From Massilioclostridium coli (GTDB taxonomy: Bacteria; Bacillota; Clostridia; Oscillospirales; Ruminococcaceae): 64,000 nucleotides of DNA. Within the stretch, counting starts at the first letter, position 1, and each line of letters begins with the position of its first letter. The DNA is taken from the NCBI RefSeq assembly GCF_900095865.1, contig NZ_FMIZ01000006.1, positions 124,001-188,000 of the forward strand, read 5' to 3'. The notes under the pieces are model-generated. The model ran no database searches. It was not told where the DNA came from and worked only from the letters and a program-made list of their open reading frames with translations. Positions 1 through 64,000 of this stretch are shown piece by piece. A program made the translations under genes and the position numbers.

Positions 1-646
1 AGGTATAAACATCTTCCAATTCACGCAATGTTGCCAGTGTTTGTTTAAAGTAATTTTTCCGCTCGTCCACTTTGGTGATAGCAATTCCCATTAAAGATAA
101 ATCAGGGGATATTTTCTTGACATCATTTAAAAACTCAAACATATTCGCTAAACCAAACAATCCCCAAGGGCTGGCTTCCACCGGAATAATCAATTGATCC
201 GACGCACACATAATATTCATTACCCATCCGCCTAAAGTAGGTGGAGCGTCAATAAAAATATAATCGTAAGTATTGGATTCCCGAATGGTTTTTAAGCAAT
301 TTTTTAAAATCAATTCCCTTTGCCATTTGGTAAACAACTCATACTCAATCGAGCTCATCAGGGTAGAAGAAGGAATCAAATCCAAATTTTCATATTCTGT
401 ATGAACAATATACCCTTGCAAATCATCCTGTTTTTTGATAGCATAATATAAATTTTTTTCACTTTTCGCCATCTCTAACACCTGATCTTCTGGAAAAAAT
501 GCCAAGGATAAATTCAGCTGCATATCACCATCAATCATCAACACTTTTTTCCCTTCTAACGATAGCGCATACGCAATGTTAGAACAAGTGGTGGACTTTC
601 CACTGCCCCCCTTGTTATTTGCAAAACAGATTACCTTTGTCGTCAT
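1..646 (-). CDS. ParA/Soj-family ATPase (3' end cut off by window edge)
   Basis: About 215 N-terminal residues are visible; the gene runs off the left edge. A deviant Walker A motif (NNKGGSGKST, residues 10-19), a Walker A' motif (LMIDGD) and a Walker B motif (YIFIDAPP) place it in the ParA/MinD P-loop family, which segregates plasmids, chromosomes or protein cargo by ATP-dependent binding to DNA or membrane. The start is the ATG at 646, preceded by GGAGAG on the minus strand. No ParB partner can be seen because the downstream side lies outside the window. The divergent neighbour is a DUF4180 gene with no known link. The family call is firm; whether it serves a plasmid, an integrated element or the chromosome cannot be decided. 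Confidence 0.9.
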   Translation of the reverse strand, partial: MTTKVICFANNKGGSGKSTTCSNIAYALSLEGKKVLMIDGDMQLNLSLAFFPEDQVLEMAKSEKNLYYAIKKQDDLQGYIVHTEYENLDLIPSSTLMSSIEYELFTKWQRELILKNCLKTIRESNTYDYIFIDAPPTLGGWVMNIMCASDQLIIPVEASPWGLFGLANMFEFLNDVKKISPDLSLMGIAITKVDERKNYFKQTLATLRELEDVYT

Positions 647-700
647 GGATGACTCTCCTTATGATTATTGTCCTTATATAAAACTATCTTTTTTATTTTT

Positions 701-729
701 ATTATAGCACAAGCTCTTGTTCTCCACAA
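701..729 (-). promoter_or_regulatory. Sigma-A promoter for the ParA gene
   Basis: On the minus strand TTGTGG (729-724) is followed after 17 bp by a perfect TATAAT (706-701), about 55 bp before the ATG. The rest of the 309-bp gap 647-955 holds only this promoter and that of the DUF4180 gene. Confidence 0.55.
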
Positions 730-878
730 GTATTTTACCAGTAATTTAGCACTACCTGTATTAGGTGATATAAACTTATTGAAACATCTGAATTTTATAT
801 TGTCTACTATCTTTTTATCCTAAAAATATTGAGAATAGTGACCCTTTGATAAGGAAGCATATAAAAAATAAAGATAAT

Positions 879-908
879 TTGACAAAATACAATTTTAAGT
901 GTTAGAAT
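879..908 (+). promoter_or_regulatory. Sigma-A promoter for the DUF4180 gene
   Basis: A perfect -35 TTGACA (879-884) is followed after 18 bp by TAGAAT (903-908). The gene starts 47 bp downstream. Confidence 0.6.
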
Positions 909-955
909 TACTCCTTAACTGGAATTTGTAATATAAATTAATTCAGCAGGATACA

Positions 956-1321
956 ATGAAAACCGAACATTTAAAAAAGAATGAAATTGATATTGCAGTT
1001 ATTTCCAATGATGAAAAAATAATTGTTGATGCCCAATCTGCTTTAGATCTGGTAATGACAATCCAATATGAAACAGGAGAAACTAAAATTGTGATAGATA
1101 AAAGGGTAATTTGTAATGATTTATTTATTCTCAGTACCGAAATTGCAGGAGAAATTTTGCAAAAATTAATAAATTATCAGGTAAAGGTTGCGATTTATGG
1201 GGACTATTCCCATTATTCCAGCAAACCTCTCCATGATTTTATTTATGAATCAAACCATGGTAAGGATTTCTTTTTTGTAGGGACAAAGGAAGAAGCCATT
1301 CAAAAACTAAGTAGCACATAA
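956..1321 (+). CDS. DUF4180 domain protein
   Basis: A 121-residue soluble protein without signal peptide or membrane segment. The pattern of a central SALDLVMTIQYE stretch, the segment IAGEILQKLINYQVKVAIYGD and the C-terminal KPLHDFIYESNHGKDFFFV matches what I recall of DUF4180, a family of about 110-120 residues with no established function. A weak AGGAT site precedes the ATG by a few bases. The gene appears monocistronic. It is flanked by a perfect 12-bp inverted repeat (917-928 and 1331-1342), described under findings. Function unknown. Confidence 0.75.
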   Translation: MKTEHLKKNEIDIAVISNDEKIIVDAQSALDLVMTIQYETGETKIVIDKRVICNDLFILSTEIAGEILQKLINYQVKVAIYGDYSHYSSKPLHDFIYESNHGKDFFFVGTKEEAIQKLSST

Positions 1322-1472
1322 TAAATGATGCAAATTCCAGTTTTGTAAAGGAAATCAAAACCTCTATTTTTCTGGCAGCCTGATTTCCTTCCAGAATATG
1401 TGTCAAATTCACTTTATAATTTTTGTTTCTCTAATTGATTTCAAAGAATAATCTAATAGAACAATTTTTAGT

Positions 1473-1501
1473 TTGACTCCCTTAAATTTTTATTTTATAC
1501 T
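1473..1501 (+). promoter_or_regulatory. Sigma-A promoter for the GNAT-DUF4250 pair
   Basis: TTGACT (1473-1478), 17-bp spacer, TATACT (1496-1501); the GNAT ATG lies 33 bp downstream. Confidence 0.65.
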
Positions 1502-1533
1502 AAAAAATACAATCATAATAAGAAGGTGAAAAA

Positions 1534-1992
1534 ATGGAAATTCAAGAAGTCTCCCATGTAAACGAATCTCTAATACAAGAACTATCTCAAATTTGGGAAA
1601 AATCCGTAAGGGCGACCCATCTCTTTTTAACAGAAGCAGATATCCAAAAAATTTCAAGCTATTTACCAGATGCATTCCGTTCCGTTTCCCATTTAGCAAT
1701 CGCGAAATTAGAACAAAAAACGATTGGTTTTGTTGGTGTAGAGAACAATAGAATAGAAATGCTTTTCTTGTTACCAGAAGAACAAGGAAAAGGATTTGGA
1801 AAACAATTGCTGAACTACGCCATCCATCAATACCATGCCACAAAACTTTATGTAAACGAACAAAACCCTAATGCTAAAGATTTCTATGAACATATGGGTT
1901 TTCAGGTTTATAAACGCACAGAGAAAGACGAACAAGGAGATCCTTTCCCTTTGCTTTATATGGAACTCAATAATAAGGAGGTTGTATCATGA
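1534..1992 (+). CDS. GNAT-family N-acetyltransferase
   Basis: 152 residues with the GNAT fold. The acetyl-CoA-binding motif A is visible as IEMLFLLPEEQGKGFGKQLL (about residues 70-89), with the Q/RxxGxG/A signature as EQGKGFG. The later NPNAKDFYEHMGF segment is the usual motif B region of GNAT enzymes. The substrate cannot be deduced from sequence. AGAAGGTG precedes the ATG. The stop TGA overlaps the ATG of the downstream DUF4250 gene (ATGA), so the two are probably translationally coupled. Confidence 0.88.
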   Translation: MEIQEVSHVNESLIQELSQIWEKSVRATHLFLTEADIQKISSYLPDAFRSVSHLAIAKLEQKTIGFVGVENNRIEMLFLLPEEQGKGFGKQLLNYAIHQYHATKLYVNEQNPNAKDFYEHMGFQVYKRTEKDEQGDPFPLLYMELNNKEVVS

Positions 1993-2165
1993 GCATTCCA
2001 AATGACCCGATAATTTTATTAAGTTATATTAACACAAAATTGAGGGATGAATTTCCATCGTTAGAAGAACTTTGCCAAACACTTTGTTTGGATCAACAAG
2101 AAATTTGTTCTAAACTAGGTAAAATAGGATATGACTATGATCCGGAATCCAATAAATTTGTTTAA
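1989..2165 (+). CDS. DUF4250 small protein
   Basis: A 58-residue ORF beginning MSIPNDPIILLSYINTKLRD, which matches the DUF4250 pattern (NDPxxLLSYxNxKLRD followed by SLEELC and a closing GYxYDPExNKF). Members are small clostridial proteins of about 60 residues without known function; the C-terminal part looks like a short helix-turn-helix-like fold. The ATG overlaps the stop of the GNAT gene by 4 nt, and GGAGG lies just upstream within that gene, which supports expression as a coupled pair. Confidence 0.8.
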   Translation: MSIPNDPIILLSYINTKLRDEFPSLEELCQTLCLDQQEICSKLGKIGYDYDPESNKFV

Positions 2166-2321
2166 CTCTTAACCACTATTTTACCATTCAATTGGATATC
2201 ACTGGTTTCTATCTTTTATCTGTATTGATTCTCATGCGTTCAGAAAAATATTATCAATCAATATAAATAAAAGAGAAGTTATTTTAGAAATGATAATGCT
2301 CTATTTCCTTTATATAACAAT

Positions 2322-2354
2322 AAAAAACGCTCTGATTTCTCAGAGCGTTTTTTT
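2322..2354 (-). terminator. Rho-independent terminator of the first GH78 gene
   Basis: A hairpin with arms AACGCTCTGA and TCAGAGCGTT around a TTTC loop, flanked by A and T runs, lies 23 bp past the stop of the GH78 gene. The same hairpin, base for base, ends the second GH78 gene at 45375-45407. Confidence 0.88.
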
Positions 2355-2376
2355 CATATGCTTATGAAAAAGCGGT

Positions 2377-5300
2377 TTATTTTCTTTTTTTCAGTGCAAT
2401 TGTTGCAACACCGGCTAATGCTAATACAACCACACCTGCAATTGGTGCAAAGTCCCCTGTTTTAGCTGGATTCTTAGTTGTTGTGGTTGTTTGCCCTGTC
2501 TCTGTACCTGTGGTTTCGTCACCTACAGTTACAAGCCCTTCTATTGCTGCTTTTACTGATTTTGTCGCTGCATCCACTTCTTCTTGGTCTGCATTTTCAT
2601 CCTCTATTACCGCATTCGCTTCCGCTACTGCTGCTTTTAATACGCTATAACTTTCCGCTGTGTATGCTGCTTCTTCTTTTGCACTTGCTATTGCTACTGC
2701 TGTTTCCAGGAGGCTCTTATCTGCTTTGTATCTTAATTGCAGCATTGCCGCTATTAAGTTATCAATTGCTTCATTAATTTGTTCCTGGCTTGCTTTTTCA
2801 TTTGCAAATACTTGTTTTGCTGCTTCCCATTCTGGTGCAAATACTTCCCATGTTTCTGGAGTGTAGTTGCTTTCTTCATAGGTTTCACATTCATTGAGCA
2901 GTTTTTCTAATTGACTCTTATCTGCATCTGGCAGTTTTTCCAATGCACTGTATGCATTGTACAGGTCGTTATATGCTTTATCTATTACGCTCTGTACTGC
3001 ATTATCGTCATCCAATACGTTCTTAGCTTGTTCTAGAGCTGCTACAAAATTGTCTTTTGCCGCTCCATCCACATATTCATCTAAATTCGTATCTTTTACT
3101 GCATTGTACAATTCCTGTAATGCTGTTTTGTCTCCACGTTGTAATCTTAACTGCAGCATTGCTGCTGTCAATTCATCTACTGCTTTGTCCACTTCTTCTT
3201 GGCTTGCATTTGCATTATCGTATACTGCTTTTGCACTTTCCCATACTGGTACAAATACTTTCCAAGTTTCTGCTATATAATCTTTTTCTTCATAGGTTTC
3301 GCAGATATCTAACAGTTTCTTCAACTGAGTTTTATCCCCCAGTTTTACCAACGCATCATATGCATTTTGCAAGTCTTGTGCTGCTTTATCTACTTCTCCC
3401 TGCAAAGCGTTTTCATCGTCCAATACTTTCTTAGCCTGTTCCAGAGCTGTTTTAAAGTTATCCTTTGCTGCCCCGTCTACATATTGATCTAAGTTTGTAT
3501 CTTTCAATTCTTCATATAATTTTTGTAATGCAGATTTATCCGGCGTATACCATCCTAATTTATGGATTTCTTGCATCAGAGTATTAAACGCATCCAATAC
3601 TTCCTGTCTGGTTGCATCTACATCTGCATAAACTTCTTTTGCTGTTTCCAATGCTGCATCAAAACTTTCTTTTACCATTGGAATTGCATTTTCATATTCA
3701 TCAGTACCCTTTAGAGCTTCTGCTTTATCAATTGTTTTACCTAAGAGTTCTTTCAATGGATCACCTGGTTCTGGGTCTGGATCTGGGGTTTCCGTTACAA
3801 CCAATGTTGGATGTGTTTCACCTTGTTCCCAAACTGTTTCGGTATTACCCTGGTTCAGCCATTCTACAACTTCACCATTGGTAAATTGTTCATCGGTTAC
3901 AACTTTACTGTTTTCAACAATACCAGTTTCGGTAGAAGAAGTCAAACTAGCATTCGCATAACAGTTTCGGATAGTGCCTTTATTTGCTCCACTGTAGGAG
4001 TTATCACCAACAAATCCACCAGTACGTCCACCAGACGTTACAACATCTTTCACATAAGAATTTTGAATTGTTCCATTGTAGCTTTGTCCTACAAAACCAG
4101 CGGCTACACGTGAAGTTGCTGTTACATTTGCATTTACCACATAGCAGTTATCAATCAAACCGCCAGTAGTAACGGTACCAGCAAAACCACCAGAACGGCA
4201 ATCAACGCTACCGCTATTAACAGTAACATTTTCAACACCTAAGTTACGTACTGTGCCGCTAATGGTACCGAATAAACCAAACGTCGCATATTCAGAAGAA
4301 TCCGTAATATTTACATTGGAAATAACATGTCCATTTCCATTAAAGACACCTGCAAATCCATCTCCAGTAGTCATAGAACTTTCTGTACCAATTGGCATCC
4401 AATCAATACCGGACAGATCAAGGTCTGTTGTCAGTTCAACATATTTGCCTTCAAAGCTACTACCGGAATTAACAGTATTTGCAAATAAGGTAATGTCATC
4501 TATATCATTAATTTGATATGGATTGGATGCTGTGCCATCCTGTCCAATTGGAACCAATCCTGCAATTGCAGTTTCAATTGCATTAATTGCAACTTGAACT
4601 TCTGTTGCAGTAGCGTCTTTATTTGCTTGTACTTCTTCTGCTTTCGCTAAAGCATCCTGCAATGGTTTAAAGGAATCTGGTGTATAGAAAAATTCACCAA
4701 AAGTAGAACCTTTGCTGATCGCTTCTTCCAAGCCGGATTTATTTACTACAGAACTGGAGAAGTTATAAGAGCCGGATTCTAATTCAAAAATAGCTTCGCC
4801 ATTTTCTGTACCCAAATATGTGATACCATCTACTGCTTCTTTTGTAATATCCTTACCACTTTCATAAATAGCTGTTGCTTTTTCAGCTGGCAGGTATAAA
4901 GTTGCTGATGTGTTAGCTGGTACAGTTGCTTGATAATGGAAAGCATTATCTTCTAAAGTCCAACTACTGTTAATTCTACCATAAACGGTATCAAAATAAC
5001 CGTTTGCACTGGTGATGGTTCCGCCAAATGCTGGCTGTAAAATAAAGTGTTTGTAACTTGGTGCAGTTTCGTCTCTTTCAATCCCCAACATATAACGGTA
5101 CATCCATTCTGCGATGGAACCGAAGGAATAGTGGTTGAAAGAGTTCATGCTAACATCACCAAAACCATTTTCTTTGGTGTAAGAGTTCCATCTTTCCCAA
5201 ATGGTTGTAGCGCCCTGGTTTACAGAATATAACCAGGATGGATAGGTTTCTTGTTGTAAAAGAGTATACGCAACATCGTCATATCCCATTTCGGATAATA

Positions 5301-8148
5301 CTGGGCATAGATAGCTTACGCCAACGAAACCAACGGTTAAATGGTTGTCATTTGCCCTGATATTGTCTACCAACTGTTTTGCGATAACGGCACGGTCTGC
5401 TTCATCTTCCACAATATCAAATTCTAACGCTACCAGGCAAGCTGTTTGCGTATTTTCTTTCAAGGTACCATCTTCGTTTTGATATTTGTTTTTCCAAGCT
5501 TCTTTTGCTTTTTGTGCCATATCACCATAGTATGTGCTGTCTTTTTCATTGTCTACCACAGCAGCCATTTTGGACATTAATTCAGAAGAATATACAAAGA
5601 ATGCACTATTGGTTAAACCAGTGTCAGTACCCTGTACATTCAGCCAGTCTCCCAAACCTTCTGCTGGACGGAGATAGGTTCCGTTTGTTGTATTATACAG
5701 TAAATCTACCCATGCTTTCATACCATCATAGTTATCTTTGATGATCTGTGTATCGCCATATTGTTGGTACATCTGCCATGGAATAATCAACCCAGCGTCG
5801 CCCCAACCATTGTTATAGTAAGATTCATATACTTTTAATGCTGGTGCAACATTTGGGTACGCTCCATCAGAACGTTGAGATGTACGAACATCATACATAT
5901 ACTTGTTATAGAATTGGTCTGAATTTTTCAAATAAGTTGCAGTACGGGTAAAGATCTGAGCATCACCGGTCCAACCCATACGTTCATTTCTTTGTGGACA
6001 GTCAGTTGGAATAGAAATAAAGTTACTGCGTTGTCCCCAAAGAACGTTGCTATACAACTGGTTTACTAAAGCGTTAGAAGTTTCAATATCGCCTGTTACT
6101 TCCAAAGCATTGCTCAATACAATACCGGTTACCCATTCCGCTGGAAGAGCTTCCTCAATACCAGTGATTTCTACATAACGGAAACCGTGGAAAGTAAATC
6201 TTGGGGTATAAATTTCTCCGTTTTCATCCCCTTTAATGGTATAAGTATCAATCGCTTTAAAAGTACGTAAGTTCGCATCGTACAAGGAACCTTCTACGTC
6301 ATCGCCTGTGCCAGAATCATCGTTTAGCATTTCACCATGACGTAATGTGATTTTTAACCCTTTATTTGCTTTCGTAAATTCACCTGGTAAGTTCAGTTGA
6401 ATAACACCTGCAAAGTTCTGTCCAAGGTCATAAATAAAGGCGTTTTCTTTTGGTTCTGTTACTTCTTTAACCGTTAAAGTATCTACCTGTTGAACGGTTT
6501 CGCCAATTTGAGCATCCAATGGCCCAATGCCCAATTTATTTACATCATAAACGCCAGCTTTACTCCAAGTATCATCTTCTTGGAATCCTACGTTATCCCA
6601 GCCGTCAATTTCTTTGGTAGCATCATATTTTTCGCCATCTAGGAAGTTGTTGTCTACGATTGGACCATTTCCGTTAAAGCTCCAGGTGTCATCGGTAACT
6701 ATTGTGGTTTTTTCAGTGCCATCAGCGTATTCTACAACTAACTTAGCCATCAATGCAGGTTCCGTTCCATAACGGTTTGGACCAACATGTGTAATGTTAC
6801 CACAATACCAGCCTTTACCTAACATTGCGGCAAAGGTATTCTCGCCCTGGTTCATCATATCAGTAACATCAAATGTCTGATACATGGTGTGTTTGGTATA
6901 GTCTGTCCAGCCTGGATTGAAATAATCTTTACCAACTTTTTCGCCATTCAGATACAATTCATAGATACCGGCAGATGTAGCGTAAACCCTTGCAGATGCG
7001 ATTTCTTTTCCTTCTGTTGTGCTAAAATCTTTCCGCAACATAGGAGCACTATTGCCTTCTACCGCATCTTTTTGCAGGACAATGGTTTCTCCTTTGGTTT
7101 CACTGCCAACTTTTAACATACCGTCTTCAATTGTTCCGCCTGTAAAATTAGGATTGGAAGCATCAGAGAAGTCATCTTCAAACAATACATTTCCTTCCCC
7201 ATCTTTTACAACAAAATTATCATAACGCGCGATTTCAGTAGCATTATTATCAGTATTATGACGGAACGCAATTTTTCCAACTGGAATTGCAGATCCGTAA
7301 TTATATGTCATTACAGATTCTTTGCTACCATTAAAATAGGTATTGACAACTCCGTTATCCACTGCAATCTGCATATGGACTTTCTGGCCAATAATACTTT
7401 CAGCGGTATATCCAATTTTATCGGAAATGTTTTCTTCTGGACCAGAACCATTCGAAGATGGTGGCAATACCGTCCATGCACCATTCTGTTTAATATGTGG
7501 CCGTAAATAAACAGCATTATCTGCTTTAAAATCATAGGTGTTTACTTGCCACATAAACAAGTTACTGGAATCTTTTGCGCCAAATGCGATGCCCGCATTA
7601 TCGCTGTCAATGATAAAGTCAAAATCAACTGTGAACTTTGTAATTGCAGCGTTTGGATCTTCATTTGTTTTTCCAATCCACTGCGCATTGTCCCAACCAG
7701 AATCCAGCAAGCTGGTTTCAAAATAAGCTTCTTCGGTAGAAGTGATTGGTTGATCATTTTCATCCCATACCGTTACTTTCCAGAAATAACGGTGGGTTGC
7801 TTCCAATGTTTTACCTTCATATGGGATTGCTACGGAAATCGTAGAATCTATTTTTCGACTATCCCACATATCATAGTTGCCTGCATCTAAGTTTTCTTTG
7901 GAAGAGGCTACCATAATTTGATATGCTGTTTGTGATTGCCCACGCTGTGTCAAATTATCCATTTGCCAGCCAAAATGAATAGAGTCGGTGTCCAGACCGA
8001 TTGGATTGGTAGTATACTCTACTTGAAGGTTGTTAATTTCAGTAGAAGGCGGTTCTGCCGCACTTACTGAAATAATTGACATCCCTTGAAGCATCATACA
8101 AATAGCAAGCACCAATGCCAAAGCAGCCTTACTAATTCGTTTCTTCAT
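2377..8148 (-). CDS. Surface-anchored GH78 alpha-L-rhamnosidase with GLUG and FIVAR repeats
   Basis: A 1923-residue secreted enzyme expected to release terminal alpha-L-rhamnose from glycans or glycosides. Order: signal peptide (about 1-31, cleavage near VSAAE); N-terminal Ig-like rhamnosidase domain (about 35-145); a laminin-G/concanavalin-like insert (about 155-365); rhamnosidase N and beta-sandwich domains (about 370-680); the (alpha/alpha)6 catalytic domain with DCPQRNERMGWTGDAQ, where Glu722 is the candidate general acid, and TTIWERW, where Glu985 is the candidate base; one FIVAR (about 1135-1200); GLUG-type repeats (about 1205-1430); then FIVAR repeats (about 1470-1880). A 136-residue two-FIVAR unit is tandemly duplicated from Asp1537. 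The C-terminus has NPAKTGD, a hydrophobic helix and KKRK, a sortase-like tail. AAAGGAGG precedes the ATG. A LacI regulator gene lies directly upstream. Confidence 0.92.
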   Translation of the reverse strand: MKKRISKAALALVLAICMMLQGMSIISVSAAEPPSTEINNLQVEYTTNPIGLDTDSIHFGWQMDNLTQRGQSQTAYQIMVASSKENLDAGNYDMWDSRKIDSTISVAIPYEGKTLEATHRYFWKVTVWDENDQPITSTEEAYFETSLLDSGWDNAQWIGKTNEDPNAAITKFTVDFDFIIDSDNAGIAFGAKDSSNLFMWQVNTYDFKADNAVYLRPHIKQNGAWTVLPPSSNGSGPEENISDKIGYTAESIIGQKVHMQIAVDNGVVNTYFNGSKESVMTYNYGSAIPVGKIAFRHNTDNNATEIARYDNFVVKDGEGNVLFEDDFSDASNPNFTGGTIEDGMLKVGSETKGETIVLQKDAVEGNSAPMLRKDFSTTEGKEIASARVYATSAGIYELYLNGEKVGKDYFNPGWTDYTKHTMYQTFDVTDMMNQGENTFAAMLGKGWYCGNITHVGPNRYGTEPALMAKLVVEYADGTEKTTIVTDDTWSFNGNGPIVDNNFLDGEKYDATKEIDGWDNVGFQEDDTWSKAGVYDVNKLGIGPLDAQIGETVQQVDTLTVKEVTEPKENAFIYDLGQNFAGVIQLNLPGEFTKANKGLKITLRHGEMLNDDSGTGDDVEGSLYDANLRTFKAIDTYTIKGDENGEIYTPRFTFHGFRYVEITGIEEALPAEWVTGIVLSNALEVTGDIETSNALVNQLYSNVLWGQRSNFISIPTDCPQRNERMGWTGDAQIFTRTATYLKNSDQFYNKYMYDVRTSQRSDGAYPNVAPALKVYESYYNNGWGDAGLIIPWQMYQQYGDTQIIKDNYDGMKAWVDLLYNTTNGTYLRPAEGLGDWLNVQGTDTGLTNSAFFVYSSELMSKMAAVVDNEKDSTYYGDMAQKAKEAWKNKYQNEDGTLKENTQTACLVALEFDIVEDEADRAVIAKQLVDNIRANDNHLTVGFVGVSYLCPVLSEMGYDDVAYTLLQQETYPSWLYSVNQGATTIWERWNSYTKENGFGDVSMNSFNHYSFGSIAEWMYRYMLGIERDETAPSYKHFILQPAFGGTITSANGYFDTVYGRINSSWTLEDNAFHYQATVPANTSATLYLPAEKATAIYESGKDITKEAVDGITYLGTENGEAIFELESGSYNFSSSVVNKSGLEEAISKGSTFGEFFYTPDSFKPLQDALAKAEEVQANKDATATEVQVAINAIETAIAGLVPIGQDGTASNPYQINDIDDITLFANTVNSGSSFEGKYVELTTDLDLSGIDWMPIGTESSMTTGDGFAGVFNGNGHVISNVNITDSSEYATFGLFGTISGTVRNLGVENVTVNSGSVDCRSGGFAGTVTTGGLIDNCYVVNANVTATSRVAAGFVGQSYNGTIQNSYVKDVVTSGGRTGGFVGDNSYSGANKGTIRNCYANASLTSSTETGIVENSKVVTDEQFTNGEVVEWLNQGNTETVWEQGETHPTLVVTETPDPDPEPGDPLKELLGKTIDKAEALKGTDEYENAIPMVKESFDAALETAKEVYADVDATRQEVLDAFNTLMQEIHKLGWYTPDKSALQKLYEELKDTNLDQYVDGAAKDNFKTALEQAKKVLDDENALQGEVDKAAQDLQNAYDALVKLGDKTQLKKLLDICETYEEKDYIAETWKVFVPVWESAKAVYDNANASQEEVDKAVDELTAAMLQLRLQRGDKTALQELYNAVKDTNLDEYVDGAAKDNFVAALEQAKNVLDDDNAVQSVIDKAYNDLYNAYSALEKLPDADKSQLEKLLNECETYEESNYTPETWEVFAPEWEAAKQVFANEKASQEQINEAIDNLIAAMLQLRYKADKSLLETAVAIASAKEEAAYTAESYSVLKAAVAEANAVIEDENADQEEVDAATKSVKAAIEGLVTVGDETTGTETGQTTTTTKNPAKTGDFAPIAGVVVLALAGVATIALKKRK
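2715..3540 (-). repeat. Tandem duplication of a 408-bp FIVAR-pair unit
   Basis: Inside the first GH78 gene, the coding unit starting DKSALQKLYEELKDTNL at 3540 recurs as DKTALQELYNAVKDTNL at 3132, exactly 408 bp (136 codons) on. Each unit carries two different FIVAR-like helical modules (an A type with YVDGAAKDNF and a B type with CETYEE). The second unit is slightly longer and is followed by a single C-type module. Confidence 0.8.
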
Positions 8149-8286
8149 GTTTCAATTCCTCCTTTGGTTAATAGCGAATGAAAAATAAAACTGGATCCCC
8201 CTTTCTTAAAACTCGCCTCTCCATCACAAAATCTTTTCCAATTGATTTTGTTTTTTGGAATAATTGCCTATAACGAATACATATTT

Positions 8287-8315
8287 ATTGTACTGCTTTC
8301 ATCCCAAAAAATCAA
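8287..8315 (-). promoter_or_regulatory. Sigma-A promoter for the first GH78 gene
   Basis: On the minus strand TTGATT (8315-8310), 17 bp, TACAAT (8292-8287). It leaves a leader of about 130 nt before the ATG at 8148. An imperfect inverted repeat TTCCAA/TTGGAA (about 8236-8260) sits in the leader and could be an operator for the adjacent LacI protein; that is inference. The 301-bp gap 8149-8449 holds nothing else beyond the LacI-gene terminator. Confidence 0.6.
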
Positions 8316-8411
8316 TATATTTTTCACAAAAAATACACGAAATTAATAAAACAAAATATCTATAATCGTTTAAAATATTCCGTAAAATACTGCTATAATA
8401 TTTTATAACAA

Positions 8412-8443
8412 ATAAAAATGCAGGTTGGACCACCAAACCTGCA
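8412..8443 (-). terminator. Terminator of the LacI-family gene
   Basis: Hairpin with arms TGCAGGTTTGG and CCAACCTGCA (one bulged base) followed on the minus strand by a T-rich run, 7 bp past the LacI stop codon. Confidence 0.75.
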
Positions 8444-8449
8444 CCATTA

Positions 8450-9472
8450 TTAACAAGATTCCCGAAAAATTAATTTGGATTGTAATACAACAGGGGGAAT
8501 GTGCTCATTGTTTAACGCATGAAGTACCATATTCCAAGCCTGAACACCTAATTCCGCCTTATTCTGTTCGATTGTAGTCAATGTAGGAGAAATATAACTA
8601 CACATGGAAAGATTTTCACACCCAACTATGCCAAAGTCATCTGGAATCTGATATCCAGCCTGTTGGATAGCATGCATCGCACCAACCGCAACTATATCGG
8701 ACGACGTAATAAAAGCGTCAGGCAATTCCTTTTTTAAATGGCTAATCAACAAATTTTTACAGAATTGATAGGAGGTCTCAAACGTATTTTTTGTTGTAGT
8801 ATCCAGCTCCAGCAAATATTTTTCTGGATGATGGTGCCCACAATGATACATCGCCTCCAAAAAACAATGATATCTATCTTTTAAGTCCTGAAACTGTAGC
8901 GATTCCGTTAAAAAGGCTATTTTTTGGTATCCCATGCAATGCAGTTGGCGAATAAGCTGCTCCATTACATCTTTGTGTTCAAAACGAATGGATGGAATTT
9001 GTAATAGCGGTTCTTCCCTTCCAATTAAGATTACTGGTATTTGCTCCTTTAGTTTTTTCAGCATTTCAACATCATCGAACCCATGGAATAACACAACCGC
9101 ATCAACTTTTTGGTCCACCATCTGTTGTAATTCTTCTAATTCTTTTTTAGAATTGTTTTGATAATCCAATAACAATACTTTATAGCCTTCTGTTGCCGCA
9201 CACCCAATAAAAATGGATAAGATGCCACTATAAAATGGATTGTTTAGTTCTGGCACCAAACATCCAATTATTTTGGAATGTTTTTTCCTCAACAGTTGGG
9301 CAATATAATTGGGCGTATACTGTAACTCTTCTACAGCATCCCATACCTTTTGAGAGGTCAACTCAGAAATAGCAGCTGTTCCATTCATAACATGAGAAAC
9401 TGTCCCTATGGCAACCCCGGATAAATTAGCCACTTCCCGGATTGTAATTTTCTTTGGTTTTCCGTCTTCCAT
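8450..9472 (-). CDS. LacI-family transcriptional regulator (probable rhamnosidase regulator)
   Basis: 340 residues from the ATG at 9472, chosen because GGAAGAAGGTG lies just before it and because the open frame further upstream runs through the promoter. The N-terminus has the LacI HTH (ITIREVANLSGVAIGTVSHVMNG, split as IREVANLSGVAIGTVS then HVMNG) and hinge (YIAQLLRKKHSKIIGCLVPE); the remainder is a periplasmic-binding-protein-like effector domain, with the typical C-terminal region GIVGCENLSMCSYISPTLTTI. It is on the same strand as, and directly upstream of, the GH78 rhamnosidase gene, so it probably controls that gene in response to a sugar. A palindrome over its own -10 box suggests autoregulation. 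Confidence 0.9.
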   Translation of the reverse strand: MEDGKPKKITIREVANLSGVAIGTVSHVMNGTAAISELTSQKVWDAVEELQYTPNYIAQLLRKKHSKIIGCLVPELNNPFYSGILSIFIGCAATEGYKVLLLDYQNNSKKELEELQQMVDQKVDAVVLFHGFDDVEMLKKLKEQIPVILIGREEPLLQIPSIRFEHKDVMEQLIRQLHCMGYQKIAFLTESLQFQDLKDRYHCFLEAMYHCGHHHPEKYLLELDTTTKNTFETSYQFCKNLLISHLKKELPDAFITSSDIVAVGAMHAIQQAGYQIPDDFGIVGCENLSMCSYISPTLTTIEQNKAELGVQAWNMVLHALNNEHIPPVVLQSKLIFRESC

Positions 9473-9524
9473 ATAGACACCTTCTTCCTTAAATTCTATT
9501 TTACTTCCTTTCTTTTCTAATTTC

Positions 9525-9559
9525 ACAATTAATATAAAATTTAATTGTTCTATTGTCAA
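9525..9559 (-). promoter_or_regulatory. LacI-gene promoter overlapped by an inverted repeat
   Basis: On the minus strand TTGACA (9559-9554), 17 bp, TATATT (9536-9531). An 8-8-8 inverted repeat (ACAATTAA/TTAATTGT, 9525-9548) spans the -10 box and is a candidate autoregulatory operator. Confidence 0.6.
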
Positions 9560-9795
9560 TACTACCAGTACTTCTTTATAAAAAGTATTATTTTTAAAAA
9601 ATTCCATTTATCAATTATTCTAATCTATTTTTTTATAAAATTGGCATTATTTATAGGTCAATTTTAGACAAAAATTCCCATATATTATCCATCAACTTCC
9701 AAGGATATCTTTTTTATTACGGATAATAATACTATTGCAAACGCAAAACAAATGAAAAATTTCAAAATCAAATTACAAAAGGAGTTTAAACAATT

Positions 9796-9999
9796 ATGGC
9801 TAGTAACAATAATAACAATAAGATTATGGTTCCAGAAGCAAAAGCTGCAATGGAAAAATTTAAAATGGAAGCTGCTTCTCAGGTAGGCGTTAACTTAAAA
9901 CAGGGTTATAACGGTGACTTAACCTCTAGAGAAGCTGGTTCTATCGGCGGACAAATGGTTAAAAAAATGATCGAAGCTTACGAAAACTCTATGAAATAA
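9796..9999 (+). CDS. Alpha/beta-type small acid-soluble spore protein (SASP)
   Basis: 67 residues. The family signatures are visible: MVPEAKAAMEKFKMEAASQVGV (read as MVPEAKAAMEKFKMEAAS plus QVGV) in the first half and LTSREAGSIGGQMVKKMIE in the second. SASPs coat DNA in the dormant spore, protect it from UV and chemical damage, and are degraded by the germination protease Gpr, whose cleavage site would fall in the KMEAAS region. AAAGGAG precedes the ATG. A strong terminator follows at once, so the gene is monocistronic. No convincing forespore sigma-G promoter could be picked out by eye. Confidence 0.95.
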   Translation: MASNNNNNKIMVPEAKAAMEKFKMEAASQVGVNLKQGYNGDLTSREAGSIGGQMVKKMIEAYENSMK

Positions 10000-10016
10000 C
10001 TTTCAACCTCCTTCTA

Positions 10017-10046
10017 GGGCGGTTCCAAATTGGAACCGCCCTTTTT
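10017..10046 (+). terminator. Terminator of the SASP gene
   Basis: Perfect 11-bp stem (GGGCGGTTCCA/TGGAACCGCCC) with an AAT loop and a T5 tail. Confidence 0.92.
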
Positions 10047-10062
10047 GTACCGAAAAAGATAA

Positions 10063-10593
10063 CTAAGATAGCTCCATCCTATCCTGTGGGCCATAAATCC
10101 CTAATACAATTGCGGCATAACACAAAACTCCATACTGCTCTACTTGGCTGGAATGGTAAACAGGTATTTCCATTGGCTCAATTTCATTCCCTAACAAATT
10201 TAACTCGCGCTGTAATGATACCACAGATTTTTCAACACCAACGCTGGAAAAAGTGAAAAAATCTTTTTGGGACATTCCACAGGTAATAGTAGGAATTTGA
10301 AAACAGGATACCGCCTTTAACTGACGTGTATTTTCTGAATGTATCAAAACAGAAGTTTCTAGCTGTTCCAATTTGGATAAATCCCCATGATTTGCCACTA
10401 CCAAAAGACTGTTTTGAGAAACTACTGAACGCAATTGTTCGGTATGGTATATACAAAACGCTGGATTATTTCCGATTTGCTGTAACATTCCATTTCCATA
10501 ATAATAAAAGGAAAACCTTTGTTTTAATTGATGGAACAACCATTGAAAAAAATCGTGATCTTGTTTTCCTGTAAGTAGAACAACCTGGTTCAT
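10063..10593 (-). CDS. Conserved hypothetical protein
   Basis: 176 residues; not recognised. The start is taken at the second ATG (10593), since AAAGGGG is only 1 nt from the first ATG and about 7 nt from this one. There is no signal peptide or clear membrane helix. It opens with a Rossmann-like beta strand and loop (NQVVLLTGKQDHD), and later stretches such as NSLLVVANHGDL also alternate beta and turn, so an alpha/beta nucleotide-handling fold is possible but unproved. The C-terminus (YAAIVLGIYGPQD) is hydrophobic. It stands alone between convergent neighbours. Confidence 0.55.
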   Translation of the reverse strand: MNQVVLLTGKQDHDFFQWLFHQLKQRFSFYYYGNGMLQQIGNNPAFCIYHTEQLRSVVSQNSLLVVANHGDLSKLEQLETSVLIHSENTRQLKAVSCFQIPTITCGMSQKDFFTFSSVGVEKSVVSLQRELNLLGNEIEPMEIPVYHSSQVEQYGVLCYAAIVLGIYGPQDRMELS

Positions 10594-10629
10594 CTGCATT
10601 CCCCTTTTATATCTTTAAAATCAACATAT

Positions 10630-10659
10630 AGTATACTCATAATTTCCATAAATATACAA
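10630..10659 (-). promoter_or_regulatory. Possible promoter for the hypothetical gene
   Basis: Minus strand TTGTAT (10659-10654), 18 bp, TATACT (10635-10630), about 37 bp before the ATG. Confidence 0.45.
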
Positions 10660-10754
10660 AATTTCCAAATGCAATCGAAACAATAGGGTGTTACTAAAAA
10701 TAAACGTCCAAATATAGCCATTTCATAGCGTTGGCATTTTAAAGAACAGACTAT

Positions 10755-10789
10755 AAAAAACTGATGCTATCATCGAAAAATAGCATCAG
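10755..10789 (-). terminator. Terminator of the zinc-ribbon/aldo-keto reductase operon
   Basis: Perfect 10-bp stem CTGATGCTAT/ATAGCATCAG followed on the minus strand by T6, 22 bp past the reductase stop. Confidence 0.88.
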
Positions 10790-10810
10790 CTTTCCTTTTT
10801 TCTGTTCAAT

Positions 10811-11614
10811 TTATTGGTATCCATCTGGTTTTTTTCGATTGGATACCCCTGTGTTTAATTGTTGTATCAATTCCATGTCCTGTTGGTCCAAGGCAAAATC
10901 GAAAATAGAGAGGTTTTCAGCCATCCTCTGTCTGTGTACTGTTTTAGGGATAGTAATAACCCCATTTTGATAATGCCAACGTAAAATAATTTGCGCTGGC
11001 GTTTTGTGATATTTTTCCGCCAACCGTATCATAACAGGGTCGTTGATATCAGTTCCTTTTCCCAATGGTCCCCAAGCTTCCAATGCGATATTTTCCTTTT
11101 GGCAGAAGGTAATCGTTTCGGTTGGAATAAAATAGGGATGAATCTCTATCTGGTTCACCATAGGCATAACTTCCGCAACAGATAATAGTTTTTCCAGATG
11201 CTTTGGTTCAAAATTGCTAACTCCGATCGCCTTTAATTTTCCCATATGATAATATTCCTCTAACCTTTTCCAGCAATCAATATAATTTCCCATAGGCCAA
11301 TGAATCAGGTACAAGTCCAAATAATCCACGCCTAACCGTTCCATACTATCCTGTAAAGCGGAATCTAAACGAACTAATTGAATATCGTCCACCCACAATT
11401 TAGTAGTAATAAAAATTTGATTTCTTGGAATGCCACTGGATTGGATTGCCATGCCCACTTGCCGCTCGTTTTGATAAAAACTAGCGGTATCAATATGTCG
11501 ATATCCTTCTTGTAATGCCCAAGAGACGGCCTGTTCTGTTTGTTCCCCTGATTGCCACACACCCAAGCCTATCTTGGGAATGGAGATGCCATTGGATAAT
11601 TTAAATTGTTCCAT
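10811..11614 (-). CDS. Aldo/keto reductase
   Basis: 267 residues, the usual AKR length. The catalytic tetrad can be assigned: Asp42 and Tyr47 in HIDTASFYQNE, Lys72 in TTKLW and His105 in LIHWP. The GVSNF segment after strand 6 and the late IPKT motif, which binds the NADPH phosphate, are present. It would reduce aldehydes or keto sugars with NADPH; closest in pattern to the AKR5 2,5-diketo-gluconate reductase/glyoxal reductase group. The natural substrate is unknown. It starts 10 bp after the stop of the zinc-ribbon protein gene and shares its promoter and terminator. Confidence 0.93.
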   Translation of the reverse strand: MEQFKLSNGISIPKIGLGVWQSGEQTEQAVSWALQEGYRHIDTASFYQNERQVGMAIQSSGIPRNQIFITTKLWVDDIQLVRLDSALQDSMERLGVDYLDLYLIHWPMGNYIDCWKRLEEYYHMGKLKAIGVSNFEPKHLEKLLSVAEVMPMVNQIEIHPYFIPTETITFCQKENIALEAWGPLGKGTDINDPVMIRLAEKYHKTPAQIILRWHYQNGVITIPKTVHRQRMAENLSIFDFALDQQDMELIQQLNTGVSNRKKPDGYQ

Positions 11615-11624
11615 ATTATTCTCC

Positions 11625-12809
11625 TTAAATTGTTTCCGCTACTGCTTTTATCAATTGGTTTTCTTCATCAAATGTATAAGTATACCGTATATTGTTTTTG
11701 GTAAGAATCAAACTGTCCCCTTCTAATGTAGCATAATCCCGTGTTGCGTTCATGACGGTCTGTTTATTATTATTTCCATCTAAGCCATTAAACAGGAACA
11801 TATCTTTGTTCTCTAATTTGGTAAAGTCTACCTCAATACGGCTAATTAATTTATCCGCATTTGTTTTTACGGTAAGCCCATAAGAATAGGTGTAACTATG
11901 GCCTCCATCTTCATCTTCCATTTCAATGCCCTGCGCTCCGATAAACGCTTCAATTGCCGCATTGTAGCGTCCAAGCCAATCAGTCACTTCAACTTTTTCT
12001 ACTGTGGTTTCATCGGTAGGCTGCTGTAAATCCTGTCCGTTGGTCTCATCCGTATAAACGGAGGCCACTGCTGGCACTCCATTTTCCATTTCATATTCCA
12101 CTGCTACCTTATCAGCAGGATAATAGTATACTTCAGTGGTGTTTTCATTTCCCAAAAAAGGATTTCCATTAATATTGACAAGATCACGATAATTGTGTGT
12201 TCCATTAATATGGTAAAGCCGAATCACAGAAGGGTCATTTAAAGCATAAAAATAAATTGTAATCCGCTGAATTATATCAGATTGGTCCACCTCGGCAATA
12301 AATAGGCCAAAATCATATTCTGTTACCTGGCCTGTTTCCGCATCCAGTTTTTCACTCATTTTTAATGGCTGTCCTATTTTATCAGTCAGGTTTGAGATAG
12401 GTTTACCATAGTAATCATATACATCCAGCTGCATTTCCGCAACATCGTTTGTGTTGACAGTGGCAGAGGATTTTTGCCCAGTGATTTCATACCACATGGA
12501 TTTCAACCAAGTATTTCCTTCTGCATCTGCCATAAATAAATTGACCGCTACCAATAAAATAGCCGCAACAAAAATTAAGAAAAAAGGCCATAGTGGAATC
12601 CGTTTTTTCTTTTTTGGTTTTTCTTCTTTCCAATTGTTCTCTTGTGTTTGTTGTTCCAAAAAAACATCCTCTTTTTCCAATTGTTTAGGGTCCGTTTTTA
12701 TCATTTCTGTTTTATCTTCCCGTTCCGCCAAAACATAGCCACAGCTTGTGCACAATATCGCATCCTCGGAAAGCTGTTTCCCGCATTTTGGACAAATTTT
12801 AGATTCCAT
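11625..12809 (-). CDS. Zinc-ribbon membrane protein of unknown function
   Basis: 394 residues from the ATG at 12809, chosen because AAGGAG precedes it and because the longer open frame starts inside the promoter. Residues 6-23 form a zinc ribbon (CPKCG...CTSCG). A charged linker (about 30-72) leads to one membrane helix (WPFFLIFVAAILLVAVNLF, about 74-92), and an extracytoplasmic domain of about 300 residues follows, with repeated acidic and beta-rich stretches. The N-in, C-out layout resembles clostridial zinc-ribbon membrane proteins of unknown role. Cotranscribed with the aldo/keto reductase. Confidence 0.75.
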   Translation of the reverse strand: MESKICPKCGKQLSEDAILCTSCGYVLAEREDKTEMIKTDPKQLEKEDVFLEQQTQENNWKEEKPKKKKRIPLWPFFLIFVAAILLVAVNLFMADAEGNTWLKSMWYEITGQKSSATVNTNDVAEMQLDVYDYYGKPISNLTDKIGQPLKMSEKLDAETGQVTEYDFGLFIAEVDQSDIIQRITIYFYALNDPSVIRLYHINGTHNYRDLVNINGNPFLGNENTTEVYYYPADKVAVEYEMENGVPAVASVYTDETNGQDLQQPTDETTVEKVEVTDWLGRYNAAIEAFIGAQGIEMEDEDGGHSYTYSYGLTVKTNADKLISRIEVDFTKLENKDMFLFNGLDGNNNKQTVMNATRDYATLEGDSLILTKNNIRYTYTFDEENQLIKAVAETI

Positions 12810-12859
12810 GGTTGTGTTCTCCTTATAATCAATTTTATATTTGAGAAAGTTCCTTCCCA

Positions 12860-12888
12860 ATTATAATAAAAAACAAGGTTTTGGACAA
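12860..12888 (-). promoter_or_regulatory. Sigma-A promoter for the zinc-ribbon/aldo-keto reductase operon
   Basis: Minus strand TTGTCC (12888-12883), 17 bp, TATAAT (12865-12860), about 50 bp before the chosen ATG. Confidence 0.65.
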
Positions 12889-12954
12889 GGTTTCTGGAAA
12901 AAAACTATTTTTTCCTCAAAATATACTTAGGTTCTTTATTACTATTCCACAAAG

Positions 12955-13899
12955 TTATGCGATAAGGGATAAGCTTTTTAAAAGAAACAGCCATCCTGTA
13001 ATCGTAATCGCGGATAATAGTGTAGTAACAACGATAATACTCGCTGACAAAACATCATCATTCCCCATATTTTTTGCCATAATATAAGAACTTGCTGTAG
13101 AAGGTGCCCCCAACATAATCAAAAACGCAATTAATTCCTGGTTCCGAAAACCAAGCCAAACCGCTATGGACAAAAAGACCAGTGGCTGGACAACTAATTT
13201 AATAAGGCTTGCCACCAAAGTAGGGCGTATCTTCGCCAATGCTTTTTTTCCTTCAAACGCAGCACCAATTGCGATTAGCGCCAAAGGTGTTGCCATATCC
13301 GAAAAACTGGATAACGTTTTATTCACCATATCCGGCAGTTGGAATGGTAACAACGCAACAATAACCCCTAACAAAATCCCAATAATCAAAGGGTTCTTAC
13401 AGATATTCACCAATGCGGTTTTGATCTGACCCTGTTTTGGCTTGTCCTCATTCGATTCTATGGTTAGCACAATCACAGAATAAATATTATACAATGGCAC
13501 GCATCCAATAATCATTAAAGGAGCCAGTCCAGCATCGCCGTAAATATTGGTCATAAAAGCGACCCCCAATACAGCGGCACTCCCACGGAAAGACCCTTGC
13601 ACAAAACTTCCTACCATTTCTGAGGATAAAAACCTTTTTGCGAAAATCCAAGTAACAAAAAAACAAATTGTGGTTGCTACCATACAAAACAATACAAATT
13701 GCCAATGGAATACTTCCCGTAAATTCATGGAGGAAATATCCATAAACAGTAAAATAGGCAAGGTTACCTTAAAATTAAATTTATTTGCTACCGTAACAAA
13801 CTGTTCTGTTAACATTCCTTTTTGACGGAAAAACCATCCCGCTACGATAACAATAAAAACAGGTATAGATGCGTTTAAACTATAAAGTAAATTATCCAA
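12955..13899 (-). CDS. AEC-family (auxin efflux carrier-like) transporter
   Basis: About 314 residues from a TTG start at 13899. That start is chosen because GAGAGGGAAG lies 7 nt before it and because the upstream in-frame ATG falls inside the terminator hairpin of the preceding gene. The protein has about ten hydrophobic segments in two halves. The first half opens IPVFIVIVAGWFFRQKGML, and the second half contains GAPSTASSYIMAKNMG, a conserved AEC segment. AEC members export or import small organic anions such as malate or malonate; the substrate is not predictable. Confidence 0.87.
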   Translation of the reverse strand: MDNLLYSLNASIPVFIVIVAGWFFRQKGMLTEQFVTVANKFNFKVTLPILLFMDISSMNLREVFHWQFVLFCMVATTICFFVTWIFAKRFLSSEMVGSFVQGSFRGSAAVLGVAFMTNIYGDAGLAPLMIIGCVPLYNIYSVIVLTIESNEDKPKQGQIKTALVNICKNPLIIGILLGVIVALLPFQLPDMVNKTLSSFSDMATPLALIAIGAAFEGKKALAKIRPTLVASLIKLVVQPLVFLSIAVWLGFRNQELIAFLIMLGAPSTASSYIMAKNMGNDDVLSASIIVVTTLLSAITITGWLFLLKSLSLIA

Positions 13900-13921
13900 A
13901 AGACTTCCCTCTCTCAGCCGC

Positions 13922-13958
13922 AAAAAAACCGCTTTCCCTCCATAGGGCAAGCGGTTTT
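13922..13958 (-). terminator. Terminator of the hypothetical gene 13969-14688
   Basis: Minus strand stem AAAACCGCTT/AAGCGGTTTT with an inner CCCT/AGGG helix and a T7 tail, 10 bp past the stop codon. Confidence 0.88.
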
Positions 13959-13968
13959 ACCAGCTTCC

Positions 13969-14688
13969 TCATTTATTTGCCTCCGCTTCCATTGGAGCCC
14001 ACCATAGTTGACATTTACTACCCACTTCAGGCGCTAAACTGCGCACGACTGTCATTGTCCCCGGAGCGTGTACAAATGACATAGAACGCATAAAATCTTG
14101 CTCTACACCACCAATTTCTAGATAAACATAACTTACATTCTCATTGTGGCAGATTTCAATCATTTCCTCGACTAGTGGCCGCGCTTTTGGTAGATATTCT
14201 TCCAAATGGGCTTCCATCTCATGATTTTGTAATCCATCTTTTCTCATTAAGGTTTTTGCCACCTCATGAGCACAGATATAGCGGACCCTTGCCGGCATAA
14301 AACAATGCTTAAACACAAACATCGGTAAATGGTAAGAATGAAATTTATTGTTACACAAATAATGTACTGCAATATTGCGTTCTTCCATCTGCTCAAAGAT
14401 GGTTCCAGCCGTTTTTTGCAGGTATTCTACTACTTTTTCATTGTATTCTGGCATATGGTTCACAGATATATAGATTTCATCTAAAATGTAAAATGCGAGA
14501 CGTGCCAACTGAAAATCATCAATTAATTTAGTATAATCCCGAAGTAGCTGGCTAATTTCACGATAAGTAGCCTCTTTTTGCTGTTCTGAATAATTTCCGA
14601 TTATCTGAGAGAAATGATAAATACTATTTTCTTTTGTATTGTCCCAATAATCTGTAATTTTTTTAAAAGTCCACAATTCAAAACCCAT
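13969..14688 (-). CDS. Hypothetical protein, function unknown
   Basis: 239 residues, not recognised. It is soluble, with no signal peptide or membrane span. The first half looks mostly helical (EQQKEATYREISQLLRDYTK, then KVVEYLQKTAGTIFEQMEER). The second half has a histidine- and cysteine-containing stretch (FHSYHLPMFVFKHCFMPARV) followed by ICAHEVAKTLMRKDG, and it closes with a beta-rich part (NVSYVYLEIGG...GTMTVVRSLAPE). It lies between the AEC transporter and feoB, transcribed on the same strand with its own terminator. No function is proposed. Confidence 0.7.
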   Translation of the reverse strand: MGFELWTFKKITDYWDNTKENSIYHFSQIIGNYSEQQKEATYREISQLLRDYTKLIDDFQLARLAFYILDEIYISVNHMPEYNEKVVEYLQKTAGTIFEQMEERNIAVHYLCNNKFHSYHLPMFVFKHCFMPARVRYICAHEVAKTLMRKDGLQNHEMEAHLEEYLPKARPLVEEMIEICHNENVSYVYLEIGGVEQDFMRSMSFVHAPGTMTVVRSLAPEVGSKCQLWWAPMEAEANK

Positions 14689-14817
14689 TTTTTTCTCCTT
14701 CTAATTTATTTCAAATTTATGATACAACTCATATTTGTCTATCTTATGTTAACTGGTGTATATTATATCATAAATCAGATATTTTGTACAATCATTTTAT
14801 TTTTATCCACCATTTCT

Positions 14818-16950
14818 TTAGATTCCTGGAACAAAAATACGCGATATATTTGCCACTACAAAGCAACAAGCCATCCCAATTAAAGTAGGGGTAAGAAAAG
14901 AAATGATAGTCCATTTCCAACTTTTACTTTCTTTTTTAATGGTAAAACAGGTGGTGGAACAAGGCCAGTGCATCAAACAGAATAACATGGTACAGATAGC
15001 GGTTAACCAGGTCCAACCATGGTCAACCAATAAAGTTTTTAGCTCCAACAGGCTTTCAAACTCCATGATGCTGTTGCTGCACATATATGCCATAATAATA
15101 ATGGGAACCACAATCTCGTTAGCTGGCCATCCAAGAATAAACGCCAACAGAATGGTGCCATCCATACCAAGCAGGTGTCCAAATGGGTCTAAAAAATTAG
15201 AACAATGTGCTAATAGAGTAGCATCTCCAACCGTAACATTTGCCATAATCCATAGGATAGCTCCTGCTGGAGCAGCTACTGCTACCGCCCTTCCTAACAC
15301 GAAAATAGTACGGTCTAATAAAGACCTAACAATTACTTTACCAATCTGAGGACGACGGTAAGGAGGCAATTCTAGGGTAAAAGAAGATGGAATCCCTTTT
15401 AAAATTGTTTTAGATAACAAACGGGATACCCAAAATGTCATGGCAATGCCTAAAACAATCATTCCAGTTAACAGTAATGTGGCGGTAAATGATTGAAACT
15501 GGGAGCCAACAAAAAACATAGTGATTATCGAAATTAAAATAGGGAACCGTCCATTGCACGGAACAAAAGAATTGGTAATCATAGCAATCAGCCGTTCTCT
15601 TGGGGAATCAATAATACGACATCCCACAATCCCCGCTGCGTTACACCCAAATCCCATACACATTGTTAAGGCCTGCTTGCCACAGGTACATGCTTTTTTG
15701 AAGAAATGGTCTAAATTAAAGGCGACACGTGGCAGATATCCTAAATCTTCTAACAAAGTAAATAACGGGAAAAAAATCGCCATTGGTGGGAGCATAACCG
15801 AAACAACCCATGCCAGTACACGGTAAACACCTAAAACTAAAATACCATGTAGCCAATCTGGAGCACCAATCCACATAAAAAAATCAGTTAGCCGGTCTTG
15901 TATCCAGAACAATCCTGTGGAAAGTAACTGCGATGGATAATTTGCTCCTGTAATAGTAATCCAGAAAATCCCCAATAGCAGTAAAATCATAAGGGGAATT
16001 CCCGTCCAACGGTTGGTTAAAATGCGGTCTATTTTTCGGTCTCTTCTGGTTTTTACTGTTTGTTGTGAGTGAACTACACCGGACGAAACCAATCCCGCTG
16101 CGGTTACCAAACAGGATACCATGTCATCCCTCAGCTTTTCAGAGCCTATGTGTTCCAATTTCAGTTGTTCCCATACTTCCCGTAATGGCAGTTCTAATTC
16201 TTTCTGTAAATCGATCTGTAAATATTCTGACGCTGTTTGAATCAATATTTCATCTTGTTCCAACAGTTTTAAAGATAACCATCTGGCATTGATTTTTCCC
16301 TGTGTAAGGGGAGAAACCACAGGTTCCAGTTTTGCTACTGCCTGTTCGATCGGGGTTGTATAAACCACTTTCATTGGTTTTGGCTGGTTCATTACACAGG
16401 TTTCTATAGTTTGTGTCAGTTGTTCCAGTCCTTTCCCTTTCCTTGCGCTGGTACCAACAACGGGGACGCCAAGACGGTTTGACAGTTCTTTTAAATCCAG
16501 TTGAATCCCCTTTTTCTCTGCTTCATCCAGCAAATTAACACATACTACTACATTTGGTGTGATTTCGATTGTTTGCAAAACCAAATTTAAGTTTCTTTCT
16601 AAGCAAGTCGCGTCACATACTACTACAGTGGCATCCGCATCGCCAAAACAGATAAAGTCCCTAGCAACTTCTTCCTCCGCAGAATGCGCTAACAAAGAAT
16701 AAGTACCCGGCAGGTCAACTAAAATATAGTTCCTGCCTTCCCGTTGATAATTTCCTTGGGCATTGGTGACAGTTTTCCCTGGCCAGTTGCCAGTGTGTTG
16801 ATTTAACCCTGTAAGGGCATTAAACACTGTACTTTTCCCTACATTTGGATTACCAGCTAACCCAATCACTCTATCTTGGACAGAACCTCGCTGGATATGC
16901 AGACCCGTATCAATGGCTCCTGAGCCAGTTGAATTTGCCGTCAACCCCAT
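14818..16950 (-). CDS. feoB: Ferrous iron transport protein B
   Basis: 710 residues, in the normal FeoB range. The N-terminal GTPase has G1 GNPNVGKST (33-41), G3 DLPGTYSL, a NxxD-type G4 (NLLDE) and G5 GTSARKGKG. The membrane part carries the two Gate regions, including GFGCNAAGIVGCRI with its conserved cysteine. It imports Fe2+ across the cytoplasmic membrane with control by GTP hydrolysis. GAGGTGGG precedes the ATG. The gene lies 16 bp after feoA on the same strand, and a DtxR-type regulator is divergent, so iron-responsive control is likely. Confidence 0.97.
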   Translation of the reverse strand: MGLTANSTGSGAIDTGLHIQRGSVQDRVIGLAGNPNVGKSTVFNALTGLNQHTGNWPGKTVTNAQGNYQREGRNYILVDLPGTYSLLAHSAEEEVARDFICFGDADATVVVCDATCLERNLNLVLQTIEITPNVVVCVNLLDEAEKKGIQLDLKELSNRLGVPVVGTSARKGKGLEQLTQTIETCVMNQPKPMKVVYTTPIEQAVAKLEPVVSPLTQGKINARWLSLKLLEQDEILIQTASEYLQIDLQKELELPLREVWEQLKLEHIGSEKLRDDMVSCLVTAAGLVSSGVVHSQQTVKTRRDRKIDRILTNRWTGIPLMILLLLGIFWITITGANYPSQLLSTGLFWIQDRLTDFFMWIGAPDWLHGILVLGVYRVLAWVVSVMLPPMAIFFPLFTLLEDLGYLPRVAFNLDHFFKKACTCGKQALTMCMGFGCNAAGIVGCRIIDSPRERLIAMITNSFVPCNGRFPILISIITMFFVGSQFQSFTATLLLTGMIVLGIAMTFWVSRLLSKTILKGIPSSFTLELPPYRRPQIGKVIVRSLLDRTIFVLGRAVAVAAPAGAILWIMANVTVGDATLLAHCSNFLDPFGHLLGMDGTILLAFILGWPANEIVVPIIIMAYMCSNSIMEFESLLELKTLLVDHGWTWLTAICTMLFCLMHWPCSTTCFTIKKESKSWKWTIISFLTPTLIGMACCFVVANISRIFVPGI

Positions 16951-16966
16951 AATCCCACCTCTTTCT

Positions 16967-17197
16967 TTAGCTTTTAATCATAACATGGTCGGAATCTTCA
17001 GTTCGCAACGCAATCGCTGCCCCACAAATCAAATACGCCACCGGATCGCCAAATGGGCTCTTTTGCAAACATTCTACCTTAGCCCCTTCAATCAAACCAA
17101 TATCCTGTAGTCGTCTTCTCATCGAACCTTTTGCCAATAATCCAGAAATGGTAGCTGTTTGCCCCTCTTTTAATTGATTTAATGTTGTAACAGACAT
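16967..17197 (-). CDS. feoA: Ferrous iron transport protein A
   Basis: 76 residues starting at the ATG at 17197 (GGAGGCACAGATC precedes it; the longer frame has no ribosome site). The SH3-like FeoA core is clear: TLNQLKEGQTATISGL, then MRRRLQDIGLIEGAKVEC, and GDPVAYLICGAAIALR. FeoA is a small cytosolic partner needed for FeoB activity. First gene of the feoAB operon. Confidence 0.95.
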   Translation of the reverse strand: MSVTTLNQLKEGQTATISGLLAKGSMRRRLQDIGLIEGAKVECLQKSPFGDPVAYLICGAAIALRTEDSDHVMIKS

Positions 17198-17282
17198 GAT
17201 CTGTGCCTCCCTATCATATGCTGGTATCAACAGTAGTACAATGCCAGCAAAATCTATTTCAAATGTATTATTCTGTACCCAA

Positions 17283-17299
17283 AGGAAACTTTGTTTCCT
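17283..17299. promoter_or_regulatory. Candidate metalloregulator operator between feoA and the DtxR-type gene
   Basis: A perfect 7-3-7 inverted repeat AGGAAACTTTGTTTCCT lies in the 154-bp divergent spacer between feoA and the regulator gene. Its position and form fit a DtxR/MntR-family operator controlling one or both directions; binding is inferred. Confidence 0.5.
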
Positions 17300-17351
17300 A
17301 CCACTATCATATTCTATAAATTTTATTTAGTGACAACCAAAGGAGAACAAA

Positions 17352-17786
17352 ATGCCCAGTGATTTTTATACCCTCGCAGGATATCAGCGTCAGGAACCAG
17401 AAGGGCTGACCGCCTCTATGGAAGATTATTTAGAAATGATCTGCCGGTGTTCCGAAAAAAACCAACCAATAAGGATTCATACATTAGCGGAAAAATTAAA
17501 TGTACGTCCCTCTTCTGCCTCTAAGATGGCTGGCCACCTCAAACTAGCTGGAATGGTTGAGTTTGAACCATATGGAATTGTACAATTGACGGAACAGGGC
17601 AGGAAAAAAGGCGCTGAACTACTTCAACGCCATCAATTACTTTATGAATTTTTTTGTTTGTTAAATAAAAATCAGGACCAATTGGAACAGGTAGAAAAAA
17701 TCGAACATTTTATTCATCCAGATACCTTAAACAACTTAAAACTGTTAGTAAAAAAAATGGAACAAGACCCTGATTATCATCGATAA
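17352..17786 (+). CDS. DtxR/MntR-family metal-dependent transcriptional regulator
   Basis: 144 residues. The N-terminal winged HTH is typical: LTASMEDYLEMI (the helix with early metal ligands in this family), IRIHTLAEKLNVRPSSASKM as recognition region, then GMVEFEPYGIVQLTEQGRKKG as wing. The C-terminal part is a short dimerisation domain (HQLLYEFFCLL..., EHFIHPDTLNNL). There is no SH3 domain, so it is the short MntR-like form. Divergent from feoAB, which suggests it represses iron uptake when metal is replete. Whether Fe2+ or Mn2+ is the corepressor cannot be read from sequence. AAAGGAG precedes the ATG. Confidence 0.9.
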   Translation: MPSDFYTLAGYQRQEPEGLTASMEDYLEMICRCSEKNQPIRIHTLAEKLNVRPSSASKMAGHLKLAGMVEFEPYGIVQLTEQGRKKGAELLQRHQLLYEFFCLLNKNQDQLEQVEKIEHFIHPDTLNNLKLLVKKMEQDPDYHR

Positions 17787-18222
17787 TCCTCAACATATTC
17801 CAATTTGTACAAATTCCTCTATTCTATTTTTTCCATTCACCTTGAACCGAATTAAAAATATTATGTATGAGTGCTTACATCATTTAGCCCTATTTTTAAA
17901 AACTCACCTTATTTTTATTGTTTTATATTTTTGAAAACGCCACAGTATAGCATACTTTTCCATCCTATCAAATTCTTTTTTCAAATTATTATCCATCTCT
18001 GATTGTACGAAATGGATGTGGAGTAAAAATACCAATTGACTTGATATGAAAAAGATTGGTGTTTTATGATAGATACAGTATACTTTTTATAAAAAAAGAA
18101 GCCTCCTAATTCGAAGGCTTCCATAAGAAATTTGCGATTGTTGAGCTAATTCATGCTCTATTAGGAAATGATGAAAAAGTATCCATCCGTTTTCAATCAA
18201 CTCTTCCACCAATCTGTTTCAA
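17787..18222. other. Intergenic region, 436 bp
   Basis: Lies between the convergent DtxR-type and CPBP genes. Apart from the terminator at 18091-18121 I see no gene, repeat or RNA element in it. Confidence 0.7.
18091..18121 (-). terminator. Terminator of the CPBP protease gene
   Basis: Stem GAAGCCT/AGGCTTC with a T7 run on the minus strand, about 100 bp past the stop codon. Confidence 0.65.
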
Positions 18223-19479
18223 TTAAAAGAAGTATGTAATAATCTGCCACAAAGAATACACTAAAAAGAGGATCATTCCTGGTGTGGCAATGGTGGCTGC
18301 AACACATTCTCCATTGGATAAATTACTCATATTATTATTTTTGAGGCTAATCCGTTTTGCGTTAAGGATTAAAATTAAAATAGCGCCACCAAAAATCAAT
18401 AGGTTAAGGGAAACATTGATAGCAGTAGACCATGTATCTGGTAGATAATCAATAGCCAATACCTGTACTGTGGAAATCAAATTATTAATGAGATGGATCA
18501 CCATTCCTGGAATTAAAGAATTGGATTTTACTGCAATATATCCCATAATACAAGCTCCAATTGCAGTTGGTACAAACTGCGATAAATTTCCATGGTATAA
18601 TCCAAAACAAATAGAAGATACTGCTATCGCAAAGATATTACCATACCGTTGTAAAGCGCGCAGCACAAAGCCTCGGAACAAAATCTCTTCAAATATTGGA
18701 GCCACGACTAATAAAGAAAGTAAATACAGGGTAACCGTAATAGGATTTAATTCCCTTAAACTAAAATCTGGAGAAGAAATACTCCCTCCCACATCTCCCA
18801 TCAGCCCTAAACAGAGTGAAGTAAGGATAGTCAGCGCCATGCTTGCCGCCATACTTATACCTAATTGTACAATAGAACCCTGCGCAATATACCGCAGGCC
18901 ATGTTCCGGCTTATGGAAAAAGCTTTTTATTTTAATGTTCAGCATCTTTCGTAAGGACAAAATAGCAACGCCACATCCAAACACAGATACGAACAATTGC
19001 ATTGCCCATTGTAATTCTGTTGAACTCTGGTAGATATATAAGATTGCCCGAAATAATCCCATTTGATCAATTAATTGGGTTTGCCCTGTAACGAGTAATG
19101 TAATAAGTGGAGCCAAAAATAAAAACAAATAAGAAAATAAAGCATACCCTGCTACACAAATTAAGCAACCTAATCCGACACGGTTTGCCACTTTTTTCAA
19201 AAACACCTTTTGAGGATTACTAGGTTTTGGCGGAGCTGGTATGGGCTGCCCATAATATGGTGGTGGCACCTGCTGTCCTGGATAAGGATACCCCTGTTGT
19301 GGTGCTTGATACTGGTTTCCATAAGGAGGATACCCTGAAAAAACTTGTTGGTTTTGATTAGGAGGGGTTCCTTGCGGAATTTTATTCTGCTGATTTATTG
19401 GGATAGTTGTTTGTTGATTTGATAATTGTTGGTCATCCGAGGGATGATGGCCCATTGGAGTTTGTGGATTAAAGTCCAA
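18223..19479 (-). CDS. CPBP-family intramembrane metalloprotease with Pro/Gln-rich N-terminus
   Basis: About 418 residues. The start is uncertain: GAGGTG sits directly on an in-frame GTG (19488) but is well spaced for a TTG at 19479, which I prefer. The N-terminal 100 residues are low-complexity, rich in Pro, Gln, Asn, Gly and Tyr, and probably cytosolic. About eight hydrophobic segments follow. The Abi/CPBP motifs are present: EEILFRG (EExxxR), FGLYHGN with the second-motif histidine, and HLINNL with the third. Relatives process prenylated proteins or peptides or give self-immunity to bacteriocins; the role here is unknown. Confidence 0.87.
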   Translation of the reverse strand: MDFNPQTPMGHHPSDDQQLSNQQTTIPINQQNKIPQGTPPNQNQQVFSGYPPYGNQYQAPQQGYPYPGQQVPPPYYGQPIPAPPKPSNPQKVFLKKVANRVGLGCLICVAGYALFSYLFLFLAPLITLLVTGQTQLIDQMGLFRAILYIYQSSTELQWAMQLFVSVFGCGVAILSLRKMLNIKIKSFFHKPEHGLRYIAQGSIVQLGISMAASMALTILTSLCLGLMGDVGGSISSPDFSLRELNPITVTLYLLSLLVVAPIFEEILFRGFVLRALQRYGNIFAIAVSSICFGLYHGNLSQFVPTAIGACIMGYIAVKSNSLIPGMVIHLINNLISTVQVLAIDYLPDTWSTAINVSLNLLIFGGAILILILNAKRISLKNNNMSNLSNGECVAATIATPGMILFLVYSLWQIITYFF

Positions 19480-19561
19480 ATCATTCACCTCATTTATATA
19501 AATTCTTACTAAAGAGCATAGTACGAATGATAAAAAATTACAAGATATATTTCGTAAACAA

Positions 19562-20107
19562 TTATACTAATTTTGTAAGAATATCAATCGCCCTATCCAT
19601 TTGTTCATGGTTTGGTTGTTTTGCTTGTAATAATGGAACATACTGTTCCGCTACCTGCTTGGCGTTAACATCCCCAGTTTCCTGAACCTTTCGCAACAGC
19701 CGACTCAACTGTTCCATTTTTTGAAAATAATTATGTTCCCTGGTAATTTCATGAATCAATGCTTCCAAGCTCCAAAACTGGTTATTTGGAGTCAACATTA
19801 CTTTACGATATTCCTGGCCAACTTCTTTTTTCTTTAAAGTCTGTAAAATAGGATGCATTTCTTTCATTTGCATCCCGCAAAAAATCATCAAAGGGGTGTC
19901 CAGTACTTCTCCTTCATAGGAACCTTCTGCTGGCTGAAACCCTGGAATTCCCGCTAAATATCCAACAGACTGGTTTAAGTCATTTGCAGAAACCAACTGG
20001 TACTTTATACTAAGGTTTTCTAATTCCTGAATCATTGCATCTGCTTGAGAGGAATCTATTTGATAGAGTAATACGAACATATTTTGTTTGATTAATTTTG
20101 ATTTCAT
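19562..20107 (-). CDS. DUF3783-type protein
   Basis: 181 residues, soluble. It opens with FVLLYQIDSSQADAMIQELE and later has TPLMIFCGMQMKEMHPIL and RKVMLTPNNQFWSLEALIHEI, the pattern I associate with DUF3783 (a ferredoxin-like fold of unknown function, in which a TPTN-like segment is conserved). The C-terminal 50 residues are helical and charged. Transcribed alone; an AGGTTGTGAC stretch precedes the ATG. Family call moderately sure, function unknown. Confidence 0.65.
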   Translation of the reverse strand: MKSKLIKQNMFVLLYQIDSSQADAMIQELENLSIKYQLVSANDLNQSVGYLAGIPGFQPAEGSYEGEVLDTPLMIFCGMQMKEMHPILQTLKKKEVGQEYRKVMLTPNNQFWSLEALIHEITREHNYFQKMEQLSRLLRKVQETGDVNAKQVAEQYVPLLQAKQPNHEQMDRAIDILTKLV

Positions 20108-20285
20108 AATATAGTCACAACCTTTCTTTTACAGTATATCAAATCTGCACGATAAAATCCAATCAATTTCTATACAAAATTTACTGCAATACTATGTTGA
20201 TAGTACACAAATCAATTCTATAGGAACAGGATTTAAAATAACTAATTCTATAATTTTTTAATTTATTAAACTATATGATACAGAC

Positions 20286-20315
20286 AAAAAAACCTGTTGG
20301 AACATCTCCAACAGG
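20286..20315 (-). terminator. Terminator of the HPr-like gene
   Basis: Perfect 9-bp stem CCTGTTGGA/TCCAACAGG followed by T7 on the minus strand. Confidence 0.88.
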
Positions 20316-20327
20316 CTATTGCTATTT

Positions 20328-20585
20328 TTAAAGATTATCTTTAAAAAACGTTTCCAATTCTTTAGCCGCTTTTTCTTCGTCCGTACCTTTCACTTCAATT
20401 GTGACGGTATCCCCATGTTTAGCCGCAACCCCCATTAAGGAAAAGATGCGTTTTACATCCCCACATTTTCCATCAACAGAAATCGTGACATCCGATTGGT
20501 ATTGGACTGCCTGTTTTGCCAACAAGCCAGCTGGACGCGCGTGGATTCCTACAGGGTCCTGAATTTTATAACGAAATTGCTGCAT
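20328..20585 (-). CDS. HPr-family phosphocarrier lacking the regulatory Ser46
   Basis: 85 residues from the ATG at 20585, which has AAAGGAG before it and places the phosphorylated histidine at exactly position 15 (GIHARPAG). HPr accepts phosphate from Enzyme I at His15 and passes it to PTS Enzymes II. In Firmicutes Ser46 is phosphorylated by HPr kinase for CcpA-dependent catabolite control. Here an ungapped alignment to the B. subtilis protein puts Arg at position 46 (VKRIFSLMGV); a serine occurs three residues later. The protein may therefore act as a phosphocarrier but not as a normal CcpA corepressor. Monocistronic, with no PTS gene nearby. Confidence 0.9.
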   Translation of the reverse strand: MQQFRYKIQDPVGIHARPAGLLAKQAVQYQSDVTISVDGKCGDVKRIFSLMGVAAKHGDTVTIEVKGTDEEKAAKELETFFKDNL

Positions 20586-20734
20586 AAAAACAACTCTCCT
20601 TTCATTCATTTTAAAATTAGTATTTTCGGAAAATAAAAAATCATGCGTTTTGTTTCAATTTAAATCCGATTCCAGCATATAATGAAGGGGGAAAATTATT
20701 TTTCCATTTTTTGAAATGATAAGGAGGATGATCC

Positions 20735-21715
20735 ATGCAATTAAACGGAATTGATGTTTCCAAATGGCAAGGAACAATTGATTTCAATCAGGTGAAATCC
20801 GCTGGAATCCAATTTGCGATTATCCGCGCTGGGTATGGGAAGGAGCTCAACCAAAAAGATCCCAAATTTGAGGAAAACTATTCCAATGCAAAAATTGCTG
20901 GAATTCCTGTTGGAAGTTATCTTTACAGTTATGCGACTTCTGTAGCCGATGCGGAAAAAGAAGCCGACGTATTTTTAGAATGGATCCAAAACAAACAATT
21001 TGAATACCCTGTTTATTTTGATATTGAAGATGAAAGCCAGGCATCTTTAAGCAGAGAATTATTAACGGATATTACCGTGGCATTTTGCGAAAAAGTGGAA
21101 CGAGCCGGATATTATGTAGGGATATACTCCAATAAGAACTGGTTAGTAAACAAACTGGATTATAATCGTATCAAACGGTTCACTATCTGGCTGGCACAGT
21201 ATGCTTCTTCCCCAAGTTATCCAGAACCATTTGATATATGGCAGTATACCAGCCAAGGTTCTGTCCCTGGAATTACTGGCGATGTGGATATGAATGAATG
21301 TTATAAAGATTTTCCTTCGATTATTCGGGAATTAAAATTAAATGGATTTTATACGGAAACCCTGCCACAAACCAAATATAAAATTGGGGATTTTGTCACT
21401 TATTCCAGTTGTTATCGCGCTTCTACGGATCCAATTTCGGAAGCCATCTATGTCAATGGCAGTGGTACAATTACCCGTATTATTCCGACTGCCCGTAACC
21501 CTTATTTAATTGACAACGGTAAGTGCTGGGTAAACGATGGAGACATTCGCAGTGTTAATCAAAACAATACTAACCAAACTATTTATACCGTAAAATCAGG
21601 AGATACTTTAAGTGGGATTGCGGCACAATTTGGAACCACCTATCAACATCTGGCACAAATTAATGGAATCTCTAATCCAAATTTAATTTATCCAGGGCAA
21701 CAATTGAAAGTTTAA
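20735..21715 (+). CDS. GH25 muramidase with C-terminal LysM domain
   Basis: 326 residues. The GH25 lysozyme domain (about 1-205) starts at once with [10 protein letters not shown] (Asp7) and has YFDIED (Asp96, Glu98) as the catalytic acid region, plus IWQYTSQG near its end. An SH3-like stretch (about 215-275) and a LysM ([20 protein letters not shown] onwards, about 282-326) would bind peptidoglycan. It should cleave the MurNAc-GlcNAc bond. There is no signal peptide, although ATAAGGAGG makes this ATG the clear start, so release may need lysis, a holin or spore-mother-cell death. Monocistronic with its own terminator. Confidence 0.93.
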
Positions 21716-21721
21716 TGAAAA

Positions 21722-21750
21722 AGGACTCTGAAAAATTCAGAGTCCTCTTT
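21722..21750 (+). terminator. Terminator of the GH25 lysozyme gene
   Basis: Perfect 11-bp stem AGGACTCTGAA/TTCAGAGTCCT with AAA loop, then a C/T tail. Confidence 0.85.
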
Positions 21751-21783
21751 CATTACGATTACTTAGTAGAAAAATCACCCATT

Positions 21784-22782
21784 TCAATTTTCATTTTGTC
21801 CTTGCATTCCTTTCCGATATTGGGAAGGCGCAATGCCAAACCGTTTTTTAAATACTTTATTGAAATAATGGCTGTCGCTAAAACCTACCAATTCCGATAA
21901 TTCTGACATACTCAAATTTGTGTTTTGTAGTAACTCACAAGCATGATCCAATCGAAATTTACACACCAAATCAGAAAAACTCTGACCAGTATGTTTTTTT
22001 AATAATTTAGATATATAACTGGAAGAATAAGAAAACTGCTGTTCTAATTCATTTAATGTAATATCTTTACAATGTTCATTGATATAAGCGATCATATCTG
22101 GAAGTACCGCTGTTTTTGAACGGATGTGCTCCTCAATATGGTGGTCAAAAGCATATTGGCGGGTGAGCAGCCCAAATAACATGGATAATCCTGATTCCAT
22201 AATTTTAATATAAAACGGTTGTTTATTGATATACTCATAAATAATTCCAGTTACTGTTTCATCAATCGAAGGATTATGGTGGGTTGGAAAATAAATATAA
22301 TCTCTTGTCTGATTCATCTGATATAAATAATTGAAAAAGAATTCGCTTAAAAATTTATTGTCCGAAAGCAGTGACATCATCGAGGTCTCAAACAGCTTTT
22401 TGCTTAACATTACATTAAAGACACAATCAGTAGGTTCCATGATATACGGTGCATGTAGTACATTAGGATTTAATAATAGAATATCCCCTTGGTGAAGTTC
22501 TATTTCATGATCTTGAAAACGGTTGATACAGGTTCCATGGTAGACATAAATTAACTCAAAATAGGTATGATTATGGAAATAAGGAAGTTGTTTTGGAGGA
22601 ACTTCATCCTGACTATGTATCAACACAGAAATCGTTTCCCCTTCTTTTAACATTCCTTCAATGGGAACTACATAAAATCCAGACTGACTTACCTGATTAT
22701 GAATCCACGTTTTCAATGAGTTTTTACTATTATATTGTTGGGTACGTTGTATTTCTTTTTGAATGTACATATCAAGATTCAC
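21784..22782 (-). CDS. AraC-family regulator divergent from the GH106-like gene
   Basis: 332 residues. The N-terminal cupin sensor (about 60-150) has the HNHTYFELIYVYHG strand and LHQGDILLLNPNVLHAP; the C-terminal 100 residues carry two HTH motifs, with LNELEQQFSYSSSYISKLLK and MSELSELVGFSDSHYFNKVF, and end in the GIAPSQYRK signature. A GTG start at 22782 is preceded by GGTGAT. The gene is divergent from the GH106-like rhamnosidase 138 bp away, so it very likely activates that gene in response to a sugar. Confidence 0.92.
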   Translation of the reverse strand: MNLDMYIQKEIQRTQQYNSKNSLKTWIHNQVSQSGFYVVPIEGMLKEGETISVLIHSQDEVPPKQLPYFHNHTYFELIYVYHGTCINRFQDHEIELHQGDILLLNPNVLHAPYIMEPTDCVFNVMLSKKLFETSMMSLLSDNKFLSEFFFNYLYQMNQTRDYIYFPTHHNPSIDETVTGIIYEYINKQPFYIKIMESGLSMLFGLLTRQYAFDHHIEEHIRSKTAVLPDMIAYINEHCKDITLNELEQQFSYSSSYISKLLKKHTGQSFSDLVCKFRLDHACELLQNTNLSMSELSELVGFSDSHYFNKVFKKRFGIAPSQYRKGMQGQNEN

Positions 22783-22807
22783 AAAAAATCACCACACTTA
22801 TTTTATA

Positions 22808-22856
22808 TTTTACCAAAAAGAACGTTTTTTTACCAGTTATTTTACCAAAAATAGCG
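22808..22856 (+). promoter_or_regulatory. TTTACC direct repeats upstream of the GH106-like gene (AraC-type sites)
   Basis: TTTTACCAAAAAGAACG (22808-22824) recurs as TTTTACCAAAAATAGCG (22840-22856), 32 bp or about three helical turns on, with a third TTTACC between them at 22829-22834. A TATACT -10 box at 22880-22885 has no good -35 box, which fits activation by an AraC protein bound to these repeats. Confidence 0.5.
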
Positions 22857-22920
22857 TAGAATCACTTCTCTTTTCTTTTTATACTATATATCATACTATA
22901 AATGAAAGGAAAAAGAAACT

Positions 22921-25900
22921 ATGAAGCAAAAAGTATTAAAAAAAATATCCGCAGCTGGTTTAGCTGGTTTAATTGCAGCTGTTTCGGTTACAGCAGCAAT
23001 TCCCAGTGTTTCTGCTGCTGAAAGTGGAAATCCTACGTTTGCTACAGAATTTAAGGATCCATCTGGCACTGCAAAACCATTTATCCGTTGGTGGGTTATG
23101 CCAGGTGCAATGACTGAACAGGAAACGAAACGAGAAATCCGCCAAATGGCTGAAGCCGGCTTTGGAGGAATTGAACTAGTAGCACTGTCTACAGTTGCGT
23201 CATTTGGTTCAGAAGGTTGGAATCAATGTATGCAATGGGCATTAGAAGAAGCTTTAGACTGTGGAATTCAGTTAGATTTTACAATCGGGCAAGGTTGGCC
23301 AATAAAAACCCCAGCAATTACTGACAAAAATGATATTCGGACAGAACAAGGATTATTCTATAAAAATGTAGATTTTATTGCTACTACTGGAAATATGGCA
23401 TATACAGCAGATCAAATTCCATTTCCAGATGAGCAATTTGAAACAGAACGTCCTTATGAACTGGTCGCTGTTACTGCTGCCAAGCAGGTAGATGGTATTT
23501 ATGACCCTAATAGTGCTATTGATATTACATCATCTATTACCGGAATGTCCGATAATACAGATGTTTCCAATGCCAGTTTAAACTGGACTGCTCCGGAAGA
23601 AGGAAATTGGACAATTTTTTATTTATACCGTCAAGCAATTTCTACTGCTTCTAGCTGGGGTTCTTCTGACCCTGTAATCGACCATTTTAGCAAAGACGCT
23701 ACCCAAGCTGTTCTAGATTATTGGGAAAACACTGTAATGGCTGGCGACTTAAAAGGGTTATATGAACAAAATGGCGGCAATATCTTCTGTGATTCCCTAG
23801 AATTAGGGCAAGCTACTAAAGACCAGTCCGCATTTTGGACGGCAAATCTGTTAGAAGAATTTAAAATGCGTCGTGGTTATGATTTAACCCCATATCTTCC
23901 AGCAATCTTTATGGAAGGATTTTATCCTTACTATTCCCATACCAAAGGCGCTGATGCAGCTTCCGATTTTAATTTTGGTACACAGGGCACCCAAATTAGA
24001 GAAGATTTTTACCAGACATTAACAGAATTATTTACCGAAAACCACGTTGCTGTCATTCGTGATTGGGCAAATACTCATAACATGAAACTTCGCTATCAAG
24101 TATATGGGAACTGTATGGAAGTAACGGAAGCTTCCCTGGCAAGTGATATTGTAGAAACTGAATCCTGGGGACATTTTGATAATAAAGATATGTACCGTAC
24201 CCAAAGTGGTGTAGTACATATGACCGGCAGCAATATCTACTCCACAGAGTCCTCTGCTGTTAAAAATCTAGGTTGGGCACAAACTTGGACGGGCTCTCAC
24301 CGTTCCGACAAAGAACTAGATGAAAACGGATATTATTGGCCAACCGATGGTACAAACTACGTTTATCCAGGCGGAGACGACAATCTGGCAGGTGCAGATG
24401 TGATCAATGAAGATGCAGGTTTACTGTATCATTATAACCGTGAACTTGCAACTGGTGTTAACCGTATTGTTATGCACGGATTTTCATATAAGTCCTCTCT
24501 TATGCAGCAATGGCCTGGAGATTCCTTTATGTCCATGGCTGGATTCCCAAATGAATGGGATGACAAAACACCAATGTGGAACCATATTGACCAAATGACA
24601 GATTATTTGGCACGCACCCAATATGTGATGCAAAAAGGTCAAGCTGATATTGATTTGGCTATTTACCGTAAATCAAATTACGAACGCAGCGAAGGGTTTG
24701 ACTGGGCTTTAAACGAACTTGAAAAAGCCGGATATACCTATGATTTTGCTGCACCAGCTTTATTGGATTTAGATAACGCCGTTACATCTACTGTAAACGG
24801 AAAAACAGTTCTGGCTGCTGATGGTCCTTCTTATAAGGCGCTGGTATTAGACCAACGATATTTGGTAACAGAAGGTCAAGAAAAAGATGGGCTTACTGCA
24901 TCCAGCATGCCAGTTGCTACAGCAGAAAAAATCTTGAGTTACGCAAAAGCTGGCTTGCCAATTGTTATTGTTGGAGAAGCTCCAAGCAAAGTGGGCTCCT
25001 TCTGTGGCTCTGATGAAGCAATGAATGATGAAAACGCTAAACTTGCTGAAATTATGGCTGAAATTGAAGCACTGTCAACAACAAAAATTGTTGCTACAAA
25101 AGATAATGTCCCTGCTGCATTATCTGAACTAGGGATATCGTCTGATGTACAGAAAGATAATGATTCCGCCTTATTAAACTTCCATCGTACCGATGCAGAT
25201 GCTGATTATTATTATCTCTATAATTCTGATTTGAATGAAGAAATTTCCCAAACTATTTCTTTACAGGGAGAAGGCACTCCTTACCTCTTGGATCCATGGT
25301 CCGGTGAAATCACCCAAATCGCAGAATATACGCAGGAAGATGGCAAAACTACAATCTCTGTTGACTTAAAAGCAAATGAGAACATGCTTATTGCTCTGGC
25401 AAAAGATACTTGGACTGGCGCTTCCGCAAATGGAAACCATATTACCAAAACCAATGCTGATTCTGTGGGATACCAAGATGGTACTCTTGTTGCTAGAACA
25501 TCCAAACAAGGAAACTACACATTTGACTTCAGCAATGGCACCTCTAGTACCGTTGAAATAAATGCTGCTCAACAACCTATTACTTTGAACCACTGGACAA
25601 TGAATTTGGAATCCTGGTCTGCTGGTGATACTGCTTTGGAAACCAAAAAAGAAAATTTAGGCCCATATGAATTGGATGAATTAGTACCTTGGAACGAAAT
25701 TGAAGGTTTAGAGGATGTAGCAGGCGTTGCTACCTACAATACTTCCTTTGAGCTAGAAAACGGCTGGGAACAAGGGCAAGGCGCTATGATTTCCTTTACC
25801 AGAGTATCTGATACCATGAAATTAAAGGTAAACGGTACTGAAGTACCAGTCAACCAGCTTTCCAATACTGTTGATATTGGAAAATATCTGGTAAAAGGTA

Positions 25901-26223
25901 CAAACAACATTACGGTAGAGGTTACCTCCAACCTGGCAAACATTAAAACAGAACGCACCCAGGAATTTGGTATCATCGGTAATGTAACAGTTACTCCATA
26001 TGTACAAACTACCCTAGAAATTCCTGAACCAGAACAACCAACCCCAAGCGAACCTTCCAATCCATCCACTCCTTCTGAAACTCCATCAGAAACTCCTTCC
26101 AATCCTTCTACCCCATCTACTTCCACTCCAACCACAGGGGATATGGCATTCCCAGCATTGATCGTTGCATTAGGGGCTGCTGGCGCTACTGCTCTGGTTA
26201 TTGCAAAACGGAAAAAACATTAA
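22921..26223 (+). CDS. Surface-anchored GH106-like alpha-L-rhamnosidase family protein
   Basis: 1100 residues. Signal peptide about 1-32. The catalytic part starts with FIRWWVMPGAMTEQETKREI and MAEAGFGGIELV, then DFTIGQGWP, a pattern typical of the GH106 (BT0986-like) TIM-barrel family. A glutamate-rich strand around residue 412 (IVETESWGH) is a candidate active-site segment, but I cannot assign the acid and base safely. A jelly-roll galactose-binding-like domain lies at about 925-1025. The C-terminal 75 residues are a Pro/Ser/Thr wall-spanning linker, then TPTTGD, a hydrophobic helix and KRKKH, a sortase-type tail. It probably removes rhamnose from pectic or other plant or mucosal glycans; controlled by the divergent AraC protein. 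Confidence 0.82.
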   Translation: MKQKVLKKISAAGLAGLIAAVSVTAAIPSVSAAESGNPTFATEFKDPSGTAKPFIRWWVMPGAMTEQETKREIRQMAEAGFGGIELVALSTVASFGSEGWNQCMQWALEEALDCGIQLDFTIGQGWPIKTPAITDKNDIRTEQGLFYKNVDFIATTGNMAYTADQIPFPDEQFETERPYELVAVTAAKQVDGIYDPNSAIDITSSITGMSDNTDVSNASLNWTAPEEGNWTIFYLYRQAISTASSWGSSDPVIDHFSKDATQAVLDYWENTVMAGDLKGLYEQNGGNIFCDSLELGQATKDQSAFWTANLLEEFKMRRGYDLTPYLPAIFMEGFYPYYSHTKGADAASDFNFGTQGTQIREDFYQTLTELFTENHVAVIRDWANTHNMKLRYQVYGNCMEVTEASLASDIVETESWGHFDNKDMYRTQSGVVHMTGSNIYSTESSAVKNLGWAQTWTGSHRSDKELDENGYYWPTDGTNYVYPGGDDNLAGADVINEDAGLLYHYNRELATGVNRIVMHGFSYKSSLMQQWPGDSFMSMAGFPNEWDDKTPMWNHIDQMTDYLARTQYVMQKGQADIDLAIYRKSNYERSEGFDWALNELEKAGYTYDFAAPALLDLDNAVTSTVNGKTVLAADGPSYKALVLDQRYLVTEGQEKDGLTASSMPVATAEKILSYAKAGLPIVIVGEAPSKVGSFCGSDEAMNDENAKLAEIMAEIEALSTTKIVATKDNVPAALSELGISSDVQKDNDSALLNFHRTDADADYYYLYNSDLNEEISQTISLQGEGTPYLLDPWSGEITQIAEYTQEDGKTTISVDLKANENMLIALAKDTWTGASANGNHITKTNADSVGYQDGTLVARTSKQGNYTFDFSNGTSSTVEINAAQQPITLNHWTMNLESWSAGDTALETKKENLGPYELDELVPWNEIEGLEDVAGVATYNTSFELENGWEQGQGAMISFTRVSDTMKLKVNGTEVPVNQLSNTVDIGKYLVKGTNNITVEVTSNLANIKTERTQEFGIIGNVTVTPYVQTTLEIPEPEQPTPSEPSNPSTPSETPSETPSNPSTPSTSTPTTGDMAFPALIVALGAAGATALVIAKRKKH

Positions 26224-26263
26224 TTTTAAGTTGTACGGTAAAAGGTACAACATTTAACCTATC

Positions 26264-26298
26264 AAAAAACCACCAGTCTTAAAAAACTGGTGGTTTTT
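26264..26298 (+). terminator. Terminator of the GH106-like gene
   Basis: Perfect 11-bp stem AAACCACCAGT/ACTGGTGGTTT with a T5 tail. Confidence 0.9.
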
Positions 26299-26512
26299 CT
26301 ATGATTCAATAAGCTCGCTTCCATTTTCGCCAACAATCAAGATAGATTATATGGTGCTTTTATCCAAAGCATTAATCTTGATAAGGGGAAACTATAATTT
26401 TTCGGAACGAAAAGTAATCAATAAGATACAATGTCATGTTAAAACAAAAGCTTCCAATTCAGCACTTGCTATACAAATCTGTATTTAAACTATAGGCACA
26501 AACTATAAAATT

Positions 26513-26542
26513 AGTATGTCATCATTATTCTGATGACATACT
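26513..26542 (-). terminator. Probable terminator of leuCDB
   Basis: Perfect 12-bp stem AGTATGTCATCA/TGATGACATACT with a short AATTTT tail on the minus strand, about 47 bp past the leuB stop. Confidence 0.65.
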
Positions 26543-26588
26543 AACGCTATTCTAAAATTTTTACTTTCAATATTCTTAAAAAATTCTA

Positions 26589-27659
26589 TTATAACTCTTG
26601 TAAAATAGCGTCACCCATTTCGGAACAGGTTACTAAAGTATTGCCTTCACTCATGATATCACCTGTACGATATCCCTTTTGTAGTACTTTCTTAATAGCC
26701 TGATCAACATCATCGGCTTCTTTATCCATATCAAAAGAATAACGCAGCATCATCGAAGCAGAAAGAATGGTCGCAATTGGGTTGGCTTTATTCTGTCCCG
26801 CAATATCCGGTGCGGAACCATGGCTTGGTTCATACATACCAAACTTTGTTTCGTTTAAGCTGGCGGAAGCCAACATGCCAATGGAACCAGTAACCATACT
26901 TGCTTCATCAGACAAAATATCCCCAAACATATTTTCTGTCAAAATAACGTCAAATTGTTTTGGGTCACGTACCAATTGCATTGCGCAGTTATCCACCAAC
27001 ATATCCTCTAATTCTACATCTGGATAGTCTTTTGCAACTTCATGTACCACTTTTCTCCATAAACGGGAAGAATCCAGTACATTGGCTTTATCCACGCTGG
27101 TCACTTTATTGCGGCGTTTCCGGGCAATGTCAAACCCTTTGATGGCAATCCTTCTAATTTCATTTTCATCATAAGTTAAGGTATCAATGGCCTTTTGCAC
27201 CCCATTTTCCTCAATGGTTTTGCGTTCCCCAAAGTACAAGCCGCCAGTTAATTCACGCATAATCATCATGTCAAATCCATCGCCAATGATATCTTCCCGC
27301 AATGGACACGCTGCATTTAGCTCCTCATACAATACAGCTGGACGAAGGTTTGCAAACAGATTTAACCCTTTTCTGATTGCCAGCAAGCCTTTTTCCGGAC
27401 GTAAATTGGCTGGCTGGTTATCCCATTTTGGTCCTCCAACAGCACCCAGTAATACTGCATCACTTTGTTTTGCGGTTTCCAAAGCTTCGTCTGTTAAAGG
27501 CACGCCAGTAGCATCAATGGATACACCGCCCATTAAGACATCAGTATAATGGAAAGTATGGCCGTATTTTTCGGCAATTTTGTTCAATACACGGAGCGCC
27601 TGATCCACAATTTCAGGACCAATGCCATCCCCCTTAATAACAGCAATCTTTTTTTCCAT
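26589..27659 (-). CDS. leuB: 3-isopropylmalate dehydrogenase
   Basis: 356 residues, full length. It oxidises and decarboxylates 3-isopropylmalate to 2-ketoisocaproate with NAD+ in leucine synthesis. Visible signatures are the N-terminal [14 protein letters not shown], the substrate-binding [14 protein letters not shown], the catalytic Lys region, and [19 protein letters not shown] with metal-binding aspartates, followed by [13 protein letters not shown]. Last gene of leuC-leuD-leuB; a strong intercistronic hairpin separates it from leuD. AAAGGAG precedes the ATG. Confidence 0.97.
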
Positions 27660-27684
27660 GGTTCAAAAACTCCTTTATCTGACA

Positions 27685-27712
27685 GTAACCACAGGTAAAT
27701 GCCTGTGGTTAC
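27685..27712 (-). promoter_or_regulatory. leuD-leuB intercistronic hairpin
   Basis: Perfect 11-bp stem GTAACCACAGG/CCTGTGGTTAC with a 6-nt loop in the 60-bp gap. No T run follows, so it is more likely an RNA processing or stability element than a terminator. Confidence 0.6.
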
Positions 27713-27719
27713 ATTCATT

Positions 27720-28214
27720 TTATTTTCCTTGTTTCTGTTTAATCGAATTTAACAGCCCGTTGGCATTAATAATTTCTTTAATAAACTCTGGGAATGGTTG
27801 CGCCTGATAAGTTTCATTTTTGGTCAGGTTGGTGATAACACCTGTATCAAAATCCACTTCCACTTCATCGCCATCCTGAATTTTTTCAGCAGCCTCTGGA
27901 CATTCCATAATTGGCAAGCCAATATTGATTGCGTTGCGGTAGAAAATACGCGCAAAAGTAGAAGCAATAACCACCGAAATGCCACTTTCTTTGATGACCA
28001 GTGGGGCGTGCTCACGGGAAGAACCACAGCCGAAATTGCTGTGTGCCACCATAATATCCCCTGGTTTCACTTTCTTTACAAAATCCGCGTCAATATCTTC
28101 CATACAGTGGGAAGCCAATTCTTTGCGGTCCATAATATTTAAATATCTTGCTGGGATAATAACATCGGTATCCACATTATCCCCATACTGATGTACCAAA
28201 CCATGTGCTTTCAT
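27720..28214 (-). CDS. leuD: 3-isopropylmalate dehydratase small subunit
   Basis: 164 residues, the short archaeal/clostridial type of LeuD. Key segments: [17 protein letters not shown], the [14 protein letters not shown] substrate-binding loop, and [11 protein letters not shown]. With LeuC it isomerises 2-isopropylmalate to 3-isopropylmalate. Starts 15 bp after the leuC stop with GGAGG before its ATG. Confidence 0.97.
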
Positions 28215-28229
28215 TGTTAGGTTTCCTCC

Positions 28230-29492
28230 TTACATAATTTCTTCCGGAGAACTGATTTTTCCGGTAATCGCACTCGCTGCTGCTACTTCTGGGCTTGCTA
28301 GATAAACTTCACTTTCAATGTGCCCCATACGCCCAACAAAGTTGCGGTTTGTTGTCGCAACAGCACGTTCACCTGCTGCCAAAATACCCATATGTCCACC
28401 AAGGCAAGGGCCACAGGTTGGTGTGGATACGCTGCATCCAGCGTTAATGAAAATTTCTAAATATCCCAATTTCATTGCTTCCAGATAGATCTTTTGGGTT
28501 GCTGGAATAATAATGGCACGTACATTTTTCGCGATGTGTTTGCCCTCCATAATTTTAGCAGCTGCCGCAATATCGGACAAACGTCCATTGGTACAAGAAC
28601 CAATTACAACCTGGTCAATCTTTACATCGCCAACTTCATCAATGGTTTTTGTGTTCTCTGGCAAATGTGGAAAAGCGACAGTGGATTTAATTTCAGAGAG
28701 GTTGATATCGTATACTTTGGTATACTCCGCATCTGGATCAGGAGCGTATACCGTATAGGATTTGGTGGAATGTTCTTTCAGATAAGCTTCTGTAATATCA
28801 TCCACTTCAAAGATACCGTTTTTCGCACCCGCTTCAATTGCCATATTTGCCATGCAAAGGCGGTCATCCATGCTCAAGCTGTGCAGACCTTCCCCACCAA
28901 ATTCCATGGACTGATAGAGTGCGCCATCTACACCAATCATTCCAATAATATGTAAAATAACATCTTTCCCGCTCACCCATTTGTTGAGTTTTCCCGTTAA
29001 ATTAAAACGAATTGCGGAAGGCACTTTAAACCAAGCTTCCCCGGTAGCCATTCCAGCGGCCATATCGGTGGAACCCACACCGGTGGAAAATGCGCCTAGT
29101 GCGCCATAAGTACAGGTATGAGAATCAGCACCAATAGTTAAATCCCCTGCTACTACTAATCCTTTTTCAGGGATCAGGGCGTGCTCAATTCCCATATCCC
29201 CAACATCATAATAATGTACAACCCCTTTATCTAACGCAAAATCACGGCATTGTTTTACCATAGTAGCGGATTTAATATCTTTATTTGGGGTAAAGTGATC
29301 CATAATCATTGCAACTTTATTTTGGTCAAATACGGTATCAAAACCGTTTTTTTCAAATTCGTTGATTGCAACTGGAGTAGTAACATCATTGCCATGTACC
29401 AAATCCAGTTTTGCTTTAATCAGCTGTCCAGGAACCACATGATCCAAGCCAGCATGTGCTGCCAGAATTTTCTGGCTCATTGTCATACCCAT
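28230..29492 (-). CDS. leuC: 3-isopropylmalate dehydratase large subunit
   Basis: 420 residues from the ATG at 29492. I prefer this start because GGAG lies 9 nt upstream and because [15 protein letters not shown] is the typical N-terminus of this clostridial LeuC group; another ATG is 15 nt further up. The [4Fe-4S] ligands are in SCTNG and in CGPC. It forms the aconitase-like heterodimer with LeuD. First gene of leuCDB with a near-consensus promoter and a structured leader. leuA is not in the window. Confidence 0.96.
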
Positions 29493-29523
29493 TTGCTCAA
29501 TCTCCATTCTATTTTTGTAATTG

Positions 29524-29568
29524 ATAAGGGCAGGAAACTTCTTTGTAAAAGAAATACCTTGCCCTTAT
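29524..29568 (-). promoter_or_regulatory. Structured leader hairpin of leuCDB
   Basis: Outer arms ATAAGGGCA/TGCCCTTAT enclose an inner CTTTT/AAAAG-like helix, giving a stem-loop of about 45 nt at the very 5' end of the predicted leuCDB transcript. No T run follows, so it is not a simple terminator. Too short for a T-box. Confidence 0.55.
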
Positions 29569-29583
29569 TTGTTTATTGATTTT

Positions 29584-29612
29584 ATTATATCTTAAATATG
29601 ACAGCATGTCAA
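29584..29612 (-). promoter_or_regulatory. Consensus sigma-A promoter of leuCDB
   Basis: Minus strand TTGACA (29612-29607), 17 bp, TATAAT (29589-29584): both hexamers perfect. Confidence 0.85.
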
Positions 29613-29639
29613 TAAGTTAAATAAATTAATTTTTATAAA

Positions 29640-30389
29640 TTATTGTTTTTTACGTTGGAAATGGTAAGCTACTTCAGTAATCAAGCGGTCAGGTAAAAAT
29701 CGGCTTCCAAATTTTGCAATCTTCATGGTGATGCCAGGAATAATTACCTGTTTACGCTGAAACATCTGTTGCAAGGCATATTCCGCCACGCCCCTACTAT
29801 CCAATCCTTTTAATCCAAACTGCACCCCTGCCCTTTGGTTAAATCCAGTATCTACCGGGCCAGGACATAGAACGCTCAAATGTACTTTTTTATTGCTTTT
29901 ATCCACTTCCGCTTGTACAGCCTGGGTCAAGCGCAGCACATAGGCTTTACTGGCATAATAAGAGGACAACAATGGCCCCACAAAAAATGCAGCGGAAGAA
30001 GCCACGTTTAAAATAAACCCATGGTTTTGCTCCTCCATTTTTTTCACAAATAGTTTTGTCAGGATGTGAACCGCTTTAATGTTCAAGTCAAGCATATTTA
30101 ATTCATCAGATAGTTCTGTTTCATCAAAACGCCCAAAAATACCATATCCCGCATTATTCACCAATAAATCAATGGGTTCATTTTGATACCGTTCGTATAA
30201 GGCAAAACAAGATTCTGGACGAGATAAATCCGCTACCACAACTTCAGCAGGAGTAGGAAGGCTGTTTTGTAGCTGTTTTAGCTTATCCTCACTTCTGGCG
30301 ACCAAAACGACCTCATATCCCCTACTGCTTAAGAGCTCTGCCATGTCCTTTCCAATCCCATTGCTTGCCCCTGTAATAATTGCTTTCAT
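29640..30389 (-). CDS. Short-chain dehydrogenase/reductase
   Basis: 249 residues. The Rossmann motif is GASNGIGKDMAE, the structural motif NNAGYG, and the catalytic Ser-Tyr-Lys is seen as a serine in NVASSAAF and YYASKAY. The PGPVDTGF segment after the active site fits classical SDRs of the DltE/YqjQ-like group. NAD(P)-dependent oxidoreductase with unknown substrate. Its ATG overlaps the stop of the upstream GNAT gene by 4 nt. Confidence 0.92.
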   Translation of the reverse strand: MKAIITGASNGIGKDMAELLSSRGYEVVLVARSEDKLKQLQNSLPTPAEVVVADLSRPESCFALYERYQNEPIDLLVNNAGYGIFGRFDETELSDELNMLDLNIKAVHILTKLFVKKMEEQNHGFILNVASSAAFFVGPLLSSYYASKAYVLRLTQAVQAEVDKSNKKVHLSVLCPGPVDTGFNQRAGVQFGLKGLDSRGVAEYALQQMFQRKQVIIPGITMKIAKFGSRFLPDRLITEVAYHFQRKKQ

Positions 30390-30853
30390 GATTCTTCCTC
30401 CAAATCATACACCATTTGATCATATTCCAAAGGCTGGAACCCTTTTTTCCGGTACAACCGAGTTGCTCCATCATTTTCTCTAGTAACCTCCAAGCGGAAC
30501 CGTTTTACTTTATCCTGATATTCCTGGAATAACCAATCCAGTACAAAGTTTCCAATCCCTTTTCCTTGATATTCTGGACGGATATACAATTCTTCAATCA
30601 ATACTACCATTCCAGCAACTTCATTGGAGTGAGTAAATGAAAGATGCAGATATCCTGCGATTTTCCCGTCCTGCTCAATCATCAAGGCACGGGCATATGG
30701 GGTCATACTGGTGGATATCTTAAAAATGGTATCAATTTTTTTCTGGTCAATCCCATGTAATGTGGCAATTCCTTTATTATAAAAATCATTTATCATCTCA
30801 GAAAATACCTGATAATCGGATTTTCTAAAATCGCGTATTGTCAATTCTGCCAT
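30386..30853 (-). CDS. GNAT-family N-acetyltransferase
   Basis: 155 residues from the ATG at 30853, preceded by AAAGGAGAGG. The longer open frame runs back through the terminator of the preceding operon and is discarded. Motif A is LYIRPEYQGKGIGNFVLDW and motif B RFRLEVTRENDGATRLYRKKGF (as GATRLYRKKGF). Substrate unknown. Translationally coupled (4-nt overlap) to the SDR gene. Confidence 0.9.
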   Translation of the reverse strand: MAELTIRDFRKSDYQVFSEMINDFYNKGIATLHGIDQKKIDTIFKISTSMTPYARALMIEQDGKIAGYLHLSFTHSNEVAGMVVLIEELYIRPEYQGKGIGNFVLDWLFQEYQDKVKRFRLEVTRENDGATRLYRKKGFQPLEYDQMVYDLEEES

Positions 30854-30881
30854 AATTACCTCTCCTTTTACATCATAACTA

Positions 30882-30910
30882 CAACAAAACCTGCCCCGCA
30901 ACAGGGCAGG
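30882..30910 (-). terminator. Terminator of the DUF951-prfA-M18 operon
   Basis: Stem CCTGCCC/GGGCAGG followed by TTTTGTTG on the minus strand, 10 bp past the aminopeptidase stop. Confidence 0.8.
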
Positions 30911-30919
30911 CTCTCCAGT

Positions 30920-32323
30920 TTATTGGCAATAAAATTCATAGAAAGTCCGGTATGTCATATAAACATCCAGTTTTGAAGTAACCTCAAATGGTGCGTGCAT
31001 GGACAGTACTGGTACGCCAACGTCCACAACATCCATATTCAAATTGGCAAGGAAAGCTGCAACGGTACCGCCGCCGCCACCATCGACTTTTCCCAATTCC
31101 GCAATCTGCCATACAATGCCAGAACGGTCCAGTAAACGGCTGATACAATCTACAAATTCCGCGGAAGCATCCGAGGTACCGCTTTTTCCTCTAGCTCCTG
31201 TATATTTAGAAATTACCACCCCACGGTTGCAAAAAGCAGCGTTGCGCTGTTCCATTACATCAGGGAAGGTTGGATCAAATCCGGCGTTTACATCAGCGGA
31301 TAAGCATTGGGTATGGGACAATACTGTCCTTCCTTCTACCCCATGTGGTTTTGCCAAATCCGCAATAAAATACGCAAAGAAAGAGGACTGCAAACCAGTG
31401 TTTCCTTCGCTTCCAATTTCTTCTTTATCCGCTAAAACAGTTACCATTGTTTTCGATGGTGCTTTGCAATCCAAGGTTGCCATTAACGCAGTGTAGGCAC
31501 AAACCCTGTCATCCTGTCCATAGCTCCCTACCATGCTGCGGTCCAAGCCAACGTCGGACGCATGGAATGCTGGAACCATTTCCAGTTCAGCGGAGATAAA
31601 ATCCCGTTCTACCATGCCATATTTTTCGTTTAAGATACGCAGGATATTCAGTTTTACCTTCTCGCTTACCTTATCATCTCGGAAAGGATGAAGGCCAACC
31701 AAGATATTCAGTTCTTCCCCTTTAATCAGTTCCGGGGAAGTACGTTTCATCTGGTCTACTGCCAGATGTGGCAATAAATCACTAACACAGAATACTGGAT
31801 CTCCTGGGTCTTCCCCAATATTCACCTTAATTTTACTACCATCCTGCTTCAAGATAACGCCGTGTAAAGATAGTGGTATTGTTGTCCACTGGTATTTTTT
31901 AATTCCGCCATAATAATGGGTTTTGAACAAAGCCACCTCATGATCTTCATACAATGGATTTGGTTTTAAATCCAAACGGGGAGAATCAATATGGGCTGCA
32001 ATTAAACGGACTCCATTTTCCAGTGGTTCTGTCCCCATTACCGCTAGAACAATACTTTTATTGCGGTTGTTGTAGTATACCTTTTGTCCGGCCGTATAAG
32101 TAACGGATGGATCAAATGGGACAAATCCATTCTGTTCCGCTTTTTCGATTGCGTAATCCACTGCTTCCCGTTCTGTCTTAGCTCGGTTTAAAAAGTTTTT
32201 GTATTCCTCACAAAAATCATCTGCCTGTTTTAACTGGCTTTCATCTAAAATCAGGCCACCATTTTTGCGCTGCATAAATAACTGTTCTTTTAGCAGTTCT
32301 GCTTGAGATTTTTCTTGTTCCAT
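30920..32323 (-). CDS. M18-family aminopeptidase
   Basis: 467 residues from the ATG at 32323; AAGGAG is 8 nt upstream, while an in-frame GTG at 32332 lies on that site. Metal ligands and catalytic residues of the M18 family are visible in AAHIDSPRLDLKP (His, Asp), DKEEIGSEGN (Glu-Glu) and later SMHAPFEV (His). M18 enzymes are cytosolic dodecameric metallopeptidases that trim acidic or neutral N-terminal residues. Last gene of the operon, 5 bp after the lytic transglycosylase stop. Confidence 0.95.
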   Translation of the reverse strand: MEQEKSQAELLKEQLFMQRKNGGLILDESQLKQADDFCEEYKNFLNRAKTEREAVDYAIEKAEQNGFVPFDPSVTYTAGQKVYYNNRNKSIVLAVMGTEPLENGVRLIAAHIDSPRLDLKPNPLYEDHEVALFKTHYYGGIKKYQWTTIPLSLHGVILKQDGSKIKVNIGEDPGDPVFCVSDLLPHLAVDQMKRTSPELIKGEELNILVGLHPFRDDKVSEKVKLNILRILNEKYGMVERDFISAELEMVPAFHASDVGLDRSMVGSYGQDDRVCAYTALMATLDCKAPSKTMVTVLADKEEIGSEGNTGLQSSFFAYFIADLAKPHGVEGRTVLSHTQCLSADVNAGFDPTFPDVMEQRNAAFCNRGVVISKYTGARGKSGTSDASAEFVDCISRLLDRSGIVWQIAELGKVDGGGGGTVAAFLANLNMDVVDVGVPVLSMHAPFEVTSKLDVYMTYRTFYEFYCQ

Positions 32324-32328
32324 GATGC

Positions 32329-32898
32329 TCACTCCTTATATATTTTTTCATAAATTAATTTTGTTTTTAATACCCGTTTAACATAGGTTTTGGTATCGTC
32401 AAAAGGGATACTCTCAATGTTCAATTCCGTTGGGGAATGCTCCGGGGATTCCAACCATTCCTTTACACTGCCCCATCCTGCATGATAGGCAGCGATCGCA
32501 GTTGGTTCTGACTGAAATTCCTCTAGTAACAGATGTAGAACATAAACGCCATGCTGAATATTAACTTCTGGGTCAAATACCTGGTCATAGGTAACATCTG
32601 GCGAATCTGGCATCCTACTCTGTGCCCAATCAAAGGTATCCTCCATCAACTGCATCAATCCTTTTGCCCCTACATTGGAAACTGCATTGGGATTAAAACC
32701 ACTTTCACAGCGGATTACCGCATAGACTAGATTTTGGTCCACATGATATTCCTCTGCATATTTTTCTACATATTCGGTATATTTTTTTGGATATGCAACT
32801 GTATAAACTGCATGTAACACAAAACCCAGTATCACAATAGCAGCCAATACCACAGCCAATACTCCAAATAGATGTTTTACCAACCGGCTGTGTTTCAT
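32329..32898 (-). CDS. Membrane-anchored lytic transglycosylase (SLT domain)
   Basis: 189 residues from the ATG at 32898 (TAGGTGG upstream). An N-terminal signal anchor (about 8-34) is followed by the SLT fold: the catalytic glutamate is Glu65 in RCESGFNPNAVS, then VGAKGLMQLM and AAYHAGWGSVKEWL. It cleaves peptidoglycan to 1,6-anhydroMurNAc products at the outer face of the membrane. It lies in an operon with coaE and translation-related genes, an arrangement common in clostridia but without known functional logic. Confidence 0.93.
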   Translation of the reverse strand: MKHSRLVKHLFGVLAVVLAAIVILGFVLHAVYTVAYPKKYTEYVEKYAEEYHVDQNLVYAVIRCESGFNPNAVSNVGAKGLMQLMEDTFDWAQSRMPDSPDVTYDQVFDPEVNIQHGVYVLHLLLEEFQSEPTAIAAYHAGWGSVKEWLESPEHSPTELNIESIPFDDTKTYVKRVLKTKLIYEKIYKE

Positions 32899-32907
32899 AT
32901 ATTCCAC

Positions 32908-33489
32908 CTATCCATATTTGATTTGATTGATTAATTCCAAACTACGCAACTTTAATTCCGCTAAGGAACCATTTGCGTCTATTGTATAGTTTGACCGATT
33001 TTTATAAAAATCATCCCCATGTTGGGAAGAAATCCGATCCATTGCCTGCTGTTCTGTTAAGTCATCCCGAAGCATGATACGTTGTTTTCTGGTCTGTTGC
33101 TCCGCAAGCACCGCAACTGTACAGTTACAAAGGCTATCTGCACCGCTTTCAAACAAAGTGGGAGCGTCTAACAAAATCCACTGGCTTGCACTGTTTTTTA
33201 TTTTTGCTGTAATGGATTCCATCAAATAAGGATGGGTAATCCGATTTAAATGTTCCAGCTGTTTTTTATCTGTAAAAACAATCTGCCCCAGTGCCTTTCG
33301 ATTCAAACTGCCATCTGACTGTATCACATTGGAAAACTGGTCTGCAATTTCATTTAAACAGGGTGTGCCAGGTTCTACAATTTCCCTTGCCACTAAATCA
33401 GCATTAATCACATCAAAACCATTCCGGGCAAAAATCTCACTTACCGTTGTTTTTCCTGCCCCAGTCTGGCCAGTCAATCCTACCACCAT
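32908..33489 (-). CDS. coaE: Dephospho-CoA kinase
   Basis: 193 residues from the ATG at 33489, which has AGGATG upstream and follows the Sua5 stop by 4 nt; an earlier ATG would overlap that gene. P-loop GQTGAGKT (7-14), then NADLVAREIVEPG with the conserved DxxxR segment and LLDAPTLFESG. It phosphorylates the ribose 3' hydroxyl of dephospho-CoA, the last step of CoA synthesis. Confidence 0.95.
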   Translation of the reverse strand: MVVGLTGQTGAGKTTVSEIFARNGFDVINADLVAREIVEPGTPCLNEIADQFSNVIQSDGSLNRKALGQIVFTDKKQLEHLNRITHPYLMESITAKIKNSASQWILLDAPTLFESGADSLCNCTVAVLAEQQTRKQRIMLRDDLTEQQAMDRISSQHGDDFYKNRSNYTIDANGSLAELKLRSLELINQIKYG

Positions 33490-33493
33490 TGTA

Positions 33494-34519
33494 TCACATC
33501 CTTGCATCCTCTAATGGAATTACCTGAAATCCTGCCGCACGGATTAATCGGTTGTACACCGCTAATCCCATCCCCTGTTTCTCCGGGCAACGGGCATATA
33601 CTTTTTTTGCCCCCAACTCATCCAATCGACGCAACACAGCAAACAGTTCTTTTGCCTGTTCTGCAGCATCCGCCCCATATGTTAAGCATGGACATGCAAT
33701 TCCTTGTTGTTCTCCATCAAATACCAATGCATAAGTTGCGGAATCCCAATGGGAGTTGACATACTCTTTAAATTGCGCAAGATTTCCGCTTAAAATCGTA
33801 ACATCCGCCTTTGGGGAATAGTGTTTATATTTCATCCCTGGAGATGCCGCTTGAGCCCCTTCTTTTAGCTGATGTAATACTGCTGGATCAATCTCCACCT
33901 GATCACAACAGGTTTTCAGCATTTCTGGAGTAACAGCACCTGGCCGCAGCAGATGGAGACAATCCTCTTTGACCAGTACGACAGTGGACTCTACTCCTAC
34001 CTGGCATTCCCCACCATCTACAATCAGCGGAATTTTTCCGTCCATATCTTCCCAAACATGTTGAGCTGTAGTGGGACTTGGTTTTCCAGAAAGGTTGGCG
34101 GAAGGGGCTGCTAAAGGCAAACTGGACTCCCGGATAATTGCCTGTGCTACCGGATGAGATGGAAAACGAATTGCAACCGTTTCCATCCCAGCAGTAACTT
34201 CCATCGGTACTTTTTCTGACTTAGGGAAAATCATCGTCAACGGCCCTGGCCAAAACTGCTCTGCCAATTTCTTTGCTGGTTCTGGAACCGCAGTAACCAA
34301 AGGCTGCAACATTTCCAAATTACTGATATGCACAATTAAAGGATTATCCTGCGGCCTTCCTTTGGCTTGAAAAATTTTTTTAATAGCAGCTGGGTCATAT
34401 GCACTGGCGGCCAGGCCATAAACAGTTTCGGTTGGCATTCCAACCAGTTCTCCCTGTTTTAACAACTGGGCTGCCTGTTGAATCCCTTCTTTGGTTGGTT
34501 GTACAATTTTTGTTTGAAT
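33494..34519 (-). CDS. ywlC: L-threonylcarbamoyladenylate synthase, two-domain Sua5 type, probable ATT start
   Basis: It makes threonylcarbamoyl-AMP for the t6A modification of ANN-decoding tRNAs. The YrdC domain is marked by MPTETVYGLAASA, KGRPQDNPLIVHI and AAPSANLSGKPSPT; a C-terminal Sua5 domain follows (about 230-341). The first ATG/GTG/TTG-type codon (TTG at 34465) would remove 18 conserved residues and has no ribosome site. The frame continues up to an ATT codon at 34519 (xQTKIVQPTKEGIQQAAQ), just after AAGGTGAGG and bounded by a stop 9 nt further. So ATT initiation is proposed, giving 341 residues. A one-base homopolymer error joining a nearby GTG is the alternative. Confidence 0.9.
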   Translation of the reverse strand: MQTKIVQPTKEGIQQAAQLLKQGELVGMPTETVYGLAASAYDPAAIKKIFQAKGRPQDNPLIVHISNLEMLQPLVTAVPEPAKKLAEQFWPGPLTMIFPKSEKVPMEVTAGMETVAIRFPSHPVAQAIIRESSLPLAAPSANLSGKPSPTTAQHVWEDMDGKIPLIVDGGECQVGVESTVVLVKEDCLHLLRPGAVTPEMLKTCCDQVEIDPAVLHQLKEGAQAASPGMKYKHYSPKADVTILSGNLAQFKEYVNSHWDSATYALVFDGEQQGIACPCLTYGADAAEQAKELFAVLRRLDELGAKKVYARCPEKQGMGLAVYNRLIRAAGFQVIPLEDARM

Positions 34520-34539
34520 AAGTCCTCACCTTGTTCCTA

Positions 34540-35625
34540 TTATGCTTCAGATTCTGCCGCTAATTTTGCTGCCTGGTCCGCTGTTACCAGAGCATCAATG
34601 ATCTCGTCAATATCCCCGTTTAAATTTTGTTCCAAATGGTAGAGGGTTAAACCAATTCTATGGTCGGTTACACGACCCTGTGGGAAGTTATAAGTTCGAA
34701 TCCGTTCAGAACGGTCACCGGTTCCCACTTGCGCTTTTCGTTCCGAAGCAATTTTGTCATTTGCTTCCTGCATCGCCTGTTCATATAAACGGGTACGGAG
34801 GATTTTCATCGCTTTTTCTCTGTTTTTGTGCTGGCTTCGTTCATCCTGGCATTCTACTACCAGCCCTGTTGGAAGGTAGGTCAGACGGATAGCGGATTCC
34901 GTTTTGTTGACATGCTGCCCGCCGGCACCGCTGGCACGGAAGGTATCCACCTTAATATCAGTTGGGTTAATATCAAATTCCACTTCTTCTGCTTCTGGAA
35001 GCACCGCCACAGTTACGGTAGAAGTATGGATGCGTCCCTGAGTTTCTGTTTCTGGTACACGCTGTACACGATGTACCCCGCTTTCAAATTTCAAACGGGA
35101 ATAGGCGCCTTCCCCTTCCACTTCAAAGCAAACTTCTTTAAAGCCGCCGATTTCGGTCTCATTGGCGCTTAAAATCTCTGTTTTCCAGTGTTTGGATTCC
35201 GCATACATGGTGTACATGCGGTATAAGTCGTAGGCAAACAGGGCTGCTTCATCACCGCCTGCACCGCCACGAATTTCTACAATAACGTTTTTATCATCAT
35301 TCGGATCTTTTGGCAACAACAGGATTTTCAATTCTTCCCCTAGTTCTTCCAGTTTCTTTATTCCTTCATTATATTCTTCCTGCACCATTTCTTTGAATTC
35401 TTTATCAATTTCTGGATCGTGCAACATGGATTGTGCGTCGTCTACATCCTGCTGTACTTTTTGACGTTCCTGGTATTTTTCTACAATTGGGGTCAAATTT
35501 TTCAATTCTTTCATCAAATCACGGTAAACCGCCTGATTATTCACCACATCTGGGTCCATCAACTGGTTATTAATATCTTGGTAGTGTTTTTCAATCGCGC
35601 CAAGTTTATCTAAAATATCTGCCAT
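34540..35625 (-). CDS. prfA: Peptide chain release factor 1
   Basis: 361 residues, standard RF1 length. The catalytic GGQ lies in [13 protein letters not shown] (about residue 236). The stop-codon recognition region around [14 protein letters not shown] carries the RF1-type PxT-like tripeptide. It terminates translation at UAA and UAG. Operon member after DUF951; AGGAG precedes the ATG. Confidence 0.97.
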
Positions 35626-35688
35626 AAAAATGTTCTCCTTTATTCTTCTACAAAATGATTGATGTGTTACAAATAAAAGCCAGCCCCG

Positions 35689-35880
35689 CTACAAATCAGG
35701 GTCGGGACGAAGAATTTTTTTTATATTTTTTTCCACTTTTGCTCGAGGTAACATCACTTCACGACCACAGGTTTTACAGCGGATTTTAATATCCATTCCG
35801 GTACGCAATACGGTAAATTCCTTTTCCCCACAAGGATGCTGCTTTTTCATCACCAAAGTATCTCCTACTTGTATATCCAC
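35689..35880 (-). CDS. DUF951 small protein
   Basis: 63 residues from a GTG at 35880 (AAAGGCGG upstream), which gives the usual family length and start (VDIQVGDTLVMKK). The conserved HPCGEKEFTVLRTGMDIKIR, CKTCGREVMLPR and KNIKKIL segments identify DUF951, an SH3-like small protein with conserved cysteines. Function unknown; often near translation or chromosome-partition genes. First gene of the prfA operon. Confidence 0.9.
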   Translation of the reverse strand: MDIQVGDTLVMKKQHPCGEKEFTVLRTGMDIKIRCKTCGREVMLPRAKVEKNIKKILRPDPDL

Positions 35881-35923
35881 GAATCCACCGCCTTTCTTGT
35901 TATTCACATTCTAATACTAGTTT

Positions 35924-35953
35924 ATTATACCATTAAACCCAGTAAATAGGCAA
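35924..35953 (-). promoter_or_regulatory. Sigma-A promoter for the DUF951-prfA operon
   Basis: Minus strand TTGCCT (35953-35948), 18 bp, TATAAT (35929-35924), about 44 bp before the GTG start. Confidence 0.65.
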
Positions 35954-36039
35954 GATTTTCTATCATAGGATTCAAAAAAAAGATCAAAATAAGAAAGAGA
36001 GTTATCTCTACTAAAAAATTTTGGAAAGAAGGATGCTTT

Positions 36040-36378
36040 ATGAACCAAACGGTATACGCACATTTTACTGACCATCAGACCGCTATGCAGGCTTTGCGGG
36101 ATGCCAAACAGCACTTTGCCATACAACAGGCAGATTGTTCTGGAAGTTCCAACGTTTCTGCAACGGTTACCATGGATGTGCCCCCCGAAAAATTTGCCGA
36201 CCAAACGGTGGGTGGAATTTCCGCACCGGTGTATATGACTGGACCAAACACCAAAGCTTCTGTCACCCTGGATCAGAGCGGCGACTATACCGTTGCGCTA
36301 ACAGCGGATGAACAGGAATCTAAAACAGTTGCTTTGTTTTTACAAGCAAGAGGCGGACAAAATGTAAAAATCCGATAG
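36040..36378 (+). CDS. Hypothetical protein, possible ferredoxin-like fold
   Basis: 112 residues, soluble, not recognised. The N-terminus (TVYAHFTDHQTAMQALRDAK) has the beta-alpha pattern seen in YflT-like general stress proteins, in which a protein senses or handles a small ligand, but the rest (SATVTMDVPPEKFADQTVGG, then SVTLDQSGDYTVALTADE) does not match well. AGAAAGGA lies before the ATG. It is followed by an S1-domain gene whose leader starts within 20 bp of this stop. Confidence 0.6.
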   Translation: MNQTVYAHFTDHQTAMQALRDAKQHFAIQQADCSGSSNVSATVTMDVPPEKFADQTVGGISAPVYMTGPNTKASVTLDQSGDYTVALTADEQESKTVALFLQARGGQNVKIR

Positions 36379-36394
36379 CCAAATACGCATAAGT

Positions 36395-36447
36395 TATAAA
36401 ACCTCCGAATACAATGGAATATCTGAAAAAATCAAGGAGGTTTTATA
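36395..36447 (+). promoter_or_regulatory. Ribosome-site-sequestering inverted repeat before the S1-domain gene
   Basis: A perfect 12-bp inverted repeat, TATAAAACCTCC (36395-36406) and GGAGGTTTTATA (36436-36447), with a 29-nt loop. The second arm contains the whole Shine-Dalgarno sequence AAGGAGG of the gene starting at 36451, so the folded RNA would hide it. The T4 stretch in the second arm could also let it act as a weak terminator for the upstream gene. Confidence 0.7.
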
Positions 36448-36450
36448 ACA

Positions 36451-37386
36451 ATGCGATTTTATCCAGAAGGATTGCTTTACCATCAGCCGGAAAACAAACT
36501 GGGGATTTCTACTCCATTCCAGCTGAAAGAAAGTATGGCATCCCAAAAAATATTGGAAAGCAAAGCGATCCTCTGCGACAGCCAGCACAACCTTGTGGTA
36601 CAACTGGGCTGTATGAAAGGGTTCATCCCCCGGGAAGAAGGGGCAATTGGTATCGGGGAGGGCACCACAAAGGATATTGCGTTAATTTCCAAAGTAAACA
36701 AGCCAGTATGTTTTGTAGTAACCGGTTTTCAAGAACAAAATGGGGAAACCATAGCTTTACTATCCCGCAGGAAAGCGCAACAGATTTGTTATAGGGAATA
36801 CATAAATCAACTAGCTCCAGGGGATATCATCCCCGCTGTTGTTACTCACTTGGAACCTTTTGGTTGTTTTGTGGATATTGGTTGTGGCATTCCCTCATTA
36901 ATTCCCATTGATGCGATTTCTGTTTCCCGAATCTCCCATCCAAAAGACCGTTTTTGGGTTGGACAGGAAATTCGCACCATTGTCCGTTCCTTGGACGAAA
37001 ATGGGAGGGTATTCCTATCTCACAAAGAGCTGCTTGGAACCTGGGAGCAAAATGTTTCCCAATTCCATGCTGGTGAAACTGTGGGCGGTATTGTCCGTTC
37101 CATAGAGAGCTATGGTATCTTTGTGGAACTTACACCAAACCTGGCTGGTTTAGCGGAATACAAAGAAGGGGTACAGGCAGGGCAAAATGCCAGCATTTAT
37201 ATTAAAAGCCTTATCCCGGAAAAAATGAAAATTAAGTTAATTATTGTAGATGCATTTGATGCTCCTCCTACCAAACCGGAAGTACAATATTTTATTGATG
37301 AGGGGCATATCGACCATTGGTGCTATTCCCCCGACTGTTGCAGTAGGATGATTGAGACAAATTTCCAGTTTCCATTAGAGGAATAA
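36451..37386 (+). CDS. S1 RNA-binding domain protein
   Basis: 311 residues. At least two, probably three, S1/OB-fold domains: a divergent one (about 40-110, CMKGFIPREEGAIG), a clear one (about 122-190, GDIIPAVVTHLEPFGCFVDI) and another (about 208-265, GETVGGIVRSIESYGIFVEL). The C-terminus has GHIDHWCYSP, a conserved ending in this clostridial family. It is shorter than ribosomal protein S1 and probably binds mRNA. Its ribosome site is buried in a hairpin, which suggests translational control, perhaps autogenous as for ribosomal S1. The last 95 bp overlap the convergent downstream gene. Confidence 0.87.
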   Translation: MRFYPEGLLYHQPENKLGISTPFQLKESMASQKILESKAILCDSQHNLVVQLGCMKGFIPREEGAIGIGEGTTKDIALISKVNKPVCFVVTGFQEQNGETIALLSRRKAQQICYREYINQLAPGDIIPAVVTHLEPFGCFVDIGCGIPSLIPIDAISVSRISHPKDRFWVGQEIRTIVRSLDENGRVFLSHKELLGTWEQNVSQFHAGETVGGIVRSIESYGIFVELTPNLAGLAEYKEGVQAGQNASIYIKSLIPEKMKIKLIIVDAFDAPPTKPEVQYFIDEGHIDHWCYSPDCCSRMIETNFQFPLEE

Positions 37387-38098
37387 TACCACCAATATCA
37401 TAAAGCCGGCTAGCACTTCCTTCTACAATAGATACGCCATGTTTTTCACAAAATCTGCGGATGGTTTCCCCATCTGGATGGGAACACAGTTTTCCCGTCA
37501 GATAAAGCAGATTTTCCGCTATTTTTCCACAGCAGCCACCAATAAACCCAGTATCATAACCTGGTAATTCAATCCATCCGCTTTGTATTTTTAACACATC
37601 AAATCCAAACTGTTGAAATTTCCGGAACAACCCAACATCCGCGGTAATCACCGCATTCTGTTGCACAATAGCTACTGAACACTTGGTATATCCTTGTTTG
37701 ACCGAAATTTTCGTACAATTTTGTAAGCCAATTTCCAACCCAGGTGAATCCTGATGAAACCTGCCGAATAAATAACCTCCAACACGGCAGCTATCATACA
37801 GGATATCACCTGGGTATTTTGCTGTTAAACGGATTTTTGGTGGAATAATAGAAGCTCCATACTGTTTCAATAATTCCCCTACCTCTGATTGGTAAACCGC
37901 TACTTGTTCCCGCTGGATATGTTGTAATAACAAATCAGCATGGGAACATACTGGTTTTGCCAAATCATCACAGGGAGGGATAGGAATCACCGTAATCCCT
38001 TTTTCCTGTAAATCCTGTATCACCCAATCCGCTAAACTTGATACTGCTGTCAAACTTACTTTCGACTGGGGCAAATGGGGAGTTTCAATCCATTTCAT
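37292..38098 (-). CDS. GME-fold-like protein (DUF6873 type)
   Basis: 268 residues, soluble. Segments such as PGDILYDSCRVGGYLFG, VKQGYTKCSVAIVQQNAVITADVG and PGYDTGFIGGCCG resemble a clostridial family described as having a guanidino-modifying-enzyme (amidinotransferase-like) fold with unknown reaction. The cysteine-rich FIGGCCGKI loop is notable. The 3' end overlaps the S1-domain gene by 95 bp on the opposite strand. TAGGTGAGACG precedes the ATG. Family identity moderately sure, function unknown. Confidence 0.65.
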   Translation of the reverse strand: MKWIETPHLPQSKVSLTAVSSLADWVIQDLQEKGITVIPIPPCDDLAKPVCSHADLLLQHIQREQVAVYQSEVGELLKQYGASIIPPKIRLTAKYPGDILYDSCRVGGYLFGRFHQDSPGLEIGLQNCTKISVKQGYTKCSVAIVQQNAVITADVGLFRKFQQFGFDVLKIQSGWIELPGYDTGFIGGCCGKIAENLLYLTGKLCSHPDGETIRRFCEKHGVSIVEGSASRLYDIGGIIPLMETGNLSQSSYCNSRGNSTNGRYAPHQ

Positions 38099-38134
38099 CG
38101 TCTCACCTATTATGTATCCCCTTGTTAAAGGGGG

Positions 38135-39313
38135 TTATTCGGAACGGAGTGCTTCTACTGGATTTAAGTCGGCTGCCCTTCTCGCTGGATAGACGCCAAA
38201 CAGCATCCCTATTCCACAGGAAAAGCCCAAGCAGGTAAAAAGTAGTTTCCAATTCCAAAAAAATGAAAATCCAAACAATCGGCATCCAGCAATCACACAG
38301 GCTGTCCCAATTACAATTCCTATTATACTGCCAAATAGACAAATAAAAAAGGATTCGGATAAAAATTCACATAAAATTCTTCCTTTGGAAGCACCAATAG
38401 CTTTTTTGATACCAATCTCTTTTTTCCGCTCCTGTACTGATGTCATCATCACAGTCATAATCGAAATACCGGATACCAACAGAGAAATCCCACCAATTAA
38501 CGCAAGTACACCAGTTACTGTATTCAATATTCCGTTGAGTTTATCCTTTTGCTGCACCAAGTTTTGTACGGAAACATTTCCTTCACCCAACTGCTGTTCC
38601 AATTCTGTTTGCAACTGGGTAATATCGTTGCTATCATCCACCAGCTTAATCATAATCTGATCATATCCCTTGGCATTATATCCTTTTTGTATCGTGGTAA
38701 TGGGGGCATAAAGAAAACAAGGGATATATTCTCCCATCATCCCCTGTAACATATTTCCACCAGAAGCCACTACCCCTACCACTGTAAAATCCTGTTCTAC
38801 TCCATTTAATTGAATCGAAATTTCTTTTCCAACAATATTACTTCTGCCATACATATTTTTCGCATAGCTTTCATCTACAATACAGTTTGTTTCTTGACCG
38901 TTTATATCTGCCTGGTTTAACATTCTGCCATGTAATAAATCTAAAGAAACCATAGATTCTACCGTTTTGTCCACTCCAAACACCACACACTGATCACTAT
39001 TTCCGTGTGCGGATACAGTGGAGTATTTCATCATCAGAGGCATAGATTGTTTGACCACAGGATTTTTCTGGACAAGCTGGAGCTGTTCTTCCCCTATAGT
39101 TTTACTAGTTTTGCTGCTGTCCACTCCAATCATAACACCATCTATTCCTATACTGTTGAGTTCCTGGTTAATGACATCTTTTCCTACATCTCCAATAGAA
39201 GAAATAATTACAACTGAAAACACTCCAATGGCTACTCCTAACATTGTCAATACAGAACGGGCTTTTTTGCGGAAAATACTTTTTAAACTGTCAGCCAATA
39301 CCCCCACATTCAT
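38135..39313 (-). CDS. MacB/FtsX-type ABC transporter permease
   Basis: About 392 residues from the ATG at 39313, which overlaps the adaptor stop (ATGA) and follows AAAGGAGG. Layout: one membrane helix near residues 15-40 (RSVLTMLGVAIGVFSVVIIS), a large extracytoplasmic MacB-type domain (about 45-260), then three helices in the C-terminal FtsX domain, including the conserved EIGIKKAIGASKGRIL segment. Such permeases transmit ATP-driven motion to expel peptides, antibiotics or lipids, and need a MacB-type ATPase, which is absent from this operon. Confidence 0.9.
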   Translation of the reverse strand: MNVGVLADSLKSIFRKKARSVLTMLGVAIGVFSVVIISSIGDVGKDVINQELNSIGIDGVMIGVDSSKTSKTIGEEQLQLVQKNPVVKQSMPLMMKYSTVSAHGNSDQCVVFGVDKTVESMVSLDLLHGRMLNQADINGQETNCIVDESYAKNMYGRSNIVGKEISIQLNGVEQDFTVVGVVASGGNMLQGMMGEYIPCFLYAPITTIQKGYNAKGYDQIMIKLVDDSNDITQLQTELEQQLGEGNVSVQNLVQQKDKLNGILNTVTGVLALIGGISLLVSGISIMTVMMTSVQERKKEIGIKKAIGASKGRILCEFLSESFFICLFGSIIGIVIGTACVIAGCRLFGFSFFWNWKLLFTCLGFSCGIGMLFGVYPARRAADLNPVEALRSE

Positions 39314-40287
39314 TCCTCCTTTAGTTTTACATAGCAATTATTTGTTTGGAGGGAAGAAGCGGAACGGATAATCCAATCTTCCTTGGAAACTCCACTTAAA
39401 ATTTCGATTCCATTTTTGGTTTCTTGCCCCGTTTTTACCGGCCTCATTACTGCCCTGCCGTCCTGGTAGCAAAATACATATTCTGTTCCATCATCCAGTT
39501 GGTTGACAGATTCATATGGGAGCATCATTCCTGTGCGTTCTGGTTGGGTAGTAATGGTTGCCGTAACATGGCTACCTAATGTAATATCTTCTGGGGCATT
39601 ATCGATAGAGATTTCTACTTGTACCCCAGTTTGTGTACTTAGCCCCTCTGTTTTTGTGGTAGTTGCGGGATAAATTTTTTGTACGGTTCCAGAATAAGAT
39701 TGTTTTCCGAGAGACTTACCCGAAATTTTCACCTGCTGCCCAATCTGAACCTGGCTAACATCGTCCTCATTTACAAATGCTTTTACTTGTAATTGGCTGG
39801 AATCTGCAATTGTAACCACCGCGTTTCCCATACTGGATAACATGCCTTCCTGTAAGGAAAGCGAAGTAATGGTTCCGGTAGCGTTAGCGATAATCTGTTC
39901 TGGAAAATCAGAAATCTTTTCATCAAAGCTGCTTCCAGCTAACAAAGCAGAAAAATCAGTATTGCCAATGTTTTTTTGAATACTTGCCATAGCGGATACT
40001 GTTTGTTCGGTATCCACTAAAGCCAATACCTGGCCAACCTCTACCCAATCCCCTACCGATACATTCACCTGACTTGGGACGACGGGATAATCCAAAATAT
40101 AATCTTTTTGATGAATGGGTCGGATTTCTCCAGTTGCTTTAACGGTTTCGGAATAGGATTGTTCTTTTACTTTAGTGACCTCTACTACTGGAATCCCTGC
40201 AACAATCCAGTTTGGAATCCAAATTGCCGCCATAATTAGTATTCCTGTTAGAATCGTTAGTCGAATGTATTTTTTCATCTGTTTCAC
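39310..40287 (-). CDS. HlyD/MacA-type membrane fusion (adaptor) protein
   Basis: 325 residues. One N-terminal membrane anchor (about 8-28), then the lipoyl-type half motifs (VSVGDWVEVGQVLALVD) and beta-barrel domains (AFVNEDDVSQVQIGQQVKI; the SGTVQKIYP segment). It has a short hairpin region. It works with the downstream permease as the periplasm-equivalent adaptor of a MacAB-like exporter. The two genes overlap by 4 nt. Confidence 0.9.
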   Translation of the reverse strand: MKQMKKYIRLTILTGILIMAAIWIPNWIVAGIPVVEVTKVKEQSYSETVKATGEIRPIHQKDYILDYPVVPSQVNVSVGDWVEVGQVLALVDTEQTVSAMASIQKNIGNTDFSALLAGSSFDEKISDFPEQIIANATGTITSLSLQEGMLSSMGNAVVTIADSSQLQVKAFVNEDDVSQVQIGQQVKISGKSLGKQSYSGTVQKIYPATTTKTEGLSTQTGVQVEISIDNAPEDITLGSHVTATITTQPERTGMMLPYESVNQLDDGTEYVFCYQDGRAVMRPVKTGQETKNGIEILSGVSKEDWIIRSASSLQTNNCYVKLKEE

Positions 40288-40440
40288 TCCGCTCCCTATA
40301 TGTTATTCTGTAGATTCCAATGGTGCTTTAGCCAGATTTATTGTTTACTTGATTATGGAGAATATGCAGTAAAATAGAATGTATATTTCCATGAAAACAC
40401 TACACAATAATGGTAACCAAAAACAAGGGAGGTTTTGTAC

Positions 40441-40605
40441 GTGAACCTGGTTCCATGTGCCAGTCCATGTATCCATCAAAAAGACGGATATTGCCAGTTA
40501 AATCATCCTGTTCCTGTTACTGGGAGCGCAGTAGATGGCTGTTGCTATTTTACCCCCAAAAAAACCGATAAACTGCAGGATTCCTTACCAAATTTAGATG
40601 GTTAA
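40441..40605 (+). CDS. Small cysteine-rich protein
   Basis: 54 residues from a GTG start with AGGGAGG 8 nt upstream. Sequence features: PCASPCIHQKDGYCQLNH and GCCYFTP, giving a CxxxC...C...CC arrangement like small clostridial metal-binding proteins related to DUF1540. In public annotation such proteins are often named hydroxymyristoyl-ACP dehydratase, which the size rules out. Followed after 12 bp by the DUF1622 gene, so probably cotranscribed. Confidence 0.65.
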   Translation: MNLVPCASPCIHQKDGYCQLNHPVPVTGSAVDGCCYFTPKKTDKLQDSLPNLDG

Positions 40606-40617
40606 GGAGGGGCTATC

Positions 40618-40989
40618 TTGGAATTTTTACACGAGTTATTGTTACAAATTGTAAACGCATCTATTTTACTACTTGAGTTTATTGGCGTCATTGTGATTAT
40701 TTTATCGGGAATTTCCGGATTTTTTCAATATATCAAACACAATCCCTTTACTCGTTTAAACTTAGCAAAGGGATTGGCAATGGGCCTGGAATTTAAACTG
40801 GGCAGTGAAATACTCCGTACCGTTGTTGTACGGGACTGGAACGAAATCATCACAGTAGGTGCAATTATCCTTCTGCGTGCTTCCCTCTCCCTGTTTATCC
40901 ATTGGGAAATTAAAACAGAGGAACAGCATCATATTCCAGAACAAAATCATTCTGAACTGGAGAAAAAAACATCCAATGGTAATGAATAA
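40618..40989 (+). CDS. DUF1622 membrane protein
   Basis: 123 residues from a TTG start, supported by AAGGAGGGG. Three membrane segments: about 8-35 (IVNASILLLEFIGVIVIILSG), about 48-65, and about 75-100, with the family pattern LAKGLAMGLEFKLGSEILRT and VRDWNEIITVGAIILLRASL. The C-terminal tail is polar. DUF1622 proteins are small membrane proteins of unknown role. The end of the gene is followed immediately by the promoter of the TetR gene. Confidence 0.87.
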   Translation: MEFLHELLLQIVNASILLLEFIGVIVIILSGISGFFQYIKHNPFTRLNLAKGLAMGLEFKLGSEILRTVVVRDWNEIITVGAIILLRASLSLFIHWEIKTEEQHHIPEQNHSELEKKTSNGNE

Positions 40990-41008
40990 GCTATTGGATT
41001 ATTTTTTG

Positions 41009-41038
41009 TTGACAAACATACTGTTGGTATGTTATATT
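41009..41038 (+). promoter_or_regulatory. TetR-gene promoter
   Basis: TTGACA (41009-41014), 18 bp, TATATT (41033-41038). The spacer is filled by the first operator palindrome and a second follows the -10 box. Confidence 0.75.
41016..41032. promoter_or_regulatory. TetR operator 1
   Basis: ACATACTGTTGGTATGT, arms ACATAC/GTATGT, lying between the -35 and -10 boxes. Confidence 0.65.
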
Positions 41039-41040
41039 AG

Positions 41041-41061
41041 ATACATACTATTAGTATGTAT
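41041..41061. promoter_or_regulatory. TetR operator 2
   Basis: A perfect 10-1-10 palindrome (arms ATACATACTA/TAGTATGTAT) just after the -10 box, covering the probable transcription start. It ends before GAGGTGG, the ribosome site of the TetR gene. Confidence 0.72.
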
Positions 41062-41074
41062 TGAGGTGGCATTT

Positions 41075-41728
41075 ATGGCACGAAATAAATATCCAGAAGA
41101 AACAGTACAATTGATTTTGTCTACCGCAGCACGATTGTTTGTGGAAAAAGGGTATGAGCATACTTCTATCCAAGATATCATTAACCATCTTGGTGGGCTA
41201 AGCAAAGGGGCAATTTACCATCATTTTAAATCCAAAGAAGAAATTTTAATCGCAGTCGTAGATCAAATGTGTGCGGGAATTGAAGAAATGATGGCTGAAA
41301 TCTGTGAAAACCCAAATTTAACAGGAAAAGAAAAACTTCGCCAGATGTTTTGGGCTTCTATTAACCGTCCTGGTCAAGAAAAAATTTTTCGAACAGCACC
41401 AAATTTTATGGACAATTCCAGATTATTTATTTTGATGATACAGGATGTAATGCAAGAAATTGCACCAAAGTTTATCCAGCCTGTTATTGAAGCTGGTGTA
41501 CAGGATGGTTCTATCCAGACCAAATACCCACAGCAATTTGCGGAAGTTTCTATGCTGCTTACAAATATTTGGTTAAATCCATTGATTTTCCAGGACAACG
41601 CAGAAAATCTGACCAACAAATTTTATTTTTTAAAACATATGTTCCAATCACTTGGAGTAGATATGCTAGAAGATGAAATGTTGGATAAATTATTAGAATT
41701 TTGCACAGCATACCAAAAAAATCAATAA
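41075..41728 (+). CDS. TetR/AcrR-family transcriptional regulator
   Basis: 217 residues from the ATG at 41075 (GAGGTGG upstream); the longer open frame crosses the promoter and is discarded. The HTH is ATSIQDIINHLGGLSKGAIYHHFKSKEE-like, seen as TSIQDIINHLGGLSKGAIYH followed by HFKSKEEI. The C-terminal ligand and dimer domain is variable. Two palindromes over its own promoter and one before the MFS gene share the core ATAC...GTAT, so it probably represses itself and the pump, with a drug-like inducer. Confidence 0.94.
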   Translation: MARNKYPEETVQLILSTAARLFVEKGYEHTSIQDIINHLGGLSKGAIYHHFKSKEEILIAVVDQMCAGIEEMMAEICENPNLTGKEKLRQMFWASINRPGQEKIFRTAPNFMDNSRLFILMIQDVMQEIAPKFIQPVIEAGVQDGSIQTKYPQQFAEVSMLLTNIWLNPLIFQDNAENLTNKFYFLKHMFQSLGVDMLEDEMLDKLLEFCTAYQKNQ

Positions 41729-41831
41729 AAATGATAAGCTGCTTATTTATTATTTTTATTTTAGTTAAAGCTATACCATTGGCATTTTATTTGTCAAGAT
41801 GCCAATGATGATTTATTTTTTACCAAAATAC

Positions 41832-41848
41832 ATACCAACGGTTGGTAT
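41832..41848. promoter_or_regulatory. TetR operator 3, upstream of the MFS gene
   Basis: ATACCAACGGTTGGTAT, an 8-1-8 palindrome with the same ATAC...GTAT ends as operators 1 and 2. It lies 2 bp before the AAGGAGG of the MFS gene. A weak promoter (TTGTCA-17-TATTTT, about 41790-41820) lies just upstream. Confidence 0.6.
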
Positions 41849-41864
41849 TAAGGAGGAATTACCT

Positions 41865-43136
41865 ATGTCCAGTACAAAACATTTTTCCAAAGATTTTATT
41901 TTAGTAGTAATTGGCCAGATTATCTCCCTATTTGGCAACAGCGTCCTTCGTTTTGTCTTACCGCTCCATCTATTAAATATTACAGGTTCCGCTGCTTTAT
42001 ATGGATTGGTGTCCGCTTTTTCCTTTATTCCTATGCTGGTAATGTCCCCTATTGGCGGTGTTGTCGCTGACCGCATCAATAAACGCAACATCATGGTAGG
42101 TTTGGACTTTTTTACTGGAGGAATTATTGCCATCTTCTTTTTGGTATACCAGCAGTTTAACTTGGTCGTTCTCATTTTAATCGTATTGGTTTTATTATAT
42201 GGGATTTCTGGAGCTTATCAGCCTTCTGTACAAGCCAGCCTCCCATTCTTAGTATCTGAAAAAAAATTAGTTCCCGCCAATGCTATTATTAATATGGTTT
42301 CCTCTTTAGCAAATTTAATTGGACCCGTATTGGGCGGAATCCTATATAGTATGGCTGGTTTACGTACCATACTGGTAATTAGTACAATTTGTTTTATTTT
42401 TTCTGCTGTTATGGAGTTATTTATTCACATACCATTTCGTCCCATGCCACAAAAAAACTCTATTGTACATATTTTAACCGGAGACTTAAAGCAAAGCCTT
42501 ACTTTTATCATAAAAACTCGCCCTATTATTGGAAAAATTGTTGTAATAATTGCCTTATTTAATTTATTTTTATCCGCTATTTTAATTATCGGTATTCCTG
42601 TAATCGTCAAACAGGTTCTTCCATTGAAAGGTTTTAATACCGATGAAATGTTAGGATATATTCAGGGGATTATGGCACTGGGAGGATTATCAGGCGGACT
42701 TTTTGCCAGCACAGCTAGTAAAAAATTAAAGGTACAATCCGTTTGGAAATTATTATTAATAGGCAGCTTTTTGTTATTGCCAATGGGGATTATACTATTT
42801 TTACCGCTACAGGGTATCCTGCAATATGGTATTTTCAGCGTTTGCTGTTTTGCGATGATGCTCATTTTTACCCTTACAACTGTACAGTTAATGGCATATA
42901 TTCAAACAATTACTCCAGAATATTTAATTGGAAAAGTAATTGCCTGGATCCTCTCTATTTCAGGCTGCTTCCAACCAATAGGTCAAGCACTTTATGGAGT
43001 ATTATTTGAAAGTATGAAGCACTTTGAAGGATTATTATTTCTTGGAGCTGCTATCATTGCAGCAGGTCTTTCTATTTATTATAAAAAATTAAACAAACAA
43101 CTAGTTTCAACTACCAATGAAAAAATAAAACCTTGA
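41865..43136 (+). CDS. MFS transporter, DHA3-like drug efflux type
   Basis: 423 residues from the ATG at 41865, which has AAGGAGG 8 nt before it; the upstream in-frame ATG codons precede the operator. Twelve hydrophobic segments. The loop 2-3 signature appears as GGVVADRINKRNIMV, and the GAYQPSVQASLPFLV segment is typical of the MefA/TetV-like DHA3 group. It should export a drug or other hydrophobic compound with proton uptake. Controlled by the adjacent TetR protein, as judged by operator 3. Confidence 0.92.
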   Translation: MSSTKHFSKDFILVVIGQIISLFGNSVLRFVLPLHLLNITGSAALYGLVSAFSFIPMLVMSPIGGVVADRINKRNIMVGLDFFTGGIIAIFFLVYQQFNLVVLILIVLVLLYGISGAYQPSVQASLPFLVSEKKLVPANAIINMVSSLANLIGPVLGGILYSMAGLRTILVISTICFIFSAVMELFIHIPFRPMPQKNSIVHILTGDLKQSLTFIIKTRPIIGKIVVIIALFNLFLSAILIIGIPVIVKQVLPLKGFNTDEMLGYIQGIMALGGLSGGLFASTASKKLKVQSVWKLLLIGSFLLLPMGIILFLPLQGILQYGIFSVCCFAMMLIFTLTTVQLMAYIQTITPEYLIGKVIAWILSISGCFQPIGQALYGVLFESMKHFEGLLFLGAAIIAAGLSIYYKKLNKQLVSTTNEKIKP

Positions 43137-43168
43137 TACATAAAAATCATTGTATCAATAAAATTTTT
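43133..43168 (+). terminator. Terminator of the MFS gene
   Basis: Stem TTGATACA/TGTATCAA followed by a T-rich tract. The stop codon TGA lies within the first arm. Confidence 0.6.
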
Positions 43169-43202
43169 CCCCTTTTTCCCGTTCCATTTTCCAATTTAAA
43201 CG

Positions 43203-43211
43203 CATATGATA
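43203..43211 (+). promoter_or_regulatory. Possible sporulation-sigma -10 element
   Basis: CATATGATA fits the CATAnnnTA -10 pattern of mother-cell sigma E/K promoters, 35 bp before the ATG of the spore gene pair. No clear -35 element was seen. Confidence 0.35.
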
Positions 43212-43245
43212 GAAATGAAACGATATGGATAAAGGGGTGTTTATT

Positions 43246-43821
43246 ATGAGTTTATCTCAAGATGATGCATTACAACGTCAAATTGAATCATACAAACAAC
43301 AATTGATGCAGATGTATCAAAGACGTCCAAAATCACTGGAGAAAGAACAGCCAGTTGTACCTACCATCGTGTCCCCTTCTAAAGATGAAGGTTCCTATTA
43401 TTCTGGAACAGAATTCCAAGATAATAATTTAAAGGTCGGTTATTTAAAAATTACTACTACAATCGCAAGAAGAGCAATCCCGATTGAGGGGGCACGTTGC
43501 ATTGTCAGCAAGGATATTGGTGGGGAACGGCGCATCTTCTATGATGTTTACACAGATGAAGATGGAAGCACTGAAAAACTTCCACTTCCTGCACCGGACA
43601 AAAGTTTTTCAGAACAACCAGAAAGCGACCATAGAGTATCTGCTTCCTATGATATTGAGGTGACAAAACCAGGCTTTGTTCCAGTAACAGATCTAAATGT
43701 TCCTATTTTTGATGGCATTCTATCAATACAATCAGTCAATTTAATTCCAGATACTAATTCTAACCAAAATCCCGATCCAATTATCATTGATGAATCCTAT
43801 CCTAGTGATGAAAGGAGGTAA
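43246..43821 (+). CDS. Transthyretin-like domain protein paired with the SleC-like gene
   Basis: 191 residues from the ATG at 43246 (AAAGGGG upstream). The N-terminal 60 residues are polar and helical (DDALQRQIESYKQQLMQMYQ). The C-terminal part (about 65-175) reads like a carboxypeptidase-regulatory/transthyretin-type beta sandwich: KVGYLKITTTIARRAIPIEG, VYTDEDGSTEKLPLPAP, SYDIEVTKPGFVPV. No signal peptide. It lies 5 bp before the SleC-like gene, so the two are almost certainly coexpressed and a spore or germination role is inferred. Confidence 0.75.
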   Translation: MSLSQDDALQRQIESYKQQLMQMYQRRPKSLEKEQPVVPTIVSPSKDEGSYYSGTEFQDNNLKVGYLKITTTIARRAIPIEGARCIVSKDIGGERRIFYDVYTDEDGSTEKLPLPAPDKSFSEQPESDHRVSASYDIEVTKPGFVPVTDLNVPIFDGILSIQSVNLIPDTNSNQNPDPIIIDESYPSDERR

Positions 43822-43826
43822 CTCAC

Positions 43827-45191
43827 ATGGCCAATGGAGATCTTCCTTATATTCCGAATTTAATTACCGTCCATTTGGGAAAACCAGATCAAGAAGCCCA
43901 AAATGTGCAAGTTTCCTTTCCTGATTACATAAAAAATGTAGCATCCAGTGAAATTTACCCAACCTGGCCAGAAAGTGCTATCCGTGCGAATATTTACGCT
44001 CAAATTAGTTTTGCTTTAAACAGAATCTACACAGAATGGTACCGCAGTAAAGGTTATGATTTTGATATTACCAATTCTACTCAATACGATCAGGCATTTG
44101 TCTATGGACGTGATATTTATGATAATATCAGTAGAATAGTAGATGAAATATTTAATAACTATGTAAGAAAACAGGATAGTGTAGAACCATACTTCACTCA
44201 GTTTTGTAATGGTACTACTGTAACCTGCCCTGGACTTTCCCAATGGGGGACAGTTACTTTAGCAGAACAAGGATACACTCCTTATGAAATATTACAATAT
44301 TATTATGGGGATGATATTGAGATTGTCCGCAATGCTCCTATCCGAAGCAATATTCCATCCTATCCTGGAACTGTTTTACGGTTAGGCTCTGCTGGAAATG
44401 AAGTACAGGATATTCAAATCCAATTAAACCGTATTGCCGACAACTACCCTTCTATTCCTAAAATACCTAATATCAGTGGAAGGTTTGATCAAAACACAGA
44501 GAACGCTGTCCGGCAGTTTCAAAAAATCTTTAACTTAACCCAAGATGGCGCAGTGGGTAAATCGACCTGGTACAAAATTAAATATATTTATAACTCTGTA
44601 AAACGGCTAGGAGAACTTTCTTCTGAAGGCATCAAGTACGATGAAATTGCCAACGTGCTGCCAACAGTATTGCGCCGGGGAGATACCGGAAACTATGTGC
44701 AAGCACTACAATACTATCTCTCCGTTATAGGATACTTTAACGAATTTATTCCATTTATTCAAATTGATGGAATATTTGGTCCAGCCACAGAAGATGCGGT
44801 AAAACAATTTCAATCTCTGTATGGTTTAACAGCAGATGGCATTGTAGGAAGACAGACATGGAACAAACTGGAGGATGCCTATTTGGGTATTGTGCGGTCT
44901 TTACCAGATGAATATTATGGAGCAAGGGCAAAAATCTATCCAGGCAGATTATTACAAGAAGGTATGCGTGGAGATGATATTACTGATTTACAGACCTATC
45001 TCTCTTTAATTGGAAGAACCTATACCGAAATACCCGAAATTCCTGTAACAGGATATTTTGGATCACAAACAGCAGATGCAGTACGTAAATTCCAAGAACT
45101 TTTTGGAATTCCTGTATCCGGTGTTGTTGGCCCTCCCACATGGAACGCTATTGCAAACGAATATAATGCAATAACATTAGGTGGCCTATAA
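43827..45191 (+). CDS. SleC-like spore cortex protein with three peptidoglycan-binding domains
   Basis: 454 residues. The N-terminal 170 residues match the SleC pre-pro/SpoIID-like region: YIPNLITVHLGKPDQEAQNV, FPDYIKNVASSEIYPTWPES, AQISFALNRIYTEWYRSKGY and CNGTTVTCPGLSQWGT. Three PG_binding_1 domains follow at about 180-265, 276-365 and 371-454, each with a TVxR/LxxGxxGxxVxxLQ-type start and a GxFGxxTxxAVxxFQ core. C. perfringens SleC degrades the spore cortex at germination. This protein lacks an obvious extra lytic domain beyond the SpoIID-like one, so it may be a scaffold or use that domain for catalysis. GAAAGGAGG precedes the ATG. Confidence 0.87.
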   Translation: MANGDLPYIPNLITVHLGKPDQEAQNVQVSFPDYIKNVASSEIYPTWPESAIRANIYAQISFALNRIYTEWYRSKGYDFDITNSTQYDQAFVYGRDIYDNISRIVDEIFNNYVRKQDSVEPYFTQFCNGTTVTCPGLSQWGTVTLAEQGYTPYEILQYYYGDDIEIVRNAPIRSNIPSYPGTVLRLGSAGNEVQDIQIQLNRIADNYPSIPKIPNISGRFDQNTENAVRQFQKIFNLTQDGAVGKSTWYKIKYIYNSVKRLGELSSEGIKYDEIANVLPTVLRRGDTGNYVQALQYYLSVIGYFNEFIPFIQIDGIFGPATEDAVKQFQSLYGLTADGIVGRQTWNKLEDAYLGIVRSLPDEYYGARAKIYPGRLLQEGMRGDDITDLQTYLSLIGRTYTEIPEIPVTGYFGSQTADAVRKFQELFGIPVSGVVGPPTWNAIANEYNAITLGGL

Positions 45192-45374
45192 TAAAAATTA
45201 GCAAATAGGATTTTAAACAAATCCAAATTGATATATTATTTAAAAAAATGGCTCTTTAAAAGAAAAGTTTAATCATATACTTTTTATCAGTTACTAAGAT
45301 ATTCTATATTAGTATTTTATAAAAACTATTAATATAGAAGGCTAAAATAGATTTTTATAATACATGATAAATAA

Positions 45375-45407
45375 TAAAAAACGCTCTGATTTCTCAGAGC
45401 GTTTTTT
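45375..45407 (-). terminator. Rho-independent terminator of the second GH78 gene
   Basis: Same hairpin as at 2322-2354 (arms AACGCTCTGA/TCAGAGCGTT, TTTC loop), 19 bp past the stop codon. Confidence 0.88.
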
Positions 45408-45425
45408 ATTATGATAATTTACTCA

Positions 45426-48400
45426 TTATCTTTTCTTTTTCAGGACTACTACTGCTGCGCCTGCTAATGCCAGTGCCATTACTCCCGCGATTGGAGCAAC
45501 GTCGCCTGTTTTCGCTGCGTTTGCTTTTGTTGTGGTAGATTCTTGCCCTGTTTGTGTACCGTCTGCTTTGTTCTCATCTGGTGTTTCGGTAGATGGTTTT
45601 TCTACTGCTACCAGACCTTTCATTGCTTCTTGTACACTTGTTACTGCTGCATCTACTTCTTCCTGAGTTGCGTTTTCATTCGCCATTACTGCATTCGCTT
45701 CTGCTACTGCTGCTTCCAGTACTGCATAGCTTTCCGCTGTATATGCGTTCGCATCTTTGCCGTTGGCTTCCGCAATTACTTTTTCCAGGATGGATTTATC
45801 CGCTTTGTATCTCAGGTTCAGCATCGCGTTCAACAGATTGCTTTCTGCTGTTTCGATTTCTGCTTGCATTGCATTGTCTTTATCTGCTAACAATTCTTGG
45901 GCTGCTTTCAATGCTTCCTGGAATTCTGCTTGGCCTGCTTCTACATAGTCATTCATGTCGTAGGTTTCCGCCAATGCTACCAGAGCTTCTAAGGATGTGA
46001 TGTCACCTTTTACAAAGCCCAGTTTATGGATTTCGGTCATCAATGCTTTCCATGCTGCATCTACTGCATCCTGACTTGCTGCTGGATCTGCCGCAATTTC
46101 TTTTGCTGCATCCAATGCTGCGTTGAAGGATTCCTGTACATCTGCGATGACATTGTTAAAGTCATCAGATGCTTTTTGTTCTTCTGCGTATTTAATTACC
46201 GCATTTAAGATATGTTTATCTGCTTCTTCTACAGGTGGTTCTGGTTCACCATCTTTTTCAACTGCAATTTCCAGTCTTACAGCTTCACCTGTACCATTTG
46301 CAAAACGAGCTACTACATAAGCAGTACCTTTTTCTTTTGCTACCAATACAGGGTTCAGATTATCTTCCAGATGAAGATCTGCTACTGTAGATGCAAAACC
46401 TTGTTCATCCTCTACAGACCATACTAAGCTGTTATCTGCTAAGCTAGAATTTTGAACTTCAGCATTGATGGTATAGCTTTCACCAATTGTCAAGTCAGTG
46501 GTCTGATCAGCAGATACTTTAATTGAACCAGGTTCATAAGGAGTTTGTTCTGATAATTTACCACTTACGATAATTTCAGCTAACTGCATACGTGGAGCAT
46601 TACTCTTATCATCAAAACTCAGTTCACCCAAACGAGTAGTTTCAATTTGTACATAACGCGCTTTTACAATATTATCTAATTGATATACTTTTTCATTTTG
46701 ATCAATTGGAATATTGGTTTGACCAGTTACAGTTTTTACTGTAGTAAATTCATCTTCATCTTCCGCTTTTACTTTGATGTTGAAATCAACAGGGAAGTTA
46801 GAGCAAAGATTTGAACCTTCTTCGATTGCATCAGTGTCATTTCGTGCATACAAAGCAACTTGATCAATCATTCTATCTTCGCCTAAGTCAATGGTAATAT
46901 GATGTGGATTAGCAGAAATATCTGCATTTGGATAGCTGGTAGAAGTATAGCCTTTAATACCATTTTGTGCATCATTTCTACCTTCGGATTGGGTCTTACC
47001 ATCTGTTAAGTAAGTTGGGGACCACATTCCAGCACCACCATCGGTATTATCTACATCAACAGTTTTACCATTGGAGAAATTCATACGATCATTGAGGTTG
47101 TAAACTTCAATTTCAGCTAATTGTACACGTGCGCCACCACTTTGTTGGTCACCTTCATCAAAACTTGGAGTGCCCAATAAAGTAGTTTCAATTTGGATAT
47201 AACGTGCTGTTACAGCGGTATCCAAATCATAGCTGCGCTTGTTGTTATCCTGTGGGATATCTGTTTGACCTGTAACTGTTTTTACAGTTGTAAATTCTTT
47301 TTCTCCATCTGCTTTAACATTAATATTAAAGTTTTGTGGGAAGTTCGCACATAAACCAGATCCTTCTGGTTTTGCATCAGTATCACTTCTAGCATAAAGA
47401 GCAACATTGCTGAATGTTACATTTTTACCTAAATCAATCGTGATATGATGTGGGTTAGCAGAAATATCTCCGCCTGCATATTGAGAGAATGGATATACTT
47501 TAGAAGTATAACCTTTTACTCCAGTATTTGGTTCATTTTTACCTTCAGATTGTGTTTTTCCATCTGTTAAGAAGTTTGGATTCCATTGAGCGCTGTTACC
47601 TTCAGAATTTTCTGCTGTAACAGTTTTGCCAGAAGCCAAATTTTCATCTGGATCTACGGTAATATCCAAATTCTTAAAGTTAGCGGTTAAGTTGAGGTCT
47701 TTTTTTACTTCAACATAAGCTACACGGTTATTTGTGGTAAAGCTTCCATTCCAACCTGCAAACTGGCTGCCGTTTTCTGGTACAGCTTCAACTGCAAGTT
47801 TGGTGCCTACTGGATAAGATTCCGTTAGTGGCAATGTAGCTTCTTTTCCATTGACTAAAACTTTACCTGCTCCATCACCTGCATTGGAAATATTTACAGA
47901 ATAATCACCTGTTGCAGAGTTATTGAAAATTTCAATTTCCATAATCTGAACACGATATGCATTAGCAATTCCTTCATCTGCAGCTGGAGTTCCCAGTTTT
48001 AGAGTTTTAATACGAACATATTGTGCGGTAACAGGTTCATCCAATGCGAATTTTTGTGGTGCACCGTTTGGATTTTCTGTCATAACAACATGTTTTACAT
48101 CGGTAAATATTTTTCCATCATTGCTGGTTTGAATATAGAATTCTTCTGGGAAGTTTGGAGATCCACCGTCTTTATCTTTGGCATCCGCTCTTGGATACAA
48201 TGTAATGGTGTCAAAAGTTTCAGGAGAATTCAAATCCAAGGTAATATTATGTTCTTTCGCTGTTGTTTTGGAAAGGTCACGATCACTATAGGTATTGGTA
48301 CTAAACCCAACTTTAGTATTACCATCTACTAAATTTTCTGCTGCCCATGTGCCACCAAGGCCATTGTCAGCTGTTACTTTTGCATTGCTAGCTATATTAG

Positions 48401-51308
48401 CGACACCTTTGTAGATACCATTAACAGTAACAGCCATATCTTGTTCTACATTAAAGGTAACTTCTTTGCTAGCAGAATACAGTTGACCACTCCAGTTGGA
48501 GAAATCAAAGCTGCCATTTTGTTCATCAGCCACTTTAATGGTAGCAGCAGACCCTGTTTTTACTACAACGTTTGCAGGTGTTGTATAGGTAACACCATCA
48601 CATTCGATGCTAATTCCAGCACCCATTGGATCTTCTACTTTTACTACGCTATAAACACTAACTGGTTTTAAGCTAAAGTTTGCTGTAACATCCATATTGT
48701 TGTTTACAACAACGGATACTGTATTATCAACAGAACCAACGCTTCCATTCCAGCCATCAAAATTATAGTCACTATTTGGTACAGCTTCCAATTCTACAGT
48801 AGTACCATTTGCAACAGTAGCTGTATATGGCAAAGCTTGTTCTGTACCATTTACTTTTACAATACCACCTTCGGTACCATTCACTGTTAAAGTATATTCC
48901 GCATCTTCCCCTGCTGCTACAACAGTCTCGTTGAAATCCCATGTTCCTGGGGTAGCAGTGAAATAAACATACTTGCTATCGTTGGATACATAAGTTAAAC
49001 CTTCTACAGATTCAACTGGTGCACCATTCGCGAATACAGTTTTTCCGTTTGCAGTAATCGCAACGTTTTCCCCTGCAAAACGAGGGATTGCAATATTTGC
49101 CTGTCCGCCTTCTGGAGCAGTAACATTCATATGAAATGTTTTAGCCGCATCATCGCGGTCTAATGTTACTTTAATATCACCAATTACAGCAGGAACGCTT
49201 GTTTCAATATGGGTTAAACTACCCATATCAGGTTTTACTTGATATGTTGTATAACCTGGAGTAATTGGAGCTACACCGGCCATATCTTTGGACATTGTAA
49301 TCAATGGTCCACCTGTCCAAGCATGGTTTTTGGTACCAGCGTTTTTATCCCAGAATTCCCACAAAGTAGAGTAAGCTAAATCGCCTTCTACCATGTCAGC
49401 GTAACGGAATTTAATTCTTTCCTGAGCTTCTTCCATGTATCCCATATCTACCATAGCGTCCAGTACATATTTTTCCATGTATGGGCTAGAATTGTAGGTA
49501 GTTGTTAATACATTCAAAATAGTTGGGTATTGATCAGGAGTTGCCAAACCAGCTAACACTGCAAGTGCATTAGCACGGTCATCTGGTTTTGCTTGAGCAG
49601 CAGATTTATAGCCATTTTCTGTCCACAGACTCTTATATCCCATTTCAATACGTGCCATTGTATTTTGGTATTCTGCAATATCTTCCTCTTTACCTAATAC
49701 CTCAGCCATCTGTTTCAAACAGTTTGTAGCTTTGTAGTACCAAGCATTTTCAATTCCGGCAACATCAGCATTACTACCCCAGTCCATCCAGTCCCAGGTT
49801 CCGCCATAATGGGTAACTAAACCATTACCTTGTAAACTCCATTTTTTTGTCAAATAATTTTGGATTGGAGTATACATTTGTTCCAGAACTTCAGTTCTAC
49901 CTGTATATAGATAGTATTCCCATACGCCACAAATACCAGCTAATTCCTGCATTGGTAATTCAGTTTCATATCCACTATTTGGAACTGTGGTATAAAGGAC
50001 ATCATTTTGAATAAAACCTAATTTAGTCTGTAAGCCTTTTTCATATAGTTTATAGGCTTCTTCATCTAATGCGTAGAATGTCATCAGCATTTCGCTGGTA
50101 ACATCTCCCCACCATTGACAACGTTCACGGTCAGGACAATCCATGTAATTATCCCTCATAGTAACATAAAGAGTACGAAGGGATTTTTCCCACAAGGTGT
50201 TCATGAAATCATCATCACTGGTAAAGGAACCTGTAAACTCAGTATCATAACCGGTTTCACGGAATTTTAAAGCTTTGATGGTAACACCAGCAGGAATGGT
50301 ATAGTATACATGCTGACCGTTAAACCAGCCTAACGCTTCAAAGCTCTGTTCTCCATCTTTAGTAATATAAGCACTCTTAGTTGTATTACCATTGCCAGCA
50401 GGGTCGGAATAGTTATCCGTTCTCATGTCGATTTTCAAACCAGCAGGAGCATCAATTTCTAAATATGGAGTAAGCTGAGCATTATAGTCCAGTACCATAT
50501 CTAAAGTAGTTTCTTCTGTGGTCGTATAACCAACATATTGTGCAGAGTTATTATAATCTTTTAAACCATAATCTTTTAATAATGGAATTGGACGTTCATA
50601 CAGCTCATTCCAAGGAGCACATGGAGCTTGTCCTCTTTCTACAGCATTGGCCCAATTATCATCATTATAACTTGGGTCCTGCCAATCTCCTAATTCTAAC
50701 TGAGCATCATAATAAATATTAGATTCTGGTAAACGGTAGTTTGGTTGTTCAGCTGCTGATTCATGGTCTTTTGAATGCAAATAAGCAGGGTCTCTTTTTA
50801 CTTTCCAAGTATCATCACTGAGAACCTGTTGGTCACCAAAATCAGCCTCAAACAAGAAGCCTCCTACACCAGCAGGGTTACTAGAGAAACTTTGGTTTCC
50901 CTTACCTAAGTACCAAACTGCAACAGCAATGGTATTTTCACCTTCATGCAGATATTTTGTAATATCCACTTTGTCATAGTAGCTGTCTTCCCTATTTGGA
51001 CCACGTTTTAAGCCACCTTCGAATACAACCATTTCACCGTTAATGTACAACCAATAACGGGATTCTACTGCAATTTTTGCTATTACAGAATCCGGTACTT
51101 TATCCAAAGTGACTTCTTTACGGAAGTTCATCCAGACATCACCAGCTTCAGGAAGTGTTGTTGGCATTTCACTATCCCAAATCCATTGAGCGTCCCAATT
51201 GCTAACATGTTCTTCCGCATCTTTTGCAAACACATTGCTTGGCACAACCATCGAGGAAGCCATAGCAAGTGTTAGGACAAGAGAGAGTATTCTTTGTCTC
51301 TTCTTCAT
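45426..51308 (-). CDS. Surface-anchored GH78-type alpha-L-rhamnosidase with discoidin and FIVAR domains
   Basis: 1960 residues. Signal peptide about 1-28. The rhamnosidase N-terminal domains carry WDAQWIWD and SRYWLYINGEMV. The (alpha/alpha)6 barrel has MDCPDRERCQWWGDV with candidate acid Glu395 and TLWEFWDK with candidate base Glu651, ending near 780. Then come bacterial-repeat beta modules (about 800-960; FDGWNGSVG), a discoidin/F5-8C domain (about 963-1129), another beta module (about 1133-1213; FAGWNGSF), two further F5-8C domains (about 1219-1406 and 1408-1583) clearly duplicated from each other (FLTDGKTQSEG, YLTDGKTQSEG), an Ig-like domain (about 1590-1680), FIVAR repeats (about 1690-1900) and a tail NAAKTGD-hydrophobic-KKKR. 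It probably cleaves rhamnosides on complex glycans; the discoidin domains would bind carbohydrate. AAGGAGG precedes the ATG. Confidence 0.91.
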   Translation of the reverse strand: MKKRQRILSLVLTLAMASSMVVPSNVFAKDAEEHVSNWDAQWIWDSEMPTTLPEAGDVWMNFRKEVTLDKVPDSVIAKIAVESRYWLYINGEMVVFEGGLKRGPNREDSYYDKVDITKYLHEGENTIAVAVWYLGKGNQSFSSNPAGVGGFLFEADFGDQQVLSDDTWKVKRDPAYLHSKDHESAAEQPNYRLPESNIYYDAQLELGDWQDPSYNDDNWANAVERGQAPCAPWNELYERPIPLLKDYGLKDYNNSAQYVGYTTTEETTLDMVLDYNAQLTPYLEIDAPAGLKIDMRTDNYSDPAGNGNTTKSAYITKDGEQSFEALGWFNGQHVYYTIPAGVTIKALKFRETGYDTEFTGSFTSDDDFMNTLWEKSLRTLYVTMRDNYMDCPDRERCQWWGDVTSEMLMTFYALDEEAYKLYEKGLQTKLGFIQNDVLYTTVPNSGYETELPMQELAGICGVWEYYLYTGRTEVLEQMYTPIQNYLTKKWSLQGNGLVTHYGGTWDWMDWGSNADVAGIENAWYYKATNCLKQMAEVLGKEEDIAEYQNTMARIEMGYKSLWTENGYKSAAQAKPDDRANALAVLAGLATPDQYPTILNVLTTTYNSSPYMEKYVLDAMVDMGYMEEAQERIKFRYADMVEGDLAYSTLWEFWDKNAGTKNHAWTGGPLITMSKDMAGVAPITPGYTTYQVKPDMGSLTHIETSVPAVIGDIKVTLDRDDAAKTFHMNVTAPEGGQANIAIPRFAGENVAITANGKTVFANGAPVESVEGLTYVSNDSKYVYFTATPGTWDFNETVVAAGEDAEYTLTVNGTEGGIVKVNGTEQALPYTATVANGTTVELEAVPNSDYNFDGWNGSVGSVDNTVSVVVNNNMDVTANFSLKPVSVYSVVKVEDPMGAGISIECDGVTYTTPANVVVKTGSAATIKVADEQNGSFDFSNWSGQLYSASKEVTFNVEQDMAVTVNGIYKGVANIASNAKVTADNGLGGTWAAENLVDGNTKVGFSTNTYSDRDLSKTTAKEHNITLDLNSPETFDTITLYPRADAKDKDGGSPNFPEEFYIQTSNDGKIFTDVKHVVMTENPNGAPQKFALDEPVTAQYVRIKTLKLGTPAADEGIANAYRVQIMEIEIFNNSATGDYSVNISNAGDGAGKVLVNGKEATLPLTESYPVGTKLAVEAVPENGSQFAGWNGSFTTNNRVAYVEVKKDLNLTANFKNLDITVDPDENLASGKTVTAENSEGNSAQWNPNFLTDGKTQSEGKNEPNTGVKGYTSKVYPFSQYAGGDISANPHHITIDLGKNVTFSNVALYARSDTDAKPEGSGLCANFPQNFNINVKADGEKEFTTVKTVTGQTDIPQDNNKRSYDLDTAVTARYIQIETTLLGTPSFDEGDQQSGGARVQLAEIEVYNLNDRMNFSNGKTVDVDNTDGGAGMWSPTYLTDGKTQSEGRNDAQNGIKGYTSTSYPNADISANPHHITIDLGEDRMIDQVALYARNDTDAIEEGSNLCSNFPVDFNIKVKAEDEDEFTTVKTVTGQTNIPIDQNEKVYQLDNIVKARYVQIETTRLGELSFDDKSNAPRMQLAEIIVSGKLSEQTPYEPGSIKVSADQTTDLTIGESYTINAEVQNSSLADNSLVWSVEDEQGFASTVADLHLEDNLNPVLVAKEKGTAYVVARFANGTGEAVRLEIAVEKDGEPEPPVEEADKHILNAVIKYAEEQKASDDFNNVIADVQESFNAALDAAKEIAADPAASQDAVDAAWKALMTEIHKLGFVKGDITSLEALVALAETYDMNDYVEAGQAEFQEALKAAQELLADKDNAMQAEIETAESNLLNAMLNLRYKADKSILEKVIAEANGKDANAYTAESYAVLEAAVAEANAVMANENATQEEVDAAVTSVQEAMKGLVAVEKPSTETPDENKADGTQTGQESTTTKANAAKTGDVAPIAGVMALALAGAAVVVLKKKR
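46560..47650 (-). repeat. Tandem F5/8C (discoidin) domain duplication in the second GH78 gene
   Basis: Two adjacent domains of about 175-188 residues share long identical stretches, such as DISANPHHITIDLG and FTTVKTVTGQT. This indicates a recent in-frame duplication; the first F5-8C domain (about 47920-48420) is more diverged. Confidence 0.75.
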
Positions 51309-51337
51309 GGGTTCTTTTCCTCCTTATCAAAATTTAG

Positions 51338-51371
51338 ATGATAGACAACAAACCCCATTGCAATCTATCAT
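51338..51371 (-). promoter_or_regulatory. Leader hairpin of the second GH78 gene
   Basis: Perfect 8-bp arms ATGATAGA/TCTATCAT with an 18-nt loop, between the promoter and the ribosome site. It could influence mRNA stability or be an operator. Confidence 0.45.
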
Positions 51372-51399
51372 ATATTAAAAAACATTTTAATACAACAAT

Positions 51400-51428
51400 A
51401 GTATAACGCAGTGTAATAAAAAATGCAA
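51400..51428 (-). promoter_or_regulatory. Sigma-A promoter for the second GH78 gene
   Basis: Minus strand TTGCAT (51428-51423), 17 bp, TATACT (51405-51400). The 338-bp gap 51309-51646 contains this promoter, the leader hairpin and, at its right end, the terminator of the small gene; nothing else was seen. Confidence 0.65.
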
Positions 51429-51603
51429 TATCATTCTATATTTTATGATAATATTTAGTATAACTGCATAAACAACTAGATGATTTTATAGATAAAAATA
51501 CAATACTATCTTTTTTATGTAAATATGCTATGTCTTTTTTGTAATTTTGGTAAGAGCCTATCATTTAAAAATATGTATTATACGGTTTTTTATAGATAAA
51601 ATA

Positions 51604-51641
51604 AAAAAGAATCTTCCTATAAAATAAGGAAGATTCTTTTA
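51604..51641 (-). terminator. Terminator of the 50-residue small protein gene
   Basis: Stem AAGAATCTTCCT/AGGAAGATTCTT flanked by A and T runs, 5 bp past the stop. Confidence 0.85.
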
Positions 51642-51646
51642 TTATA

Positions 51647-51799
51647 TTACATATTTTGGATAAAATTAACAAGGTCCTGTTTCGAATGAATTTCGTGAGT
51701 ATGGGTTTCTAAGGCTCCTTGTGCTGGCTCCGATAATCCCATATAAAATTCTTTTGCTTCTTTATCATTCATTAAAAGGTCATTTAAATTCTGGTACAA
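51647..51799 (-). CDS. Small hypothetical protein
   Basis: 50 residues from a TTG start at 51799 with a perfect GGAGGTGA 4 nt upstream; the longer frame has no ribosome site. The sequence (YQNLNDLLMNDKEAKEFYMG, then LSEPAQGALETHTHEIHSKQDLV as short helices) resembles small clostridial proteins of 50-60 residues in which an IHSxxDL ending is common. Function unknown. It has its own terminator. Confidence 0.65.
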   Translation of the reverse strand: MYQNLNDLLMNDKEAKEFYMGLSEPAQGALETHTHEIHSKQDLVNFIQNM

Positions 51800-51962
51800 A
51801 ATATCACCTCCTATCTTGATTAGTATATGACAGTTATCAATTGCCATACAGACAGGATATACCATTAAAAAAGATAAAATATTGCTAATATAATTTCGCT
51901 CAAATAGTAATTAAAATACAAATAATAGAGCAAGCATCTTATTTATTCAAATATAAATATTA

Positions 51963-52289
51963 TTAAAAAATTCCCTGTACAGCTAACATGTAAACAATCG
52001 TTCCACCAGCAATTGAGATCAACATATTTCTTTTCCACCAATGCAATAAAATAATAGTAATAACACCAATTACTTCAGGCAATCCAAAAGGATATGTAGT
52101 AATAGAAAGTGACTTAAAGCAGTAGACAACTAATAGACCAATTACTGCATATGGTAATACTTTACCTAAATATTGAATATATTTTGGGGTAGGTTTATTT
52201 GCTGGAAAAAGAATAAAAGGGAGAAATCTTGTCACCATAGTACCCAAAACTACTGCAGCTATTGTAATAATTTGTTGGGATAGGATCAT
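51963..52289 (-). CDS. azlD: AzlD-family branched-chain amino acid export subunit
   Basis: 108 residues with four hydrophobic segments; [13 protein letters not shown] near the start is the family hallmark. Small partner of AzlC; together they export branched-chain amino acids or analogues such as azaleucine. Overlaps the azlC stop by 4 nt. Confidence 0.9.
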
Positions 52290-52987
52290 ATGAATTCCTC
52301 CTTTTTTTCTAACGGTCTACGCAGTAAAGTTAACACCAAAAAGATCAACACCATTGCTGGGATAATAAAATTATCCTTTCCAAATATTAACAAACAAATA
52401 ATAGATAGACCGACACCAATCAAAGAAGGAAGATGTCCTTTTTTCGAAAACCATTGTTCTAAAAATATAACAATAAATAGTGCTGTCATAACAAAATCTA
52501 ACCCCTGGGTATTAAAATGAATAAAAGGTCCGATTAAGCCTCCTATTGTGGCACCAACTACCCAATAAATATGGTTTAATAAAGTAACAAAAAATATAAA
52601 CCATCCTTTGTCGATCTCCTTTGGATGGTTTGCAGTACAATTAATGGAAAAAGATTCATCACACATTCCAAAAATCAAATATACCTTCTTTTTTCCAGTC
52701 CCCTTGTATTTATCTAACATGGAAATTCCATAAAACAAATGGCGAGCATTTACCATCAAAGCTAGTAAAAAAGCCGCAAGTGGATCAAAAGCAGTAGTCA
52801 ATAAATTAACGGTTAAAAACTCCATAGATCCCGCAAAGATAGTCATACTCATTATCATAGGATAAAGAAAAGAAAAACCTTTTGTATACATAAAAACACC
52901 ATAAGAAATACCTAAAAAAGCAAATCCCGCACATATCGGCAACGTATATGGTATTGCTGCTTTGAAAGCTCGTTTTTTCGCTCCCAT
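52286..52987 (-). CDS. azlC: AzlC-family branched-chain amino acid permease
   Basis: 233 residues from the ATG at 52987 (GGGGGA upstream); the longer open frame overlaps a consensus promoter and is discarded. Signatures: [33 protein letters not shown] and [19 protein letters not shown], all typical of AzlC. About seven to eight membrane segments. First gene of azlCD. Confidence 0.93.
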
Positions 52988-53021
52988 CAAAAATCCCCCA
53001 ATAAAAAATCTAATTGTTTTG

Positions 53022-53050
53022 ATTATATAAAATAATAGGGAATCTGTCAA
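53022..53050 (-). promoter_or_regulatory. Consensus sigma-A promoter of azlCD
   Basis: Minus strand TTGACA (53050-53045), 17 bp, TATAAT (53027-53022), 35 bp before the chosen ATG. Both hexamers perfect. Confidence 0.85.
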
Positions 53051-53198
53051 TTTAAGAGTGATAAATACACCATACCATATTTATTTAATTATTGAGTAGA
53101 TTAATTACAGTTTTTATATCCTAATATCTAAGTTATTCTTATGATATATCCATTAACAGAGCTATACTGCTACGGACACTTTACTAGAAGTTTTTTAG

Positions 53199-53235
53199 AT
53201 AAAAGAAAGGGACTTGGTTTATAAACCAAGTCCCC
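53199..53235 (-). terminator. Terminator of the ABC importer operon
   Basis: A 26-bp perfect palindrome (arms GGGACTTGGTTTA/TAAACCAAGTCCC) followed by a T-rich run on the minus strand. A second nested hairpin lies between it and the stop (about 53253-53307, outer arms ACGACA/TGTCGT, inner GAACTTT/AAAGTTC). Confidence 0.8.
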
Positions 53236-53322
53236 TCAATCAAATATACTGCGACGACACTGTATAAGTTTAGCGAACTTTAAAAATACAAAGTTCAAAC
53301 TGTCGTGTAAATTACTTATCTA

Positions 53323-54519
53323 TTACAGGAAGCTGTATGTTTCCATGTTACCTTTCCACCAAACTGTTGGTGCACCCAAGGTAGCAATTGTTCCATCACC
53401 AGAAGGAGCAGCTTCTGTTGTGTAAGTTACTTCATCGTAATCCAGTTTTGTACCATTGATATCTACAGAGTATGCAGCTTTAACAAAAGTAGAACCTTCT
53501 TCACCGGTGTAACCATCTTTAACAGCAGCATATGCAGCAGCAGCAGCCATTGCGCCCTGATCAACTACATCCCACAGCATCATCCATGGGCAAACGAATT
53601 CGCTTGCATTGTCATCTTTAGATTGTGGGCAGTATTTGGACATTTCAGATGGCAGACCTAAACCTGTCAATTTGATGTCTACGTTAGCTGTGCTCAATGT
53701 AGCACCAGCAGCGGAGATACCTACAGTTGTAGGTGAAATGATAACGTCAACTTTATTTTCAGATACAAAAGCGTTTGCTTGTGTAGTAGAAATTGTTGGG
53801 TCATCGTTACCATATTTTTTATCCAACTCAGCACTTACTTTACCTTTGTACATATCTTTGGACAATTCTTTTTCCATATCTGCGATCCAGCCGTTCTGTA
53901 CTGGAGTATCAACTGCAGCGGAGAGAACACCAAATTTCAGTTCATCGCCAGAGTAGGAAGACAGAGCTTCTGTAACAGCAGCTTCCATACCGTCTTCTTC
54001 CATATCTTCAGAATATTCTTTACCCAAAGCGATCAATGTAGCAGATCTAACCAGGTATGCACCAACGTCAGCGGAAGATGCTTGGTTGATATGAGTAATA
54101 CGGAATTCTGGAGCGATTTCGGAGTCAACAGATACTACTTTGATTCCAGCTTCTTCACATTTTTTGAATACTTCATCGTAACCAGTATCACTGTTAGCGG
54201 AAATAGTCAAAGAAGCGATTTTCTGAGTAACACATTCTTCAATCAATTTAACCTGATCAGCAACAGTTGGTTGTGCAGGAGATTTTTCTTGAGCTGTACC
54301 GCCCTGTGCTTTGATATATGCTTCAAAACCATCATACATCAATTCACCGAAGTGGTTACCAGCAGATTTAAACATAAATACGTGAGCGCCTTCCATACCG
54401 CCGCCAGTAGTAGAAGAACCGCCACCACCAGAGGTAGTATCATTGTTACTGCCACCACAACCAGCTAATACGCCAGCTGTCATTGTAGCTGCTAATAAAA
54501 GAGCTAATGCTTTTTTCAT
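53323..54519 (-). CDS. Rhamnose-type sugar ABC transporter substrate-binding lipoprotein
   Basis: 398 residues from the ATG at 54519 (GGAGG upstream). Lipoprotein signal with lipobox LAGC, a Gly/Ser/Thr linker, then a type I periplasmic-binding fold in the RbsB/RhaS class (ISANSDTGYDEVFKKCEEAG, VDVIISPTTVGISAAGA). Given the two-permease plus one-fused-ATPase layout of the operon, as in rhizobial RhaSTPQ, and the nearby rhamnosidases, L-rhamnose is the favoured ligand; autoinducer-2 or another deoxysugar remains possible. First-listed on the map but last in the operon. Confidence 0.88.
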   Translation of the reverse strand: MKKALALLLAATMTAGVLAGCGGSNNDTTSGGGGSSTTGGGMEGAHVFMFKSAGNHFGELMYDGFEAYIKAQGGTAQEKSPAQPTVADQVKLIEECVTQKIASLTISANSDTGYDEVFKKCEEAGIKVVSVDSEIAPEFRITHINQASSADVGAYLVRSATLIALGKEYSEDMEEDGMEAAVTEALSSYSGDELKFGVLSAAVDTPVQNGWIADMEKELSKDMYKGKVSAELDKKYGNDDPTISTTQANAFVSENKVDVIISPTTVGISAAGATLSTANVDIKLTGLGLPSEMSKYCPQSKDDNASEFVCPWMMLWDVVDQGAMAAAAAYAAVKDGYTGEEGSTFVKAAYSVDINGTKLDYDEVTYTTEAAPSGDGTIATLGAPTVWWKGNMETYSFL

Positions 54520-54640
54520 TGTTTTTTCCTCCAATAAAATTTAATTGTTTTATATTAGTAGTCGTCGCTACTTATATATGATGTTTATTGTCAAGGTAAC
54601 TATTGGATTCAACAGTTACCTTTCCAATCAAAACTTTAAA

Positions 54641-55879
54641 CTATTTAAATCTTTCTTTGGCTTTTGCAGCATCTTCTTTCTGTTCAGCCCACAGTTTGTC
54701 ACAAGTAGCTTTACATTCTGCTTTCAAAGTAGCAATCTGTTGTTGAGCTGCAGCGGAAGTAATTGCACCAGATTTAACTTGTGCTTTTAATTCTTTGATT
54801 TCAGCAGCAGTTTTAATATTCAATGCTTCAATATTTTTATTGCTATGGTAAACTAATTTCAATTTTGCATTTGCAATAGAACGTCTATTGATCATTGGAA
54901 TTAATACTGCGATAATCATAATAGAACCAGAAATGATTTTTTTGATGTTAGAGTCTGCACCCATCAAACCAGTTGTGTAGTTTAAGAATGCCATCAATAC
55001 AGTCGCGATAATTGGACCATACATTTTACCCTTACCACCAGCAGTAGATACACCACCTAATACACAGATAGCGATTACATCCAATTCATAACCTGTACCC
55101 ATGGAGGAACTTAAACCGCCACCCATGTGCCCAACGAAGAACATTGCAGAAATCGCTGTCATAACACCCATAATGGTGAATACTGCCATTCTAGTGCCAG
55201 CAACATTAACGCCAGAATAATGGGAAGCTGTCATGCTGTTACCCATCATGTACAGTTTACGTCCAAAAGTGGATTTATGTAAGAGAATACAGAAAAGAAC
55301 ACCTACAATTAAGAAACAGATTAAAGACCATGGAATTAAATTACCTAAATTTTTCCAATACAAATCTGTAAATAGTTTTGGGAATTGTTTTAATGTGTTT
55401 TCACCCAAAATAATCTGAGCGATACCACGGTACAAAGATTGACCTGCGATTGTAACGATTACAGCTGGCATACCAATCTTACCAACTAAGAAACCATTAA
55501 ACAAACCACACAATCCACCTACTACAACACCAGCCAAAATAGCAACTATTGCTGGCATACCACTCTGGTACAACAATCCCATTGTCATACCGGAAAGAAT
55601 CATGATAGAGGAAATGGATACGTCGATGTCACCTAACATCAAAATGAGTACCATCCCTAATACCATAAAGGATAAGTCCATACCAGAAGTAACAATAGAT
55701 TGTAAAGTTTCTAAGTTATATAAACTTGGTCTAGAGATTAAAAGAACTATATTAACTGCAATTAAAATGTAAACCAGGATCATTTCCCATTTTACTAAAA
55801 ATTTAGAAAGCTTAAATCCTTCTTTTACCTTTAAGTCTCTGTTATAGTTACTTGATGGCGTAACGTTTGTGTTACTCAT
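54641..55879 (-). CDS. Sugar ABC transporter permease with C-terminal coiled coil
   Basis: 412 residues of the RbsC/RhaQ branched permease class: about 9-10 membrane segments, with LMLGDIDVSISSIMILSGMT and DVIAICVLGGVSTAGGKGKM as family signatures. An unusual C-terminal tail of about 65 residues (from NIEALNIKTAAEIKELKAQV on) is charged, alanine-rich and heptad-like, which predicts a cytosolic coiled coil not normal for this family. Pairs with the next permease; 4-nt overlap. Confidence 0.92.
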   Translation of the reverse strand: MSNTNVTPSSNYNRDLKVKEGFKLSKFLVKWEMILVYILIAVNIVLLISRPSLYNLETLQSIVTSGMDLSFMVLGMVLILMLGDIDVSISSIMILSGMTMGLLYQSGMPAIVAILAGVVVGGLCGLFNGFLVGKIGMPAVIVTIAGQSLYRGIAQIILGENTLKQFPKLFTDLYWKNLGNLIPWSLICFLIVGVLFCILLHKSTFGRKLYMMGNSMTASHYSGVNVAGTRMAVFTIMGVMTAISAMFFVGHMGGGLSSSMGTGYELDVIAICVLGGVSTAGGKGKMYGPIIATVLMAFLNYTTGLMGADSNIKKIISGSIMIIAVLIPMINRRSIANAKLKLVYHSNKNIEALNIKTAAEIKELKAQVKSGAITSAAAQQQIATLKAECKATCDKLWAEQKEDAAKAKERFK

Positions 55880-56901
55880 ATTAAAGCCCCCCTCTCTTTC
55901 AATGCACGTTTATCGGAGAGTTTTCCAGATGCAACGTTAACAAATACAGCCACAATAATAATTGCACCCTGAATTGCTTTCTGCCATACACTCAAGCCAG
56001 GCAACATACTTGTAAAGTTGTAAATAACACTCATGATTAAGATAGAGATAACAACACCATCCATACGGCCTCTACCACCTGTGATACTTACACCACCTAA
56101 AATACAAATAGCAATTGCTGTCATTTCAAAGCTATCAGCCATACCATAGTAGCCAAGAACATAGTTTGCTGTGTACAGCATACCAGCCATACCACATAAA
56201 GCACCATTGATTGTGTATACCATCAATTCAACGTTACCATCTTTGATACCTGCTACATGAGAAGATTCTCTGCTAGTACCAATTGCATATACACGTCTAC
56301 CGGATTTTGTATAACCTAAGAATAATCCAACTAATACCAATACAACTACAACAATTAAAACTAAGTTTGGAATGGTTGGGATTAAGGTACCAGTAGCCCA
56401 CCAAGTATAGCTTTCACCATAAACCTGTGGGAAGAACCATTTACCACCACTGACTACAAAGGCCAAGCCACGATAGATATACATCGTACCCAATGTTGCG
56501 ATAAATGGAATAATACGCAATTTACCAATCATAAGACCATTAATCAATCCGGCAATCGCACCAATTAGTAAACCAACAATCAACCATACAAATCCTGGCA
56601 CATCAGGGAATGTTGCGGTCAGTTTAGAGGTAAAAATACCTGTCATTGCCAAAATAGAAGCAACGGACAAATCGATACCACCTGTAATCAGAACCAGCAT
56701 CATACCAGCGGTTAAAATCGCATAAATTGAGTTATTACGAAACATGGAAATAATGCCGTCATAAGTAAACATCTTTGGAGTTAAAAACCATGCTACTACC
56801 AATATTAAAATCAAACCGATAATTAAGCCTAAATATGGGTATCTAGCAATTTTCTGGAATACGCTCGTTTTCTTAGGAGCGCTTACACTATTTGTTGCCA
56901 T
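55876..56901 (-). CDS. Sugar ABC transporter permease
   Basis: 341 residues of the RbsC/RhaP class: about 9-10 membrane segments with MLVLITGGIDLSVASILAMT and AIAICILGGVSITGGRGRMD. Forms the heterodimeric channel with the downstream permease. Starts 3 bp after the ATPase stop with GGAGG upstream. Confidence 0.94.
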   Translation of the reverse strand: MATNSVSAPKKTSVFQKIARYPYLGLIIGLILILVVAWFLTPKMFTYDGIISMFRNNSIYAILTAGMMLVLITGGIDLSVASILAMTGIFTSKLTATFPDVPGFVWLIVGLLIGAIAGLINGLMIGKLRIIPFIATLGTMYIYRGLAFVVSGGKWFFPQVYGESYTWWATGTLIPTIPNLVLIVVVVLVLVGLFLGYTKSGRRVYAIGTSRESSHVAGIKDGNVELMVYTINGALCGMAGMLYTANYVLGYYGMADSFEMTAIAICILGGVSITGGRGRMDGVVISILIMSVIYNFTSMLPGLSVWQKAIQGAIIIVAVFVNVASGKLSDKRALKERGALI

Positions 56902-56904
56902 GTT

Positions 56905-58416
56905 TTAAGCCTCCTTTCCAGCGTCTGGGGATTTTGTTAAAGAAGCTTCCAAGATTTTTTCTTGGGTTGCATCTTTAGCATCAAATGTTTTAATTACACG
57001 ACCACTATTCATTACAACAATACGGTCTGCCATACCTAAAACTTCAGGCATTTCGGAAGAAACCATGATAATGGCGTAACCATTAGAGGCCAATTCATTC
57101 ATAATTTCATAAATAGAGTATTTTGCACCAACGTCGATACCTTTGGTAGGTTCATCCAAAATTAATACTTTCAGGTCTACATTCAGTAATTTTGCAAATA
57201 CTACTTTCTGTTGGTTACCACCGGACAGAGAAGATGGAGGATCTGCAATATCTTTTGCTTTTAATTGAATTTTGTTACAAAGTTCAATTGCCGCATCCAT
57301 TTCTTTATCATTATTTAAAAGACCCATGGAAGCAAATTTATTCATATTTGCAGAAGACACGTTTTCATAGATTGGAATTTCATTTACCAAACCTTGAATC
57401 TGTCTGTCTTCTGGCAACAAACCAACGCCTAATTTTAATGCTTTTTTAGGGCTGTTAATTTTTACTTCTTGACCATTCAGTTTAATAGAACCTTTGTCAG
57501 GAGGCATAACGCCAAAAATTGATTGACATACTTCGGTACGACCAGCACCTACCAGACCTGTCAATGCAAGAATTTCACCTTTTTTTACATTAAAGGATAC
57601 ATTTTTGAAATATCCTTCTTTCGAAATGTTATCAACTTCCAATACAACTTCGCCTGGTTTAGAAGTTTTTGTTGGATACATCTGATCCAGTTCACGTCCA
57701 ACCATTTCTGCAATCAGTTTAGAATTGGAAATTTTATCAACATCCCAAGTACCAATATATTGGGAGTCACGGAATACTGTAACAGTTGTTGCCAAACGAT
57801 ACATATCTTCAAATTTATGGGTAATAAAAATAATAGATACGCCTTCGTCACGTAATCTGTCAACGATTTTGTACAGCTCTTCACATTCATTTTTTGTCAA
57901 AGAAGCAGTAGGTTCGTCCATGATCAAGATACGAGCATCACGGGACAAAGCCTTTGCAATTTCAACTAACTGCTGTTGAGCAACACTCAATGTACCCATT
58001 GGTTTAGTAACATCAATATCTGGGTTCAAAGGTGCCATTAACTCTCTTGCACGTTTTCTCATGGCTCTCCAGTCATAAGTATGGAGTTTGGTCATGATTT
58101 CCTGTCCCATAAAAATGTTTTCTGTTACGGACAGATCTGGGAAAGACGTTACATGCTGGTAAATCGCAGCAATACCCAGTTTTTGAGAATCGGCAGTAGA
58201 ACGGAGGGTAATTTTCTCTCCTTCTAACAGCATAGTACCACTATCAGGTTGATGAACACCAGTAATTACTTTAATAAAAGTAGATTTACCAGCACCGTTT
58301 TCACCCATCAGTGCATGTACTTCACCTTTCTTCAACTGGAAATGAACCCCTTTCAGCGCTGTAACACCGCCAAAGGTTTTCACAACATCTTTCAACTCGA
58401 GTATGTAATCGTTCAT
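56905..58416 (-). CDS. Sugar ABC transporter, fused two-domain ATPase
   Basis: 503 residues of the RbsA/MglA/RhaT type. The N-terminal ABC domain has Walker A GENGAGKST (38-46), signature LSVAQQQLVEIAKALS and Walker B ILIMDEPTA. The C-terminal domain has a degenerate Walker A (GLVGAGRTE), signature LSGGNQQKVVFAKLL and VLILDEPTKGID. Powers import through the two permeases. First gene of the operon; GAGGGGGA precedes the ATG. Confidence 0.95.
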   Translation of the reverse strand: MNDYILELKDVVKTFGGVTALKGVHFQLKKGEVHALMGENGAGKSTFIKVITGVHQPDSGTMLLEGEKITLRSTADSQKLGIAAIYQHVTSFPDLSVTENIFMGQEIMTKLHTYDWRAMRKRARELMAPLNPDIDVTKPMGTLSVAQQQLVEIAKALSRDARILIMDEPTASLTKNECEELYKIVDRLRDEGVSIIFITHKFEDMYRLATTVTVFRDSQYIGTWDVDKISNSKLIAEMVGRELDQMYPTKTSKPGEVVLEVDNISKEGYFKNVSFNVKKGEILALTGLVGAGRTEVCQSIFGVMPPDKGSIKLNGQEVKINSPKKALKLGVGLLPEDRQIQGLVNEIPIYENVSSANMNKFASMGLLNNDKEMDAAIELCNKIQLKAKDIADPPSSLSGGNQQKVVFAKLLNVDLKVLILDEPTKGIDVGAKYSIYEIMNELASNGYAIIMVSSEMPEVLGMADRIVVMNSGRVIKTFDAKDATQEKILEASLTKSPDAGKEA

Positions 58417-58481
58417 GAAAAATCCCCCTCAAGTATGAATTTTTTGTTTAATGTTTGTTTTCAATTGAATAACATGTTTGA

Positions 58482-58510
58482 ATAATACAATGTTATGGCC
58501 TTAAATTCAA
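58482..58510 (-). promoter_or_regulatory. Promoter of the rhamnose-type ABC importer operon
   Basis: Minus strand TTGAAT (58510-58505), 17 bp, TATTAT (58487-58482), about 65 bp before the ATPase ATG. The weak hexamers fit activator dependence. Confidence 0.6.
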
Positions 58511-58513
58511 TAT

Positions 58514-58548
58514 CAAATATTGCTTTTCTATATTCAAAAATTGCTTTT
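58514..58548 (-). promoter_or_regulatory. AraC-type 21-bp direct repeats at the importer promoter
   Basis: CAAATATTGCTTTT (58514-58527) and CAAAAATTGCTTTT (58535-58548) match at 13 of 14 bases with an exact 21-bp period, immediately upstream of the -35 box. That is the geometry of AraC-family activator half-sites. The AraC gene diverges from the other side. No other feature was seen in the 338-bp gap 58417-58754. Confidence 0.65.
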
Positions 58549-58754
58549 TCATTGTCTTTTAATATTGTTATACTAATTTGTTATCTGAATTTTGTATATA
58601 ATGCTAATATTGAACTTTTGAATTTTTAAAAACAACTTGATTTTTTATTTGGAATATGTAATAATTCCTTATTAGAAACAAAATACAAATTTATCTATTT
58701 TTATACACAGATTTTTAAAATACAATACCATCTCTGAAAAGGAAAGGGATTCTT

Positions 58755-59612
58755 ATGGTAAGTCAAAAACGAAAATTTCCAACAGAGCATATAACAGTAG
58801 AAAATACAATTACTCCTCATACAAAAAGATTTCCTTTTTATATCAAAAAATATGGATATAGTAATGCGAAACGGTTCTCTGTTGATGTAGAATATTCCCA
58901 CTCGGATATTTTATTACTGTATACCATCTCTGGCGTAGCTGGGCTATATATTAACACAGATTCAAAATATCTTGCAGCTGATGATTTGTTAATAAACGCT
59001 TGTAGCTCTCCTTTTGACATCAAAGGCATAAGCGCAGAAAAATGGGAATATTTTTATATAGTAATTAATGGATCCCACGCAAAATTCTACTATAATATTA
59101 TCCGAGATAAATCCAATATTATCCGAATGAATCCTATGAACCATGTGCTGGATTACTTTATTGATTTATCCAAAATTTCTTTTGATGACTCTAACCTTTC
59201 CAACATTCAAGTAAATACTATTATCCAAAATATTATGATGGAACTATATGAGATTTCATTCGATATTGTAAAAAGCAAAAATATTATCCCTGTCCAGGAA
59301 ACAAGTATCAATAATGCAATGAATTATATTGCAAAACATTATCATGAAGATTTATCTGTTGATACTATCTGTAACAAAATGGCGTTTTCTAAATACTATT
59401 TTTGCAAATTATTTAAAGAACACACCGGTATCACAATTCATCAATATGTAAACGAATTCCGAGTCAATAAATCTAAGGAACTACTCTCTTATTCTAAACT
59501 TCCCATTAATGCAGTAGCGGCAGCGGTTGGGTTTCAAAACCCGTTAACTTACATCCGTTGTTTTAAACGTTCCACACAGATGACCCCGAGCGAATATAGG
59601 GAAAACTTTTAA
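58755..59612 (+). CDS. AraC-family regulator of the ABC importer
   Basis: 285 residues. N-terminal cupin-like sensor (about 35-120; SDILLLYTISGVAGLYINTD) and C-terminal double HTH (about 185-285): LSVDTICNKMAFSKYYFCKL and INAVAAAVGFQNPLTYIRCF, ending in MTPSEYRENF. AAAGGAAAGGGA precedes the ATG. Divergent from the importer operon, whose promoter carries matching direct repeats, so it is the likely rhamnose-responsive activator. Followed by its own terminator. Confidence 0.93.
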   Translation: MVSQKRKFPTEHITVENTITPHTKRFPFYIKKYGYSNAKRFSVDVEYSHSDILLLYTISGVAGLYINTDSKYLAADDLLINACSSPFDIKGISAEKWEYFYIVINGSHAKFYYNIIRDKSNIIRMNPMNHVLDYFIDLSKISFDDSNLSNIQVNTIIQNIMMELYEISFDIVKSKNIIPVQETSINNAMNYIAKHYHEDLSVDTICNKMAFSKYYFCKLFKEHTGITIHQYVNEFRVNKSKELLSYSKLPINAVAAAVGFQNPLTYIRCFKRSTQMTPSEYRENF

Positions 59613-59617
59613 TCACT

Positions 59618-59655
59618 CAAGCTCTTTTCTTACTTAACAGAAAAGGGCTTGTTTT
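59618..59655 (+). terminator. Terminator of the AraC gene
   Basis: Stem CAAGCTCTTTTCT/AGAAAAGGGCTTG with one G-T pair and a T4 tail. Confidence 0.8.
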
Positions 59656-59843
59656 ATAATTATATTTACCGCTTTTTTATTATAGCATATTTATTTTCGT
59701 TTGTCACGTCAAAATCACTAATTTATAATAACAAGTTTGCTACAAATTTATTACAAAATAGTATAAATTTTCTTGATTTTAAAATTAATTTGATATTAAT
59801 ATAAATAATAACAGTAAAAACAAGAAAAATTGCTCAAATAGAA

Positions 59844-59872
59844 TTGAATCTACTTTATAGTTCTGGTATAAT
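59844..59872 (+). promoter_or_regulatory. Sigma-A promoter of the NhaC-type gene
   Basis: TTGAAT (59844-59849), 17 bp, TATAAT (59867-59872), 63 bp before the ATG. The rest of the 322-bp gap 59613-59934 is AT-rich and holds only the AraC terminator. Confidence 0.7.
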
Positions 59873-59934
59873 ATGAATAATTTGTAACGTATTGATGTAT
59901 TAAGAAATATAAAGACTTAATTGAGGAGGATTTC

Positions 59935-61509
59935 ATGGAATTTCAAGCGATTTCTGTAGGATGGCTCTCTATCTTACCTCCAATTATCGCAATTATTCTG
60001 GCGCTTATCACCAAAGAGGTTATTTCTTCTTTACTAATTGGCATCCTTTCTGGAAGTTTTATCTATGTACTCCACAGTGGAGGAAATCCTGTAGTAGGAA
60101 CTGTGGAAACAACTTTTAAGCTTATGGCTAACCGCATGGATGTACAAATCCTGTTATTTTTAGGGTTGTTAGGTGCATTGGTGGTAGTTATTGGTATGGC
60201 AGGAGGTAGCCGTGCTTATGGGCAATGGGCTAGTAAAAAATTAAAATCCAAACGTTCCTCTTTACTAGCTACTGCGCTACTGGGTGCTTGTATCTTTATT
60301 GACGATTATTTTAACTGCTTAACTGTTGGTACTGTAATGCGACCATTAACTGACAAACACGGCATTTCTCGCGCTAAGTTAGCTTATATTATTGATGCTA
60401 CTGCCGGTCCAATTTGTATTATCGCACCCATTTCCAGCTGGGCAGTAGCTGTTGGTTCCAATCTGCGCATTACAGGAGAATTTGAAAGTGACTTGGCCGC
60501 TTTTGTAGCGACAATTCCTTATAATTTATACGCAATTCTTAGTTTAATTATGATTGTAATGGTATGTCTGTTTAATCTAGATTTTGGTTCTATGGCAAAA
60601 GCTGAATTTGCTGCGCAGCAGGAAGATACAGGTGTGGTAGACAATAATTTGGAAGAAGAATACCCTGTTTCTACAAAAGGGCGCGTTTGGGACATGTTAA
60701 TTCCAGTATTGGCTTTAATTATTTTTTCTGTTTTCGCAATGCTATATAATGGTGGTTATTGGAGTGGAGATTCTGCGTTACATTCTATTCCTGCGGCATT
60801 CGGGAATTGTAATGCATCAGAAGCATTAGTAATCGGTGCGTTTGGTGCGTTAATTGTAGCTTTTCTTTTATTTATTCCCAGAAAAATTATTTCTTTCCAA
60901 AATTTTATGGAAGGGATTACAAAAGGTGTAAAATCCATGGTACCCGCTTTTATTGTATTAATTTTAGCTTGGACCATTAGTGGGGTCTGCCAGGATTTAT
61001 TGATGACAGGGGATTTTGTAAAGGATTTGGTAGCAGCTAGTTCCATACCATCTGCATTAATACCAGCAGTAGTATTTCTTGTTGCAGCTTTTTTATCTTT
61101 TGCTATGGGAACTGCGTGGGGTACATTTGGAATCTTGATTCCTATTATAGTACCAATTTGTAGTTCGATTGCTCCAGATTTAATGGTAGTTTCATTATCT
61201 GCAACACTGGCTGGAAGTGTTTTTGGTGATCACTGCTCCCCTATTTCGGATACCACGATCCTTTCCTCCACAGGGGCCGGCTGTAAACATATCCAACATG
61301 TTTCTACTCAGCTTCCATACGCTATTACTGTAGCATGTTGTTGTCTAATTGGATATTTAATCGCTGGATTTAGTAAAGCAAATGTATTTCTTTCCTTAGG
61401 AAGTTCACTTCTCCTTTTAATCATCGCAGTTATTCTGTTGCATCGGTTTTCTTCCAAACAGATTGCACAACTCAAAGCGCAGCAGTCTGATAAATCTTTA
61501 AAAAATTAG
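59935..61509 (+). CDS. NhaC-family Na+/H+ antiporter
   Basis: 524 residues with about 11-13 membrane segments. Family features: LPPIIAIILALITKEVISSL at the start, LGACIFIDDYFNCLTVGTVM, ATAGPICIIAPISSWAV, FAMGTAWGTFGILIPI and SVFGDHCSPISDTTILSSTG. NhaC-type proteins exchange Na+ for H+, and some exchange malate and lactate or transport amino acids; the ion specificity is not fixed by sequence. TGAGGAGG precedes the ATG. Monocistronic. Confidence 0.93.
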   Translation: MEFQAISVGWLSILPPIIAIILALITKEVISSLLIGILSGSFIYVLHSGGNPVVGTVETTFKLMANRMDVQILLFLGLLGALVVVIGMAGGSRAYGQWASKKLKSKRSSLLATALLGACIFIDDYFNCLTVGTVMRPLTDKHGISRAKLAYIIDATAGPICIIAPISSWAVAVGSNLRITGEFESDLAAFVATIPYNLYAILSLIMIVMVCLFNLDFGSMAKAEFAAQQEDTGVVDNNLEEEYPVSTKGRVWDMLIPVLALIIFSVFAMLYNGGYWSGDSALHSIPAAFGNCNASEALVIGAFGALIVAFLLFIPRKIISFQNFMEGITKGVKSMVPAFIVLILAWTISGVCQDLLMTGDFVKDLVAASSIPSALIPAVVFLVAAFLSFAMGTAWGTFGILIPIIVPICSSIAPDLMVVSLSATLAGSVFGDHCSPISDTTILSSTGAGCKHIQHVSTQLPYAITVACCCLIGYLIAGFSKANVFLSLGSSLLLLIIAVILLHRFSSKQIAQLKAQQSDKSLKN

Positions 61510-61553
61510 ATATCCACCGTTTAATTTTAGAGTAAATAGTATCGTTAAAATGG

Positions 61554-61582
61554 AAAAAGGGAGCAAAAAGCTCCCTTTTTTC
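61554..61582. terminator. Bidirectional terminator between the NhaC and MYG1-type genes
   Basis: Stem AAAAAGGGAGC/GCTCCCTTTTT with AAAAA loop; A and T runs on both sides serve both convergent genes. Confidence 0.88.
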
Positions 61583-61588
61583 ATTTTA

Positions 61589-62467
61589 TTAGATAGAATC
61601 TTGTTCTATCGAATTTGGCTGCTCATGCTTTTGTGTCCATAAACAGGCTTTTACCGCGTCTTCTAATGTTTCCGTCGCTACTAAAAAACGGTTATTATGG
61701 CAAAAACGCAAGGTAGAAATTCCGCTAAGCTGTTTTAATTCTTGATCCGGCTTTCCAGCCCATTCCTCCGGAAAATCGAATTTACTGATATTGGAATCAT
61801 TTGATATCGGTACTGTTTGCGCATTATATCCACCTCGTTGGGAAGGGTACACCACAAACTCCGCATCACTTCCTACCAAATACAATCTCCAAGGAGCAAA
61901 CCTTGATAAAATCACAATATGGTTTTGTGCCTCTTTCAATGCGGATTCCACCAATAATTTGGCTCGATATATACTAAAAATCGAATCTATTTTATGCTGT
62001 AAAATCGTCTTAGCAAACTGTACTGCTTCTACAAAGCAATCATCTGGATTTTCACTTGAATCCCAAGATGGGTTAAACAAACCTATTGCGTCCGCTAAAG
62101 GATGACCACAACCTGTATTATCCTCTAAATCCAATGGCTGTATAAAATTCTCGTCAAAACGTTGTTGTTCCTGTTCTGCCTGCTCTGGTGTACAACCCTG
62201 TTCTAATACTTGTTTTCCAAATTCGCGCCATAATAGTCCAAAAGCTGCAAATGGAACCCCATTTTCCCGAATTTCAGCATCTTTTTGATGATGGTCAAAT
62301 TTACCCCATCCAATATCATAAATCAGTGCATCTGTATCTTCTGGAACAGAAAATACCCGTGTTACTGTAATATTGGGATTTATTATTTGCAATAACGCAG
62401 TAGAAAAAACATCATCTGCATGGAATTTTCCTGCGTGGGTAATCACTTGGTTTGGTATTTTTATCAT
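61589..62467 (-). CDS. MYG1-family protein (UPF0160)
   Basis: 292 residues from the ATG at 62467. The DHH-like metal site is visible as THAGKFHADDVFSTALL and KFDHHQKDAEIRENGVPFAA, and near the middle LDLEDNTGCGHPLADAIGLF. MYG1 proteins are predicted metal-dependent hydrolases; the eukaryotic member is reported as a 3'-5' exoribonuclease. The bacterial role is unknown. A GGGG site precedes the ATG. Monocistronic with a clear promoter. Confidence 0.92.
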   Translation of the reverse strand: MIKIPNQVITHAGKFHADDVFSTALLQIINPNITVTRVFSVPEDTDALIYDIGWGKFDHHQKDAEIRENGVPFAAFGLLWREFGKQVLEQGCTPEQAEQEQQRFDENFIQPLDLEDNTGCGHPLADAIGLFNPSWDSSENPDDCFVEAVQFAKTILQHKIDSIFSIYRAKLLVESALKEAQNHIVILSRFAPWRLYLVGSDAEFVVYPSQRGGYNAQTVPISNDSNISKFDFPEEWAGKPDQELKQLSGISTLRFCHNNRFLVATETLEDAVKACLWTQKHEQPNSIEQDSI

Positions 62468-62520
62468 AAATCTTTTCCCCAATTCGATTTTTGTTATTAT
62501 GTAGTATCATTGATGTAACT

Positions 62521-62549
62521 ATTATAAAATACTAAAACAGTTTTTTCAA
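62521..62549 (-). promoter_or_regulatory. Sigma-A promoter of the MYG1-type gene
   Basis: Minus strand TTGAAA (62549-62544), 17 bp, TATAAT (62526-62521). A perfect inverted repeat TTCAACTA/TAGTTGAA (62545-62566, 6-nt spacer) overlaps the -35 box and may be an operator. The 334-bp gap 62468-62801 holds otherwise only the terminator at 62759-62792. Confidence 0.7.
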
Positions 62550-62758
62550 CTAAAAATCTAGTTGAAGAAAGAATAAATAAAATCATAGAAAATAAACCTT
62601 TTTTAATAAAAAGGGAAATAAAAGATTATTCTAAAAACATATCTTACAATAAATACTCTAGCCATGATCTTCTTTCCGTAATTGATTTGCTTCTTTAAAA
62701 TTAAGAGACTTGTATATCATTTATTTTAGATGGAATAAAATCGAAAAGAAAACAAAAA

Positions 62759-62792
62759 ATATCCCGGTATTCTAAAATACCGGGATATTTTT
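62759..62792 (-). terminator. Terminator of the DUF1540-type gene
   Basis: Perfect 11-bp stem ATCCCGGTATT/AATACCGGGAT with A/T runs on both sides, 10 bp past the stop. Confidence 0.85.
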
Positions 62793-62801
62793 CGTGAATT
62801 T

Positions 62802-62966
62802 TTATTTTTTTTCAAAAGACTGGCAGTCAGTACATTCTACCATCGTTGGATTTGTTTCGTGGGTACCAACTGTAATTTTGTTTAAACTACAATATGGTTC
62901 AGTGGAACAATGGTGTTTACATTGGTCTACTGTACACCCGATGCTGTGGTTTGCTTGACAATCCAT
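62802..62966 (-). CDS. DUF1540-type cysteine-rich small protein
   Basis: 54 residues from the ATG at 62966 with AAAAGGAGGCG upstream. Seven cysteines (CQANHSIGCTVDQCKHHC, then YCSLNKITVG and ECTDCQSF) in the spacing of DUF1540 domains, which probably bind a metal ion. Function unknown; common in clostridia. Monocistronic with a strong terminator. Confidence 0.82.
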   Translation of the reverse strand: MDCQANHSIGCTVDQCKHHCSTEPYCSLNKITVGTHETNPTMVECTDCQSFEKK

Positions 62967-63144
62967 TTGTTGCGCCTCCTTTTCAGAATGGTATCTTTAG
63001 TATGGACAAAATCCAAAAAGATATACCTTACTGAAAACGAACAACATACTCCATTTTATGAAAAAACTAGTGATATTTTACTGCATAAAGGTAAAACCGA
63101 CCAAGGAATACAGCTAATAAATCCATAAAACGGATTTTTCAATT

Positions 63145-63786
63145 TTAAATTTTGGAGTAACCATAGCTATTAGCCAAAGCATCAATTTTATGGTTTTCCT
63201 TACAGAATGGGCAATCCCGGAAGGAGTAGGTTTGATAATCTGGAATATCTTCTTTTTGAAAAATACTTTTTACTGGAATATCTTGTACTTCATCCATTGT
63301 GCTAAAAATAGCAGAAATTCCAATCACATTACCGCCATAATAATCCAAACATTCCAAAGAACGTTTTGCTGTTTTACCAGTTGTAATCGAAGCGATTAGC
63401 AGCAATATTCTCTTTCCCGCAATCATATCTTGGATATTATCGCGGAAGATCATCTGACCATTGGTATTAAATTCTGGTGTTACTACATAAATTGTACTAC
63501 TGGAATTCATCTGCATATAGGAGGTTTTGGTCAGTTCACGTGCCAAAAAGCTACCAATTACTTCACTGCCATCCATACAAATAATCGTATCCACTAAAGT
63601 TGTACTGGAATAGTAATCAGCAAAGTTTAAGGCTGCATTTCTAGCCATATTATGGTCGTGCTTTACCCTAGTAATATCAATATAATAATTGATGTGGGAA
63701 TGGCTGGTTACAAAATGTCCTGGTATGGCGGAAATAATGACATCTCCATGGATACTAGATTTAATTTCAATTGCCTGTTTATTCAT
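63145..63786 (-). CDS. Orotate phosphoribosyltransferase-like protein
   Basis: 213 residues from the ATG at 63786 (AAGGAGG upstream). The PRT fold is suggested by VDTIICMDGSEVIGSFLARE and by ILLLIASITTGKTAKRSLEC (about 127-146), which sits where the PRPP-binding loop of orotate PRTases lies. The two acidic residues usual before TTG are replaced by Ile-Ala, so PRPP binding may be altered. Near the end CPFCKENHKIDALANSYGYS holds a CxxC pair. Possible nucleotide metabolism or regulatory role; not assignable as pyrE. Confidence 0.72.
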   Translation of the reverse strand: MNKQAIEIKSSIHGDVIISAIPGHFVTSHSHINYYIDITRVKHDHNMARNAALNFADYYSSTTLVDTIICMDGSEVIGSFLARELTKTSYMQMNSSSTIYVVTPEFNTNGQMIFRDNIQDMIAGKRILLLIASITTGKTAKRSLECLDYYGGNVIGISAIFSTMDEVQDIPVKSIFQKEDIPDYQTYSFRDCPFCKENHKIDALANSYGYSKI

Positions 63787-63834
63787 AGTCAAAGCCTCCT
63801 TAATCATGTAATAAAGAAAAAATTTATTTTATTT

Positions 63835-63863
63835 ATTATATCATTCCTTTCTATATTTTTCAA
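63835..63863 (-). promoter_or_regulatory. Sigma-A promoter of the PRT-like gene
   Basis: Minus strand TTGAAA (63863-63858), 17 bp, TATAAT (63840-63835), 48 bp before the ATG. Nothing is recognised from 63864 to the window end. Confidence 0.7.
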
Positions 63864-64000
63864 TCATTTATTATATAATTTATATTATTTGTACAAATAT
63901 AAAAAATTATTTTTTGTGATCCTACAAAATTAAAGGGCGTGTAAACAACCATAAAAATACATTCTGTACTATTATGGTTGAATATACTATTATTTAAATT

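Follow-up and report, generated by a model that had tools for sequence, protein, structure and literature searches.

Through computational analysis of a 64-kb window (the whole stretch of DNA under study), a perfect inverted repeat has been identified over the start site of an S1-domain protein gene; judged from the sequence, it most probably represents a lock on read-through messages that is embedded in a sporulation promoter (probability about 0.72). The repeat overlaps a conserved promoter, its left arm coincides with the spacer of that promoter, and complementarity between spacer and ribosome site recurs across many genomes and several sigmaE genes. The transcription start, the read-through RNA and the translational block, as we infer them, would be connected in the following way. 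During sporulation, a sigmaE-type promoter at 36386-36416 would drive the S1-domain gene in the mother cell, and this transcript would start near 36422, past the left arm, leaving the ribosome site free. Polymerase arriving from the upstream gene (36040-36378) would copy the promoter spacer into a longer RNA. There the spacer would base-pair with the Shine-Dalgarno region, the -35 region would do so with the start codon, and translation would be blocked. The promoter spacer would have a second role as anti-Shine-Dalgarno, and translation would be open only to messages initiated by sigmaE.

Inverted repeat over the start site

The left arm of the repeat, GTTATAAAACCTCC, occupies positions 36393-36406 and the right arm, GGAGGTTTTATAAC, its perfect complement, positions 36436-36449 (forward strand, as for all features below unless stated otherwise). 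Read directly from the sequence, the arms form 14 perfect base pairs around a loop of 29 nt, so that the perfect repeat of 12 bp reported over the ribosome site in the first-pass annotation is real and longer than claimed. Past a small internal loop, five further pairs join CGCAT (36386-36390) with ATGCG (36451-36455), the latter containing the start codon of the S1-domain gene. The Shine-Dalgarno sequence of this gene is read as AAGGAGG at 36434-36440, and the right arm covers its GGAGG portion (36436-36440); the left arm would therefore be an anti-Shine-Dalgarno in read-through RNA. The predicted RNA fold of 36370-36480 reaches -28 kcal/mol (z -5.02), and none of 200 dinucleotide shuffles was equally stable. 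Perfect inverted repeats that reach 11 bp or more within 60 nt number 13 in the window, and two of them, including the one at 36393-36449, have a loop of at least 20 nt. Perfect inverted repeats with 4-nt loops at 45371-45412 (19 bp) and 62755-62792 (17 bp) are possibly terminators.

Predicted sigmaE-type promoter

A two-block promoter model, seeded with a sigmaE pattern, was fitted on 155 homologous S1 leaders and converged to gGcATATt, 13 nt, GCATATAAaT. Promoters were counted at a score of at least 10, and shuffles were scored with the already fitted model, without refitting. Under these settings a sigmaE-type promoter is predicted in 135 of the 155 family leaders as against 4.8% of shuffles; the 20 leaders scoring below 10, among them one cut by a contig edge (L048), were left out. 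Within the window, the model places the -35 block CGCATAAG at 36386-36393, the 13-nt spacer at 36394-36406 and the -10 block GAATACAATG at 36407-36416. The promoter scores 14.8 and presents the ATA-type -35, the CATA-type -10 and the fixed spacing of sigmaE promoters, with AATA instead of CATA in its -10. From the usual distance to the -10 block, the sigmaE transcript is expected to start at 36420-36425, near 36422.

The masking arm thus consists of the final base of the -35 block and the entire 13-nt spacer, and the first five bases of the -35 block are those that can pair with the start-codon region. Since the arm lies between -35 and -10, the gene's own sigmaE transcript should not contain it. 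The start site, earlier described as masked, would consequently be so in any RNA carrying both arms, but not in the expected sigmaE transcript, from which the left arm is missing. The predicted folding energy is -8.0 kcal/mol for the sigmaE RNA (69 nt) versus -30.3 kcal/mol for the read-through stretch (121 nt).

With the model kept fixed, 69 of the 93 S1 leaders that lie outside the family contain the promoter, compared with 5.4% of shuffles, and so do 58 of 63 new named S1 leaders. The former come from an order-level set of 94 loci, of which L360 was left out as having no start and 24 of the others scored below 10; the latter come from 80 named leaders after removal of 17 already seen, five of the remaining 63 scoring below 10. 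The same fixed model predicted promoters before spoIIIAA (20/25 leaders), spoIIID (26/30), yqfC (20/29), ylbJ (12/29), spoIVA (5/29), yabP (22/30) and spoIIM (24/27), and in none of 28 sigG leaders, as expected for a sigmaF/sigmaG gene. Promoters of sigmaE in C. difficile are described with an ATA motif at -35 and a -10 common to sigmaK, for instance CATATAAT (PMC3789822), and the fitted pattern agrees with these ATA/CATA-type elements; neither the sequence of the spacer nor the ribosome site is taken up in the passages on promoters in that paper.

The S1-domain gene and its distribution

The gene at 36451-37386 encodes a protein of 311 aa, whose S1 domain, already named in the first-pass annotation, lies at residues 122-192 and is above the Pfam cut-off (E 7.6e-18). 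Its closest solved relatives are S1 domains from bS1 chains. Among the ribosomal S1 (bS1) models listed from NCBIfam no cut-off is reached, the best score being 99.3 bits against the 624 required, and by these cut-offs the protein is not bS1. At its 3' end the gene overlaps by 95 nt (37292-37386) the 3' end of a convergent DUF6873 gene on the minus strand (37292-38098).

A homologue at E of at most 1e-60 is present in 250 of 297 family genomes, and the named relatives include Ruminococcus, Acutalibacter and Anaerotruncus together with many uncultured Clostridia. Among the near-complete genomes (completeness of 90% or more, contamination of 5% or less; 41 of 61), the three without spoIVA (G017, G036 and G065) are the same three that are without the S1 gene, although G036 has matches to yqfC, ylbJ and sigG, so its double absence may reflect an assembly gap. 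In the less complete genomes, the presence of the two genes disagrees in both directions. In G013, G020, G025 and G031, four genomes in all, no more than about 6 kb separates the S1 gene from spoIVA, which is another hint at a sporulation role. The S1-domain gene is probably a mother-cell sporulation gene.

Complementarity of spacers to their own Shine-Dalgarno regions

Perfect runs and duplex energy served to measure how well each promoter spacer matches the Shine-Dalgarno region of its own gene; the p values are uncorrected for multiple tests. Conservation of the pairing in homologues, which had been set beforehand as the refutation test, is seen above chance: runs of at least 6 occur in 39 of 135 family S1 leaders, versus 17.4 with swapped sites and 12.8 with shuffled spacers, though the long stem is rare and a run of at least 8 is found in only 7/135. 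Scanned along the family leaders, the signal has its maximum at the spacer and stays level past the start. Swaps stratified by GC content gave p 0.0005 for both runs and duplex energy, and were null in three control intervals upstream. In the swap test with similar leaders removed, one control interval fell below expectation (z -3.3); this was read as shared leader composition, and the shuffle test was therefore added. Once the genus of the window and similar leaders were removed, runs of at least 6 remained in 28 of 109 leaders versus 10.2 shuffled, while the interval from -55 to -41 in the same leaders gave 12 versus 6.0; the average effect in this analysis is small and amounts to about one base pair or roughly 1 kcal/mol. 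For 39 new dissimilar named leaders the counts were 6 versus 2.9 (p 0.028; duplex p 0.002) at the spacer and 6 versus 1.7 at -55 to -41.

When 208 non-redundant S1 leaders were taken together, the spacer had 44 runs versus 20.1 and two intervals upstream of the promoter had 24 versus 12.2 and 27 versus 13.0; downstream of the start no interval showed a clear long-run excess, and one showed a mean shift (z 2.5). Since upstream intervals are also enriched in several sets, the complementarity signal is not confined to the spacer. Intervals upstream of the promoter, like the spacer itself, occur in read-through RNA only. A second zone of complementarity is seen upstream of the promoter, 42-70 nt 5' of the -10, and is strongest outside the family.

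Replication outside the family is mixed. Spacer runs of at least 6 were found there in 13.0% of leaders versus 12.2% of shuffled ones; swaps gave p 0.018 and 0.001, which were not significant once similar leaders were removed, and the shuffle test gave p 0.01 and 0.0025, with an interval further upstream at least equally strong. The sister species, which is the other genome of the genus (L002), keeps the promoter with a perfect spacer run of only 6, and it also pairs GCATAAGT with ACTTATGC between its -35 and the start codon.

Other sporulation genes and the question of chance

Five genes chosen as controls, spoIIIAA, yqfC, spoIIID, ylbJ and spoIVA, together had runs of at least 6 in 15 of 83 promoters versus 5.6 shuffled (83 kept of 142 starts, those with no start or a score below 10 being removed). 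Swaps in this set gave p 0.0015 for runs and p 0.016 for duplexes, and p 0.043 in one upstream interval. The signal sits in spoIIID and, weakly, in yqfC; it is absent in spoIIIAA, in ylbJ, which by coordinates is divergent from yqfC in several genomes, and in the 5 spoIVA promoters. The signal was clearest for yabP and spoIIM, fetched later and analysed with unchanged settings (46 kept of 57 starts): the count was 17/46 versus 4.5, with a duplex energy of -9.3 versus -6.7 kcal/mol (p 0.001), and the interval from -55 to -41 gave 6 versus 1.7. When the sites of one gene were exchanged among genomes, the result was p 0.0008 (runs) and 0.0002 (duplex) for yabP and p 0.0004 and 0.0002, respectively, for spoIIM; the upstream interval was null in these swaps. 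The 55 sigmaA-like promoters that were left once similar ones had been taken out yielded nothing significant (p 0.15 and 0.31). The sigG leaders of the same genomes have upstream complementarity, with runs of at least 8 in 5 of 28 versus 0.6 expected. In these leaders (L495-L524) the long complementarity between upstream sequence and ribosome site extends up to 12 bp (L518), as proposed for B. subtilis.

The strongest competing explanation is chance or composition: C-rich spacers may match G-rich Shine-Dalgarno sites without function, the 14-bp repeat being an extreme draw. Small average effects, the many homologues (most of them) without a long stem and the weak order-level set all favour it. 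It is nevertheless unlikely, because shuffles that keep composition and swaps that keep the parts are both beaten in the family S1, yabP and spoIIM leaders, and because the spacers track unusual Shine-Dalgarno sites, as with ACACTCCTTAA and TTAAGGAGTGT (L530), TACCCCTTTA and TAAAGGGGTA (L562), and ATTCCCCCG and CGGGGGAAT (L565).

The upstream gene and read-through

The expected source of read-through RNA is the co-directional gene at 36040-36378, which encodes 112 aa with no Pfam or NCBIfam match. Its stop lies 14 nt before the left arm, and no terminator was called between them. A co-directional homologue of this gene is found in 62 of 155 loci, with its stop at a median of 93 nt before the S1 start. 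The family comprises small proteins travelling with the S1-domain gene, with a G-G-rich motif at the C-terminus in the homologues shown. Runs of at least 6 are commoner where the homologous upstream gene adjoins (21/59 versus 14/76, p 0.007), and in the shuffle test they number 16 of 43 versus 3.3 with the upstream homologue and 12 of 66 versus 7.0 elsewhere. Of 61 leaders of the upstream gene itself, only 4 contain a sigmaE-type promoter, the rate among shuffles being 2.7%, so this gene is probably read by another sigma factor.

Labelling of the upstream strand by the longest ORF gave runs of at least 6 in 23 of 82 leaders with a co-directional ORF and in 12 of 52 with an opposite one, with no significant difference; as this labelling mislabels short genes, homology was used for the upstream gene instead. 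The same labels applied over all sigmaE genes gave 21/87 versus 24/86 (duplex p 0.038) and likewise did not separate the signal. Upstream of yabP, 13 of 22 loci carry on the same strand, and none on the opposite one, a motif which we take to be S4-type, and the longest-ORF labels are therefore unreliable at yabP. A split by terminators gave runs of at least 6 in 3 of 15 leaders with a terminator and 32 of 120 without.

The predicted openness of the Shine-Dalgarno site (n=106) is 0.429 in the sigmaE RNA, 0.334 with a shuffled spacer and 0.275 in the read-through RNA; shuffled spacers also close the site, so the fall is due partly to length and partly to the spacer. The order is the same for yabP, spoIIM and spoIIID, where the shuffle contrast gave p 0.005, 0.004 and 0.07, respectively. 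These predictions, the stronger signal beside the upstream homologue and the probable use of another sigma factor by that gene fit a lock acting on read-through RNA.

The first-pass annotation had also considered the stem as a terminator of the gene at 36040-36378; that the upstream gene matters is borne out, and the terminator role is not. Taken together, a role of the stem in terminating or attenuating upstream transcription and a role as RNA thermosensor are very improbable. The stem is strong and lies 14 nt past the upstream stop codon, and it pairs with the Shine-Dalgarno sequence as thermosensors do; against this, no U-tract directly follows the stem, AATGCGATT coming next, the terminator scan called no terminator-like site at 36393-36449, the loop is as long as 29 nt, and the Rfam search at the repeat returned four weak matches, all far under gathering scores. 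A thermosensor would moreover apply to the read-through RNA, the expected sigmaE RNA being without the arm, and is not needed. The least probable reading is the autogenous control proposed earlier, in which the S1-domain protein, in the manner of ribosomal protein S1, would bind or lose the stem and so repress or open its own start site: the RNA-binding domain of the product and the stem over the start site are in its favour, but the arm is the spacer of a conserved sigmaE-type promoter and is missing from the expected transcript, the protein reaches no bS1 cut-off, and the same arrangement precedes spoIIM, yabP and spoIIID, genes without an S1 domain.

Wider meaning and comparison with known systems

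A broader form of the read-through lock, for which the odds are about even, is that many sigmaE promoter spacers in this clostridial family evolved as the anti-Shine-Dalgarno of the gene they drive, giving a large share of the mother-cell regulon a safety catch and vegetative silence despite read-through. Locks of this kind have already been described for single genes (T4 gene e and B. subtilis sigG); what differs here is that the arm is placed in a mother-cell promoter spacer and that the arrangement recurs over genes and genomes. In those parts of the open-licence literature covered by the search, no report of anti-Shine-Dalgarno spacers across a sporulation regulon was recognised. If this repeated design is true, translation would be coupled to promoter identity in the simplest way, with the lock stored in an otherwise free spacer; the tolerance of developmental genes for read-through transcription would become easier to understand, and promoter spacers would be under a new constraint.

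Ribosomal protein S1 in E. coli autoregulates. An S1-domain protein is involved in both cases; the window protein, however, is not bS1, and the control proposed here needs no protein.

The features that define locks of the T4 gene e and sigG type can be followed in the window gene: (i) the 3' arm (36436-36449) covers the Shine-Dalgarno sequence; (ii) by sequence, the predicted start of the gene's own promoter lies downstream of the 5' arm; (iii) the pairing is kept in relatives, statistically within the family and with mixed results outside it. In phage T4, according to two reports, the ribosome sites of genes e, soc, 49 and I-TevI are hidden in long early transcripts, late promoters immediately upstream yield RNA without the 5' strand of the stem, and for gene e a 100-fold effect is reported (PMC3014915, PMC2988022). 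The T4 case relates to a phage late promoter and was shown by experiment, whereas the present one concerns a bacterial mother-cell promoter and is known from computation.

The sigG gene of B. subtilis, for which a large hairpin in read-through RNA is proposed (PMC5942855), likewise belongs to sporulation, lies behind another gene and has a sporulation promoter of its own. In both, a hairpin over the ribosome site is possible in read-through RNA only and not in RNA from the gene's own promoter. In contrast to sigG, a single gene with a sigmaF/sigmaG forespore promoter, the arrangement described here involves a sigmaE-type promoter whose spacer is itself the arm, and it extends to several genes in many genomes.
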